DNA of 64,000 nt from Cryoendolithus antarcticus. Its lineage: Eukaryota > Ascomycota > Dothideomycetes > Cladosporiales > Cladosporiaceae. Made by a program: the position numbers and the translations under genes. Below, in pieces: positions 1-64,000 of this stretch. The stretch is from positions 124,001-188,000 of the forward strand of contig NAJO01000057.1 in the NCBI GenBank assembly GCA_002077065.1. The letters are read 5' to 3'. The first letter of the stretch is position 1. The number at the start of each line of letters is the position of its first letter. A model generated the notes under the pieces. The model saw only the letters and a program-made list of their open reading frames with translations, was not told the DNA's origin and did not search any database.

Positions 1-270
1 TGCGACGACTTTGCTCACAGCCGCAAATGGCGTACATCTTTGGAGGGCGTTGAAAGGGTGATGAGGTGATGTGTAATGACTTGGATTTGGTGCTGTATAT
101 AATGACTGATAAACATACACAAAAGCCATTTCCTCATCTGCAGCGCCCGTAGCTCATCGCTCAATACGCGTTGGGCCGTCGAAATGTGGTCATACCTTAC
201 TTCGCTTGCCGTATAAACTTGATCAAATTCATGGACCCCCTGCACTGCAGCAGTGACTCCGCCAGACATT

Positions 271-1385
271 TCAGCTTTCTGCCTTCCTCCCCTTTTGTTT
301 CGGCGGATCATAGCTAAATCTCGGTAGCGGTACAAACAACGGCGTACTCGGTTGCTCTATGTGCGCCGTCGTACCGTGTCTCTGCACCACAGTCGGGGTG
401 GGTTGGACGCTGGGTGCGGGAGTACGGGTTGAGAAGCGGCGGCGAAGATATCTCCATTGCCACCAGCAGTTCTCGCCGATGCGAGGTGCGGCGTGGTTAT
501 TCCTCGCGTCAGCATTGCGGGAGAGGAGAGCGGATACCACAGAGCGGCGACGAAGGCAGCCCCACTGCCACCAGCAGTTCTCGCCGATGCGAGGTGGCTC
601 GTGGTGCCTCTTCGCTTCGGCGTTGCGAGGTGTCATGGTAGAGGTAAGGTAGCGGCGTTTTAGACAGCCCCATTGCCACCAGCAGTCCTCACCATTGCGT
701 GGAGCGTCGTGGTGTTTCTTTGGTGAGCGAGAGAGAAGATTGAGGGTGCGAAACTTCAGACAGCCCCATTGCCACCAACAATGCTCGCCGATACGAGGGG
801 CATCGTGCTGCTTCTTCGCATCACGCCGTGCAAGGTCTTGGGACCTGGCATGGACCATGAGAGCCTGGCAGTACAGGGATTTGATGCGGGCCGTCCACCC
901 TTTCTCGTGAAGGTCCGGACTCGAAGGCATCGAGATCGGGATAGATGAGCCGGTGCACGCATGATCGCTAGAGCCTGTCAGTGAAAGTGGCAATGTCGGA
1001 TGCGAGGGTCGATTGACTTGTAGATCATACACTCCACTTCGTCGCCCATCCTGAGTGATCGAGCTGGTACGACTATCAAGCTCTGCGGCATGCTGAGACA
1101 GTCATCTCTTGCGTTGCCGGAGACAAGAACGCAGTCGCCGTTGAAGTTGGCCTCGTAGCAGATATACACTGGAGGCTGTTGGGAGACCGGATGCCATGTT
1201 GGCGAAAGGTCGGTGCTGGACGGTGAGAGAATCTTGGCATAGTCGGCGGGCCAGAGAGTAATGTTTGTGAAGTCTGGAGGAGGCGCGTATTGGGCAGGTA
1301 GGAGGGAGACTGGTAGTGCGGTGGCCGAGTAAAGCCCGCCTAGGGCAGTAGCAAAGGACAGGGAAGGCTGCCAGAGGAGGTGCAT
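271..1385 (-). CDS. Secreted crystallin-like protein with C-terminal Kex2-type peptide repeats
   Basis: Two exons, 1018..1385 and 271..967, joined over a 50-nt intron (968..1017) with a CACTGAC branch site, give 354 aa. The start is the ATG at 1385; residues 1-23 look like a signal peptide. Residues ~72-156 resemble the small secreted beta/gamma-crystallin-like fungal domain (VYICYEANFNGDC, ECMIYND-ACTGSS, GW-ARIKSLYC), and splicing restores its second half. After it, with no stop, come four units built on CWWQWGCL (residues 186-193, 218-225, 254-261; variant CWWQWRYL at 290-297). Each is bracketed by dibasic RR, KK, KR or RRR sites, and NAEA/NADA dipeptides precede two units. This is the layout of a Kex2-processed multicopy precursor: an alpha-pheromone-like, KEP or RiPP-type peptide. 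Released peptides would be about 18 aa with one possible disulfide. The donor (GTCAAT) is weak; a GTATGA donor 16 nt upstream is an alternative that keeps the frame but removes ECMIY. Function is inferred. Confidence 0.75.
445..780 (-). repeat. Four in-frame tandem repeats encoding CWWQW peptides
   Basis: Cores lie at 757..780, 661..684, 553..576 and 445..468, spaced 96, 108 and 108 nt. On the + strand each reads approximately CATTGCCACCAGCAGTTCTC. The core is much better conserved than the linkers, as expected when the peptide is selected. The last unit has lost the second cysteine. Confidence 0.9.
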
Positions 1386-4009
1386 GGTTCGTAGATACCG
1401 CAAGAATTGCCAGCTCGCCGTTTCTTCGAAGTCGGGGAAATGGGTATGAAGATATCCTTACCAGTCTGCGCTGTCTCTCCTGGCGTGTTGTGTGGTGGTC
1501 CTTGCAAAGGTATGCAGACGAATACCCTTGGGGTACACTTCGCATTACAGAGCGGGTCTGTCACCTCAAACGACCGCAGCTTACCGCGGCCTCGGTCAAG
1601 TGGACTAGGATACCGTGAGGTCTTGTGCGCCATCGATATATAGGTCTAGTATGCTGTCGAGCGCGTTCAACAACGTGTGATCACGACTTTCAACGGATCA
1701 TGCGTCGGAATTTACGGCTGCTGAGACTTGATTGTGAGACTCGAAGCCAGTTGGTGGTAGGACCACGTTAAAGTCCCGGGCGAGTCACATCATCACAGGA
1801 CGGGTGCTGCATTGTGGTGTTTGGACATGATCAGCACGTCACTGTTGCAGACTGGGGGTCCCATGACGCCCTCAGCATCTTACCGCGCGCGAATAGTGTC
1901 ATTCATGTATGCTGGTAGCTCTCCAAGGCCACGGATGTCGTTCCTCAGCAGTCCACGAGGATGGTCCAGATTGCATGTCTCGTTCGATCTTGGGCAGCGG
2001 CAGGATCGTGAGCCATACCAGTCCATTGCATTGTCGTTGACGAGACTCGAGTGTAAGTGCCTGAGTACGATCACGAGGTAGCTACCCGTCCTACTGATGT
2101 ACAACGTGCGACCAGCCGCAGGATACTGTGAAGCACGGACAGGATTCAAGCTGCCGAAGTCGCGCGCTCCCGTGCGGATCATGTCTTGTCACACTCGAAT
2201 TTGATGAAGCCGGACGCTCGGAGTATTATGTGAACGCAAGAATTAAGGATCCAGCGTCTCTTGAAAAGCGTTTGTGACAGGCTCTGCTCGACAGCTGTCA
2301 CCCTACGCTTCGGAGATAGTGCAGGGCCGTTGACTGCTGCCGAAGGTACAAAGGTCCACTCCCACGGTTTCCACCAGACTGCTCAAAAGTCAACACGACT
2401 CGCCGCCGCGGCTCTTCGACCGTCAGCCACTGGTGCGGCGTTTATCAAAATGGACCAGAGACAGGAATAGTTGCTGGAGGGGGATTCATCATGCCTAGAG
2501 TGCTTGAAGAGGCCTGAAGACGCGGCTACATGTCGCACTGTCCACTGGTCCCGCCTCACAGATGCCGCGATGGCACGGCCATGACTGCAGTTGAGAACGA
2601 CAATGATGGCAGCATCGCATGGTCTCGATGCCCAATCGTCGGAGTTGAAAGTCCGCCTGTGGCTAACGTTCAGACTTGAGCCCCCCTAGCACACGCGGCG
2701 CCGTCGACTGGATCTGTCGTGCATACAACCTTACCAGCACTTGACTCCACCTCTCCGTGCGCCTCTTGCACTCTCAAGACCCCGAACGCAGACATCGTTG
2801 CGACATCCTACCGCGCTATCGCCCCCGATGAGAGTGACAAGCCGATCTGAGTCTGGTGTTGCAACGAGGTTGCATTGTAGGATCGCAAGTACGGGCTGCA
2901 CTTTTCGGAAGAAGACACCCGAGCAGCACTACAGCAGTCACCGATGCACAATGTGCTTGCAGAGTTTGCCTCAATATGTGCTCTTCAACAAGCACATGAG
3001 TCATGCGAGATGCGGCCCAATCTTAAGTACGAAGTGGAGGTGATCTGATGTACGATCAAAGCATCTAGACACGCAAGCCACAAATCTGCCGTGCGGCTCG
3101 CCGATATGGTTGCGGGCCTCGCCTTGCAAGCAAAGTTGAGTTGGAGCCAAGTGGGACGGTACCCGGACCTGGGCCCGCTCATGCTCTCGGCCGATTTTCT
3201 GACCTCGTAACGAAGCAGTATTGAACGACTACTGGCATGCGTCGATGCAGGCGCCTGGAAGCAATGCGCAACATCTCGACACATGTCGCTTGCTGACCTG
3301 ATCGCGTGTGCGAACGACGTTCCTGCAGGATGTATGAGACCCCAGATCATCGCAGGGGGTTCCGGAAGACACCTCGTCTGCAGTCTCCCCACTTGCGCCT
3401 CTACTGCCCACGAGGCTGCGGGTCCAGACGGCCGCTTGTCGCGTTCGGAAAATACGCCGTATGCTGGTGTTCTGCGTCGCTTCTGGAAGCGCAAGATCTA
3501 GGCGCGTGCTTTGAGCCGCGATAGGGGAGCGGCAATGAGAGCCCATGCGATGTCGGTATTGGTACATAGGAAGGCTTGCGGAAGGCCCACGTGCGATTTG
3601 CTGCTGGTCCTCGTGATTTTCATTGCTCACATTGCAAACCTCCAGCATCCGACTTCAGAGTAGTTTGCGCGGATCTATTTTCGTCAGATCTTGCGCCCTT
3701 GCCAGGAGCAAGTCCACTGGACGGCCGTCAGACTGTCGACTACCTGTGCATTGTCCTTCTTGTTGCAAATCAGGGTTAGTCAACTACACGAACAGGCATA
3801 CTGGCGTACTTTGTGTCCTGTCGATCTTGTGCAGTTAGGACTGAGGGACTTTCCTTCCATCCACAGGAAAGGGGGTTCGTCAGACAAGAGGTTTCCAACA
3901 TCGATCAATCAGCATCGTAACCACAGCCTGTGTAGTACTTGGTATTGTCATAGTCCGGAGTCGCGCGTGGTTCACGAGCTCGTCCGGTTTGCACGCATTT
4001 GGCAACGCA
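1386..4009. other. Gene-poor interval
   Basis: About 2.6 kb between the peptide-precursor start and the ankyrin gene. Open frames here are short (up to ~170 aa), overlap on opposite strands, lack recognisable motifs and do not splice into a convincing model. It carries the promoters of both flanking genes. I see no transposon ends or RNA gene. Confidence 0.5.
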
Positions 4010-6738
4010 ATGGCGCAACAGGGCCAGAACAAAGCTCTGCTGGAGGTATGCAGTGCATGCATTCAGTCTGGTAACAACTCCGCTGTCAGAATGCTGGAGG
4101 TGAGCCTCGACGGGATATTTATCGTTCTCTCACAGATCGGCTGACCGACAGCTTAGTACATGACGGAAACGCGGACGCCCCGTGCAGGCTTCAGTGCGCT
4201 TGCCAATGAACATCTAGAAGCCAGTAGGCCTCTCTTTGCGGCTATGACTGGTCTCGCGGAGCTTCAGCGCGAGCGTGGTCAGCTCACGGCAGACACGTAT
4301 AACAATCTTCGCGACGTGCTTCGTCAGTACTGGACTAATCTGACCGTCCTCAACAAGATGGTCAACAAGCTCCTGGACGACGAGCACATCATCAGCAGAT
4401 TAACCCGAGGTATCAGGCTTATGTTCAATGAGGGCGAACTCGACAAGATGAAAGCGTCCTTGGCACAGTGCAGGATCGCCGCCCAGGCTATCCCTGAGGT
4501 GTTCGGCCGGCTTCTCCGTGAAATCCACGTCGACACTGGTCTTTCCATGGGCTACACTGCGCTTGCATCGGTGACCGGAAGTGCGACCCTACCAGAGGCG
4601 TTGCTCGTAAAGCTCCCGAGACGATTCCAGAGACTCCACTACCACTTCGCAGGCTGTTCAATGACTCGACGCCTATGCTATCCGGCACCATGAAAGACCT
4701 TCGCCACGATCTTCCCAGTCCGCCTTGGTCCGATGGCTCAGACCATTCGTATGAGCATTTAGGTTCAGACCACACTGTAAGCAGACAGCTACACCATCGT
4801 GGCGGGCCCAGCATGGCAGCGACCGGAAAGAGACTTACAGAATTGACACCACCATCGTCTATAGTCCACCCAGAAGAGCAAACGGGCCATCGTGCTTTGT
4901 ATGAGATGCCCACGCACCCAGTGCGGATTCCGGTGGATCTGACGACGGTTTCTCGATGGAAACCAAAGCATACTCAGGGTGCCAACAACTCAGCCGCAAG
5001 CAATGCACTCTATGTGGCTCTCCAGGAGAAGAATCACAAGATGATCGAGCACCTCCTCGACAGTGGAGTACCTGCAAACCATCCTTCGGGTAATAGTCTA
5101 ATAAGGATAGCGATCAACAACCACGACCTTGATAGCGTCCGGCTCCTACTTGTCTTCGGCGCAGATGTCAATGCCTCTGACCCGGACGATATCACCCCAC
5201 TGTATGCCGCGACTGAGCGCGCTTTCTACGAAGCTGCACAGTTGCTACTTACATACGGCGCAGATCCCAATGTGGCCGCAGGACCCACCCAGGAGAGCCC
5301 CTTTGCCTTGACACTACATCACGGTCGGGCACATTTCGCACTGCTGTATCTCAAGTACGGCGCAGATCCAGATGACGAGCTTGAAAGTGGCGATACACCC
5401 TTCATAAAAGCAATTAACCGGACTGCTCCCTGTCACTTGGTGGATCTCATGCTGCTATACGAAGCCTCAGTCAACAAGAAGAACAGTCGAGGAGAGACGC
5501 CACTCTTCGTAGCAATAAACGCAGATCGACCTGACATCGTGGGCGCGCTGCTCGAGCATGGCGCACTCCCCAATCTACCGGGCCCCAAACACATGCTATG
5601 GCCCTCTGTACATCACCCCATGATACTCGAGCTTCTACTCGACAAAGGTGCCGATCTGCGCAAAGCACCTGGTGTGCTCGAGCTCGCCACATCTATCAAT
5701 TCCATAGAGGCAGTCAAGATCTTGCTGAAGCACGGCGTTGATGTCAATGCGAAGAAAGATGGCATCTTTACGCCATTGTGTACTGCGATCCGCGACGATC
5801 GGGAAAAGCTTATCGACCTTCTGCTGGCTTCAGGCGCAGATCCAAATCTTCCAGCATCCGAGTACCCGGCCTTCAAATGCGTAACGCATCATCGCGCTCA
5901 CCTTCTTCCGAAGCTTCTCGCCGCGGGCGCCGATGCCGATGAGCCGGCAGGCATTGTCGAGACTGCAGTGGCGCACAACAACCAGGATGCTTTGATTCTA
6001 CTGCTCAACGTAGGGCTGGATCCAGATGCTCGTGATGCAGCCGGTCATACTGCTCTCACGACTGCTATCACAAAGAGTGATCTCGGCTACATCGAGATTC
6101 TTCTCGCGCGCAAAGCCAATGCCGGCGTCCGCGGCCATGACTGGCCCGTGAACATGGCGGTCAAGAATCCTGAGATCCTCGCAAAGCTTCTGCCACATCT
6201 AGCGACTGCGGCAATACCCAAGGGTGCACTTGAGCTCGCAGTGCAAGCTAATCAGCTTGAGAGCGTCAAGCTGCTCCTCGCGGCGGGTGTTGCGGTCGAG
6301 GATAAGAATGGAGGTGTGTTCAGTCCGCTAACAATAGTGATCCGAGAGGACCGGAAGGAGATCTTCCGCTATCTACTTGACGAAGCTGGCGCGGATCCGA
6401 ACAAGCCTGGTGAGCATCTACCCATCATCAAGGCCATTCGCCGCTACAGACAGGATGATCTGTCTTATATTGAGCATTTGCTGCACAAAGGTGCCGATAT
6501 GAACCTGATGTACCGCGGCTGGAATGCTGTGCTCCAAGCACTCGACAAGGGCGACGACAAGACCCTACAGTTGCTTGCGGAGATGGGTATCCCAGATATA
6601 GCAGTCAAAGACGACGACGGACACAGTGTACTAGAGATCATGAGGGCGAGAGGTATGAAGGAAGAGGAGCAGATTCTTACGCACGGTCCTAAGGTGAAGA
6701 AAACGGGGCGGAAGCCGACAACAGACAGGGCACGATAA
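4010..6738 (+). CDS. Large ankyrin-repeat protein with helical N-terminal domain
   Basis: Three exons give 873 aa. Exon 1 is 4010..4099 (MAQQGQNKALLEV...); intron 1 is 4100..4156 (GTGAGC, GCTGAC branch, TAG). Exon 2 is read to about 4570-4580. A 50-nt intron must follow, because the frame changes: either 4571..4620 or 4581..4630, both giving the same protein length. Residues ~30-165 are helical and leucine-rich, a style common as the N-terminal domain of fungal STAND/NLR-like proteins, but no NACHT or NB-ARC motif is seen. From about residue 290 to the end run many ankyrin units (LLLVFGADVNASDPDDITPLYAA, LLLTYGADPNV, LLKHGVDVNAKKDGIFTPLC), followed by a basic tail (KKTGRKPTTDRAR). It probably mediates protein-protein contacts; partner unknown. 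Confidence 0.8.
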
Positions 6739-7626
6739 GATTCGTCGACATTGGGAGCTTCGGGGAGGACAAGGGTGTAGCAATCTCGACATAGTAATAC
6801 CAGTTCAACACACCGGAGCGATCAGGGCACGAGGACTCACAGCACTGTGGTCAAGGGCCGTTGTGCGAGATACCATGAATCACATAGCAATCTGCATGAC
6901 GGCAAGATTCCACTATCGCCTAGTGACCTCTACTCATTGATGGACCTGGGGTCGCAGAGACCAACGGACCATGCGCCTGCCGCGCGTGCCAAAGCGTAGC
7001 TAGCGCTGGTATTAGCAGAAGCATCAGCGATGCTGTCTACCGAAACCTCTGTGATATTGAATCATGGACGGTGATGCCCTTCACAGGTAGCGCAGGGCGT
7101 ACATGACTAAAGTGTCTCATAAGATAGATTGCTTCGTCATCGTGCGAGCATAGGTACAGCGAGACCAGATGCGGCAGCTCGAGAGCGATGGCAGCGTGCT
7201 CGCTTACGTTCACGGTACTGTTGAGCGGCCATACGTTCCGGCATATGTGACAGCAGTCGCCTTAGCACTGTCTCAATGATGCCGAAGTGCAATGGCTGGT
7301 AGCAGTGTAGGTCGGGGGGCCATTGAGAAAGATCGCAATGCGGACGTTGGTGACGTTCTGGAGGCTCAGATAAAGATGAAAGCCAAGGCGAACTCTGCAT
7401 ACTTTAACACAGCACCACGCCGGCAACAGTATAGTCACGATGAACGCATAGCCTGCGATTCGCCGGGGCGCATGAGCCGCATGCGAGTGAGTTGCCATGC
7501 AGCAGAGATCTTTGATCGCGTCGATGCAAAAACGTCCATGACGTTTGTGCTTTCCCCACTAATGCCATTCGCCACCACGGTACATAAACACTCTCGATCG
7601 TAATCATATCTTCTCTTCGTCACAGT
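6739..7626. promoter_or_regulatory. Intergenic region upstream of catalase
   Basis: About 890 bp without a credible gene. It holds the end of the ankyrin transcript and the catalase promoter. A pyrimidine-rich leader (TCTTCTCTTCGTCACAGT) directly precedes the ATG at 7627, typical of strongly expressed fungal genes. No specific regulator site could be named. Confidence 0.4.
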
Positions 7627-9390
7627 ATGCTCCCTCTTCCTTCTCAAATCATCTCGACAATCTCATCCACTGTCCAAGAAACTCTCAACATGGCTCCTTC
7701 AGCGTCTCATCATGTTGCTGGCAACGCCGGCGAGGTAAAGCTCGACTATATGGAGGATCGCGATGCAAAGGCACAAGACACAATCTACACGACAGCGTCC
7801 GGCGCCCCCGTCCCTCACCCATACGAGGCACAGCGAGCCGGCGAGAATGGTCCTCTCCTCCTCCAGGACCACCACCTGATCGACCTCATCTCCCACTTCG
7901 ACCGCGAACGCATCCCAGAGCGGGTTGTGCACGCCAAGGGCGGAGGCGCCCACGGTGTGTACAAGACGACTGCCCCTCTCGACGACCTCTGCATGGCCGA
8001 CCTATTCGGAGCCGACAAGGAAGTCCCCATCACGGTCCGCTTCTCGACCGTAGGTGGCGAATCTGGTTCTCACGACTGTGCCCGTGATCCGCGTGGTTTC
8101 TCGGTGAAGTTCCGCACAGCTGAGGGCAACTGGGATGTTGTGGCAAACAACACGCCCGTGTTCTTCCTCCGCGACGCAGCCAAGTTCCCGCACTTCGTCC
8201 ACACTCAGAAGCGCAACCCGGCTACGCATCTAACGCACGCTGATGACGCAACGATATTCTGGGACTACCTATCCCAAAACCCGGAGTCGATCCACCAAGT
8301 CATGATCCTGATGGGCGATCGCGGCATTCCCGATGGATGGCGCAAGATGCACGGCTACTACGGCCACACCCTCAAGTTGGTCAACAAGAGCGGCGAGTGG
8401 GTATACGCTCAGATGCACATGAACTCCAAGCAAGGCACCGCTTTCATAACCCAGGAAGACTCCGCCAACTACAGCCCGGACTACGCTCAGAAGGATCTGT
8501 ACACCGCGATCGAGAAGGGCGACTTCCCCAGCTGGGACGTTTGCTTTCAGACCATGACGCCCAAGGAGGCCGAGGAGCTGTGGGAGAAGCAGAAAATCAA
8601 CGTCTTCGACATGACGCACATCTGGCCACACAAGCAGTTCCCGCTCCGCAAGGTCGGCGAGTTCACGCTCAATGAGAATGTGGAGAACTACTTCGCCGAG
8701 ATCGAGCAAATCGCTTTCAACCCCGCACACATGCCGCCTGGCATCGAGCCTTCCGCTGACCCAGTCCTGCAGTCGAGATTGTTCTCGTACCCGGACACAC
8801 ACCGCCACCGCATTGGCGTTAACTACCAGCAGCTGCCCATCAATGCACCGAGAGTGCCGTACCGCATGGCGAACTTCCAGCGCGACGGTCAAATGGCGTT
8901 CTATAACCAAGGATCCCGCCCCGCGTACCTCTCGTCTATCCAGCCCATCGGCTTCAAGGAGCGTAAAGTCGACCACGACCTCGTGCACGGCAACTTCACC
9001 AGCCAAGCCGTGTCGTACCTCTCTGAGATCCGGCCTGAGGACTTCAATGCCCCTCGCGCACTATGGGAGAAGGTCTGGGATGAGGACGCCAGAGAGCGGT
9101 TCATCAAGAACATCTCCGGACATATGTCTACTGTGACTGTGGAGGAGATTCTTAAGAGGCAGATCGCTATCTTCCGTGAGGTCAGCGAGGATCTTGCGTC
9201 GAGATTAGAGAAGGCTACCGGCGTTAAGGGATACGAAGGCATCTCGAACATGCACTTCAATGGTAGCCATAACGGCATGACCAAGGACCCTAAGGTGGCG
9301 AACGCCAACGGGCTGAAGAAGCCCGCGCATTTTGGTGGTCACAACGGCGCGCCAACGGCAGCACATCAGACGGCGGTGTCAGCGCACTAG
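7627..9390 (+). CDS. Small-subunit heme catalase
   Basis: Intronless, 587 aa from the ATG at 7627 or 566 aa from a second ATG at 7690 (MAPSASHHVAG), which fits the family N-terminus better. It dismutates hydrogen peroxide. The active-site histidine lies in FDRERIPERVVHAKGGGAHG, the distal asparagine in NWDVVANNTPVFFLRD, and the proximal heme tyrosine in RLFSYPDTHRHRIG. Length matches clade-3 small-subunit fungal catalases such as peroxisomal CatC/CTA1. The C-terminus (TAVSAH) is not a canonical SKL-type peroxisomal signal, so a cytosolic location is possible. RFSTVGGESGSHDCARD differs slightly from the usual GSADTARD. A 245-aa antisense frame is a codon-bias shadow. Confidence 0.95.
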   Translation: MLPLPSQIISTISSTVQETLNMAPSASHHVAGNAGEVKLDYMEDRDAKAQDTIYTTASGAPVPHPYEAQRAGENGPLLLQDHHLIDLISHFDRERIPERVVHAKGGGAHGVYKTTAPLDDLCMADLFGADKEVPITVRFSTVGGESGSHDCARDPRGFSVKFRTAEGNWDVVANNTPVFFLRDAAKFPHFVHTQKRNPATHLTHADDATIFWDYLSQNPESIHQVMILMGDRGIPDGWRKMHGYYGHTLKLVNKSGEWVYAQMHMNSKQGTAFITQEDSANYSPDYAQKDLYTAIEKGDFPSWDVCFQTMTPKEAEELWEKQKINVFDMTHIWPHKQFPLRKVGEFTLNENVENYFAEIEQIAFNPAHMPPGIEPSADPVLQSRLFSYPDTHRHRIGVNYQQLPINAPRVPYRMANFQRDGQMAFYNQGSRPAYLSSIQPIGFKERKVDHDLVHGNFTSQAVSYLSEIRPEDFNAPRALWEKVWDEDARERFIKNISGHMSTVTVEEILKRQIAIFREVSEDLASRLEKATGVKGYEGISNMHFNGSHNGMTKDPKVANANGLKKPAHFGGHNGAPTAAHQTAVSAH

Positions 9391-9469
9391 ATCGACGAGT
9401 CGAAACAAGGGTAGATAGCTTTGTATGACCAGACCTGATGATCCCTTGTTGAGACTGTTCACTTTCAAA
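9391..9469. terminator. Convergent 3' region of catalase and the minus-strand neighbour
   Basis: Short gap between two converging genes. Both polyadenylation regions must lie here or overlap; no distinct signal stands out. Confidence 0.3.
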
Positions 9470-11019
9470 TTACCGCTTAATCACACGCGCCATATACAAG
9501 TACAGAACGTACGAAACCTCAAGGCGCCCACTATTTACAAAACGCCTCCACATCGTCCGGCACATCAGCCAAGATCTCCCTCCGAATCGCTGGGGTAACT
9601 TACGTTTCGCCTTCAGTATCTCGATTCGACCGTACTTGTTGATCACCGGCCGATCGCCCTTGGGACAGGTCACGAAGATACTGCAAACACAGTCAGCATA
9701 TGTATCGAGTCGACCAAATAGCATGCGTACAAATCACAAACCTATCCTGGTGATGTTCACGCGCCCGTACTTATCAATGTCCATCCGCTCAGAAGTGTGC
9801 ATACAGTACCTACGCTCCCGTCAGCCTTCCCAGCCCATCTGAGGCCCTCATTCGAGTCTCAGCGGAGCAAGAAAAGGTAAGCAACTTACCCAGTCGACGC
9901 GTCGTGATCGAGGTCCATACCCTTACTTCCCCAGACTCCCTCCATCTCCTGTCGCACTTTACTCTTCGCCTTGCCCTCTTGCACGCGCTGCTTTTCGAAG
10001 AGAACGTACGCCGCGTAGAAAACTTTACTCGTCGCGCCGGCGTTCGCGCCGTGCTTGCCACGGAACGTTGCCAGGGTGTTAGGCTTGATAGCAGCATTAG
10101 TGTGCAGCTGCGCGGAGAGATCGCGACAAAATTGCGCTTGGGAGGTGCCTGTTGCCTTCAAGTGGGCGGTGATCTGCCGCCGAACGGCGTCGCAGGTCAT
10201 GTAGACGGGCACAGCGTCTCTCTCCTCGCCATCGAGATGCACATCGGGGATATCAGCGTCGCCTTTGCCCTTGGCAGTTGTCGCCTTCGAATCCTTCTTC
10301 GCCTTCTTCACCACGGGCAGCTTAATCCCCACCATCTCCCTCTTCGTCAGATACTCCCACGCATTCATGAAGACATCACTGCCCGTCCCCTTCGTAGGAC
10401 CGGACTGGCGCATGAAATTACTGTAGCTCGTGCTGCTGACTTGCAAAGTTTCGCAGAGTGCCTTGACGGTCATCTCCTTGTTATCAGCAATACGGCGCAA
10501 TTTCCTGCGAACCTGATCTGCGTTTTGGTCGATCATCGCGCCGTCGAGGTCGATGGAGGACATCTTGGCTCGTTTCTCGGCCTTCTCGGTGTCGCCATCG
10601 TCTGTAGTGGACCGCAAGCGCTTCTTGGAGGAGTTTGATGTTGGTGTATCGGTCTTGGGGCTAGTTTTAGAGACATCGGGTGTTTTGGTCAAGTCGATCT
10701 TCTCGACCTCGTCGCCGGTCTCAGTACCTTGCGCATGCTCACAAGTCTTTGCAGGTGTCTCCTTGCCATTGGCACTATTCGTCACTTCGCCCAATGGCGC
10801 GCGGGTGGCCTGGAGTCGTGCGAACCAATCTCCATCGCGTGTAGTCGTGAACTCGTGATCGTACTCACTGGCTTTACTCCAGGCATGTTGACGGTCGCAC
10901 TTGCCACTTACCTTCTGGACAATGCGTATGTGGAGGAGCACGAACGACTTGAGGGGCAGCGACGCGTTCCCAATGTCTTTATCAACACCGGTGTCGCGTC
11001 CATTAGGGTATGACGTCAT
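9470..11019 (-). CDS. Conserved basic fungal protein (DUF7726-like)
   Basis: Exons 9890..11019, 9738..9809 and 9470..9680, with introns of 80 and 57 nt (GTAAGT donor; TGCTGAC branch), give about 470 aa. The first ~155 residues are low-complexity and charged, with a KKRLRS and EKRAKM nuclear-type basic patch. Two related helical modules follow: QVRRKLRRIADNKEMTVKAL...YSNFMRQSG and AVRRQITAHLKATGTSQAQF...TFRGKHG, each ending in a short aromatic stretch. This two-module layout resembles the fungal DUF7726 family, of unknown function; nucleic-acid binding is a guess. The 3' end is uncertain: another frame ends EILADVPDDVEAFCK at 9531, which looks more family-like but needs one more splice that I could not place cleanly. 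The start may be internal (MSSIDLDGAMID). Confidence 0.7.
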
Positions 11020-11310
11020 GGCGTTTCACGTCTGATCAGCGTAAACACGTGATCGATGATAAGCTGGAAATCGATGATTCCCCATGCCCACGAGGATCGC
11101 AAGGACCCCTGGGGACGTCGACACTCTGCTAAGTCGCATCAGTCCATGCCCACGAGACGATGGCATGCCGAGATACTCAGCAAGAATGTTCGTTGTACAG
11201 TATTACACAGTCACTCATTCGCCACACATCTGCCCCGAAGGCCGCCCGCTCCAGACGTCCCGTAGACAGGACTCCCAGGTCTGAAGATCGCACTGGCGGA
11301 AGGCCGTAGT
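11020..11310. other. Gap between two minus-strand genes
   Basis: About 290 bp holding the promoter of the upstream basic-protein gene and the 3' end of RTT103. No gene seen. Confidence 0.4.
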
Positions 11311-12659
11311 TCATCCTAGCATCGCGCTCACAGCATCCTCATCCACGCCCGCCATGCCACCAAGCACATCCTCTTCGGGCACCTTGTGCGCCATCTTCCT
11401 TCGCTTGCGCGGATCGCTGGAGACTTCCGTATCCGTGATCGCAGCTCTATTCTGCGGCATCTGTAACGAACCCAAGATGTCTTGAGCCGCGGAGACAGCT
11501 TCTGAAGGCGTGGGCTCGACGTGAGCTGGAATCGAAGGCAGGAGTTCGGGTGCGGGCTCGGAGCTCACGTCTGGCATGAGGCTGTCGTTGCCGTTGAGCC
11601 GAACTTCTGGTTCTGCGTCTGCTGGCGGTGGCGTGAAGGTCTCGACTTCGGGTGGTGGGGGCGTGAGTGACTCCATCTCGGGTGCTTCCGACTCGGCGCC
11701 ATTGGTGGCAGGTGGTAGGCCAGATGTGGGTGTCGTAGGAACGGGTGATGTTGGGTTCGACATCCCGCGCATGATTCCATCTTCCACCTCGCGCTTCTTG
11801 TCTTCGATACCTTGGCGTCGTGTTGAAAGGTCTGCGGCTGTGGTCTCCTCGACTGTGAGTTTGCTCGTGTTCGCCTCGAGCAACGTCTGTAACGATGCGA
11901 CCAGTGACTTCCTCGCGGCAATGCTGGCCTCCACGGCTCCTTGCGCAGTAGCCAAACTCTTCATCAGCGCCGCAAGTCTTGCTGCGTGCACGGGAGGCGT
12001 TGGCAACACAGTCTGCGGGTCCATCATCTTGGCATATTCTGTGTTCGCAGTCCCCACAACTCCTCTCGCAACAGCCTCAGCTTTGCTCAATGCTCCCAGC
12101 GCCTTGCTCGCGCCCTCAAGCTCACCGAACACCACCCCTCCCCCAGCATCCCCACCAAACAAACTTCCCCCTAACTTCCCTCCACTTCCCCTATTCCCTC
12201 TTACCTTATCGATCTCCCCCACCCTCCTCTCAACACCCTCCTGAATGCCCTTCTCAAAGATTCCCCGCTGTCGCCAAACTTCCACGACGCGCTTGATCTT
12301 CGCTTGCACGTCTACGGAAGCGTTCTTGTAAGCCAGCGCTGTAGCATCCGCTATAAGTGGTTCGAAGGCGAGGAGAAAGTCGTTCTTTGAGCGAGCGCGG
12401 GACTGCTGGACGACTTCGTTGGCGAGGTAGAGGAGATTGAGGCGTTTGGTTGTGGAGCTGTCTGTAAGGCGGGCGAGCCAGAGCGCGGCTGTGCGGTTGG
12501 CGTGGCGGCTAGCACCTCTGTTAGTATAGCGCTATGAATTTGCGAGGTGGAACGGATGTACCGGTGGAACATGATCCATTGCGCGACTGTCACTATGCTG
12601 TCCTGAGTCTCATTCAGGGCTGCCAGCTTTGCCTTGACGGCGTCGTCGGAGTAGGCCAT
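11311..12659 (-). CDS. RTT103: RNA polymerase II CTD-interacting protein, Rtt103-type
   Basis: Two exons (12562..12659, 11311..12517) around a 44-nt intron (12518..12561, ACTAAC branch) give 434 aa. Residues 1-~135 form a CTD-interacting domain: VKAKLAALNETQDSI, VAQWIMFHR, NRTAALWLARL, KRLNLLYLANEVVQQSR, VVEVWRQRGIFEK. In yeast, Rtt103 binds Ser2-phosphorylated RNA polymerase II CTD and recruits the Rat1 exonuclease for 3'-end termination. A coiled-coil middle (REVEDGIMRG region) and a Pro/Glu-rich acidic tail follow; it ends with a KRRKMAHKVPEEDVLGG stretch close to the C-terminus. The gene is divergent from clathrin light chain across 337 bp. Assignment rests on domain order and the RPRD1/Rtt103-like N-terminal CID. 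Confidence 0.88.
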
Positions 12660-12996
12660 AATGGTGGTGCTGGCTGAAGTATGGGCGAGTGGCTACAGCT
12701 ATATGGACACTCCTATCGACACATGAGCGCGCGGTAATCGTGGGTGGAGACTATGTGTTTTGCGCATTGAAGGAGATGGCCGGTGTTTCTGTGAAGCCAC
12801 AATGCGGAACTCCCCCGCCTCACTTCCGACCTCCAGGTACACGCAGTGGCAGCGACAGTCACAAACACGACACCACTACATTTGCGTGACCAGCCAACAA
12901 GTCACTTATCTCCGCTCTTTTCCATATAGATACACCAGCTCAAGTGTCAAGCGCGACCCTGATCCCACCAAAGTGAGCCACAAGAGTTACACAACC
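12660..12996. promoter_or_regulatory. Divergent promoter, RTT103 / clathrin light chain
   Basis: The 337 bp between the two start codons must drive both genes. It contains an AT-richer stretch (TTTTCCATATAGATACACC near 12917) nearer the clathrin gene. No defined element is identified. Confidence 0.45.
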
Positions 12997-13804
12997 ATGG
13001 CGGACCGGTTTCCCTCCCTAGATGACTTCGATGCTGGTGCGCAATACCTCCCAACCGCCCCACGCTCCCTACTAACGTCATTCCCCAGGCCAGACCGAGC
13101 CGCAAGAGACCTCCAGTTCCGACTTCCTCTCCCGCGAAAGGGCCCTCCTAGGGGACGACGCCCAACAATTCAGCACTATTGCAGACAACAACGCAACCCT
13201 CCAAGACGGCTCAGATGACGACGATGATGATGACGACCTACTAGGCGGTGGAGGCAACGGCGCACCTTCACATCAAAACGGCAACAGCAACGGCGACGAC
13301 ATGGGCGACTTCGAGTCCTCCTTCCCCGCCATGGAGACCTCAAACGACGCCGTGGGCCCCAGCGGTACAATCACAGGTTCGACGTTGCCGTTTCAATCAC
13401 AGTCACGAGGCTTCACAGACGATAACGAGGGGGGTGAGCCCGAGCCCATGCGTAAGTGGAGGGAGTCCCGCGACTCCGCTATCGCGCACCGCGATGAGAT
13501 CTCCGCTTCCAAGAAATCCGAGACGATCAAAGAAGCGCAAAAGAATATCGACGAGTGGTACGAGAACTACAACACCAAGCGCGACAAAGGCACTGCGCAA
13601 ACGCGGAAGGAGGCGGAGGAGTTTCTGGCGAAGCGCGAGGATACGACGAGTGGTGGGACGACGTGGGAGAGGATTGCGAAACTTGTGGATTTGAGTGGGA
13701 AGGGGGCTGGAGGTGGAGCGGCGGGGACGGGCAAGGCGAGGATGAGGGAGGTGCTTGTGGGGTTGCGGAAGGACGAGAAGGCGCCGGGCGCGACGGGGGT
13801 GTAA
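12997..13804 (+). CDS. CLC1: Clathrin light chain
   Basis: Exons 12997..13036 and 13089..13804 (52-nt intron) give 251 aa. The N-terminus MADRFPSLDDFDAGQTEP and an acidic run of eight aspartates (GSDDDDDDDDLLGG) precede the conserved core EPMRKWRESRDSAIAHRDEISASKKSETI, then KNIDEWYENYNTKRDK and the C-terminal WERIAKLVDLSGK. The central helix binds the clathrin heavy chain and regulates coat assembly in endocytosis and Golgi traffic. Length is normal for filamentous fungi. Confidence 0.93.
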
Positions 13805-14723
13805 TTGTTGATCCTTGGAAACAGGCGATGATGGTGGCGTTTGGAGCTGGGAAGACCGCGGCGAAATGAAGCAGTCACGCACTTTGTGACGCCCGATATT
13901 CTGGCTCAATCATTTTGCGATCCGGCGATGCCGATACACCTTGCTAGCACCCCATTTCACGCTCTGTGTACCACGCCCTCTCCTTCTGTTGAACACAACC
14001 CTTTACTGCTTCTCCAGCCACCTATTCACCAGTCACAACTCTAAAGACACCTCGCCACAAATTCCGTGTCCTCAGTCTGTGACATCTCAGCTAACGGGTG
14101 ATGAATCATTGATCACATACATGGCCTTCTGGCCCATATGGCAGATGTTAGGGCAGTGAGGGCCGTCCGAGTATGCATCCAATGCTTGGGGGTGGTGCTT
14201 GAAGTTAGAAACACAAAGGCCAGGCAGGTAAATCTCGATGAGCGCATCGTTGGTGCGCTATTTTGCCAGATGTCTTTGTAGCAGACAATGTCACGACTGC
14301 CCAGGCGGTCTTCACCAACACGATCCATGAGGGTCCTTCAAATCAGGATTCTGCAACAAGTGTCTGACACGGCCGATGTTGAAGCTGTGGAGTGAATTAG
14401 AGAAGCTCAGCAAGGTTCGTTCCGTACCGAGGGCCGAGTCTAAACTCCGAGCCGAGCAGAGGGTGATGACGGGACGATGTACGGCGGAGGGCAATTACAT
14501 GTATTTCATCTTCGCGTTGACAGGAGGTCGTAAGCAAAATAAGTCTTTGAAAATCGCAGAGCTACACCCCGAATCTACAATAGCACCCTCGCTGCTCTGG
14601 ACACGGGAACGCATCTGACTGACAGCGAGACACAATGGCTTGCCCGCGAAGCGCTAGGCCAGAGCGATAGCCACGATCATTGTCAATCGAGCTGAAACCT
14701 GAAACATTCGGGGACTATTCGTG
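13805..14723. other. Intergenic region upstream of the ABC transporter
   Basis: About 920 bp between two same-strand genes. Only short overlapping frames are present, none with motifs. It holds the clathrin light chain 3' region and the transporter promoter. Confidence 0.4.
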
Positions 14724-17177
14724 ATGGCAGTCTCGGGGAGGATAGTAGGAAGGGCGTGGGAGAGCTTAGGGAACGGAGCACTTTTCACCAACAGAATACG
14801 GACTCCTCCATTGAATGCTGCATCTCGCATATTACAAAGTACTGCGCAGAGGGGATCTGGCGTCCAATATAGTGGAAGCGCGGCAGCGGCCTCGCGTCTG
14901 CTGTCGACACGAGCACATGAACTGGCCAGGGAGACCGCGCGATCGCGATGGAACCAGGCTTGGGTCTCACAAAAGCGAGAACTCCAGACGTCGACTCAAC
15001 GGCGAGAGGGGCAAGTTGTATCGGGGCCGGCGGCGCCCGCAGCGAGCGTGACGAAAGCAAAGCGCGTGGAAGACCCGGCAGAACAGGACGAGGATGATCA
15101 GGACTTCGAGCGAACGGAGAAGGCTGCGCAAGCATCGACGCTCAATCTCAGCGCACGGCTGAGCAAGGAGAGCGACGATGGCAAGTCGGGCGCACCGTCG
15201 GGGGAGATATGGAGATTGCTACGGATCGCGAGACCGGAGCTGAAGACACTGAGCTGGGCGTTCCTCTTTCTCATTATCAGCAGTGGTGTTACGATGAGCG
15301 TGCCTTTCTCGATTGGTCGAATACTGGATGTTGCCACAGCGTCGCCTGAGCAGGGTGCAACACTACTGGGCTTACCAATGTCGACGTTCTACATTGCGTT
15401 CGCGGCGGTGTTGGCGACTGGCGCGTTGGCGAACTACGGTCGCATCATCATCCTTCGCATTGTAGGTGAGCGCGTCGTGACCAAGCTGCGGAGTCAGCTA
15501 TTCCGAAGGACGTTCATCCAGAATGCCGAGTTCTTCGACGCCAATCGAGTGGGCGACTTGATCAGCAGACTCGGTAGTGATACGATTATTGTGGGCAAGA
15601 GCATCACGCAGAATTTGAGCGATGGATTGCGATCGCTTGTCTCGGCTGTGGCCGGACTGTCGATGATGGCGTTCATGTCAGTCAAGCTCACTGGCATCTT
15701 GGCAATTGCTGCGCCGCCGGTCGCAATCGGCGCGTTCTTCTACGGACGGGCTATCAGATCGCTGTCGCGGCGGATACAGAAGAACCTCGGGACGCTCACA
15801 AAGATCGCCGAGGAGCGATTGGGTAACGTACGCACAAGTCAAGCATTTGCAGGCGAGCTGCAGGAAGTGCATCGGTACAATAATCAGACTCGCAAGATCT
15901 TCTTTCTTGGGCGGAAAGAGGCATACATCAGTGCTGTCTTCTTTTCGGCATCTGGCTTTATGGGCAACATGACGTTCCTGGCACTGCTGTACGTGGGCAG
16001 TGGGCTGGTACGAAGCGGTGCCTTGTCAGTAGGCGACTTGACGAGCTTCCTGATGTACACTGCGTATGCCGGAGGCAGCTTGTTCGGTCTAAGCGCCTTT
16101 TACAGCGAACTGATGAAAGGTGTCGGTGCAGCGAGTCGACTTTTTGAGCTGCAGGACCGCTACCCGACGATCAGTCCGACCAAGGGTGAGATGGTGAATG
16201 CAGCTCGTGGCAACATCGACTTCAAAGGTGTCAGCTTCGCTTATCCTACACGACCAGCAGTGCAGATTTTCAAAGATTTGTCCTTCTCAATACCCGCGGG
16301 TAGCAACGTCGCTATTGTCGCACCCTCTGGCGCTGGCAAGAGTACTGTTGCAAGCTTGTTGCTCCGATTCTATGATACCGACTCCGGCACTATCACGATT
16401 GGTGGCAACGACATCAGCAAGATGAACGCCAAGCAGCTGCGGCGGAAGATCGGCTACGTCGGCCAAGAGCCTGTGCTCTTTAGCGGTTCGATAGCAGACA
16501 ACATCGCCTATGGTCGACCAGAGGCTAGTCGACATGAGATCATCGCTGCAGCGCGTAAAGCCAATTGCCAGTTCATCTCTGACTTTGTAAGTCTGGCCTT
16601 ATTTGTCAGACTCGATCTAGTCCACTGACAAGCTTTGCAGCCCGACGGCATGGACACCTTCGCCGGTGCTCGCGGCACGCAACTCTCCGGCGGCCAGAAA
16701 CAGCGTATCGCTATTGCGCGAGCCTTACTCAAGAATCCCGACATCTTGATCCTCGACGAAGCGACCTCAGCGCTAGACGCCGAGTCCGAAACACTCGTCA
16801 ACGCCGCCCTAGCCAAACTCCTCGAAGGCAACAACACAACGATCTCCATCGCCCACCGCCTCAGCACGATTCAACGAAGCGATCGCATCATCGTCATCGG
16901 CTCTGATGGCAAGGTAGCGCAGACAGGGACCTATAAGGAGGTGTCTGAGGTGAAGGATGGGGCTTTTGCGAAGTTGATGGAGTGGCAGATTAATGGCGGA
17001 CAGCCGACTAAAGATGCACCGGGATCGATGAGCCGAGATGAGGATCATGGCGGGGAGTTGACTGAGGAGGAGAGGTTGAAGGCCAGGCTTGAGGAGCTGG
17101 AGAAGGAGGATATGAGTGAGCCTGAGACTGTAGAGGTGGTTGCTGGAAAGGCGGAGGAGGGGAGGAAGTCGCAGTAG
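14724..17177 (+). CDS. MDL1: Mitochondrial ABC half-transporter, Mdl1 type
   Basis: Exons 14724..16586 and 16641..17177 (54-nt intron, CACTGAC branch) give about 799 aa. A basic, Ser/Thr-rich N-terminus of ~150 residues looks like a mitochondrial presequence. A six-helix transmembrane domain follows ([20 protein letters not shown]..., [20 protein letters not shown]..., [12 protein letters not shown]...), then one nucleotide-binding domain with P-loop [10 protein letters not shown]-loop VGQEPVLF, signature LSGGQKQR, Walker [10 protein letters not shown] and H-loop SIAHRLST. Yeast Mdl1 exports peptides from the matrix after m-AAA proteolysis and acts as a homodimer. The first P-loop glycine is alanine. 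A charged tail ([20 protein letters not shown]) follows the NBD. Confidence 0.92.
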
Positions 17178-17627
17178 GTCTGCGCGAGATTAACATGTAG
17201 AAGTTCGCATAGGCGTTATGGCAGACAAGTCGTCGCAAAAGACGGTCGCTGCGGTGGGGATTTGTGGTGGTGACAGACTCGGCTCCCTTATACTGTAAAA
17301 GATATACAATACTGTAACGCCTTTTGATCAACTGTCAACGTCAATCCATCGACAATGCATGGAGAACACAATATCTGGAAAGTTGACTGGACCAGACTTG
17401 TGGTATATACAATTATGTAGGCCGTGAAAGCGGCATCATCGTCAGCTATGCCCTTGCTGAGTGTCCGATGCGCAAATGTCGCGAAATGCACGACCCCGAC
17501 TGCGTACAGCCTCGACTATGTCCCAACGACATCGCAGTCTCTACTCGTGTAGTTGGACCCCTTGCCCCTGCAGCATAGAATCCGGGACTCCAAATGCCTC
17601 TTCCGCGACAAAGCACATATCCCTTGC
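17178..17627. terminator. Convergent 3' region, ABC transporter / BIM1-like gene
   Basis: About 450 bp between converging genes. Part of it is AT-rich (ATACTGTAAAAGATATACAATACTG near 17290), a plausible polyadenylation area. No gene seen. Confidence 0.35.
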
Positions 17628-18499
17628 TCACCATAGTGTCTTGACCGCTGTGGCAAAGACCGTCGCGAAGAGCGCTGCCGGCAGCCCACCTATTGGTGGT
17701 ATGCGACTCGAGGCGCCAGATGTCGCTTTCGCACTCATGGTGTAGACGAGGTTGAAGCCTAGGTTCGAGGAGTTGTAGCAGTTGTTCGGCCCGACTTGCT
17801 CCTCTTTGGTCAGGTCCGCTGGGTCCACGAGCGTGAGATCGACGCACTGCACCTCTTTCGTCAGTATAGTGACGCATTCTCACTGCAATGGGTGCTACTC
17901 ACGCTATACAACGCCGCTCCATGCTGCGCCGCCTCTATCACCTGCAGCGTAATATTCTGCCCCACTTGCAGACTCAAATTCGCCGGCATGCCCACTTGCG
18001 GTATACAGAACTGCCCATCATACTCCACGTTCGTAGGCCCTGAGATTTGAAAGGGCGGAACGACCGGGTGTGACATATTTGGTGGTGCGAGCATGCCCTC
18101 CTCTTGTATGCCGATATTTATGTAGAACATTGCTAGGCTGTGCCCGGGAAACCAACCAGGTTGTATCGAGACTGCGCCGCCGTTGACGGGCCAGCGTGAG
18201 CGGTTCTGACTGAGGGGCATGCCGCCGCCTGGGAGGGGTGGATGTTAGTACGTGTGAGACGCTTCGCTGGTGGTGCGGAGGCGCTTACATGGGTACATCC
18301 ATTGCATGCCAAAGGGGAAGCCCGTTGTGCCATTCTCGTAGTGGTCTATGCCTATGCTGTCTGGGTTCAAATATGCAGGTGTGCCGTTCGCATGTAGATT
18401 GTTTCCTCTCCAGCCGGGATATGTGATTACGGTGTGGGCTGAGGCAAGGCTCCAGAGTGTCACTGCGGCGACCGCGAGTGTTGTTCGTAGGCCCAACAT
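17628..18499 (-). CDS. GPI-anchored BIM1/X325-like copper-binding protein
   Basis: Three exons (18289..18499, 17903..18228, 17628..17852) with 60- and 50-nt introns give 253 aa. A signal peptide ends at ..SLASA, so the mature protein starts HTVITYPGWRG. That free N-terminal histidine is the first ligand of the copper site in LPMO-like X325 proteins. Family marks follow: GFPFGMQWMYPCGGMP, SRWPVNGGAVSIQPGW, GHSLAMFYINIG, then LQVIEAAQHGAALYS...VDLTL. The C-terminus (GLPAALFATVFATAVKTLW after a small-residue stretch) looks like a GPI signal. X325 proteins lack polysaccharide-cleaving activity; Cryptococcus Bim1 helps acquire copper. A role in copper uptake or scavenging at the cell surface is inferred. 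Confidence 0.92.
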
Positions 18500-19418
18500 T
18501 GTGTCTTTGTGCTACTATCGTCGAGCCCTTTGGCTGTCTGCAGAGGTATACAGACGGCGTGCGCCTACTACCGGGCGGTGCCTACCAGCATCCGTATTAC
18601 GTGAGAGCGCTGCGACCCGATCCAGGCGATCCCTTCGCGCTGTGTCAAGTCCCCTTCGCTGACAGCTTGTAGCAAACGCTTGGTAGTGAGAGTCGAGACT
18701 TACGAAACCAAGGAGATGCGATGCGATCTTACGAATGCCGCAGACATGGACTGCGAAAGCACTCGTTGCTACTCACCTACCGAAGCTGGACGCTCGTACA
18801 GGGTAAGCGCCCAGGCCTATGGATGTCGACTATAAGCTGGCCCCATGTTGGCTTGGCGGGGTGGTAAGCAGTGGTTGGCGAGTTTGCGGCAGAGCACACC
18901 AGCCTAGTCTTAAAGCAGCGGTAGATCACGGCGCCCATGCAGCCGTCACGCAGGCGAGGTGTGTGGCAATATAAGCCGGGTGTTCCTGGAGCGTGGAGGT
19001 CGCGTGGAGAATGCAGGTATCGGGCGTATTTCCTAGCACGATACGCGCCCAGTCTCACCCAATTAATGCTTGTATTGGGTTGCAGTAAGCACTCTTACGA
19101 ATCGAGCACATTGCACGTTGATGTCGCCTTGATGAGATCCAGAATGTGATCGGCAGCCATACTGGGTGATGGCGATGCCGAGTCCAAAAGCAACGCGCGC
19201 ATGATTATGTTATATGTCCCAAACCTGACCCATACGCCATACACAGCGGCAGTGAAACTGCATGCGCCATCAACCACATTCAGCCCCGAACGCCGTCCCT
19301 TCGTTCGTGTATGTTTTCGTTAACAGGCAACTTGCCGCCATCTACAAATTCAACATCGACATTGCGATCGCGTGCGCGAAGGTAAACGTCCAGGCCCGAT
19401 AGTCGTGAAGAATTCACA
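18500..19418. other. Intergenic region
   Basis: About 920 bp between two minus-strand genes. It contains the BIM1-like gene promoter next to 18500. Remaining short frames show no motif; a frame at 19280..19528 overlaps the next gene's end and is not supported. Confidence 0.35.
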
Positions 19419-20126
19419 TCACCATCGCTCATCCGCCCAGTGCTTCCCGTCGATGCGCTCAAAGCTCTCCTCGTCCACCTCGTCCTTCTTGAACATGTTC
19501 TTGACGGCGTTCTTGACTCGAACGCCATATGCTCGAGACGACCTCCGCAGTTCTCGGGGCGATAGAAGCGGCGACCTCACGGCTGATCCTGACTCGTTCT
19601 TAGGCTTGATCTGAATCTTGAGATGCACTTCGGCTCGACTGGACATAGTGCCTGGTAGTGCCACCGTCGGCCGTAGTCTATGATTTTGTTCTTTGCGGAC
19701 AGGGTGCGCCATTGGGGTTGGGTGGAATGGCGTTGCCGTACTTGTCTGTGCGGAGGCCCTGCGCGTCACGTCAGAAGCCTCGGGAGTCCACAGCTTAGTC
19801 TCGTAAGGCGCTGAAGGCGTCGAAAGGCTGTGCATGGGAGACGTCGGATCCCATGGATACACTGTAGCCTCTGCTGTCGCCGATAGGGTCATCGCGGGCT
19901 CGGACAGAGATCCCACGATCGGTGGTCGATTCCGCATGATCAAGTCTGCCCGTGATATAGCGGAAGTTGGCTCATCGTCGAAGGTCGAGGTAGTCGGTAA
20001 AGTGTCGATGTATGGGACGGTGATCGCCCGTACGATGTAGCGTGATGCGTGTGAATTCGCCGGTCGATCTTCGTGTGCGTGATGGAAGTCGAAGTGGGTG
20101 TACTTGCTCCCGTCTGTTGTGGTCAT
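19419..20126 (-). CDS. Hypothetical basic protein
   Basis: Single open frame of 235 aa from the ATG at 20126. I do not recognise a domain. The N-terminal two-thirds is polar and Pro/Ser/Thr-rich. The C-terminal part is strongly basic (RELRRSSRAYGVRVKNAVKNMF) and ends in an acidic-aromatic tail (VDEESFERIDGKHWADERW), a pattern seen in several small fungal hypotheticals. An intron acceptor (ACTTAG) lies just before the ATG, so a short upstream coding exon is possible but not resolved. Confidence 0.5.
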   Translation of the reverse strand: MTTTDGSKYTHFDFHHAHEDRPANSHASRYIVRAITVPYIDTLPTTSTFDDEPTSAISRADLIMRNRPPIVGSLSEPAMTLSATAEATVYPWDPTSPMHSLSTPSAPYETKLWTPEASDVTRRASAQTSTATPFHPTPMAHPVRKEQNHRLRPTVALPGTMSSRAEVHLKIQIKPKNESGSAVRSPLLSPRELRRSSRAYGVRVKNAVKNMFKKDEVDEESFERIDGKHWADERW

Positions 20127-22220
20127 CACTAAGTTCCAGTACGTGCAGCGTAGGGCGTAGACTCCGACACGTTTCTCGCTGCCAGCAGCGGAGTCGGTCC
20201 CTAGTCACGGTTCAGTGACAGTGAGCACCCTAAACTCCCCCGCGCAAGGCACAAAGCAGCCGAAGAAGATAGCCCGTCGGAACTAGTAGAAATCAAAATG
20301 AAGAGGGAGATCACCTACTTAGCTGAGTATTGCCGCCCATATTGCCTGCATGCAGTAAGGCAGGATTACAGTAGCACGAGACCAACATCAATCTCGCGCC
20401 CACCCCCGCCGGTTCCCTACATCTCAGACAAGCACTGCTGCAGCCGTTACAGGCGTCGGTAGAGGGCGAAACGCCCACGCACGCAGCGTTGCGCCATAAC
20501 GGTCATCTGCCAACGTGGCCCGAGCAGCCGCTTATGGGAGGCCGACATAGCCCATAGGGCAAGTTTATCTGTCTGCCGTATAGTAAAGCGAAGCTGATTC
20601 GCTCAGGATATTGTCGATGCAGATGTCATATGGGGCTATGCACTCGGTACGCAGGGTTTGCGCCACCTCGCAGCTACGCCAGACAGAGGCAGACGGGGGA
20701 TGCCGTCGGGGATGGAACCGCTGATGAACGCGAAGGAAACCATCCTCGCTTCCGATACCGACAGGGCGGGCAGTAAAGTGATTCGATTGGGCGGCGCAGC
20801 AGAGGTGGGCGCCTGCTGAAGCGTACAAGCGCCCAGATTCGGCGGCAACACAGCAGACCCGAGAGTCGATGCAGGCGCGTAGTCAGCGCGTAGAGGGGAG
20901 TACATGAGCCAGCAGCTCCCCGCGGAGCGTGAAGGCAGCTCGTGAGACTCTGCGCATCATCGCTACCGGTGAGGGACCTTGCAATATTGAATATGGAGAG
21001 GCTGAGGTGTCCATGAGGTGCAGGAAGTCAAGCTCTACGAGACAGGATTGGTCAACAAGCTCCCGACGCTAGCGGGAGGTCCACAGCCGCGCGGAAAGCG
21101 GTTCTGCTTCGCGTCCCTCACACGGACTTGCACTGTCGCCATTCGAAACGTAGTAAATAAGACCGTCAGATCCGATCTAAAATGCGTGGATGTGAGGTCG
21201 AATTACAGGAGCTCGTTCGCAATGGCAGTCTGTCCACGTGCAGTGTAGTGCAGTAGAGCGACCCTCGCCACGATTGAAGCCTACGACTACTTCCATCAGC
21301 GGCACGGTGAAGTACGAACAAAATAGGTAATGATGTGTTTTTGTCTCTCCTTTCGATCGATTGCTATAGCATAGCATGTTGCATGCACTCAAATCGACTT
21401 CGTCCATTACACTGTCTCCTTGCCAGCCGATTTGCAGCCCTCCGTGGCCATTTCAGCAAAATTCCGAACCGGTTCCTGATATGTTGGCCAATTCGTACGG
21501 CGTTACTGAGGTCTTATCCAAACCCGAGAACCACACCACATCTTGGCTCTCATCCCACCCGTCGAGGAATTGTCTTCCCACAGGTTGCCAAATGTCCCGC
21601 GGGCAGCGTTGGTTCCGCAGGAAATGTTTGTCGATATTGCTCGCGTTGTGCCAATAGAGACAGCAGATCATCGTCGCGGCGCCACTCGATTCAACGGATT
21701 GCATGCAGGGCACTCTCCACGATCTCCGGCTCCACGATAGGGATCTGTGCGCATACCCCACAGCATAGCGATAGTGCGTGTCGTGAGGAAGGGACCGTAT
21801 CATCCTGCGGTACAGCAAAGCACCACATTGATACCCGATGTTGATTAATCTCCATGGTAAGAAACTGTCGGGACGCTGCTGCTTGAGTCTGCCTAATTGC
21901 GCTGAATGACTCCACAAAGCGCAAAATCGAATCGGACCGTGGGGCAGACCACAGTAGCGTCAACAGACATGAGTGGGGTTAGGGAGCTCGCCGATGCTGT
22001 TGCATGGCCACGCAGGATGGCACCATCTGCTAGGGCCCAGGGAACGGACTCTGGTGAGTGCACTTATTTTCCGCTGTGGCAGCAGGTCGTTTAAGCGTGC
22101 ACGTAGTGATCTTCCCCCTTCCATGCCCTCTGCGTAGCCGACAACAGCGGAGACCGCCGCGTATATCGCGTACTATGCATGCAATCGTGTAGCCTGATGC
22201 GCAGTCTTCTGCACATTTCT
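20127..22220. other. Gene-poor interval
   Basis: About 2.1 kb upstream of the hypothetical gene and downstream of COQ7. Several frames of 60-170 aa on both strands overlap one another (21335..21917) with no domain, start context or splice support. I see nothing else definable. Confidence 0.4.
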
Positions 22221-22979
22221 TCACACCTTCTCACTCACCCAAATCGCCCCCCGACACCCCGCCCTAATAACCCCCGTCAAGACCTCATACGGCTGCGCCA
22301 TCTTGGCATCATTCTCAACCGCCGTATCCAAATGCTCCAGCTCCTCGTCCCGAATCCGCCTTATCTCCTTCACCAACCCCGTCAACTCCTCTCCCACCAC
22401 CTCTCCCTTCGCCTCCATAGTCTCAACCCACCCCAACAACACTTTAACTTGCTGATTATAATGATCGCCAATCTCCGTCTCCACAGCCTCCGTACACGCC
22501 ATCGCTGCCTCTCGTCCCATGGCTCCCGTGGCCCAGCCGAGGGTCGTAGCGGCGGCTTGCCAGAGGGGGTAGAGGACTGTGGGGCGGATGCGGTGTTTGG
22601 CTAGTAAGTGGTTGAAGGTTTTGAAGTGGCCGGCTTCTTGGTCGTACATGTGTTTCATCAGGGGCCGGAGATGGGGGTGCGATTTGTAGATTGGAGGGGC
22701 TTGAGCGGTGTAGATCAGGGTTGCGGCTAGTTCGCCGGCGTGGTTTACGCGGAGAGCGGAGTCGAGGAACTGTTGTTGGGTTGGGGTGAGGGGTTTGCGA
22801 CGGGCGCCTTGGGTGGAGGTTGGTTGTTTGACGGCTTGTGGTTCGAAGGACTCGGCTTTGGCTGGGTGGGTTACTGGGGTGGCGTTGGAGGAGCGGGGGG
22901 AGGTGGAGAAGACGTGGCGAGCGCGGAGCTGGAAGGCGAGAGGGGTGAGACGGGTGCGAGTGGTGGTGGTAGCCATCAT
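22221..22979 (-). CDS. COQ7: 5-demethoxyubiquinone hydroxylase
   Basis: Intronless, 252 aa. It catalyses the penultimate hydroxylation in ubiquinone synthesis on the matrix face of the inner mitochondrial membrane, within the CoQ synthome. The Arg/Ser/Thr-rich first ~35 residues look like a presequence. The di-iron ligands are visible: E in RVNHAGELAA, E and H in YDQEAGHFKT, E in TEAVETEIGDHY, and E and H in RDEELEHLDT. It ends VIRAGCRGAIWVSEKV as the family does. It shares a 366-bp divergent promoter with RTF1. Confidence 0.96.
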   Translation of the reverse strand: MMATTTTRTRLTPLAFQLRARHVFSTSPRSSNATPVTHPAKAESFEPQAVKQPTSTQGARRKPLTPTQQQFLDSALRVNHAGELAATLIYTAQAPPIYKSHPHLRPLMKHMYDQEAGHFKTFNHLLAKHRIRPTVLYPLWQAAATTLGWATGAMGREAAMACTEAVETEIGDHYNQQVKVLLGWVETMEAKGEVVGEELTGLVKEIRRIRDEELEHLDTAVENDAKMAQPYEVLTGVIRAGCRGAIWVSEKV

Positions 22980-23345
22980 GATGGTAAGCTTGAAGAGGCA
23001 ATTGTTGCTGCGAGCGAGGATGCCGAAAGGACATCGAATATGATCAACACGTATTGGACGTCATGAACATTTGCATGTGAATCAGAGGCCTGAGGCAGCA
23101 TTTTCTGGGGAAAGTCCAGCGCGACTCTGAAACACGTCAGGGCAATTGTCCATCTCGACGACAATAGCAACTCAAGTACTCGATCTTATTGACGACTCGT
23201 GAGCCACACATTGCCTCTGCTGCACCCTGGACTTCTCCACACCGAGCAGCAGCCACTACCCCAACTCCAAAGAGATCATCGAACCCCCCTTCCGCTCAAC
23301 CCCGTCAACCACGCTCACCCATACAAGCATACACCCACAGGCATC
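22980..23345. promoter_or_regulatory. Divergent promoter, COQ7 / RTF1
   Basis: 366 bp between start codons, C-rich near the RTF1 ATG (CAACCACGCTCACCCATACA). Drives both genes by position; no factor site assigned. Confidence 0.45.
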
Positions 23346-25387
23346 ATGTCCCAAGAAGACATCGACGCCGAGCTGCTCGCCCTCGGTGGCGGCGGCAGCG
23401 ACAGCGAATCCGACGATGAGGGTCAGATCGACGCAACGCAGATGATTCCTGATCGCTCGTCTACTCCCGAGCCGGTCGTGAAGGCTAGCGTGGAGAAGCA
23501 CGACGATGCGCCGAGACGAGGCGTGGCGCAGAAGATCCGGCCGAAGCGAGGGGCGAAGGCTGCGGCGGCGAGGAGGCGGCAGCAGAGTGTCGAGGAGGAC
23601 GGTGAAGCGTGAGTTGCCCCTGGTCTGATTGTTTGCTGTAGGATGGAGAGGTAAGGCAGGTTGAGGGAGGTGGATGTGGTGACTGCAAGTCCTGCGCATC
23701 GTCTCACCTTGCTCTCAACATGCACTGGAGCACAGAAGCGGAAAACGTCAATATGCCGTTCAGGACTGACAATGATCTCTCCAGCTCCGACCCGGCATCA
23801 CCACGATCCCCGAGCTTGGATGCCATGCAGCAGTCCTCATCGGAACTCGATGCGCCTGGCTCACCCGCAGCCGACGACGATGCACCACTATACCCCCTCG
23901 AGGGCAAATTCCTGTCCACCAAAGACCGCTCAGAGATCCTCGACCTTCCGGAGATTGAGCGTGAAGAGATCCTGGCAGAGCGCGCCCAACTCGTCACCCG
24001 CCGACAGCAAGACCTACAGCTCAAGCGAGCCATTGCAGCTACGCGGCAGAAGGCAGACGGACACAACAAGAGGAAAGCGGCAGCGGCCGAGATAGATGAT
24101 GACAATGCTCGCAAGACTAGCAGACCAAGGGTCGAGAAAGCTGGCAGGACCGCATTAGATGACTACAAGCTCGCTCGCGAGCAGAAGGGCGCAGCCAAGA
24201 ATAGGAGCGACAGTCGCCGGGATCGCAGAGACGACCGCTCCGCATCACTCTCGGATCGCGACGCAGATGGCGAGAGCGAGGTGGAATGGGCACGAGAGCC
24301 AGAAGCTGCGCCCAAGAAGGACGACCCGCCAGCAGACCTCCGCGAACTTGACCGCGCACGTGTAGGCAGGACGAACTTCTCCCACTACTGCTTCACGCCC
24401 GACTTCGACGCCCGCATCAAAGGCTGCTATGTGCGCGTTTGCATCGGTCCGGATCGCGAGCACCCGGGACGAAACGCCTACCGCATGGCGCAAATCAAGG
24501 GCTTCACAGAAGGCAAACCCTACACCCTCACAGCCGCGAACGGCAAGCCTTTCTTGACCGATGTCTATGCGCTCGTCTCGCAAGGCTCATCCTCGAAGCC
24601 TTACCCCTTCCTCGCCTGCTCAGACTCGCATCTCACGCCACCGGAATTCGAACGCTACATCGCCACCCTCCGCAAAGAAAACCTCTACCCCCCTACCCGC
24701 AGTCAGGTAGCCAGAAAGCTAGACGATATCAAAGCGATCATAGACCATCAATGGAGTGATGTCGACATCGGCGCCCGTCTCGCGCGCATCCGCGACTTGG
24801 CGAAGAAATACGATCCCTCGAACATCTTCGCGCAGTCCCGCGCTAAGCTGCAAGACAGAAAAGCTCTTGCTGAGGAGAGTGGCGATACCGAAGAGCTGTC
24901 CCGCGTTGACGCCGAGCTCGCTGCTCTTAATGAGAAGGAGACCGCTGCCTCGCAGGCTTCGCCGAGTAAGATGTCGACTATAGCTGCTTCGAAGAAGAGC
25001 ACGACAGAACAAGATCGCCTCGCGCGTCTGAACATTCAAACACGCATGGACAACCGCGACGCTGTCCACAAAGCTCTAGTGGAGGAGAAGCGCAAACGGG
25101 ACCGCGCGAGGGCTGCGGCGCATAAGGAAGCCGAACGATTGAAAGCCGAGGAGGCTGAGAAGTTGGAGAATGGAGGGTTGAAGGTGCCGGGCTTGGGCGA
25201 TCTGTTTGGCGAGAGCGATGGGAGTAGAGCTGGTACGCCGAGGGCTGGGACGCCGCAGCCTGGTGGTGTGAAGAAGCTGAATGGCGGGGTGGTGAGGAAG
25301 GGCAAGTTTGGACAGGTTGGTGGCAGGTCAAAGATGGACGATGAGGTTATTGCTAGTATGGATTTGGGGATTGATATTGAGATATAG
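23346..25387 (+). CDS. RTF1: Paf1-complex subunit Rtf1
   Basis: Exons 23346..23608 and 23785..25387, joined over a 176-nt intron (GTGAGT, GACTGAC branch), give 621 aa. The acidic N-terminus is MSQEDIDAELLALGGGGSDS. The Plus-3 domain lies around residues 250-380: LDRARVGRTNFSHYCFTPDF, GCYVRVCIGPDREHPGRNAYRMAQIKG, PYPFLACSDSHLTPPEFERY. It binds phosphorylated Spt5. A basic coiled-coil follows, with the Paf1-binding C-terminus (MDDEVIASMDLGIDIEI). Rtf1 couples elongation to H2B ubiquitination. The intron is longer than others in the window, so the junction deserves transcript support. Confidence 0.92.
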
Positions 25388-25646
25388 AGGGCGCGGGCTA
25401 GAGGCTGGGGTCTGGCGTGGTGTTCAAGTTTGTGCATCTTGGGAGGCGAAGTCCAGTCCAAGGAAGCTATTGGCAGAGTGGCGGTCTGAGAAGGAAACGC
25501 GTGTGTGAGCACAGCTTTTGCGTGAGCATGGGGCGAGAGGGGAATCGTTGGATCATGGAGCGAGATGAGCTGTGTAGCGGGTCCAAGCTCCGGCAATATC
25601 TACCACGTTTATTGCTTCGCTCTCGGTTGAGCTGAGGCGTTTGACA
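25388..25646. terminator. Convergent 3' region after RTF1
   Basis: About 260 bp between converging stop codons. No gene; both 3' ends must form here. Confidence 0.3.
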
Positions 25647-26800
25647 TCACTCTACCTTCCATTCAATGCCCACGACCCACGCTTGCCCTTCAATCATGAC
25701 TTGCCACCACGGCATCCTGACCCTCACTACCGCTCCTACCTCCACCTTACCCCTCTCATCCCCGCCAACAAGCAGCCCCCTCACTTCTTCCCCTTCCACA
25801 CGAAATCCCTCCCTCGTGCCTCTGACCCTCACAACCCCTCCCTGCCCCTCGCCACTCCCTTCAACTTCCCTCACCTTTACCACCATCTCCCCTTCCACTT
25901 CCCCATACCTCCCCACAGCTCGCCGCGAAGCTGCAGCTTGCTGCCCCGTTTCCACAACCCAGCTCTGCACCGTTGCTGCCAAGCCGCCGGGGAGGAACTT
26001 CGCCCCTCGACGGTGGGGGGAGAAGAGGGGCGGGATCGCTGGATCGTCTGCTGCTGTCGGCGTTGGAGGAGGGATGAAGGCTGGGCGTGTCGATGGTGCG
26101 GCCGAGGGAGCGAGGGAGGGGGTGTTGAAGCTGGGAGTATTTGTGCTTGGGAAGGAGGATCGAGCGGGAGGGGAGAGGCGTCGGCGTTTGGCGGGGGAGA
26201 AGGGGAGGGTCGTCTCGTGCTGAGCAGTAGGTTCGATCGTGGGCAGAACGTCAGTGTCATGAGCACCGAAATCGATGGAAGGACTTTCGTAGCCGTCCAG
26301 TAGCATCTCCTCGTCGTCATCATCGTGGCCGCTGTGCCGTGTGTGCATTCCGTCGTCCGAGTCTGGCGGCGCCTCGTCGACGTCTTCGCCTCGGACTCGA
26401 GGGATGGCGAAGGGCAGCCGCGGTGGCGAGCTTGGTGCAACCCGCTTCGGTACTGGTCTCCTAGTCGAAAATCGCGGTGGCGGCACGAATTGGCTGGGAG
26501 ACACGGCCTGGGCTTCGCGAGGCGCTACATAGCGAGCAGTCGCTGGTCGAGGCGGAGGCGGTGCCATCGGCTTTGGTGGTTGGACTTGAACGGGCTGCGC
26601 TGGCAGCAAATCGGGATCGACATCTTGAGCAGCCGTCTGGGGACGCGTAGTGGGATTCGCCTGCTTCGTGGGTGACTTCTGGCGCGTCGCCGAGGCCGTG
26701 GGAGGCAGAAAGCGATGAGGTGATGGACGCTGGGAGCTGTTAGCAAATGCCTTCGCGAAAATCGTGAAAGGGGAGGTGGGCAGACTGCTGCTGGCGCCAT
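25647..26800 (-). CDS. Conserved fungal protein of unknown function
   Basis: The long frame has no ATG of its own upstream of its Pro-rich part. A 15-nt first exon (26786..26800, MAPAA) spliced over 56 nt (GTCTGC donor, perfect GCTAAC branch, CAG) to exon 25647..26729 gives 365 aa. The first ~230 residues are Pro/Ser/Arg-rich and disordered, with an acidic stretch (GHDDDDEEMLLDGYESP) and a basic patch (PAKRRRLSPP). The C-terminal ~120 residues look folded: FLPGGLAATVQSWVVETGQQ, then strand-like segments ending RVRMPWWQVMIEGQAWVVGI. This could be a small beta-barrel, but I cannot name it. Confidence 0.65.
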
Positions 26801-27297
26801 GATGACAGCTTTGACGCGGACTGCAGCCTCCGTCGCAGTGCACTGCTTCTCAACCTCTCCAAGCTTTTGTTCGCTGGTTCAAGTGATGTCTCGCCACCTC
26901 GATCGAGTACGAGATTTGAGTCGGCACTGCTTCATTCTTCTAATGAGTTCTCGATGCCGGCGAAGATGCTTGCAGCCCTGGAAGTAAGACTCGAAACGGC
27001 TTCACGTCTTCATTCCAAGCAGAGGTAGGTATCGGTGCAGGTGTGGAAGGAGCAGTGGAAGGAGCAAGGGGACATTGTACTTGCGTCAATGGCAGGTAGC
27101 AACATCTTGGCATTCAGATTACTTGCCTTGAAAGTGAAACGACGGCATGGCATTGCGACCGGAATCAGGGGATGCAACGCACTTGACAAGTGATCCACAC
27201 ATCATGCTCATCATCTACCTAAAAAGATCATCACCCATCCAACCTCCGCAGTCCCAGCCCGCGCTTTCATCCCCTTCCCTTCACCTCCACCACAGCC
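26801..27297. other. Gap between the unknown protein and SLT2
   Basis: About 500 bp. It carries the promoter of the minus-strand unknown gene and the SLT2 3' end. Pyrimidine-rich on the + strand near 27240-27297. No gene. Confidence 0.35.
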
Positions 27298-29869
<2,572 letters not shown>

Positions 29870-31462
29870 ATGATCTATCTCAAGATGGACGACCTCCCAC
29901 CCTTCACGCACACTTCCGTGGACTCGATCCCAGCCGTGCACGCCCGCGTTACCGCAAAGTTCCACAGCCATACCACCCGTCCCATCGAGTACCGACTGAA
30001 ACAGCTGCGTGCGCTGTACTGGGGCATCAAAGATGAGGAACCAGCGCTGTACGAAGCTCTCAAGCTCGATTTGGGTAAGAGCTCATACGAGTCTTATCTC
30101 GCTGAGATCAGCTGGGTGCTCAATGACATTATCTTCATGAGCAAGAACTTGGAGCGTTTCATGAAAGACGAGAAGGCCGAGGACACTGCGTTGACGAACC
30201 TGCCATTGCGACCGCGCATTCGGAAGGACCCGCTTGGTGCAGTCTTGGTCATTGGAGCGTACAACTTTCCCATACAGCTTTCCCTTGGTCCATTAATTGG
30301 TGCGATCTCAGCTGGCTGTACCGCAGTGCTGAAGCCGAGTGAGAATGCTCCAAATGCCGCGAGGATCATGCAGCACATCATTTCGAACTCCCTTGACCCC
30401 GAAGGCTACCAGGTAGTGCAAGGCGCTATTCCCGAGACCACGGCTTTGCTCGCCCTCAAATGGGACAAGATCTTCTACACTGGCAACGCTGCAGTGGGCA
30501 CTATCATCGCAAAGAAGGCTGCTGAGACCCTCACGCCCGTGGTGCTCGAGCTGGGTGGCCGCAACCCGGCCATCGTGACCAAGAATGCAGACCCTCGTCT
30601 CGCGGCACGACGTCTCCTTTGGGCGAAACTCCACAACGCAGGCCAAGTCTGCGTCTCGCAGAACTATATTATCATTGACCGGCAGATCCTCGGCGCCTTT
30701 TTACTGCAGATCGAAGCAGCGCTGAAGGAATTTCAACCGAAGGGCGCCGAGGGCAACTCGGACTACAGCAAAATCATCAATGAGCGGCAGTGGCTGCGTC
30801 TGAAGAAGATGCTAGACTCCACGCGCGGCAAAGTGCTGCTAGGTGGCAAGACGGACCAAGCTTCGCTCCTCTTCGAAACCACTGTCGTCCAAGTCAACGA
30901 CCATGACGACCCTCTCCTCACAGACGAGTCCTTCGGCCCCTTGATCCCGATCCTCCCAGTCGACGACCTCGACGCCGCCATCCGCGCCGCGAACGAAATC
31001 CACGCCACACCACTGGGCATCTACCCCTTCGGCACCAAAGCCGAGACAGACAAAATCCTCAACCAAACCCGCTCCGGCGGCGCCTCAGTGAACGACGGTT
31101 TCTTCCACGCCTCCATTCCCACACTCGAATTCGGCGGCGTGGGCGACAGCGGCACGGGCTCTTACCGCGGTCGCGCGAGCTTCGAGTGCTTCTCGCACCG
31201 ACGAGCCGTGACGACCACACCAGGCTGGATGGAGGGCCTGCTCAGCGTGAGGTATCCGCCTTATACTGATGCGAAGTTCAAGCGGTTCAAGGGGATGAGC
31301 GAGACGAAGCCGGGCTTTGATCGGAACGGAAAGACTACTGGGGGGTGGCTTTGGTGGGTTCTGGGGTTGGGGGGCAAGACTACGAAAGGGGCGGGGCTGA
31401 GGTATGCGGTGCTCATTGCTCTTGTTGCTGTTGTTAGGGGGTTGGGAAAGGGGAGGCTTTGA
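29870..31462 (+). CDS. HFD1: Fatty aldehyde dehydrogenase, Hfd1 type
   Basis: Intronless, 530 aa from the ATG at 29870, or 525 aa from 29885 (MDDLPPF). ALDH3-type enzyme oxidising long-chain aldehydes with NAD(P)+. Catalytic glutamate in VVLELGGRNPAIV and catalytic cysteine in HNAGQVCVSQNYI (AGQ-C rather than the more common GQTC). NAD-fold PLGAVLVIGAYNFPIQL, FYTGNAAVG and C-terminal SFGPLIPI, ASVNDGFFHASI, FGGVGDSGTGSYRG are present. A hydrophobic segment near the end (LRYAVLIALVAVVRGLG) suggests a tail anchor in ER or mitochondrial outer membrane, as in fungal and animal fatty aldehyde dehydrogenases. Confidence 0.93.
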   Translation: MIYLKMDDLPPFTHTSVDSIPAVHARVTAKFHSHTTRPIEYRLKQLRALYWGIKDEEPALYEALKLDLGKSSYESYLAEISWVLNDIIFMSKNLERFMKDEKAEDTALTNLPLRPRIRKDPLGAVLVIGAYNFPIQLSLGPLIGAISAGCTAVLKPSENAPNAARIMQHIISNSLDPEGYQVVQGAIPETTALLALKWDKIFYTGNAAVGTIIAKKAAETLTPVVLELGGRNPAIVTKNADPRLAARRLLWAKLHNAGQVCVSQNYIIIDRQILGAFLLQIEAALKEFQPKGAEGNSDYSKIINERQWLRLKKMLDSTRGKVLLGGKTDQASLLFETTVVQVNDHDDPLLTDESFGPLIPILPVDDLDAAIRAANEIHATPLGIYPFGTKAETDKILNQTRSGGASVNDGFFHASIPTLEFGGVGDSGTGSYRGRASFECFSHRRAVTTTPGWMEGLLSVRYPPYTDAKFKRFKGMSETKPGFDRNGKTTGGWLWWVLGLGGKTTKGAGLRYAVLIALVAVVRGLGKGRL

Positions 31463-33207
31463 TGGGAAGCTGATGTGTATGTAGGGACTAGTGGTTCATC
31501 TGTTCTCCGCTGACGCGCCTGTCTCCTTTTGCCTGTTCCATATACCCGACTTCTGCTTATGTTTAAATACACTTTGCGTGGTGGGACACTGTCGCAGGAA
31601 AAAATTCTACACTACTCTACAACGTTTGATAGTTGTTTAATTCACTACAGAGAGAAACATGGGTCGCCACGCTCTACTCTATACCATAGGATCCCCTTTT
31701 TGTCGGCTGAGTACGCGCAAATAGACACTTGTGACGAGGATTGACAGTGGCACGAGGCTCTTCAGACGTTCGGGAGAGGTGACGATGTGCATGTGCTAGC
31801 TGCGCAGTCGCCTAACAGGCAGACCAGTCTTGGTGAAGCTGTTCATATGTGGATCCGGACAATATGGCGTGCTCGTCTTTCTTGGTGCGAAAATGCGCTG
31901 CACATCTAGGTCACAGAACACCCGAGATGGCTGTGTGGTACGTTACACGACCCCCATCGAGCGCAGGCAAGGGGCAGCAATGTCCCGTAATGATCACTCG
32001 CGACTTGCGAAGTATGTAGCGATTCGCTGCCATTCGAAAGCCTCGCACCGCTCGTCGGAACCTGGTCATGTGGATAGAATTCCGGATCGGTCAGAGTCCG
32101 TCAAGAAAAGCCTCACTTCTCCGACAAAGGCCACAATGCCAGGCCGGGGCACGTTGTTCGAAAGACGCGAACCATAGGCGCTTGTTCCAGTCCACCGCGA
32201 AGCCTTCGAACACAAGCTGGAAATACCAGCTAGAACTCAAGGATGGTCCTCAAATGCCGCTGTGGAAAATGTACACAGTCGGCCCTTGTTTTACGTGGCT
32301 ATTCCTCACGCCGCTTCCGGAGATCTATTCCTTCTATGAGCGCATCGAAGTCGACGAATTGACGGGGAGGGAAAAGCTCGTGGGCAAATTGCGCTTGGAT
32401 GCCAGCACTCCTGAGGCGTTGGAGAGGGACAGAAAAAGCGACGCGATAGGCTCGATGCTATGGTACACGATGGGACTGCTAAGGTAGCTGGAGACAGTGA
32501 AGTCGTTCGTCAAGCTCGCAGGGTGCTCGACAAACTCATTGGATCGGCCGGATACAAGGTGATGATTTAGACTTGACGGTGCGCCATAGCAGAGGCCAGA
32601 AGTCAAGCATGGAGGGTACTGAAGGAGGGTGGGGCTGCTCGTAGGCTGGGTCAAGGAGGCCATGATCATCACGTCAAAGGGGGCGGCCTTTGATGCGTAC
32701 CACCAAGCGCAAGCGATCATTAAGATACTCCCCGCTCATCAGTTGAAGTCTGCGCTAGCCCGCCACATTGAAGACTCGTGATGAAAGCTTCTTCCAAGGT
32801 GGACAGGCAAATAGCCAGACCAACGGCCTTGGGCGTGAGAATGGCAAAGAACGACTGAAGGACGACGTTGCGACAGTCCGCGATGACTTTTGACCATTGT
32901 CGTCGTGGGACTGCTTCCCTCATTAGATGAAGGCCGGACTTTTGCTCTGACAGTAGTCTATCGTTTGATGGTGGTCTTAATGATGAATTAGAGTAGAAAA
33001 TGTAGGAATATAAGATACATGCACCTCCTGTCCTTCTGAGGCACCCCGCGATGGACCCCACCAAATTGACACGCGCTGAGAGTCAATTTGGAGCCGTATG
33101 CCATTGACTCACGCGACTTCACGATACTGCTCCAGTCTGTTGGTACAAAACACTCGTAGACCCCTTTACGTTGCTTTGCCAGTTTCAAACCTCCAGACCC
33201 CTCCATC
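31463..33207. other. Long intergenic region before WRS1
   Basis: 1.75 kb. Apart from one short coding-like frame at 32254..32487 I see nothing supported. The last ~100 bp form the WRS1 promoter and leader. Confidence 0.35.
32254..32487 (+). CDS. Possible short gene or gene fragment
   Basis: A 77-aa frame from ATG 32254 (MPLWKMYTVGPCFTWLF..) has a hydrophobic start and a charged, protein-like remainder (YERIEVDELTGREKLVGKLRL). The frame stays open ~180 nt upstream without a better start. I recognise no family. It could be a relic exon or a small lineage-specific gene. Confidence 0.2.
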   Translation: MPLWKMYTVGPCFTWLFLTPLPEIYSFYERIEVDELTGREKLVGKLRLDASTPEALERDRKSDAIGSMLWYTMGLLR

Positions 33208-34725
33208 ATGGCTTCCGCCACCGCCTCAGAACCCGGCGTCCCACCCATAGCCTCCCAAAAGATCGCCGCTGCAGCACAAGCAATAGATCCCTACAACGTC
33301 TCCGGCGGCACAGACGAGCACGGCAACGCCGTAGCAATAGACTACGACCGCCTCGTTCAAGAATTCGGCACCCAGCTCCTCACTCCCGACCACCTCGCGC
33401 GCTTCGAGAAAGTCACAGGCAAACCCGCCCATCGGCTGATGCGAAGAGGCGTCTTCTTTTCGCACCGTGACTTCGATAAGATCCTCGACGCCTACGAGAG
33501 GGATGGAACGTTCATGCTATATACTGGTCGCGGGCCGTCGAGTGGTAGTATGCATCTCGGGCATACGGTGCCGTTTCTGTTCACGAAGGAGCTACAAGAA
33601 CTCTTCGACGTCCCCTTGGTGATCATGATGACCGACGACGAGAAGTACCTCCACACACGCAACAAGAACGAAGGTCGGCAGAAACCAGGCAACACAGTGG
33701 AAGACTTCATAGCCTTCGCGCACGAGAACATCAAGGACATCATAGCCCTCGGCTTCGACCCAAAGAAAACATTCATCTATACAGACTACGAGTACCTTGG
33801 TGGCCACTTCTATCGAAACGTCTCTGAATTCGAGTCCATGGTCACGCTCTCGCAGTCCTTCGGCGCCATGGGCTTCAAGATGGAGTACAATATCGGGCTC
33901 CCAGCCTACGGCGCGAAGCAATGCGTTGCAGCCTTCCCGTCGTCCTACCCAGAACTCTTCGGTCTACCCGACAGTCGCTATCCAACCTGGGATCCTGCGG
34001 CGAAGATGCGACACAAGTCCCTCAGCAAAATCATGACCCTCATCCCCTGCGCAATAGACCAAGAACCGTACTTCCGCATCCTGCGCGACAGATGCGAAAG
34101 GATGACAGACCCACACCCCAAAACCGCGCTCATACTATCGAAATTCCTCACTGCGCTGCAAGGTGCGGGAGGTAAGATGAGCGCCTCAGATGCCAATTCC
34201 GCGATCTTCATGAGCGATACGCCGAACCAGATCAAGAAAAAGATCAACAGTCACGCTTTCTCTGGTGGCCGAGAAACCGCAGAAGAACAGCGCGAGCTAG
34301 GTGGAAATCCAGATGTCGATGTCGCTTACACATATCTCTCATACTTCCTCGATTCGGACGAGGAGCTCGAGGCCCTCGCTACACGGTACCGTTCCGGCGA
34401 TCTACTGACAGGCGAAATGAAAGCAAAATGCATCGCCGAGTTGCAATCCTTCGTGGCCGATTTCCAGAAACGGAGAGAGTCTGTTACGGATGAAGTAATG
34501 CGCAGCTTCATGCGGCCGAGGAAGCTCGAGTTCAAGGGTAATCCGAATCCGACAAAGCCTGCGGCGCCGGCAGTTGAGGAAGGAGGAGCTGCAAACGGGG
34601 AGGCGAAGGAGGGCGGCAAAGATGGAAGGGGTACGAAAGGGGAGCGAAAAGCGGCGAAGCTGGCTGAGAAGAAAGCCGAGAAGGAGGCTGAGAAGCTGGC
34701 GCTGCGGCAGAAAGCTGAGGCGTGA
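33208..34725 (+). CDS. WRS1: Cytosolic tryptophanyl-tRNA synthetase
   Basis: Intronless, 505 aa. Class I synthetase charging tRNA-Trp. The HIGH-like motif is GPSSGSMHLGHTVPF and the eukaryotic KMSKS variant is KMSAS (GGKMSASDANSAIFM). LIPCAIDQEPYFR is the eukaryote/archaea-type tryptophan-binding segment. A ~20-residue insertion (region RYPTWDPAAKMRHKSL) precedes it compared with what I recall for yeast. The C-terminus adds an Ala/Lys/Glu-rich tail (AKLAEKKAEKEAEKLALRQK). No mitochondrial presequence is visible. Confidence 0.95.
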   Translation: MASATASEPGVPPIASQKIAAAAQAIDPYNVSGGTDEHGNAVAIDYDRLVQEFGTQLLTPDHLARFEKVTGKPAHRLMRRGVFFSHRDFDKILDAYERDGTFMLYTGRGPSSGSMHLGHTVPFLFTKELQELFDVPLVIMMTDDEKYLHTRNKNEGRQKPGNTVEDFIAFAHENIKDIIALGFDPKKTFIYTDYEYLGGHFYRNVSEFESMVTLSQSFGAMGFKMEYNIGLPAYGAKQCVAAFPSSYPELFGLPDSRYPTWDPAAKMRHKSLSKIMTLIPCAIDQEPYFRILRDRCERMTDPHPKTALILSKFLTALQGAGGKMSASDANSAIFMSDTPNQIKKKINSHAFSGGRETAEEQRELGGNPDVDVAYTYLSYFLDSDEELEALATRYRSGDLLTGEMKAKCIAELQSFVADFQKRRESVTDEVMRSFMRPRKLEFKGNPNPTKPAAPAVEEGGAANGEAKEGGKDGRGTKGERKAAKLAEKKAEKEAEKLALRQKAEA

Positions 34726-35128
34726 TGCGAGATGCATCGAAGTATGCTTCTCCTTGAATGCGTTTGAGCGACCGGCGATGTGTGCATATCCAGCATGGCG
34801 AAGGGAGAAAAAAGGGCAAAGTATGGATTGCAAATGGTAGATCATTGATCAACGTACATATTATGTGGTCGCGCTATCGACCCCTGCATACCTCGTGCAT
34901 TGCCTTCTCACATCCGAATCGCCACATGACAACAGATTCCATCGCTGACATATTACCCTGACCTGACCTGACCGTTGCGCCCAACGCTATCAATCACATT
35001 TTGCCCATCCATATCCCTTTACCATGCAATCGGTCCCTCCATCCCAAATCACAGCTCTTTCGTATGTTCGTAGACTTCATTACATGGCACTGATATGCCC
35101 TTCTGCCCCACTCGAATCCGATCGCCGA
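34726..35128. terminator. Convergent 3' region, WRS1 / GPI protein
   Basis: About 400 bp between converging genes; AT-richer than surroundings (ATCATTGATCAACGTACATA near 34840). No gene. Confidence 0.35.
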
Positions 35129-38100
35129 CTAGAGCGCCACGGCGAGCACGAGCGTCGATATTGCGATGATGACCGCGGAAATTTGTAGGCTCAAAGGTAT
35201 GCTTCCACTCTGTAGCCCAGCACCCGCTCCAGTAGCGCCCGCAGAGCCAGTCTGCGAGGCCGCGGTACCAGTCACGCTCCCGCCCGGTAGTGTGGCAGTC
35301 ATGTACACCGTTCCTCGGGTATTGGTGGCAGGGAACAGAGTCTCGAGACTCGTCGCCGTGATGACGCCGCCGGGTCCGAGCTGCTCGATCACTAGGACAG
35401 TCGCCATGGGACTCAAGCTGATAACGTAGGTCTGCCCGCCAAGCGTGACTGTCTCCTGTTCGCCGGCTGTGAGAGTCTGCCCGTTGATGATGTAGGTAGG
35501 ATTTGCGGCGCCGCCTTGAATGGCAGTGAAGGTCTGTCCGCCGATTGTCAGGACTGGAGCGGCTGTGGCTGCGATGCCGCCGGCTGTTGCGATCATCGAA
35601 GTCGTTGTGACGCCCGAGATGATGTCCACTAATGCTGTCATCGAGGCGTCCAGAGAGACTGTCTCCATGCCATTGGGGCCGGAGAATGTGATCATGCCTC
35701 CTGGTGTGAGAATCTGACCGGAGATCAGGTAGGAGCCGCCGGCATTCGGCCCGAAGGGCTGGCCGTCGACGGTGAGCATTGGCGGGGCCGTGATAGCTGC
35801 CGCGTTTGCGTTGAGGGCAGGTGAGCCGGCGAGCGTGGTGGTCTGGCCGTTGATGACGACGTAGCCTGCCGAAGACCCAAGTGAGATAATAGTGCCTGAT
35901 ACTGTGATCACGCCGCCTGGGGTAAGAATCTGGCCGCCAATGTTGTAGACTGTGCCTGCGTTGGGCGAATAGACTGTACCGCCGACAGTAATGGCTGGTG
36001 CAGGCGTAATGTGCGGTGCCGAGAGCGCTTTTGTCTGGCCGTTCATGACCACGTATGAGCCATCACTAGCTAGGCTCATGCTGATGCCATCAACCACGAC
36101 GGACCCTCCCGGAGTCAGCGTCTGACCCGGTGCAACGAAGTACTGAGTAGCAGCATTCGCAGTGATCGTCTTCGCGCCCACGGTAAGAAGGGGTATGCTG
36201 GCAGCGACAGCGGTGATGCCTGCAGCGATGGCAGAAGTCGAGCCATCGACGACCAAAGCAGTCCCGCCAGGCCCCATAGAAAGTGTCGTGCCATCAACGA
36301 CAATAGCAGGGCCACCAGCTTGCAACTTCTGACCATCGACATTGAATGATCCGTCAGGCGCCGCCGTAATCGTAGCTCCCGCGACCGTGATTACCTGTGC
36401 TGGTGCCGCGCCTGGCAATCGATTCGGCTGAGCACCGATGCCAGAGCCGCTTCCTGACCCTCCTGAGCCAGTACCTCCCAGCCCAGAAATGATCGCAAGC
36501 ACGGTCGGATTTGCCGTCGCCAGCGCTTGGCTGAACACCTCAAGCGCGTTCGTAGGCTTGTTGACAGCCGAGATGGCAGAGAGAATACCTCCGATTCCAG
36601 CATTGCCATTGCCTCCTTGATCAGCTCCAGGACTAGGCAAGGCCTGCATTGCCGTAGCGGTGAATGTCTTGCCATCTGCAACAGCCGTGACGACCGTTTG
36701 CGTGGCGGGGACTGGCACGTTCAGAATAATGTCGCTGGATTCTCCGTGTGCGCGGAACGGCTTCACTGTCGTACTGGGACCCTGATTGGGTGACGCAGCT
36801 GCACCATCGCCCACGGCACTAGCTGTGAGGACTTGGCCGTTGATCGTAGTGGTGAAGCTTTGAACGTCAGTCGGAGCTGGGAGCAGGAGTGTGGTCTCGG
36901 AGTGACCAAGTTGAGCAACAAACGTCTGTGCACTTTGGACGTTGCGGCGGGTGGTGACAGTAGTGGGTATCGGACCCTGCAGTTGCGTCTGGGAGGACTC
37001 GATACGCGCAGATGGCGCAATAGTAACAGGCTGTGCTGTCGGCCCGACAGGTGTCAAGAAAGACGGCAAGGTAGCGCTTGGGGTCTGTAGCTGTGACTGC
37101 GAGCTCTGGGTATGTGCAGCCAACGCAGCCTGGGCCTGCACCGTCTTTTGTATAACGATCACCACTGTTGGTGCAGCGACCCAGGATCCGGCGACGACCC
37201 CGTTGGGCGCATTGACAACACCTAAGAACGCGGGGTTGACATCGCCGACAACGTCCTCGCCGACTAGCAATTGACCGTCCACACTCTCGCCTGTGTACTC
37301 AAAGCTGAAGGGTGCGCTCATCTTGAATGCCCTGGTCACTGTTTCGCACCCTAAGCTCCCGTTCGCAGCTTGTGTAGGCCGACTCGACATAATCTCGTAC
37401 GAACTGAAGTACACGAAAGGCGTACCAGCCGAGAACGTGCCTGCGGAGCTCGGGATGGTAATGGACGGTGTTGGCGGCACAGTAATAAGGTTCGGCAGGT
37501 TAGTGCCAGTGCCAGTGGTAGCGTTGATCGTTTTGACAGCATCAATGGTGACGAGCGATGTCACTGCTGCTACTGGAAACGGGACTGTGGAGCAGCCGTA
37601 GCCAGTCGAGGTGTAGTTGTATACAGTATTGTATGCCGTTGCAGTTGGATAGCATGTCTCCTGCGCGAGAGCACTAGTCAGGTCGAAGGTGGTGGTCGCC
37701 GGCAGTAAGGTCCATCCCGTCTGAGACTCGTTGGGACTGAACTGTATGCTCAGAGTCGATACCACGTAGCCCAGGGTCCGCGTGTACCACCAATCCAGAC
37801 TGGCTTCGAGCACGTTGAGCGTAGCACCACCGCATGTTGCGTTCGCCGACTGTGTGATAGATGCAGAGGCAGCAGTACCCGTGGTGGGCTCATATACGAA
37901 GGTGACGTTGGAAGTGCTCGACGCAGTGCCCGCACTGGCAGTTGAGCCGCTTCGTGAGCCGGTGCCTGGTCCTAGAGGCGGTGGGGCGTAAGCGCTAGCA
38001 GTCTGTGTGGTCGAGGTCACGAGTGATGCGCTGATCACCGTAACGACCGGTACTGTTGGAGTTGTAGCAGGTGAAGACGATGATGTCGATGATGTCGTAG

Positions 38101-38305
38101 GATCTGGTGCAAAGCCATAGGTGACCGTGACCGTGCTTTCGACGACAGTAGTGTCTGCCTCTGTCACAAGTGTAGGCTCGATGGCACTCGTGCTGTTACC
38201 TTGACCATAGAATCCTTGCCGCTTGTGTCTTTGACCCTCTGCTTGGCCAAGCAGAATGCTAGCGGCCACGACCAGTGTCGAGACGAATCCCCTATGGCAA
38301 ACCAT
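35129..38305 (-). CDS. GPI-anchored Ser/Thr-rich surface protein with internal repeats
   Basis: Single exon of 1058 aa. Signal peptide MVCHRGFVSTLVVAASILLGQAEG is followed by a dibasic site (RHKRQ), then Ser/Thr-rich sequence and a Cys-containing N-terminal region (~150-380). The C-terminal ~400 residues hold about five related units of the form TVGGxxYxxxxxxxYxIxGQxLTPGGxITVxGxxISL, followed by VVxGQT. The chain ends in a hydrophobic segment (SLQISAVIIAISTLVLAVAL) after a small-residue linker, as for GPI attachment. Such repeat proteins are common on filamentous fungal walls; the function (wall structure or adhesion) is inferred. The signal-peptide string here runs just over typical length. 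Confidence 0.85.
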   Translation of the reverse strand: MVCHRGFVSTLVVAASILLGQAEGQRHKRQGFYGQGNSTSAIEPTLVTEADTTVVESTVTVTYGFAPDPTTSSTSSSSPATTPTVPVVTVISASLVTSTTQTASAYAPPPLGPGTGSRSGSTASAGTASSTSNVTFVYEPTTGTAASASITQSANATCGGATLNVLEASLDWWYTRTLGYVVSTLSIQFSPNESQTGWTLLPATTTFDLTSALAQETCYPTATAYNTVYNYTSTGYGCSTVPFPVAAVTSLVTIDAVKTINATTGTGTNLPNLITVPPTPSITIPSSAGTFSAGTPFVYFSSYEIMSSRPTQAANGSLGCETVTRAFKMSAPFSFEYTGESVDGQLLVGEDVVGDVNPAFLGVVNAPNGVVAGSWVAAPTVVIVIQKTVQAQAALAAHTQSSQSQLQTPSATLPSFLTPVGPTAQPVTIAPSARIESSQTQLQGPIPTTVTTRRNVQSAQTFVAQLGHSETTLLLPAPTDVQSFTTTINGQVLTASAVGDGAAASPNQGPSTTVKPFRAHGESSDIILNVPVPATQTVVTAVADGKTFTATAMQALPSPGADQGGNGNAGIGGILSAISAVNKPTNALEVFSQALATANPTVLAIISGLGGTGSGGSGSGSGIGAQPNRLPGAAPAQVITVAGATITAAPDGSFNVDGQKLQAGGPAIVVDGTTLSMGPGGTALVVDGSTSAIAAGITAVAASIPLLTVGAKTITANAATQYFVAPGQTLTPGGSVVVDGISMSLASDGSYVVMNGQTKALSAPHITPAPAITVGGTVYSPNAGTVYNIGGQILTPGGVITVSGTIISLGSSAGYVVINGQTTTLAGSPALNANAAAITAPPMLTVDGQPFGPNAGGSYLISGQILTPGGMITFSGPNGMETVSLDASMTALVDIISGVTTTSMIATAGGIAATAAPVLTIGGQTFTAIQGGAANPTYIINGQTLTAGEQETVTLGGQTYVISLSPMATVLVIEQLGPGGVITATSLETLFPATNTRGTVYMTATLPGGSVTGTAASQTGSAGATGAGAGLQSGSIPLSLQISAVIIAISTLVLAVAL

Positions 38306-39877
38306 GACTGTGAATTGACTAAGCGAATGTTAGGTGTGACGTCCAGTCCTTCCAAAAGCAGATCACTCCATGGCGCGGTTGTGTGTGTGCTGGAGTCCTG
38401 AAGCGAGTGTCAGGTGCCCAGCAGATGCGATAATAAAGTGCAGCGAAAGAATATTGCGACGGTGTCGGTGCGGAGGAGGACGGTGATGGAGGTGGTGAGG
38501 CGAAGCCACGACGCTGCCAAGCTGGGGTGCGGAGCCGGGATGGGATGCAAGCTCGGTTGATGGAGCACTTTGCCAACTAAAGGCAGGGGTATGGTGAGTA
38601 TTTGTGCCGTGTGGCTGACGAGACACGCGATTGCTTCTTCGATTACGATCACGTTGGCACAGCATGCTGCATTGGGAGGAAGTTAAACCCACGCGTTTGT
38701 GTTGCACAGGCACCACAGTGTAGCGATCCAGCAAGCCCGCGAAGACATACCATCGGGTTTTCGAACGAACGAATGCTGTGCTACCCAATAATTCCACAAA
38801 TACCGGACGTGCCTCGCGGCAGGCAGCCGATGTGGTGTCCCGATCGATTGCTTCCCGCCATGCACGACATGCAGGGAGGTTTCTTTCAGCTGGTGTCAGG
38901 TCAGCCCAACGCAGGGCCTGTCTGCTGTAGATGTGGCAGCGATTCCGTGAGGCAGAGCCTCACAAGCTCCTTCACATCCCACTTGACGATTGACACAGGC
39001 ACTGCAATGATCGCCCAGTCCCTTGTATCCATTACCTCAAATATATTGCGGTGAACTTGCCCAGCATGGCATACTGTAAGCTTCATAGTTCTGGTCGCGT
39101 TCACACGTGCGTGCCGTTCGCGCACTCTTCTGCGCGGGACGGAGCCTGGTCCTTTCGCGTCGTTGACTCCACACCGTTGGTAAGACTCGTCATGTCATCC
39201 ATACCTGCCAAAAGTAACAGCGAGGGTCAGAGCCAGCATCTCCAGATGTTCGCTCGTCTCATTACTTTGCGAGTGCAGAGTGCAGCATCAAATCACGACA
39301 AGCACACGCCAAGGGGCGAGTGTCGAAGGATGTTGGGTGGGCTGATTCACCAAATTCGGCAGCATGCTGCGCGAACATGATTGGGGTAGAGATAGAGAGA
39401 GTTTGCGAAGCTGCATGTCACGTCGGGGTACCACCTTCTCGGGAGAATGAAGCTCTCTCCCCTGCCTCTGCAATGCAGCTGGTGTGCTGCAGCAGAACCT
39501 TGTATGCCGTTGATCATCGAGAGGATGCTGATTGCGCAAGATACTCACACTCGCGTGAAGGAATCGGACCGTGATAAGCGAAGCGTGATCGTATCGGCAT
39601 CCCACCTTCTTCCTGGCACGCCAAGATAGGCTCGGGAGCCACGGGAGCCGAGAGTGTGGGGATACGATGCTGACGACGACGAGCCGAGTATCGCAACGGA
39701 TTTGAGACTCTGCATCGTTGCCACCGACATCACCTCATCGACCACTCTGTCCCTGCGTGTCTCACTCCCAGTCTGTGGCGGTGGAGAACAGTGACACATG
39801 TAGCATACACCGCAGACGGCCAGGCCTGCAGTGCCTAAGCGACCAAGTCCGATACCCGCGTGTAAGAAGACTTCAAC
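38306..39877. promoter_or_regulatory. Divergent intergenic region between two surface-protein genes
   Basis: 1.57 kb separating the GPI repeat protein and the membrane protease-like gene, transcribed away from each other. Only short overlapping frames without motifs. It holds both promoters. Confidence 0.4.
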
Positions 39878-41980
39878 ATGCTCGCGCAATTGCTATTCCT
39901 GCTGGCTGGCTATATACTGGCAATCAACGCCCGCTATACCTATGGCAGTGCACTAGACGCCCGTGCTGATAGCACCACTACAATCGCTGCTCCAATATCA
40001 GTCACACCTGACCAGAACTGGGATGGCATTGATGGCACATGGTCGACCTTCACGCTCAGAGTCGGCACACCGGAGCAATATGTGCGCACATACGTTTCGT
40101 TCGCTTCCTATCAGACGTGGGTTATCATCCCACAAGGCTGTTCCACGGCGGCGGACGAGAGTGCGTGCGCTGAGAATCGCGGATGGCTGTTCGAGAGCAA
40201 TGCCTCCAGTACCTGGGAGAGGGTCGGCATCTACGATCTGTGGATCGAAGACAAGCTTGACTACGAGGGCAATGCTCTATACGGCTATGATCGCGTCGGG
40301 CTAGGAGGACAGGGCGAAGGTGGTCCTTCTCTCCGCAACACTACTGTTGGTGGATTGGCTGTGGAGGACTTCTATCTCGGCGTCTTTGGCATCAACCCCA
40401 AGCCAACCAACTTCAGCGACTTCAACGAGCCTTCTACCAGCTACATGACGCAGCTGAAGCAGCAATCTCTCATTCCTAGCGTATCATTTGGCTACACGGC
40501 GGGCGCACACTACCGCTATACTGGCGAATTGGCTTCATTGACATTGGGCGGGTACGACAGTAGCAAGTACGTCGCGAACGACGTCGTCTTCACATTCGCT
40601 CCGGACAACGAGCGAGACATCATGGTTGCCATGCAGCAGATTACCACGCCATCGCAGATCTCGAGCTCACCGACTGGCACACAACTGCTCCCTAACGCTG
40701 TCTACGCCTACATCGACTCAACAATCCCTGAGCTCTGGCTGCCACTTGAAGCTTGTCAGGCTTTCGAAGTCGAGTTCGGCCTGACTTGGGACAATGTCAC
40801 AAAGCTGTACCTTGTCAACAGCACGCTGCACTCGTCTTTAGTGCAGCGAAACGCCAATGTAACATTCACTTTCGGCCAAGGCTTCACCAGTACAGATACT
40901 GTTTCAATCACACTGCCGTACGCAGCGTTTGATCTGACAGCACAGCCTCCGTTCCGCGGCTTGCAGAACAGCTCTCGATATTTTCCACTCAAGCGGGCTG
41001 CCAATGATAGTCAGTACGTGCTAGGCCGTACGCTCTTGCAAGAAGCCTACATCACGGTCGACTACGAGGTTTCTCGATTCAAGTTGGCTCAAGTACTCTG
41101 GGATCAAAATGCCCAGATGAATCTTGTCGCCATCCCAGCAGCAAATGTCACTCAGAACTCAACGGCATGGACGTCGCCCTTGTTCGGCGACAGCGTCTCC
41201 TCGCCCAAGTCCGGCTCCGGGTCATCAGGAGGTGGTATTGGCGCGGGTGCCATTGCTGGCATTGTTGTCGGCGTGATCGTGATCCTTGCGATTCTGGCTG
41301 CGTTACTCTTCTGGCGCCACCGTCGCAACAAGAAGCAGAAACGCATCTCCATGGACGAAAAGACCCTCAACAACGACACCAACAGCGATGCTCACAGCGA
41401 CGCAGCAACAGGCACCGTCTTCCCCAAAGCCGAACTTGCAGGCTCCGAGCCAATCCTCTTCGGCATGACCCACCACGATGCCGACCGCAAAGGCTTACTC
41501 ATGCCGCCAAACTCCCGAATGGGCACACCCGGCTCTCCGGGCAGCCCATCGTCCCACTATGGCACCGACGCCTCCTCACCTCACCCTTCTTCAGCGGGTG
41601 AAGGCACATACATGTCCTCAGGCAGCAACACCCTCCTCTCCCCTCTCTCGAACATCACCGAAGCGGATTCGAAGAGCATCGCCATCTATGAGATGCCCGG
41701 TGATATGCCTTCGGTCAAAGAGAAGGACGGCCGTCAGCTGAGCGAGAAGGAGGCCATACAGCGCAGGGAGATGTTGTACAATGGAGTTGACTCGAGCGCG
41801 GGGGTGACGCCTACGAGTGACAATGGCGAGGAACCGCCGAGAGAGCCGCCGCGTAGGGTGCAGGCGGAGCACGTTGTGGATGCTCGGACTGGGCTTGCGG
41901 CGGGGAGACATCGGGCGTTTTCGTTTGAGGGTGCTGAGGGCGCTAAGGATGCGTTTGGCACGGGTGGTTCAGGGCTTTGA
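39878..41980 (+). CDS. Membrane-anchored pepsin-fold protein, probably catalytically dead
   Basis: Intronless, 700 aa. Signal peptide (MLAQLLFLLAGYILAINA), then a pepsin-like (family A1) ectodomain to ~430: FTLRVGTPEQYVRTYVSFAS marks the place of the first catalytic DTG, which reads SFA. The second site reads YIDSTIPELWLP, keeping Asp but not Gly. Many N-glycosylation sequons. A glycine/serine linker leads to one transmembrane helix (AIAGIVVGVIVILAILAALL), a basic stop-transfer (RHRRNKKQKR) and a ~220-residue cytoplasmic Ser/Pro-rich tail. With the first Asp missing it should not cleave peptides; a binding or sensing role is inferred. Confidence 0.88.
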   Translation: MLAQLLFLLAGYILAINARYTYGSALDARADSTTTIAAPISVTPDQNWDGIDGTWSTFTLRVGTPEQYVRTYVSFASYQTWVIIPQGCSTAADESACAENRGWLFESNASSTWERVGIYDLWIEDKLDYEGNALYGYDRVGLGGQGEGGPSLRNTTVGGLAVEDFYLGVFGINPKPTNFSDFNEPSTSYMTQLKQQSLIPSVSFGYTAGAHYRYTGELASLTLGGYDSSKYVANDVVFTFAPDNERDIMVAMQQITTPSQISSSPTGTQLLPNAVYAYIDSTIPELWLPLEACQAFEVEFGLTWDNVTKLYLVNSTLHSSLVQRNANVTFTFGQGFTSTDTVSITLPYAAFDLTAQPPFRGLQNSSRYFPLKRAANDSQYVLGRTLLQEAYITVDYEVSRFKLAQVLWDQNAQMNLVAIPAANVTQNSTAWTSPLFGDSVSSPKSGSGSSGGGIGAGAIAGIVVGVIVILAILAALLFWRHRRNKKQKRISMDEKTLNNDTNSDAHSDAATGTVFPKAELAGSEPILFGMTHHDADRKGLLMPPNSRMGTPGSPGSPSSHYGTDASSPHPSSAGEGTYMSSGSNTLLSPLSNITEADSKSIAIYEMPGDMPSVKEKDGRQLSEKEAIQRREMLYNGVDSSAGVTPTSDNGEEPPREPPRRVQAEHVVDARTGLAAGRHRAFSFEGAEGAKDAFGTGGSGL

Positions 41981-42218
41981 TGATGGGACATTGAGCACGG
42001 CGTTATGGGTTATGAAGAGGAGGTAAGGTAATGATATCGCTGGGAAGGAACAGCAGACAACCCGCTGCTGAAAAGAGCTGTATCCGAGAAGGCGATGGAC
42101 GAGCAACTGGTACTGCTAATGTAGCTTCCACACAAAGCGTCTACATATATTTCTCGAAATGCAACGGCAGCCGATGCATATCCAACAAACTTCTTGATCC
42201 AGATCTAGTAGACCTGCT
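41981..42218. terminator. Convergent 3' region
   Basis: About 240 bp between converging stops, including AT-rich TCTACATATATTTCTCGAAA near 42140. No gene. Confidence 0.3.
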
Positions 42219-42809
42219 CTACGGTCTCCTCGTCTCGCCACCCTGCCTCACATTCCCAGCGACATCATCATCACCCCCTCTGACCTCATTAGCCTCCCAT
42301 GCCTTGTCCTCAGGTCCACCACGGCCTTCGAAATCGCTCGCCTTGGTCGTCCTATCTCTTGTCAGCACGGTATTCCAATTGACCCTTACCCGGACACTTT
42401 ATCCTGTTGAGCGAATTCTTAGAGATACTCACTGCCCGCTCTTCAACACATCTCCACCCTCCTCCACAGGAATCTCGCGGTTATTCCCCGCGCCCTGGCC
42501 GCCGACTTGCACGGTGGCGCCGGGGAACTTGTTCACGGCTGCTTGGTTGATGCCGGAGTCGATCGCTAGGAGTTCGGTCAGCCATCGTCCTTTGCTTCCG
42601 TCTGCCCTTCGCTATTCTCGCAGCTTTCAATAACCTGCATCGGTGTGCTGGGAGGAGCTGGACGTACTGGAGTCGCTGGCCTTGGTGCTGTTCGACTTGG
42701 TGACATCTGGTGCGAGACCAGAGCCCTGCTTTGAGGCGGTGGAGTTCAAGTCGCGCTCAGCCTGCTGGGCGATGGCGATGGGGTCTTGGCCTTCGTATTC
42801 TTTGGACAT
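42219..42809 (-). CDS. Small conserved hydrophilic fungal protein
   Basis: Three exons: 42635..42809, 42433..42565 and about 42219..42357, giving 146-148 aa depending on which of two adjacent acceptors (42352 or 42358) is used. Start MSKEYEGQDPIAIAQQAERDLNS; middle ESGINQAAVNKFPGATV-type segment (here AAIDSGINQAAVNKFPGATV); then NNREIPVEEGGDV and DFEGRGGPEDKAWE. This order matches a widespread Pezizomycotina family of very polar, glycine-rich proteins with no known function; a stress or hydration role is only a guess. The frames are too short to see without splicing. Confidence 0.75.
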
Positions 42810-43286
42810 GATTGCGGTTGAGATCGGGGCTGTCAAGTGAAATGGGTTCGGAGTGCGTGCGAAACGGTGCAGGATGAAAACAGTGTACTTAGATGCACGA
42901 CATCTTACCTCCTGTTGCCTACATATCTATATCTACAAGAAAATACTGCCACGCTGCGTGCACTCAGGATGCTGTCATCGAGCCGTCATGAGTGAAATGG
43001 TGTGGCGTGCAGGGGTCTGATGCAGGTACGATCGCAGTCGCGTGTTTGCGCGGCAACGAAGGCGAGAAAGCGGATTGTGTTATTAGCACCTGTGTAGCTC
43101 GGTTCAGTTGTTGCAGAATCGCAAGGAAAGCGTGAAAGATAATCAAAAGTACAAAAGTGACCGGTCTATCCCCTCATACCTATATGTACATTCGCACTCC
43201 GTATCTGAGCCGAGCCCAATTCCCTCCCTCTCTTATCCGTTACACGCAAGCGCACCATCTTCGACGTGCATATATGCGTAGTGGCA
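42810..43286. other. Gap between two minus-strand genes
   Basis: About 480 bp: promoter of the small polar protein and 3' end of the C2 gene. No gene seen. Confidence 0.35.
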
Positions 43287-46072
43287 TTAGTAGTGCCTCC
43301 CCTTTCCATCCCTCGATGTCCTGCCACTATCGTAACCACCATTCGCCATCCTCCTTGTGCTTCCAGTGGTTGCTCCAAGATCGATCCCAGCGATCTCTCT
43401 GCTCAGATCATCCTCCTGTACATACGAGCCGCGTCGATGATCGAAAGGCACCTTAGGCGGTAGTTCAGGCGCATAGCCGCCGTGATCTTGATTCACTTGG
43501 TCATACCGGGGTTGTTGATGCTCATAGCCGCGTGGGGAGTCGCCATGGAAGCCCCGCGAGTACTCTTGCTGAGCGTACGGGTCAGGGATTGCGTTGAAGT
43601 TCGTGTGCTCTCGCAGTGGTGTCGTTGGTGCACCGCGCGCCGTCTCGCTTGTTGCCTTCCTCAATCTGTTCCTCGAATTCGGTGGACTGAGCTCAGGTAG
43701 CTGAGGTGGTGGCGCCTGGGTAGCCGACTTCCGCCCGAACTTCACAACAGTGTCCTTACTAAGTCTCTGACCCATGCCTGGACTGTTCTCGCCACTCCGC
43801 AAGCCAAAGTCCTTGTCCCTGCCTAAACCGTAGGTCTTGGTGGGCGTCTTCTTGATTGGCTCCGGTGCCCAGGAATCGACAGGTAGATGGTCAGATGGAT
43901 CGATCTCGCGACCGTCCCAGCCTACGATCGGGCCACTAGAGTCGTCACGATCAGGTGTCGGAGCCTGATCCGGGCGGATGTGGTATGGAGATGATGGGTT
44001 GGAAGCTGACGATGTCAGAGTGCGTGCGGACGTGTGTGGATTGTGCACGTCAAAGCTATCAGGGCCGAAGGGGATGCTGTCGTTTGGTGCAGGTCCTGCG
44101 ATCGGAGAAGTTGCCGCGGAGACCGACTTTCGGATGGGTGTAGACCGGATCGAGGCCGGCGCTGGACGTGGTGATGGTCTCGAGGTCGATAGCGGGCTTT
44201 CGTCGGCAGACTCGAAGGCTCTGACAGGGTACTGCAGGCTGTAGGAGCTCTTTGGACCTCGTTGCGATTGGGGCGCAGATGACGGCTGGCTTGCTGACGC
44301 CCCGGGTGATATAGCACGTGGTTTGATCATTGGTAGGTGCTCGCGGCTGCGATAGGCTGGCTGATTATAGCTCACGTCGTGGTCAACAGGTAATTCTGGC
44401 AGCGGACTGCGCGCTCGCGGCACTTCCTGAGACAGTGGATGAGGCCGGGGTGGAGTGGCTTGGTACGGATCAGCGACACTATGTCTGTGCGCCGTCACTC
44501 TTGCAGCTGGTGACCGAGCTGCAGGTGATGGCGAGTGGCCGATGACAAGGCTCTGAGGCGTGCTGTTCCGGCTAGCGATGTGAGAACCTGGCGACGCGTG
44601 CTCGTCAACGGAGTGAGCGTGGGAGGCGTAGCTGCGCGCTGGCGTGTACCGCGCTTGACCATACTCCTGCTCGATACTTTGCAGAGGCGACGCATGGTTG
44701 ACGTAGGGCTGTGCAGGACTTGGCGCCGCGCCGTATGGAGTGCCTGCAGGTGAGCGCGTCGGTGAATATTGCGGCACTACTGGTGCACTGTGACTGTGCT
44801 GAGGAGGTGGCGGAGGTGGCCGTCCGGCGCCGTCTTCCATAGGTCTTTCGACGTCGTACGAACTTTCGTAAGGATTCTCCCACTCCTGTGGTGCATCGTA
44901 TTGTCGATGAAGCAGATGCTGATGTTGGAAGTCGAGATCCGGAAGAGGTTGGGGTGCCTCTGTGTGCAAGCTAAAGCCCGGATGGTAGTCTGACTCCATC
45001 GTCGGTATCTGTGGTGCAGAGTGGGTATGCTGAAGTCCCTGACTCTGGCTGCGTTGATGCGCTTGAATCGGTGGATTGGCAAATGGTTGTCTGACTGACT
45101 GCGGAGTTGTCCCGCGTGATCGATTCGATGGAGGTAGTTGTGGCAAAAAGTCCGGCTGGGCGTACTGCTGTTCGTGAGGTAGCTTATCGTAAGCATACGA
45201 ATCGTCACAGGTCTGTGGCTCGTCATACGACCCTTGGTCACTCTGTGCGAATTGCTGCGGATGATACTGTGGAGCGCCTGACAAGGCTCTGTGCGGAACC
45301 TCATCGTGGTATGGCATCTCCGGAGGCATCGAATTGGCCCGAGCAGGCATGCCCAGCTCTCTCGGGCCGTGCTTCGCGCGTCCTGGCACTGGCGATAGTG
45401 CAAATGGATCTGAAATTGTGCCCGGCGTCATTCCTCGTGATCCATTGAGCCCAGGGAGCGGTCGTCGCTTCACTTTGCCGGAACCAGAGATTGTGCGTGC
45501 GTCTTCGTCCCCGAAACTGCTCTCCCGCGAGATCTCCGGCTTCGGTCGCGAATCGTAATAGGTCATCTCGATTCGCACCTCACCGGCGTACTTTCCTTTG
45601 CAGTTTAGACCTTGCCAGACATCTCGCTTCCCACCTCCTGGAATGACTACGTCCGACAGACTGACAAAAGCCTCACCGATTAGATCTGTCCTTTTGTCTT
45701 CGCTGAATACGGAGACCTTGAGGGTGTAGTAGTCTGGAGAGTCGTGGACAGTAAAGCGTAGCTCTTGATCCCTGTAGTATCCTGTCAGCATTCCATACGC
45801 CTCAGTAGCCGCAGATGTCTGCCCGATACTCACCATCGTGGTGTCTGCCCACCCCTTTTGTCCGTCTCCGTCTTCTTTGCTTCCTTGCCCAGCCTTGCAG
45901 CGCAGTATGGGTTCTGCTTGCCCATCGTCTTCCGGTTCGGTAGGTTCTTTGCCCGATCCACGATCATAACGAATGTCCCGATTTCAGGACCATCCACCGT
46001 CATATCGGCAAAGATGCCAGCGCTGTGTTGGTGAGCCATTGGGCCGCTGCTCGAGGCGAGTCTGGTTGCCAT
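43287..46072 (-). CDS. C2-domain protein of Inn1/Fic1 type
   Basis: Exons 45834..46072 and 43287..45771 (62-nt intron; the junction restores TPRW-DQELRF) give 907 aa. Residues ~25-150 are a C2 domain: GTFVMIVDRAKNLPNRKTMGK, NPYCAARLG, PDYYTLKVSVFSED, LIGEAFVSLSDV, GKYAGEVRIEMTYY. The remaining ~750 residues are disordered, rich in Pro, Ser, His and Gln, with many PxxP-like motifs. Yeast Inn1 and fission yeast Fic1 have the same layout and link the contractile ring to the membrane during septation, binding SH3 proteins. The role in cytokinesis is inferred from architecture. Ends with an Arg/Gly-rich tail (MANGGYDSGRTSRDGKGRHY). Confidence 0.85.
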
Positions 46073-46717
46073 GGTCGTGTGAGGTACGTCAAGGCTCCGA
46101 ACAGCGACAATGCTGAGTGAACAAAGAGCGTTGTGGGTAGGCTTGCCAGTGCTAGCGCCTTACGTCCAAAATGGCATTCGAGGAATGTTTATGTTGGATG
46201 CCTGGCCGGCATTCGAGTGGTGATGCTTGAACGTAACGAATGGATTCCCGTCTAGCACCCACGTAATGCTGGGGACTTCCCTAGATCAATAGCATGCCCA
46301 TCATAAAATCCCGTCCCGTTTTCGCCATAGTCGTACAGTCAAGTGTGCATGAGAGCTGCGGCGATAGTCTGTTCGAAAGTGAAGCTGTTGTAAACAGTGG
46401 CTTGAACCTTAAGTGGCTGGGCAAAACCCACTCCCGCTTCGAGACACGCGGACTTGTTCGCACGCGCATATCAACACGCGTCTACATATCATGTACAAGA
46501 TACGAGCGGTCTTTGGCTCTCATCTATCAGACATTCGACATCTATGGGACTGTACATGTATGGTGAGCTTGGAGTGGACTGGTAGGAGCATGCGGTGATG
46601 GCCGGCCAAGATTCTCTAATATCTTTGGCTGAGCACCACGAAGACGGAGTAGGCTCCAGGAGCACTGATGTTGAACACTATTGTCGGTACGGTAATGCAA
46701 CATCAGAGTGACTCCCA
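46073..46717. other. Intergenic region upstream of the C2 gene
   Basis: 645 bp with the C2 gene promoter and the 3' flank of the acetyltransferase pseudogene. Short frames only. Confidence 0.35.
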
Positions 46718-47340
46718 TCACCGCAGCGCGATCTCTTTCTTCCCCTCCCTCTCCTTATCCTGCAGTGCACGCCACTCATACTCCAACATTCCGTATTGTA
46801 TATCACCCCACCACTTTCCGCGTGCCACCAGGTTTCCCTCACAGTCCCTTCATGCTTAAATCCAAGCCGCTCATACAGTCTCATTGCTCCAACATTGTAC
46901 TCAAACGCCTTGACTGAAATGCGATGCAGCCCAGCACTCTCGAAGCCCCATTGCAACGCCCACCGGATAGCCTCCGAACCATAGCCCTTACCTTGCTCCG
47001 ACGGGGATAGACCGAGACCCATATCGCTATAGCGATGATGGTCGTGATCGTGTTCCGGGCCTTCCAGGTTGATCACGCCGATGGCTTTGAGGTCTTCTGC
47101 TGTGATGCAGACCACCACCGCAAGGAGACATTCGTTCACGTAGTGGCCGACGGATCTTTTCGAGTCTGCTTTCGATTATGGTCGCTTGAGTGCGGGCTGC
47201 AGGCTGATGAAGGTCGCTGGGTGAGACTCGACCTCATGCATGAATTCTTCGTCTTCTGGCTCGATGGCGTGGTAGGTGAGTCTGGCTGATTGCCATGGGT
47301 CTGTATCTCCATTTGTTGCCATACTGGGCTTTTCCGGCAT
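46718..47340 (-). pseudogene. Broken GNAT-family N-acetyltransferase
   Basis: From ATG 47340 the frame reads MPEKPSMATNGDTDPW... to LQPALKRP, then a TAA (47176..47178). The same frame continues SKADSKRSVGHYVNECLLAV into a clear RimJ/RimL-type GNAT: IGVINLEGPEHDHDHHRYSD, the acetyl-CoA loop LSPSEQGKGYGSEAIRWAL, GLHRISVKAFEYNVGAMRLYERLGF. Near 46810-46820 a 1-nt loss (or 2-nt gain) shifts the frame: the family-like C-terminus YGMLEYEWRALQDKE lies in another frame, ending at 46718. No GT..AG intron of fungal size explains either break. Two independent lesions suggest a pseudogene; sequencing error is the alternative. Confidence 0.75.
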
Positions 47341-48786
47341 ACTAGATTGAGAGAAACGCGACTGAAGTGGAAATTTGAAAATGAGGAAGGCTGCCACTTT
47401 ACAATCTGCGAAGATACCATCGCGTATGCGTGCAGGAAAGGATCTGGTGCGGCACAGCACCGGTGCGAAGTATCATTCCGCATATGGTCACCGATCTAGC
47501 ATACTTCGCGAAGAGTGCGATGAGCACGGTCAACCGCAGGGAAGCTAATTTAACTACGCCTGCTGTCCCCATGCGACAACGAAGGCCTTGAGAGCACTCT
47601 GCTGGCATGAGGTTGCTGCTGTGCTAAAAGATGGTAGACTGTCGTGACGGTCAAATGGTAGCGGCGAATCAGAGCATGATCAAGCTTAAGCTGTGCGCCA
47701 CAAGCGGATCGTCGGGGAAGCTTGTCTGCAGAGGACTTGTGTTTTGTGAGCGGTTGCCGATTCGCCACGCATGACGAAGCCCGCAACTATCATTGAAAAC
47801 GACAAGGTTCTTCGTGATTACGCTCCGGCGATGAGAGTGGACCTGATGAGCGGCGCGATCGCAGTGGCCCGGCAGCCACCTAGTGGATTAGTGCCCGGCG
47901 AGTCCACGTCGTGTATGGTGCAAGTACCTGCACAGTCAGCACTTCAAATACCCAATTCAGCCTACGCTTCTATTCCTCGATCAGTGATCCAATGTAAGAA
48001 GGGGTACATGCACGACATAGCAGCGGATACTTCGCTACAAGCCTTGCCTTACGGCCTTATCCTTGGCATAAGTAAGCAACTCTCACTACCTGAAGCAGCT
48101 CGCATATCACTTGTGCCGCAATTGGTAATCGTGTTAGACTAACAAGACATCACATCCTCGACCGACATTGCCTGACCTGCCGCGCAAGGCGCGACGAAGG
48201 TATGGTGTGTGATTGAATTGAAGAGGAACACGCGAATCCATCGGGGAACACAGCGAGCTTCGGCCCACCACCCGCAGGGCAAGAGCCACCGAGTTTTCAG
48301 CGAACCCGAAGCTTCCCGTCTTTCAGAAAATGTTCCTGAGGCGAGACGTCATGTTGTGGCCACTTCCAAACGAAAAGCACATGGATGTCGCCAAAACCCA
48401 CACAATGCAGGTCCAATTGCTTAGTGAGCTCAGGCGATCGTCTCTAGAAGCACATGGCTCTATCGCGGCATGCATGATTTGACTGCCGGGACTCACGGCC
48501 GTATCATTGGCATCTCTTCGTTGGCTGCAGCTTGCAGGTCCAAACGAGACTTGCTTGGTAAAACATCGATATTGCTAAGCACGCGTGGTCTAGGTGGGTA
48601 TCGCTTGACTGTTGAAGGGCAGGCATGGCGTAACGTCATTGAAGATTGAAGTGGGTATATGAGGGTTGGTTGAACCTTCCCTTCGAGCATTGCAATTCAG
48701 TTTAACCTCGTATCATTATCACATACAACCCTTCTCACCCCACTTGAATCAACACTCATCCCGCATCCACCCCCCAACCGCCCACA
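47341..48786. other. Divergent intergenic region before the alcohol dehydrogenase
   Basis: 1.45 kb. A 123-aa frame at 47771..48142 lacks motifs and is not annotated. The last ~80 bp are C-rich with pyrimidine runs up to the ATG at 48787 and look like a strong promoter leader. Confidence 0.35.
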
Positions 48787-49835
48787 ATGCCTTCCTTCAC
48801 AGTCTATAAAGGCCACGAGTCCGGCAAAGTAGTGAAGTCCACCACCACCCGCCCAGACCTCACCCGCGATGAGGTCCTCGTCAAGATCACCGCCTCTGGT
48901 TTATGTGGCACAGACCTCCACTACCACAAAGCCGACATGGGTCTCGGTCACGAAGGCGTGGGCATAGTTCAAGAGCTCGGCCCAGAGACGACCTATCTAA
49001 AGGTTGGCGACCGCGTCGGATGGGGCTACGAGCACAACTCGTGTGGCCACTGCCAGCAGTGCTTGAGAGGCAATGAGGTCCATTGTGCTGAGCGCGCGAT
49101 GTACGGGTACGCGGACTTGGATCAGGGTAGCATGGGTGAGGGCGCTGTCTGGAAAGAGGCCTTCTTATTCAAGATTCCGGACAACATGAGCGACGAGGTC
49201 GCTGCGCCGTTGATGTGTGGTGGTGCGACTGTGTTCAACGCGCTGCATCAGTTCCCGATCGAGGCCACGGATACTGTCGCCGTATTGGGTGTTGGCGGAG
49301 TGAGTGGCCGTGCTATGTTGTAACGGCTGGGTGCATTGCTGACCAATCTGCGTAGCTCGGACATCTAGCGATCCAATTCGCAGCCAAGATGGGCTGTGAG
49401 GTCATCGTGCTCTCCGGCAGCGACAAGAAGAAGGATGAGGCCATGTCTCTCGGCGCCAGTGAGTTCATCGCCATGAAGGGGGCCAAGGAGATCAAGACTA
49501 GCCGCCCAATCGACCGCCTGATCGTGACTACCTCCGCCCAGCCGGACTGGAACCTCCTCACCCAAGTCCTCGCACCAAACGCCTCCATCTACCCTCTGTC
49601 GGTCGATGAGGGCAACTTCAGCATCCCCTACATGCCGCTCCTCCTCAACGGCCTGCGCGTCCAGGGATCACTGGTCGCATCGCGATACATCCACCAGCGT
49701 ATGATCGCATTCGCGGCGCTGCATCAGATCAAGCCGATCTTGGAGAAGTTCCCGATGAGCGAGGAGGGTATCAACGCTGCCATCAAGAAGCTGCAGGATG
49801 GCGAGATGCGGTACCGTGGTGTGTTGTTGAATTGA
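48787..49835 (+). CDS. Zinc-dependent medium-chain alcohol dehydrogenase
   Basis: Exons 48787..49299 and 49356..49835 (56-nt intron, TTGCTGAC branch) give 330 aa. Catalytic zinc: Cys in GLCGTDLHYHKAD and His in GLGHEGVG; structural zinc cysteines in SCGHCQQCLRGNEVHC; APLMCGGATVFNAL at the active site. Rossmann glycine motif VLGVGG-LGHLAIQFAAKMG is restored by splicing. It matches the NADP-preferring Adh6/cinnamyl-type group; substrate not predictable. The protein is slightly shorter than the usual ~350 aa, partly because the segment between HYHKAD and GHEG is compact. Confidence 0.92.
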
Positions 49836-49937
49836 GCAAATTCCTGCTCGAGGTTTCGTCGCGAGCATCGAAGTATGGCGTAATGTAATGCGAGGCAAGG
49901 TAGCGTAGATAGAGCATGTACTCGAGCGTCCAGCAAC
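49836..49937. terminator. Compact convergent 3' region, ADH / DTD1
   Basis: Only 102 bp separate the two stop codons, so the transcripts probably overlap. Confidence 0.4.
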
Positions 49938-50731
49938 TTATTCCAGCAACGAGGCAGGCAGCTCATATGCCGTTCGCACAGGCACGTCAAACGTCTTGCT
50001 CAGATGGCCTTTGAAGAACTCTCCCTCGAATTCACTCTCTGGCAGTCCAGAAACGTTTTCCATCGGTGGTGGATTCGAATCAATCTCAATAGTCACCTAC
50101 GCACCAAAGTCAGTCTCCACGTTCACATCTGATACAACGACCCAGCATTGGCCGAGCGGGCTGTGTTACCGCTTCGTCAATGCAAGAAAAGTCTACACCT
50201 ACTGGCCCGTCGTTCACAAGCGCTACATCCATCATTGCACCGAAAATGCCGTCCTTGACGCGTTCGGCTTGGTACAGTGTACGGACGCAGCCGATGAAGG
50301 AGTCGTAGAGTTCGCGGGCTTCTTTGGGCAGGGCTGATTTGTGGAAGTCGGGTCTGTTGCCTTTCTTTACGGAGGCGAGGAGCGTGAATTGGGAGACTGA
50401 GAGTAGGTTGACCTTAGATGAGAATGCTAAGGGCTCGAGAGTCTAGACGAACCGCATAGCACTTCACCCTCGATGTCTTGCACGCTTCGCTTCCATTTCT
50501 TGCCGTCTTCGGAATCCCACAGCTTAACCTTCAGCACTTTACTAGCCATTGACTCGCAGGTTTTGGGTGTGTCTTCTTTGCCTATAGCAGCGAAGATGAG
50601 GAGACCGCGACTTATTGAGGAGACTGATTGGCCGTCGACCGTCACTGACGCGGACTTGACGCGTTGGATGATTGCTGCGAGTTATCAGTGCTAGATTACG
50701 CGATCCTGCGTCGGGTTGATGTACTCTTCAT
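49938..50731 (-). CDS. DTD1: D-aminoacyl-tRNA deacylase
   Basis: Four exons: 50725..50731 (7 nt: M-K-A), 50453..50674, 50203..50396, 49938..50096; introns of 50, 56 and 106 nt. 193 aa. Splicing yields MKTIIQRVKSASVTVDG, EGEVLCVSQFTLLASVKKG and VNDGPVTIEIDSNPPP. The SQFTL and NxGPVT motifs form the chirality-proofreading site that removes D-amino acids and glycine from tRNA. A C-terminal extension of ~35 residues follows the usual ~150-aa fold. Divergent from NOT3/5. Confidence 0.92.
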
Positions 50732-51168
50732 CGCGTGCAGTAAGCGATTGCAGCTGCGGCTTCACCACCTAGGGCGCTGTAGAACACGGACACAACAGAC
50801 CTGCCCGACCAAGACCACTGCACCCAGCCATGTAAATGCGATCAATCCGTCTGAAGATCCTGCTCTGTATTTCGTGAATGAAGGTGCGAGGGTCGTCGTC
50901 ACCAATCCCACAGGTCACCCGCGAACCCCAGACGTGACATTTTGCCAAGACCACTCTCTGGAGCGCGCCGCGACCGTACACCTAACCAGGTACACGGGAA
51001 AGGCTACACAACCGCCACCTCCGCTCATGGAAATCAATCACTCTCCTTGCGTGACCTTGTCAATATCATTCTAGCTACGAGACGACTTCATTGCCGACCG
51101 CGGCCACCATTCATTCCCCCATCGTCGTTTGAACGGCGTTCACCTCCTGCCCAGCGGCAGTGCACACG
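50732..51168. promoter_or_regulatory. Divergent promoter, DTD1 / NOT3-5
   Basis: 437 bp between starts. Short frames here are shadows. No factor site assigned. Confidence 0.4.
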
Positions 51169-53331
51169 ATGGCAGCCCGGAAACTCCAACAAGAGATAGA
51201 TAAGGCATGCCACAACGAGGGTTGTATTGTGCAGACTATGCGTACTAACATCAGTACAGGAGGTGAAGCGAGTAGCGGAAGGGGTAGCGGCATTTCAGGG
51301 CATCCACGAGAAGCTGTACCAAAGTCAGAGCCAACCGCAGAAGGACAAGCTGGAAGATGCGCTCAAGAAGGAGATCAAGAAACTGCAGCGGTCACGAGAC
51401 AAGTTCAAGGCATGGCATGCGAACCCGGATGTGAAAAACAAGGACATGTGCATGGACCAGCGTAAGCTGATCGAGACGGTATGCTCAGTGGACTAATGTG
51501 AGATGTATTGCGGTGTGCTGATTGAGCGGCAGCAAATGGAGACGTTTAAAGCTGTGGAGAAGGAGACGAAGACCAAGGCGTTCTCGAAAGAGGGTCTGTC
51601 AGCTGCGGTCAAGATGGATCCCAAGGAGAAGGAGAAGATGGAGATAGAGAGTCAATTGTCAGACTGGGTAGACGAGCTCTCGCGGCAGATCGAGAGTGTT
51701 GAAGCCGAACGAGACGCCATGACAGCGACTGTGAAGAAGGGCAAGCGGGACACATCGAAAGCAGATCGGTCATCAGAGCTGGATCGGGTACTGGAGCGAC
51801 ATCAGTTCCACGTCACCAAGTTGGAGGTCTTACTGCGATGTCTGGCGAATGGGAGTGTGGAAGTCGATCAGGTGAAGGAGATTGAGCAATACATCAAGGA
51901 GTACGTGGAAAACAATGGCGAGGTGGACTTTGTGGAGTTCGAGGAGATGTACGATGATCTGAATCTGGACATGGACGAGGAATTCTTCGGCATAGGCGCC
52001 GAGAATGACAAGGGTTCCAGTCAAGATGCGCAGAGCATACAGGACGAGCCCCCCGATGCGGAACCGGCGATCAGGACAGGAAGCATAGCAGGGAAAGGCA
52101 AGTCGGTGTCAATCTCAGAAGCTGGTGCGCCAGCACGACGACCGAGTGTGCAACTCAAGTCACCACTACCGGCATTATCGACACTACATGCTAGCTTGCC
52201 TAGTGTGGTGCACAGCAAGACCGAGCCCGTAATGAAACCAGCACCTTTACCGACAATACCCACAGGACAGCCTTTGAAGTATGCGTCCGCAGCAGCAGCG
52301 GCTGCAGCAAGTGATAAGAATGGCGTTGGGATAGCACCCTTACCGCCTCCACCGGGTGCAGCACGGTCGACCGAGACACCATCTCCAGCTGTGGCACATG
52401 CAACGCCAGCTCATGCGCCTGCGCCTGCACCGATAGCACCGGCGACACCAATACCTGTATCAGTACCGGCGCCGGCAGCAGCCGTAGCTCCATCTCCGAA
52501 ACCGCGAACTCCACAGCCGGCAAAGGCGATAGAAGCACCTCGAAAACTGCCAACACCTGCACCCCGAGAGGAGCCAAGCTCATCACAAGCGTCCTCAGTG
52601 AAACCTTCGCCTGCACTTCCACAAGCATATCCATCACAGCAGACGCCACAAACGTTGCAAGCTGCAAGCAAGACACAACAACCACCTTCGCCAGACTCGG
52701 GTATAGCAGGTTTGGCACTTTCCAACGGCGAGCCAGCACAAGAGGAAGAGGAGGAAGAGTCAATCTACCACCTGCCCTCATCATTGACAGATCTGTTGGA
52801 CGGCTTCGAGGAAGTGAAGAAGCGAGCAGCCTCAGACGAGGTAGATATAAACATGCTCAATGTCTCGCGAGCGAACTGTCCAATACCACTGGACGCGGAA
52901 AAGCCAAATCACTACAAGGCTCAGACACCCTATGCCTACACACCCTCCCATTACCCGCAAGAACCTCTGGGAATCTTCGATGACCCGCGGCTATACAGCA
53001 GAATAGATACGGACAGTCTGTTCTATGCATTCTACTACCGACAAGGAACATATCAGCAGTACCTTGCTGCAAAAGCGCTGAAAAGCCAAAGCTGGCGATT
53101 TCATAAGCAGTACCAGACCTGGTTTCAGCGGCACGAGGAGCCCAAGACGATCACCGAGGAATTTGAGCAAGGCACATATCGTTTCTTTGACTATGAGAGC
53201 ACATGGTAAGCCTCAAACCCTTGATTTGTTGCCCTGTAATGTGAGGGATGGTGTGCTAATGATAGTCCAGGATGAACCGAAGGAAGGCAGACTTCAAGTT
53301 TGCCTACAAGTTCCTCGAGGACGATCTATGA
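51169..53331 (+). CDS. NOT5: CCR4-NOT complex subunit Not3/Not5
   Basis: Four exons: 51169..51204, 51260..51478, 51533..53205, 53271..53331; 662 aa. Intron 1 appears to be GC-AG (AAG|GCATGC ... ACTAAC ... ACAG), joining MAARKLQQEIDK to EVKRVAEGVAAFQG. Residues 1-~235 are the Not3/5 N-terminal coiled coil: DKLEDALKKEIKKLQRSRDK, DQRKLIETQMETFKAVEKE, VDFVEFEEMYDDL. A Pro/Ala/Gln-rich linker follows, then the NOT box at the C-terminus: EPLGIFDDPRLYSRIDTDSL, YYRQGTYQQYLAAKAL, WFQRHEEPK, FDYESTWMNRRKADFKFAYK. The complex deadenylates mRNA and represses translation. Confidence 0.95.
51205..51259 (+). other. Candidate GC-AG intron in NOT3/5
   Basis: 55 nt, donor AAG|GCATGC, branch GTACTAAC, acceptor TACAG. 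No GT donor nearby restores the family sequence in frame. Confidence 0.7.
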
Positions 53332-54571
53332 TCACTTCATAGGGCTTGCGGCCGTTTCGGCACTTGCTGGCTGTAGCCACTTGTATGATTAGCTGCTGCA
53401 GATCATGCAGCATTACATTTGGCAATGCATGATTCGCTTGCGGCGGGTGTCCTGCGTGGACATCTGCCAACACCTTCACTCACCATACTCTCGCTCATAC
53501 CCTTCGTCACTCTTCCGATCATACGTATATTGAGCTAACAAACTGTACACACTGACTTTGAAGCAGATAGAGCAAGAGCGGCTGGAGGGAAGAGGGACTA
53601 GGCGAAAAGCTTGGCGCTAGAAGACATTACATGCCGGTTCTTACGAGAAAGGCGTTGTAAACATCCGCACAACTGCAACACGCGGCCACAAGGCCTTTGT
53701 AGGCCTCAGAATCCTCTCGCCTCGCCATTATAGTGTTCGTGATTGAGATCGCCGGCCTCGCGGGAAGGAAGGCAAAGAAGGCAACCGGGCCCAGCTCAGC
53801 CACAACAATGCCTCCACCGATGATCGTACCTCCGGCGTATCTGCGGATGCTTCAAAGACTCGTTGTCATCACTGAGGCCCGGCCATGTCACATCTGGGGA
53901 CAACTCCGATAATCAGCGTCGCACAGTGAACTGCAATGGGAATTGAAATGGCGATCACGTGACGTCAGCGGTCCGCAGCCGTGAGGCCGCCATATTATGT
54001 TCGACTCGGAAGCGATCTCAAAGGATCGCTACGCGGGGTCTGCTGGATTTCACTGCCTGTTTCGTCTAGCGCGGCACCCTATTGCGGGATAGCTGTGGCC
54101 TCAGGCTTTAGTCAGAAGGCATCCTGGATTCCGTCCATCACGACATCCCTTCGCAACACGGTTTCCGATCTGTTCCGTCGTGCCTCCTACCGAGCGGCCG
54201 GCCTCTGCTATTCTCACACGTCTCGGTACTCCGCCTCATGTTTCGAATGGCTTTCAGCGGTCCGTACCCGCCGATGATCCCACCGCATGGTGGCATTCCA
54301 AATGCCGGACCATGCATATCTCACCCTCGGTGCCGTTGCTACAGCCTGCGCCTTGTGCTATGAGGCCTTGCGATAGTAAGCGCAAGACTCTGTGAAGGCA
54401 GCGCAAGTGAATGAGTGCCTTGATACTGTAGTACAAAGCTGTGTATGCGTCCATTTGCACATCGATTTCCCCTTCAAAGATCACCTCGCAAATAATACCA
54501 AGTACCGACAGCTCATCACCTGCTGCATTAGACTGCAGCATCGTGCACTACATTGCAGCAATCAACTAGCT
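53332..54571. other. Intergenic region
   Basis: 1.24 kb between NOT3/5 and the zinc-finger gene. Short frames on both strands without motifs. A CT-containing stretch near 54470-54570 precedes the zinc-finger ATG. Confidence 0.35.
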
Positions 54572-55269
54572 ATGTCCGGCTACTACCAACCACCCTTCCC
54601 GGGTGGGCAGGTATGCATGATCAAGAAACCACTTACTCGAATTACATTGATAGGGCTTTAGCGTTCAGCACAGCGACCAGCATACTCCGGGTCATCGCAA
54701 CATTACGCCAACGCACAACAAACGCCCCAGTACAACTCTCAACAAGCACGGTATCTAACCCAGGCGTACCAGCAACTACAGTATAATTTCACTCTATCCA
54801 TCGCCATCAATCTCTTCTAACAAGCTCCAGACCTCAACATCAGTCGTACCAGCAACGTCAATCATACCAACAGTCCCAGGCCTACCACCAACACCAATAC
54901 CAAAATCTACCGCCCTCGCCACCCCCAACCAGCTCCAACCCTTCTTCACCCTCAGACTGCTCGTCGTACGTCTGTCCCAAGACCTCCACTAAACCCACCA
55001 CTGACCTCGACCCCAGACCGCAACAACCCCAACCACCGCTTTACGTCTGCGTCTCTTATGGTTGCACCTCCTCGCACAAACGCTTAGCGGACCTCCAACG
55101 CCACATCGAACGCGTGCACAAGGTCGGCGAAGTCCTCTACGATTGTCACATACCAGGCTGTAACCGTGTGGGCAAGTACGGGATCGGCAGGCTTGACAAG
55201 CTCAGGGATCATCTAAGGGAGAAGCATCATTTGGATATTCCCAAGCGGGGAGGTCGAAGGGAGAGCTAG
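54572..55269 (+). CDS. Small C2H2 zinc-finger protein
   Basis: Exons 54572..54610, 54662..54750 and 54831..55269 (introns 51 and 80 nt; TTCTAAC branch in the second) give 188 aa. The frame is hidden without splicing. The start is MSGYYQPPFPGGQ; a Gln/Tyr-rich segment (SYQQRQSYQQSQAYHQHQYQ) covers residues ~45-65. Two zinc fingers close the protein: CVSYGCTSSHKRLADLQRHIERVH (C-x4-C-x12-H-x4-H) and a longer one starting CHIPGCNRVGK and ending LRDHLREKH. It ends with basic PKRGGRRES. Probably a DNA-binding regulator; target unknown. The finger-bearing second half is certain, the upstream exons less so. Confidence 0.75.
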
Positions 55270-55498
55270 GGTGGGAGGCAACTGATTTGCATTGATGGCG
55301 TTGAATGGCTAATTTGCTTGCGCCGTGTGTGGCGCGCATGGGCAGGAACGGGACTGGCATTTGCTACAGAGATGGGTATACCCAAGTGTCGGCTTTTTGG
55401 TATGGCGCATTGTGGCCTGGCAAAGGAATGGTTGAGTGACTTTTCGGATCGAATGTAGTATATATCATGTCATAGAGTTCATAACACATTTCACGAGC
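55270..55498. terminator. Convergent 3' region, zinc-finger / esterase genes
   Basis: 229 bp between converging stops; contains AT-rich GTAGTATATATCATGTCATA near 55455, a plausible 3'-end signal area. Confidence 0.35.
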
Positions 55499-57004
55499 TC
55501 AGCGGCCACCGCCGGCGGGCTTGCTGTCCCACCAATTGCCCTTACCCCAGGTCCACAGGATCGCTTGCCATGAGGCACACTGGTGGCCTCCTTCGGGGTA
55601 GTAGTAGTTCTGGTATCTGTCACACTAGATCAGCAGACGTTCGTCTTATGACTCTCTGAGCTTGCGAACTTACCCAGACAGCCCAGCCGCGTCCAGCCTC
55701 GCACCACTATTGATCGAGTTCTGGAACGCAATATCGTAAAAGCCAGCACTTAAAAAGATGCCCACATCCTTCAGCCCAGGCGTCTGGTATATCGGATCTC
55801 CTTGCACGGGGAACGGGATATTAGAGATCACGTTGTAGGTCCCGAAAGTCTCCGTAGCATTGAAGAGCATTGTTGTCGTAAGGCCACCGCCTAGTGATAA
55901 GCCGGCGAAGGCTCGACGGGACTGCGTAGAGTCGGCCCGGAACTTTGATTCGATGAACGGGATGAGGTGGGACTTGTAGTTCGCGGCGACGGCGTTGTAG
56001 AAGGCGTTGTATCCTTCTGTAGACTTGTCAGCTCACCAACATCTCGCTACATATCGAGCATAGCGACAAGATACTTACCGACGTCGAAGCCTTCCTGAGA
56101 GCGATTGGTGGCATATTGATGCGTGGTAAAGCCAAGGTCGTAGAAATTCGGCGTCACTACAATGGTAGGTTCGAGGTACTTCTCCAAGATGAGATGATCC
56201 ATGATCTGGTGAGCGCGAGCGACATTGAACCAGTCTGAGTCATTCCCTCCCACCCCGTGAGAAAGGTAGAGCACTGGGTACACTTTGTTCGGGTTGGTAT
56301 GGTAGCCTGCTGGGAGGTAGACGCCGGTGGAGTGGACATCTAGTGCATGAGATTAGCGGGTAATAGACTCACGGTGGTGAGGAGCGTGTACTTGGAGATG
56401 GGTATGTCGACCCTGGACTCGGGTATTCGTAGAACGCAATCTCCCCTCTCGCACTCTCCTTCACAGGAAAATGATAAGTGTAGTCCAAGTTCGAATACCT
56501 TCGGTTCGCAGGCACCTCCACTACACTATCAACCTGATCCCCTCTCCTCGCCTCAATCGGCAGATTTCCCTCATCTATAAATCCAGCACAACTCGGCCAG
56601 ATCCCTTTACAATCAGGATAGAATGCGTACTGGTACGTCTGACTTGGAAGCGGTAGACTCAACTCCCACAACGCCTCCCCGTCATTGTAGGTCATGTTGA
56701 AGCCCGCGTAAGAGACATTGGCATTGACATCGCTCGTGGCGAAGTTCTGGTAGGAGAACTGGCCAGGCTTCCAGGCGTAGGGACTATAGCCGGAGGATTT
56801 GGAGACGGAGGCGTGCAGGGCATCGGAGAGGTAGTTGATGCCGCCAACTATGACAGAGGAGGGCTGCGTGGTACCATTGTGGCGGTAGATGAAGTCTACC
56901 ACGTAGCCTGTTGGGCCGTGGGACGTTTTGCGAACGGTCGTTTCGCGGTAGGCGGAGGCTGGGGAGAGGAAGGAGAGGACAAGGAGAGGGAGTTGGAGAT
57001 GCAT
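55499..57004 (-). CDS. Secreted alpha/beta-hydrolase, feruloyl-esterase-like (CE1)
   Basis: Four exons: 56392..57004, 56079..56339, 55674..56016, 55499..55616; introns of 52, 62 and 57 nt; 444 aa. Signal peptide MHLQLPLLVLSFLSPASA. Residues ~20-180 look like an N-terminal Ig/CBM48-like beta domain (VDFIYRHNGTTQPSSVIVGG, WELSLPLPSQTYQYAFY). The catalytic domain follows: STGVYLPAGYHTNPNKVYP, YLSHGVGGNDSDWF, nucleophile serine in AFAGLSLGGGLT, and catalytic histidine in YYPEGGHQCASW. It resembles esterase D / feruloyl or acetyl-xylan esterases of carbohydrate esterase family 1, so plant-polymer de-esterification is inferred. Several N-glycosylation sequons. Confidence 0.88.
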
Positions 57005-57737
57005 GGTGGAGGAGTACGGATCGAGGGCAGTGCTCTCTACGTACAGGACCTTACTATCTCATTGTGCACTCTTTCTGATTATTTGTACTGCGACGCGGTC
57101 CTTCGGAGCGTTGCGTGCGAGAGACCTAAGCGCGCCGTACTCTGCTCCCCGCTCAGCGGTATGCACATGAATGGTGGAGCCGTGGAAGCTACAGTGTAGT
57201 AGCATAGCAGGGTGCAGGTCTTATGTGAGAACAGAAGATAATAGCCTGAATGCTCTTGAGAGGAATAGATAGATGTCCAAAGATCATATGCTTACGATGA
57301 CTTGGATCTCTGAATCGAGCAGCGAGGAACGCTCTGACCCTTAGATATAGCGCCTGGCAGCACACGATGCTTGGAGCATTCGTGAGCCATTGTGAGTATT
57401 GCTTGCTGCCGTCACAGCAGTATGAAATTGCACCACGAGGTCGCAATGACAGCGCGGTAGCCGGGTATCTGATAGTGAGAGGCTAGTGAGAAGCATGAGG
57501 GGAAGTAGCCAAGCTTGCGGATGATCGGCGCAGATCTACGAGCTTAATGACTCGTGTAATGTTCCGTCGGCAAGAGTGGGTGAAGAGGTCAGCGATGCTG
57601 GCTGCTCTAGAATGTACATTTCCTGTGCTAAGTCATTTAATCTGATAGAACGCCGAAAGATTCCTGGCTTGATTTCCTGACTCGACCCCGCGCATGCTTT
57701 GACGGCTCCACATAGCTTCACTTGTGTCAGTGAGGGA
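57005..57737. other. Gap between two minus-strand genes
   Basis: 733 bp: esterase promoter and 3' flank of the His-rich membrane-protein gene. Short frames only. Confidence 0.35.
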
Positions 57738-59033
57738 CTATAGCTGCGGCGTGGCCACATCTGGTGTTAACGGCGCCTCTTGCTCATTCTTCTCGCTCAG
57801 CTCGTACACTGGCGGCGCCTCGTAGACTGGCGGATGAGCCTCCTCGTCTACTGGGAACCACTTAGCCTCGTTGTAGCCCAAAGCCGTTAGGACTCTCTTC
57901 GTCCTCTCGCTAGTAGGTGCCTTCCCACGATGTACAACGCGGATCCAGAACCATACGGAGAAGCGACTCGCGACGTAGAACATCGCGCAGTAGAGCAAGC
58001 CGATGGCCAGACCCGTCAGAACAGGTGTGAGAATAGCCATGAAGCCGCTGACGAAAGACCTCAAGAACTGATGATGGGCGTGATGTGGTCCGCGGTGATG
58101 GCCATGGTGTCCATGTGGTCCGTGAGGGTGCATTCCTCGAGGAGGGCCATGGCGGAAAGGAGGTCCATGAGGCTTGCCATCGAGGTTGAAGTGAGGCCCC
58201 TTGATGTGGCCTGGAAGTCTGTGCGGGCGCCCCCCTTTACGCCCAGCGCAGCCTGCAAGCTGTCCAATCCTGCTGTGCTTCGCGACGTCTGCTTTATCCT
58301 GGAGAATGCGTACTAATCGGCAGACTGGGGCGGGGAGTGAGCCGCAATCATGCGATGGCGGGATGGGTATAGGCCGAGGCGCCATTGCTGCTGGCATAGA
58401 CGGATGTTCCTCATGCAGTGGTTCGACGGATAAGATCAAAATCTCCCCAGTCTGGAACTTCAGAAGCTGGATGGCGACCTCGTCAACCTCCATGGGCTGA
58501 TTCTCTATTTCCAATAATCGCCATCTCAGTGCGACCATCATCTCGCTCTCATCATCGTTGCGTTGAGACTTGTCGATGCTGACGCCGTGGCTGGTGACTT
58601 TGAGTTCCACAGCACGGTTCAGACGTTCGTCATGTTCAGTGTCATCGCGAGACGTCGATGCCGCAACTTGACGCACATGGAGTGTTCGATCCATGTGGGT
58701 GTCCGTGTGGAACGGGAAAATGGGCAGCCCATTGAGCACAAGATCGTACCCGTCAGAGGATACCGTGAAGTCAAGTAGCAGGTTGTTCGCGCCACCTTGG
58801 ATCCAGAGCTTGTCGTCTGCCTCAGCAACGCCTTCGCTGTCCTTCTTCTTCGGAGCGAAGGCGCATGTTGCACAAGGTAGCTGTATCGAATGTGCGCGAG
58901 CGATGGCAACGGGACCGTGTGTGTCGGAGAGACTCTCAGAGGCTGCAGCGTCCAGATTTGGAGGAATGAGGAAGCCGTTCGCGCCAGTCGCGACCAGCGC
59001 GCAGGCGAGCAGGCCGGTGGAGCGGCTGAACAT
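57738..59033 (-). CDS. Single-pass membrane protein with His-rich linker (DUF7728-like)
   Basis: 431 aa from ATG 59033; the frame stays open upstream, but this start gives a proper signal peptide (MFSRSTGLLACALVATGANG). The lumenal part has a CxxC (LPCATCAFAPKKK) and beta-rich core (NNLLLDFTVSSDGYDLVLNG, VALRWRLLEIENQ, IQLLKFQTGEILILSVE), with further cysteines at DCGSLPAPVC. A His/Gly/Pro-rich linker (~20 His in 70 residues) precedes one transmembrane helix (FMAILTPVLTGLAIGLLYCAM) and a cytosolic tail with PVYEAPPVYE-type PY repeats. Domain style resembles the uncharacterised fungal DUF7728 family. Metal binding by the linker is inference. Confidence 0.75.
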   Translation of the reverse strand: MFSRSTGLLACALVATGANGFLIPPNLDAAASESLSDTHGPVAIARAHSIQLPCATCAFAPKKKDSEGVAEADDKLWIQGGANNLLLDFTVSSDGYDLVLNGLPIFPFHTDTHMDRTLHVRQVAASTSRDDTEHDERLNRAVELKVTSHGVSIDKSQRNDDESEMMVALRWRLLEIENQPMEVDEVAIQLLKFQTGEILILSVEPLHEEHPSMPAAMAPRPIPIPPSHDCGSLPAPVCRLVRILQDKADVAKHSRIGQLAGCAGRKGGRPHRLPGHIKGPHFNLDGKPHGPPFRHGPPRGMHPHGPHGHHGHHRGPHHAHHQFLRSFVSGFMAILTPVLTGLAIGLLYCAMFYVASRFSVWFWIRVVHRGKAPTSERTKRVLTALGYNEAKWFPVDEEAHPPVYEAPPVYELSEKNEQEAPLTPDVATPQL

Positions 59034-59419
59034 GATGATCGCAGTCGTATACCGAATGGTATGAGCTTGTCGCAGTAGAGGACTGCAGGCACCCAGGAAG
59101 AGAGGATTGAAGGGATGTCCAACGATGAAGCCAGAGGGCTGACGCGGACAAGGCTGAGCCCCCGCGGGCGCTTGCTGGAGGATGATGTGACAGCGGAACC
59201 GGATACGAACACTAGACCCTGAAACGAAGCTTGTCTCGAAGCTTATGTAGACTTGAGTCACGTGACAGTAAGAATTCGACATTGCATGGAAGTTAATACT
59301 GCAGTGATCGCGGAACACGGCGCACAACCTGCATACCGTGGATAACAGCGAACAGAACAGATCGATATAGACCAGCACTCGTCATATCCAAGAGGAATCT
59401 CCTAGCTTGAACGGCCAGC
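59034..59419. promoter_or_regulatory. Divergent promoter, His-rich membrane protein / MYND protein
   Basis: 386 bp between starts. No named element. Confidence 0.4.
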
Positions 59420-59701
59420 ATGGACAACGAACCAGCCGCTTCCCAAACACCGACATGCGCCAAGTGCAACAAGGCCGCATCCGACAATGCTGAGACTCAA
59501 TTGAAACCCTGCACCATGTGCCACAGCATTCTCTACTGCTCTCGCGACTGCAAGAAAGCCGATTTGAAGGCCCACAAGAAGGTCTGCCCGCAGCTCGCGC
59601 AAGAATACGCCAAGACAGCCGATATAAAGATGGCTACGCGAGCGCCTCCCAAGGGTGGTGAGGATCGGGGAGGGCTGAGGAAATGGCAATTCGATACTTG
59701 A
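59420..59701 (+). CDS. Small MYND-type zinc-finger protein
   Basis: 93 aa, single exon. MYND finger: CAKCNKAAS...LKPCTMCHSILYCSRDCKKADLKAHKKVC, with all Cys and the His in the expected C-x2-C/C-x2-C/YC-x3-C/H-x3-C order. MYND domains bind proline-rich peptides. The remaining ~35 residues (KTADIKMATRAPPKGGEDRG) show no domain. An additional 3' exon cannot be excluded, but none is convincing. Confidence 0.75.
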   Translation: MDNEPAASQTPTCAKCNKAASDNAETQLKPCTMCHSILYCSRDCKKADLKAHKKVCPQLAQEYAKTADIKMATRAPPKGGEDRGGLRKWQFDT

Positions 59702-60279
59702 AGGAATTGAGACTGGACAACCTCGTTGAAGTATCAAGAAAGTCCAGGAGCCTCAGACGAACAACGTTCAGGCACAACTACCGAATCGCCATTTACCTGC
59801 CGAAGATTGAACCTTGGGTGAGCGGTGTTCTAGCAGGGCCATTGTCGCCATGGCTGTCGACGAAGGAACCTCAAGTTGCCACACCGAGCGTGCCTGATAT
59901 ACAGTGCCATGGTCGGGAGACCCGGGGCCGTGTGAGCAGCTCGCAGTGTGCCGCGGAGACAAGGACTTCGTGTGCGAGCGGAGCCATGGTCACAGAAAGT
60001 GCCGACACGGTGTTAGGCAGAAACGAGCTCGCGACGGTCAGTGGGTTGCAAAGTCTATGCCACTGCGGGCCTGGTCTTCACTTATCCCACCAGCCCGCTG
60101 AGCTGGCTGCGCACTTGGGGATGACTGAATGCATGCCGAGCATTGCGCTCATCTCGACACCGGAAATAAACAGTAACATCACACATGCCCATACACATCA
60201 CTGCACAAACAGACGGCCAACTTCGGGAGAACAGGGATGAAGCTTAACAATCATCTCATACACTCATCCCATCATCTAC
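59702..60279. terminator. Convergent 3' region, MYND / calponin genes
   Basis: 578 bp. A 185-aa + strand frame (59683..60240) overlaps the MYND gene end, lacks any motif and is not accepted. Confidence 0.35.
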
Positions 60280-62376
60280 CTACTTCTGCGGTCTCGGCCC
60301 AATAATCTGCCTCCGCCCTCCAATAGCAATCCCACTCCCACTTGAGCTCCCGCGATTCATTCCATCCCCGCCCGTAAACCCATACTGATTCACATCCCAC
60401 GTCTGCCCCTCGCCCACACCTTCATTCGGATCCCTCTTCCTCTCAGCAACGCGCTTCTGCTCTGTCTCCCACTCCCGTTGTCGTTCGCGTTCACGCTCCA
60501 TTTCGCGCTCGAGGAGGGATTTGGAGGCCCAGCCGCCGGCTTGAGTAGACTTCTGCGAAGCTTGGCGACGATCATTGAGGGTTGACTGCTCGAGGGCTGT
60601 ATCGCCGGTTTCGGTCGCGGAGGAGATGCGAGGTTGAGGGGTTGAGGGGGCGGGGTTGGAGGAAAGGAAAGCGGAGGTGCGGGTTTGAGTTGTGGGCTGT
60701 GGGGTAAAGGGGTCATAGGCCTTTGGCTGGGGCGTGGGGAGGGGTCGGTTTGTGCTGCCTAGGGGTGAGGAACTGGGTGCTGAGTCGGGGTTATATTGAG
60801 GTACTGAAGAGCTGGAGAGGTTGGAGTTAAGTTGCTGGGTTGGCCTGGTGAGGGCTGTGGGCAACTCTGATTCTTCTTCGTCGGGAGGATCGTTGACCTC
60901 AGGCATAGGTTGTGGTAAAGGTCTTGAAGTTAGAGATGGCAACGGTGCTTTTGTCTTCTGCTCTCGAGGTGCTCCACTCCGTGCTGGCTTTGCAGGCGTT
61001 GTTGGCTGGTTCGCCTGCCATTGCTTGCGCAGAGACTCTCGCTCGTCCGGTGCCCAGCTGGCCTCGCTCTCTTTAGCGCTGTCCGGCCGTTGCGTCTGCG
61101 CTGTGCTGGGTCGAGAGCTATTCGAGCTTTGCGTGAGTCGCTCTTCCCTTTCCATCTGATATTGGCGCTCTCGTTCTCTAGCTTCCTCCAGCTGATGCTC
61201 TAGCTCGCGCACACGTGCTTGTTCCGGAGTCTCGTTCTGTCCGTCGGATCCAGTACTTGCAGCAACCGACTCACGCTGATGTTGTGACAATGTCTGGCCA
61301 CGTAGAATAGTACTCGATGCGACTCTAGGCTTCTCAGGCGGCTTCTTTTGCATCTGTCGCTTCGAATCCGCATCTTCTTTCCGTCGTACTTCTTCCTCCT
61401 GCTTCCACTTTCGCTCCTGCTCTGCCCACTGTCGCTTCTGCTCTTCGACATGCTGCCTCTCGGCCTCACGCTGTCTCTGAGTCTCATCTTCCCATCTCCG
61501 CTCCTCTTGTAGTCTCTCTCGCTCCTCCTCCGCCTCCCGCTCTGCTCGCCTATCGATGTCTGCCTGCTCTGTCTGTTTTCTTACACGCTCCCCCTCCGCA
61601 GCCTTCTCTTTTCGCACACGCTCCTTCTCGGCAAGACTTGGCACTGTCGGCCCCTGACTAGTAATCTGACGCCGCGCCCCAAAGCTGATACCCTGGTTTC
61701 CCTGTGAAGCACCACCCATGTAGCCATACTGAGCAATATTCCAGGCTGGTGATGTGGCACCCTCGTCGGTCTTCTTGCTCCAGGAGGAGACTGATCCAGA
61801 GCCTGATCCTGTCGATCCACCCGTCCGGGCTGGGGACATTGGCCGTATCGCACCAGATCCTCTGGTCTGCGCCGCAGGTGCGCCGTACATGCTTGATCTC
61901 CCATTCATGCCGCTTCCAGTCCCATTCGGCGACAGAGGGTTTGCCGCCTTCTTCGGCCCTATCGTCGATCGAAACACAGTCGGCTTGACAGCGTGCGCCT
62001 GCCGCGAGAACGCTCCCAAGCATTGCAGCACTTGCGCCGGGTCCTTGCTCTCGAACAGATCGACCGTCAGGAAGCGATCATGTGCCGGCATGTTGAGTGG
62101 TGGCATCTCGCATGCCCTCAAGAAGTGCGAGATATTCTCCATCTGAATGAATGGCATTCCGCTCTTCTTGAACTTGATGCCTGGGGTGGGAAGCACTTTG
62201 TTGGCGAGTTCGCATAGGGCGGTGCCATCTTTCAGAGCATCCAGAAGGTCACCGGGAGGTATCGATCGACCAAGCGACTCTTCGATCCATTGTCTCGTTT
62301 CATTGGCAGCCTGTGGAGTGTATCGTCCGAGTCGCAGGTTGCGCATGTCCTGGTCGAGGGAAGTGACGGACGCCAT
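60280..62376 (-). CDS. Calponin-homology actin-binding protein with long coiled coil
   Basis: Intronless, 698 aa. Residues ~15-130 form a single type-3 calponin-homology domain: NETRQWIEESLGRSIPPGDL, LKDGTALCELANKVLP, FKKSGMPFIQMENISHFLRA, LTVDLFESKDPAQVLQCLGA. This matches yeast Scp1/transgelin. Unlike the ~200-aa Scp1, it has a ~100-residue Glu/Arg coiled coil (REAEEERERLQEERRWEDETQ), then Pro/Ser/Thr-rich sequence. Two calponin-type repeats flank this: WNIAQYGYMGGASQGNQGIS..GARRQI (~225-255) and WDVNQYGFTGGDGMNRG..IGGRRQIIG at the C-terminus. Likely bundles or stabilises F-actin. Confidence 0.88.
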   Translation of the reverse strand: MASVTSLDQDMRNLRLGRYTPQAANETRQWIEESLGRSIPPGDLLDALKDGTALCELANKVLPTPGIKFKKSGMPFIQMENISHFLRACEMPPLNMPAHDRFLTVDLFESKDPAQVLQCLGAFSRQAHAVKPTVFRSTIGPKKAANPLSPNGTGSGMNGRSSMYGAPAAQTRGSGAIRPMSPARTGGSTGSGSGSVSSWSKKTDEGATSPAWNIAQYGYMGGASQGNQGISFGARRQITSQGPTVPSLAEKERVRKEKAAEGERVRKQTEQADIDRRAEREAEEERERLQEERRWEDETQRQREAERQHVEEQKRQWAEQERKWKQEEEVRRKEDADSKRQMQKKPPEKPRVASSTILRGQTLSQHQRESVAASTGSDGQNETPEQARVRELEHQLEEARERERQYQMEREERLTQSSNSSRPSTAQTQRPDSAKESEASWAPDERESLRKQWQANQPTTPAKPARSGAPREQKTKAPLPSLTSRPLPQPMPEVNDPPDEEESELPTALTRPTQQLNSNLSSSSVPQYNPDSAPSSSPLGSTNRPLPTPQPKAYDPFTPQPTTQTRTSAFLSSNPAPSTPQPRISSATETGDTALEQSTLNDRRQASQKSTQAGGWASKSLLEREMERERERQREWETEQKRVAERKRDPNEGVGEGQTWDVNQYGFTGGDGMNRGSSSGSGIAIGGRRQIIGPRPQK

Positions 62377-62830
62377 GATGGGTGATCAAGTGTAATTTCG
62401 TGCTATCGCATGTCTCTAGAGATGTTAGATACTCATCACCCTTTCTGTCAGACTGGAATTCGAGACTGTTATTGCCGAGCATCTGCTGGCAACAACATTG
62501 CGGGCAGTCGCAACTGACATCAGGGTACGGCTACTCCCGCTCGCTGCCAAACAAGGCGCCCCACCACACAAGGGCACCTCGTTCTTTGATCATACCCTGC
62601 TCGGCTTTCTATTGTCAACGCCATCACGCGACCTTCATTCACCGAGTGCCGGAGGGAGGAAGAGTAATTAGGGCTCGCAGTCTAGGAGGCTACATCGTTC
62701 ACTATTGCTCATCTCAGCCGCGGCGATCTATAAAGCAAGCACGGGCGACTGCATCGACCACCCATCTCCGACCAACGGCAGCAAACACGCAAGTCAAAGT
62801 GCCGACAACTGCCATACCACCGACACTACC
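62377..62830. promoter_or_regulatory. Divergent promoter, calponin / nuclear-type protein
   Basis: 454 bp between ATG 62376 and ATG 62831. Frames upstream of 62831 start at non-ATG codons. Confidence 0.4.
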
Positions 62831-63682
62831 ATGGACTCAATGCGGCATCTCTCCACATCTCTGCCGGGAGGTCGCCGGCGGAATGATCAAACGCCTCAGC
62901 TCCTAGCCGACTTCAAGGCCGCTGCCCTCTCTGTGACTAATCTGTACAAAGCCGCGGCAGCAGACAACACACGAGCACGAGAAGTAGGCTTCCAGGACGC
63001 TCTTGATGAGTTGTTGGCATTCCTGGACCGAGAGAATCTTGGGTTGGGCGATGGGGAAGGATGGAGGGTGCGGCAGTGGGCGACGGAGCGCCTGGACGAT
63101 GCACAGAGGGTCAGTGATGAGGACGAAGATGCACCGGTCAGAGAGGAGGCGACGGAAACTCGGAGCTCATCGCCAGAGACGCAACGGAAACCAGCGCTGT
63201 CGACTGTGACCACGGACCTGGCAGAGGAGAGCGAACCACGGCGAGCGTCGGAGCCACCACAACAGCCCCATCAACCACATACCGCCCGCATGCCGCCTCC
63301 AGCACCTTCATTAGAGACCTTTAACTTTCGCACCTCTCAACAGTACCCAGCCCCTCCCCATCGAGAAAGCACGAACCACGACAGAGAAACCACGATGGAA
63401 GTCGACCCTGCCTCTACAAACACAACACCAGGCAGCACACCAAGCACTATCCGCATCACGCCCAGATCATCTCGATCACGACACTCGAATCACAACCGGA
63501 ACCGCGATGGCCGGAATGCGACACCAGCTACACTAAACTTCAACTTGGGAACGGGAGCCGGTAGTAAGCGTAAGCTGCCCTACCCGGACTTCTTTGATAT
63601 TTCAGGGTTGGGGAACGAAGGCCATGTGCCGGAAAGGAAGGATGGCAATGGTAGGGGAGGTAAGAGGGGGAGGCACGTTTGA
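62831..63682 (+). CDS. Conserved protein, possibly HAPSTR1/C16orf72-like
   Basis: 283 aa from ATG 62831 (MDSMRHLSTSLPGGRRR). The first ~100 residues are helical and look conserved: LLADFKAAALSVTNLYKAAA, REVGFQDALDELLAFLDREN, GDGEGWRVRQWATERLD. The pattern F-x-AA-x-SVT-x-LYK is reminiscent of the animal stress regulator HAPSTR1 (C16orf72); that link is tentative. The rest is disordered, Pro/Ser/Thr/Arg-rich, ending KRKLPYPDFFDISGL and a basic RGGKRGRHV tail suggestive of nuclear location. Confidence 0.75.
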   Translation: MDSMRHLSTSLPGGRRRNDQTPQLLADFKAAALSVTNLYKAAAADNTRAREVGFQDALDELLAFLDRENLGLGDGEGWRVRQWATERLDDAQRVSDEDEDAPVREEATETRSSSPETQRKPALSTVTTDLAEESEPRRASEPPQQPHQPHTARMPPPAPSLETFNFRTSQQYPAPPHRESTNHDRETTMEVDPASTNTTPGSTPSTIRITPRSSRSRHSNHNRNRDGRNATPATLNFNLGTGAGSKRKLPYPDFFDISGLGNEGHVPERKDGNGRGGKRGRHV

Positions 63683-64000
63683 AGGACGCAAAGGGTTAGG
63701 GTCTTAGCTGTTTGTAGCGTGGAGTTGGGCATAGCTTTGGGGATTAGCAGCATTGCGCATAGCTGGGAGGGAACGGAGCCGTGAGCGTACAGCAACCCTC
63801 GCATAGCGCTTTGCTTATCTTACTGAGACAGTCTAAAGGTCCACACGGGAGACACACGAATCGCTCCCTTGAGTCTACAAATTCATCTGTGCAAACCTCT
63901 CTTCACCACCGCTGAACAGTCTTTCGCTCGCTCAATATTCTGCTGGACATGTCAAACGCGTGCGAGTCCTACTCGCTCGCTCCAGGGTAGCAGCCAGGAC
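63683..64000. other. 3' flank at the window end
   Basis: 318 bp after the last stop codon. No gene seen. Confidence 0.35.

What the first reader, a model, noticed from the sequence alone, without database searches (positions are those of the whole stretch)
271..1385. Crystallin-like secreted domain fused to a four-copy Kex2 peptide precursor
Splicing a 50-nt intron completes a signal peptide plus crystallin-like domain and runs directly, without a stop, into four Trp-rich peptide units (core CWWQWGCL) bracketed by dibasic sites, two of them preceded by NAEA/NADA. Multicopy Kex2 precursors are known (alpha-factor, KEPs, dikaritin RiPPs), but I know of none carrying a crystallin-like domain. 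The peptides could be a divergent pheromone, a signalling peptide, an antimicrobial or a modified RiPP core. Cys-x5-Cys spacing and Trp content recall, but do not match, the WC...CW pattern of filamentous alpha-pheromones.
Basis: partly seen in the sequence, partly recalled or inferred. Interest (0 to 1): 0.88.

Follow-up and report, generated by a model that had tools for sequence, protein, structure and literature searches.

The report
Fungal peptide precursor with crystallin-like head
A rock-dwelling Antarctic fungus carries, in two diverged copies, a gene for a probably secreted protein whose front half resembles a crystallin domain and whose back half repeats a tryptophan-rich peptide that may be cut out as an extracellular signal; no relative of the peptide turned up outside this genome.

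Summary
On the minus strand of Cryoendolithus antarcticus, exons 1385-1018 and 967-271 encode 354 aa, identical to NCBI model B0A48_17242, an ab initio model and so not transcript proof. A diverged homeolog, B0A48_17968, keeps the intron, the frame and three of four units. dN/dS is 0.20 overall and 0.077 for units 1-3. The head has no Pfam match; its best solved-structure match is spherulin 3A, a beta-gamma crystallin, at E 0.02 across the exon junction. The repeats matched only the homeolog; the head has one outside relative, truncated. Corrections: only 2 of 4 units have dibasic sites on both sides; NAEA/NADA precede the cut and so are not Ste13 sites; no UstYa match lies on either contig. 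Best reading: a Kex2-processed repeat precursor releasing Trp-rich, probably disulfide-closed signal peptides. A diverged alpha-pheromone is possible: RIGExCW is shared with Trichoderma, two Ste2 matches exist, and an incomplete search found no canonical array. Function is untested.

The parts
1018..1385 (-). Exon 1: start codon, probable signal peptide (about residues 1-23), linker, and first part of the crystallin-like domain
   Evidence: exon 1 codes 122.67 codons. Signal peptide judged by eye and hydropathy only
968..1017 (-). 50-nt intron, GTCAAT...CACTGACAGGCTCTAG
   Evidence: same position and length in the homeolog with donor GTAAAT; used in NCBI model B0A48_17242, which is ab initio
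271..967 (-). Exon 2: end of the crystallin-like domain, four peptide units, C-terminal tail, stop codon
   Evidence: open frame 271-1101; spliced protein equals P0001
868..1172 (-). Crystallin-like domain, residues 72-156 (interrupted by the intron)
   Evidence: profile A2 to spherulin 3A 1hdf/1ag4, E 0.02, positions 49-133 (conversion); Pfam none
757..810 (-). Unit 1 QHDAPRIGEHCWWQWGCL, flanked by KK and KFR
661..714 (-). Unit 2 HHDAPRNGEDCWWQWGCL, flanked by KK and KRR
553..606 (-). Unit 3 HHEPPRIGENCWWQWGCL, flanked by KR and RRR
445..498 (-). Unit 4 NHAAPRIGENCWWQWRYL, lacks the second Cys, no dibasic site before it, RRR after; no counterpart in the homeolog
271..444 (-). RRR site and C-terminal tail to the stop, no repeat; conserved in the homeolog (residues 301-354 dN/dS 0.205)

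Best explanation
The gene encodes a secreted precursor of the Kex2-processed repeat protein (KEP) kind. A signal peptide sends the protein into the secretory pathway (inferred). A small domain with beta-gamma-crystallin-like sequence then folds; it may help the repeat tail fold and traffic, or be released as a stable protein of its own (inferred). Kex2 cuts at KK, KR and RRR sites, a Kex1-type carboxypeptidase trims the basic residues, and peptides of about 18 aa, ...PRIGExCWWQWGCL, are secreted (processing inferred; sites shown). The two Cys of units 1-3 probably close a small aromatic ring, CWWQWGC (inferred). The most likely role is an extracellular peptide signal of the fungus itself, read by a G-protein-coupled receptor (inferred). 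A diverged alpha-pheromone read by Ste2 is the single most specific candidate, but it is not shown.
For: Gene model in NCBI and homeolog with the same intron, frame and repeats. Purifying selection: dN/dS 0.198 whole gene, 0.077 units 1-3, 0.055 cores, 0.166 crystallin-like part. Copy number of the unit differs between homeologs, 4 against 3. A basic pair lies in each gap between neighbouring units, 3 of 3 in the window gene and 2 of 2 in the homeolog; KR, RR and to a lesser extent KK are the accepted Kex2 sites (passage of PMC6339444). Two P_proprotein (Kex2-type) matches in the genome. The N-terminal part has a relative outside the species (72% identity over 57% of the query). Profile match to spherulin 3A across the exon junction.
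Against: No transcript, peptide or processing data. Only 2 of 4 units have dibasic sites on both sides. Enrichment of dibasic pairs is modest: window 10 against a shuffle mean of 5.6, reached in 117 of 5000; homeolog 7 against 4.7, reached in 671 of 5000. The extra constraint on the units over the rest of the gene is only borderline (p 0.06). Domain identity is borderline, the same profile search also lists intersectin 2 (E 0.16) and an aldolase (E 0.6), and the fold model was useless. No relative carrying the repeats was found outside this genome. No predictor of signal peptides was run.
Confidence: 0.62

Rival explanations
1. Special case of the best explanation: it is the alpha-type mating pheromone precursor of this lineage. 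The peptide keeps the second half of the WCxxGxxCW consensus (RIGExCW), has lost the first Cys and has gained a new one further on, and it acts on Ste2.
For: RIGENCW against WCYRIGEPCW of Trichoderma reesei PPG1, a 286-aa precursor with four copies (PMC3068285 passages): 6 ungapped identities, reached in 4 of 5000 shuffles of the unit (the homeolog's unit 2 was used). Two Ste2 matches in the genome, one with a full-length open frame. Five pattern searches for canonical pheromone repeats gave no array. Dothideomycete alpha-pheromones are already diverse (PMC6339444 section 8).
Against: The match was noticed first and tested after, and the other 8 of 9 peptides compared (pheromones and one pheromone-like KEP) gave nothing. 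Consensus not met; window unit 2 has RNGEDCW. 18 aa against the 9-13 aa ligands of PMC6265332 (passage). No Ste13 dipeptide directly after the cut. The pattern searches cover only some pheromone forms. No precursor with a crystallin-like domain was met in the passages read.
Confidence: 0.25
2. It is a dikaritin-type RiPP precursor whose Trp/Cys cores are cyclised by UstYa-like oxidases.
For: Multicopy Kex2 precursor layout; di-histidine or W occurs in KEP types that have UstYa (DUF3328) neighbours (PMC7329392 passages); UstYa matches exist in the genome.
Against: The 9 UstYa matches lie on C91, C66, C65, C59, C128 and C75, none on C103 or C127. Of 37 open frames of 200 codons or more between window -30 kb and +40 kb, 9 were scanned and gave ordinary families. 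No Tyr in units 1-3.
Confidence: 0.05
3. The units are antimicrobial or competitor-directed peptides, with the crystallin-like domain as a chaperone or second effector.
For: Trp-rich loop next to Arg runs (sequence); crystallin-fold secreted antifungal proteins are known (recalled, from no call).
Against: After trimming of the basic residues three of the four peptides computed are near neutral (pI about 6; unit 4 with an extra N has pI 8.2); no Pfam or NCBIfam match.
Confidence: 0.1
4. Annotation artefact: a truncated crystallin-like gene and a separate downstream frame joined by a gene finder.
For: All splice evidence is computational; the donor GTCAAT is a poor one (general knowledge).
Against: The match to spherulin 3A continues through the junction. 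Without the splice the window frame stops 14 codons on and the homeolog frame at once, and by eye the second frame has no start followed by a signal sequence. The frame is conserved on both sides of the junction.
Confidence: 0.04

Closest known systems
Kex2-processed repeat proteins (KEPs; PMC6339444, PMC7329392)
   Same: Probable signal peptide, near-identical short units separated by basic pairs, no relative outside the lineage (2560 of 7878 KEPs were stand-alone)
   Different: A conserved, intron-containing, crystallin-like domain stands before the repeats; 'crystallin' occurs 0 times in the main text of either survey
Filamentous alpha-pheromone precursors (PPG1 of Trichoderma reesei, PMC3068285)
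   Same: Multicopy, Kex2 sites, RIGExCW shared with WCYRIGEPCW, two Cys and Trp residues
   Different: Cys-x5-Cys instead of Cys-x6-Cys, leading WC absent, longer unit, no Ste13 dipeptide directly after the cut, extra domain
Spherulin 3A, beta-gamma crystallin (PDB 1hdf, 1ag4)
   Same: Colinear weak match over residues 14-96 of the 102-residue chain
   Different: E only 0.02; here the domain has Cys residues and a repeat tail
Dikaritin RiPP precursors (ustiloxin, phomopsin, asperipin)
   Same: Kex2 repeat precursor layout
   Different: No UstYa match on either contig, no Tyr in units 1-3

Membership tests
Kex2-processed repeat protein | N-terminal signal peptide | tested here: inconclusive
   Hydrophobic N-terminus by hydropathy only; similar start in P0002 and P0003; no SignalP run
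Kex2-processed repeat protein | At least three near-identical internal repeats | tested here: met
   4 units in the window, 3 in the homeolog
Kex2-processed repeat protein | Kex2 sites (KR, RR, lesser KK) between repeats | tested here: met
   A basic pair in 3 of 3 gaps (homeolog 2 of 2), but only 2 of 4 units (homeolog 2 of 3) have one on both sides
Kex2-processed repeat protein | Cleavage and secretion of the units | not testable with these tools
   Needs peptidomics
Filamentous alpha-pheromone | Core consensus WCxxGxxCW (as quoted in PMC3068285) | tested here: not met
   Only the GxxCW half is present
Filamentous alpha-pheromone | XA or XP dipeptide directly after the Kex2 site | tested here: not met
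   QH, HH, HH follow the site in units 1-3; DA, DA, EP come one dipeptide later; NAEA precedes a site
Filamentous alpha-pheromone | Receptor Ste2 in the genome | tested here: met
   C58 full-length frame; C139 in two stretches, one stop inside the match
Filamentous alpha-pheromone | Activates Ste2 / needed for mating | not testable with these tools
   Bench test needed
Beta-gamma crystallin | Match to a curated family model | tested here: not met
   Pfam none for P0001, P0002 or the two domains alone; PF00030 none in the whole genome
Beta-gamma crystallin | Homology to a solved member over the whole domain | tested here: inconclusive
   Spherulin 3A best of 177,635 with profile A2, E 0.02; single sequences E 0.75 (second-best entry) and 0.68 (only entry)
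Beta-gamma crystallin | Greek-key fold | tested here: inconclusive
   Model from 2 sequences, mean pLDDT 30.8; not used for fold search
Dikaritin RiPP | UstYa-type gene in the neighbourhood | tested here: not met
   9 matches, none on C103 or C127; 9 of 37 nearby frames scanned, ordinary

The most novel reading that the evidence does not exclude
An alpha-pheromone that has rewired its disulfide: the ring has moved from the N-terminal to the C-terminal side of the conserved GExCW turn, and its precursor has captured a crystallin-like domain as its pro-region, in a group of rock fungi described as known only from sterile mycelium. A mating signal would have changed shape while its receptor gene persists in two copies.
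Probability: 0.22. Interest if true: 0.82.

Novelty: new variant of a known kind. Interest (0 to 1): 0.6.

Why it matters
Fungal repeat precursors are normally described as a signal peptide plus repeats. A conserved, separately folding domain in front of the repeats would be a new layout and raises the question of what it does for folding, storage or targeting. The peptide itself is an orphan with a defined, synthesisable sequence, two Ste2 matches sit in the same genome, and the group is described as known only from sterile mycelium (PMC10739867 passages). So the question whether these fungi still carry a working mating signal becomes directly testable with one synthetic peptide.

Tried and rejected
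Other splice pairs: one search listed five GT/AG pairs giving more than 250 aa in the ranges tried; only 1017/968 agrees with the homeolog intron and the NCBI model. Structure: AlphaFold2 of P0001 with P0002 gave mean pLDDT 30.8, so no fold search was made. Families: Pfam, NCBIfam and PF00030 in the genome (63) gave nothing; Rfam on 1-4000 gave nothing. Further copies in the genome: weak matches on C60 (E 2.02, four stops inside) and C13 (E 0.59, one stop inside) were taken as chance (16, 17). Canonical alpha-pheromone: WCxxxG[QE]xC gave 28 single matches against 2 for the reversed control (short contexts of all 28 printed, none a repeat precursor); G[QE]xCWKR gave 0 (30); CxxxG[QE]xCKR gave 3 (31; contexts in 34, none); CxxPGQxC gave 15 against 4 for the control (35; 3 of 15 lie at places already seen in 27 or 34, the other 12 were not opened); PGxxCKR gave 36 against 19 for the control (68; 4 of 36 opened in 72 and one more seen in 34, none). 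In no list do two matches lie within 2 kb. Other pheromone forms are not excluded. Papers: searches. One search (WWQWG) returned one unrelated paper. One search (crystallin, fungal, Kex2, secreted) listed 12 papers, none opened. One search (pheromone precursor, crystallin, fungus) listed 9, one opened (its hits are 'crystalline'). Saying that the fusion was not met in print rests and on the word counts only. Papers seen as passages: PMC6339444 (section 8 read), PMC7329392 (section 6 part 1 read), PMC3068285, PMC10569646, PMC6265332, PMC6476273, PMC4227064, PMC4683645, PMC10739867; PMC5502844 read, part 1 of 2.

Full report
What is there. The window is G000:C103:124001-188000 of a 47-Mb assembly. 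Its gene at 271-1385 is identical to hypothetical protein B0A48_17242 of Cryoendolithus antarcticus, an Antarctic rock fungus formerly called Rachicladosporium antarcticum, of a group described as known only from sterile mycelium (passages of PMC10739867; lineage). On the minus strand, exon 1 (1385-1018) and exon 2 (967-271) are joined over a 50-nt intron. The NCBI genome was annotated with Augustus, GeneMark and EVM and no transcripts are mentioned (PMC5502844, part 1 of 2 read), so its agreement is not proof of splicing.

The homeolog. An exact DNA pattern for the core found five sites in the genome, three in the window gene and two on contig C127. The C127 gene gives B0A48_17968 (P0002). 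Its intron has the same place and length, with donor GTAAAT, and its three units and tail are colinear. C103 and C127 match in order, with gaps, over about 55 kb in pieces of 70-90% identity. Ste2 and the proprotein-convertase domain match at two places each, and the UstYa matches fall into apparent pairs on different contigs. So the two genes look like products of a duplication, hybrid origin or diverged diploidy of a whole segment, not of a local duplication.

Selection. With a 36-codon gap placed by best nucleotide identity, dN/dS (Nei-Gojobori) is 0.198 for the gene, 0.344 for residues 1-71, 0.166 for 72-157, 0.077 for units 1-3, 0.055 for their cores, 0.219 for the spacers and 0.205 for the tail. 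The contrast of synonymous and non-synonymous change is strong (p about 2e-18); the extra constraint on the units over the rest of the gene is borderline (p 0.06). The intron differs at 10 of 50 sites. Within the window gene, units 1-3 differ from one another by 3-4 residues with 5-7 silent codon changes. Both head and tail are therefore read in one conserved frame.

The head. Pfam gives nothing, and PF00030 has no match in the genome. A profile of the two homeologs and the Oleoguttula fragment (A2) puts spherulin 3A, a beta-gamma crystallin, first among 177,635 PDB sequences at E 0.02, colinear over residues 72-156; intersectin 2 (E 0.16) and an aldolase (E 0.6) follow. The homeolog alone returns only spherulin 3A up to E 10 (E 0.68); the window copy alone returns it second (E 0.75) behind an unrelated ribosomal protein (E 0.17). 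The exon junction falls inside this match, which argues that the splice rebuilds one domain. The evidence is suggestive, not proof; the AlphaFold2 model was useless.

The tail. Units are QHDAPRIGEHCWWQWGCL, HHDAPRNGEDCWWQWGCL, HHEPPRIGENCWWQWGCL and NHAAPRIGENCWWQWRYL. Basic pairs stand in all 3 gaps between units, but on both sides of units 2 and 3 only: unit 1 lacks one after it, and unit 4 lacks one before it and the second Cys. Kex2 sites in fungi are KR or RR, to a lesser extent KK, and Ste13 dipeptides follow the site (passages of PMC6339444). Here NAEA and NADA do not follow a site. Searches of 5.8 billion proteins, limited to candidates of similar length that share short words, gave the gene itself and its homeolog for the whole protein (E up to 0.1, 3287 candidates) and the homeolog alone for the repeats (E up to 10, 2046 candidates). 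For the head they gave one hit, P0003 of Oleoguttula sp. CCFEE 5521 (72% identity over 57% of the query; a 95-aa partial protein on a 1364-nt contig; 166 candidates). Whether repeats follow in that fungus cannot be seen. A relative, Rachicladosporium sp. CCFEE 5018, was annotated in 2017 but gave no hit; whether its proteins are in the searched set was not checked.

What it does. The layout, selection and differing unit number fit a Kex2-processed repeat precursor. UstYa matches are on other contigs, and the 9 of 37 nearby frames that were scanned encode a LepA-type GTPase, DUF1365, ankyrin, catalase, DUF7726, CID, ABC and COQ7 proteins and a transcription factor, so a RiPP cluster is unlikely. 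The peptide shares RIGExCW with the T. reesei alpha-pheromone WCYRIGEPCW (PMC3068285 passages). Six identities were reached in 4 of 5000 shuffles, while the other 8 of 9 peptides compared gave nothing; the likeness was noticed first and tested after, and with the homeolog's unit 2. Two Ste2 matches are present, and five pattern searches found no canonical pheromone array. A diverged pheromone is therefore possible, but two defining features (consensus, Ste13 position) were tested and not met, so I do not file it there.

Novelty. KEPs are known and often orphan (7878 KEPs, 2560 stand-alone; PMC7329392 section 6 part 1). The word crystallin does not occur in the main text of either KEP survey, and no such fusion shows in the listings. 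I rate it a new variant of a known kind.

Noticed in passing
window 1-28989 and G000:C127:52001-109486: The left part of the window has a colinear second copy in pieces of 70-90% nucleotide identity (about 55 kb of C103 in all); Ste2, P_proprotein and apparently UstYa genes also come in pairs, so the 47-Mb genome looks duplicated, hybrid or diverged diploid.
   Followed up: partly
G000:C139:420002-420917: The second Ste2 match is split in two stretches with one TGA inside; it may hold an intron or be damaged, while the C58 copy is open.
   Followed up: no
window 4522-6735: A 738-codon open frame made largely of ankyrin repeats (Ank_2, E 1.7e-49).
   Followed up: no
P0003, Oleoguttula sp. CCFEE 5521: A 95-aa N-terminal relative at 72% identity in a fungus filed under another order, Mycosphaerellales; either the domain is old, was transferred, or the strain is misassigned.
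   Followed up: partly
L004 1028-1395: The homeolog has extra Cys at residues 45, 49, 65 and 150 and lacks C76, so its head may pair its cysteines differently.
   Followed up: no
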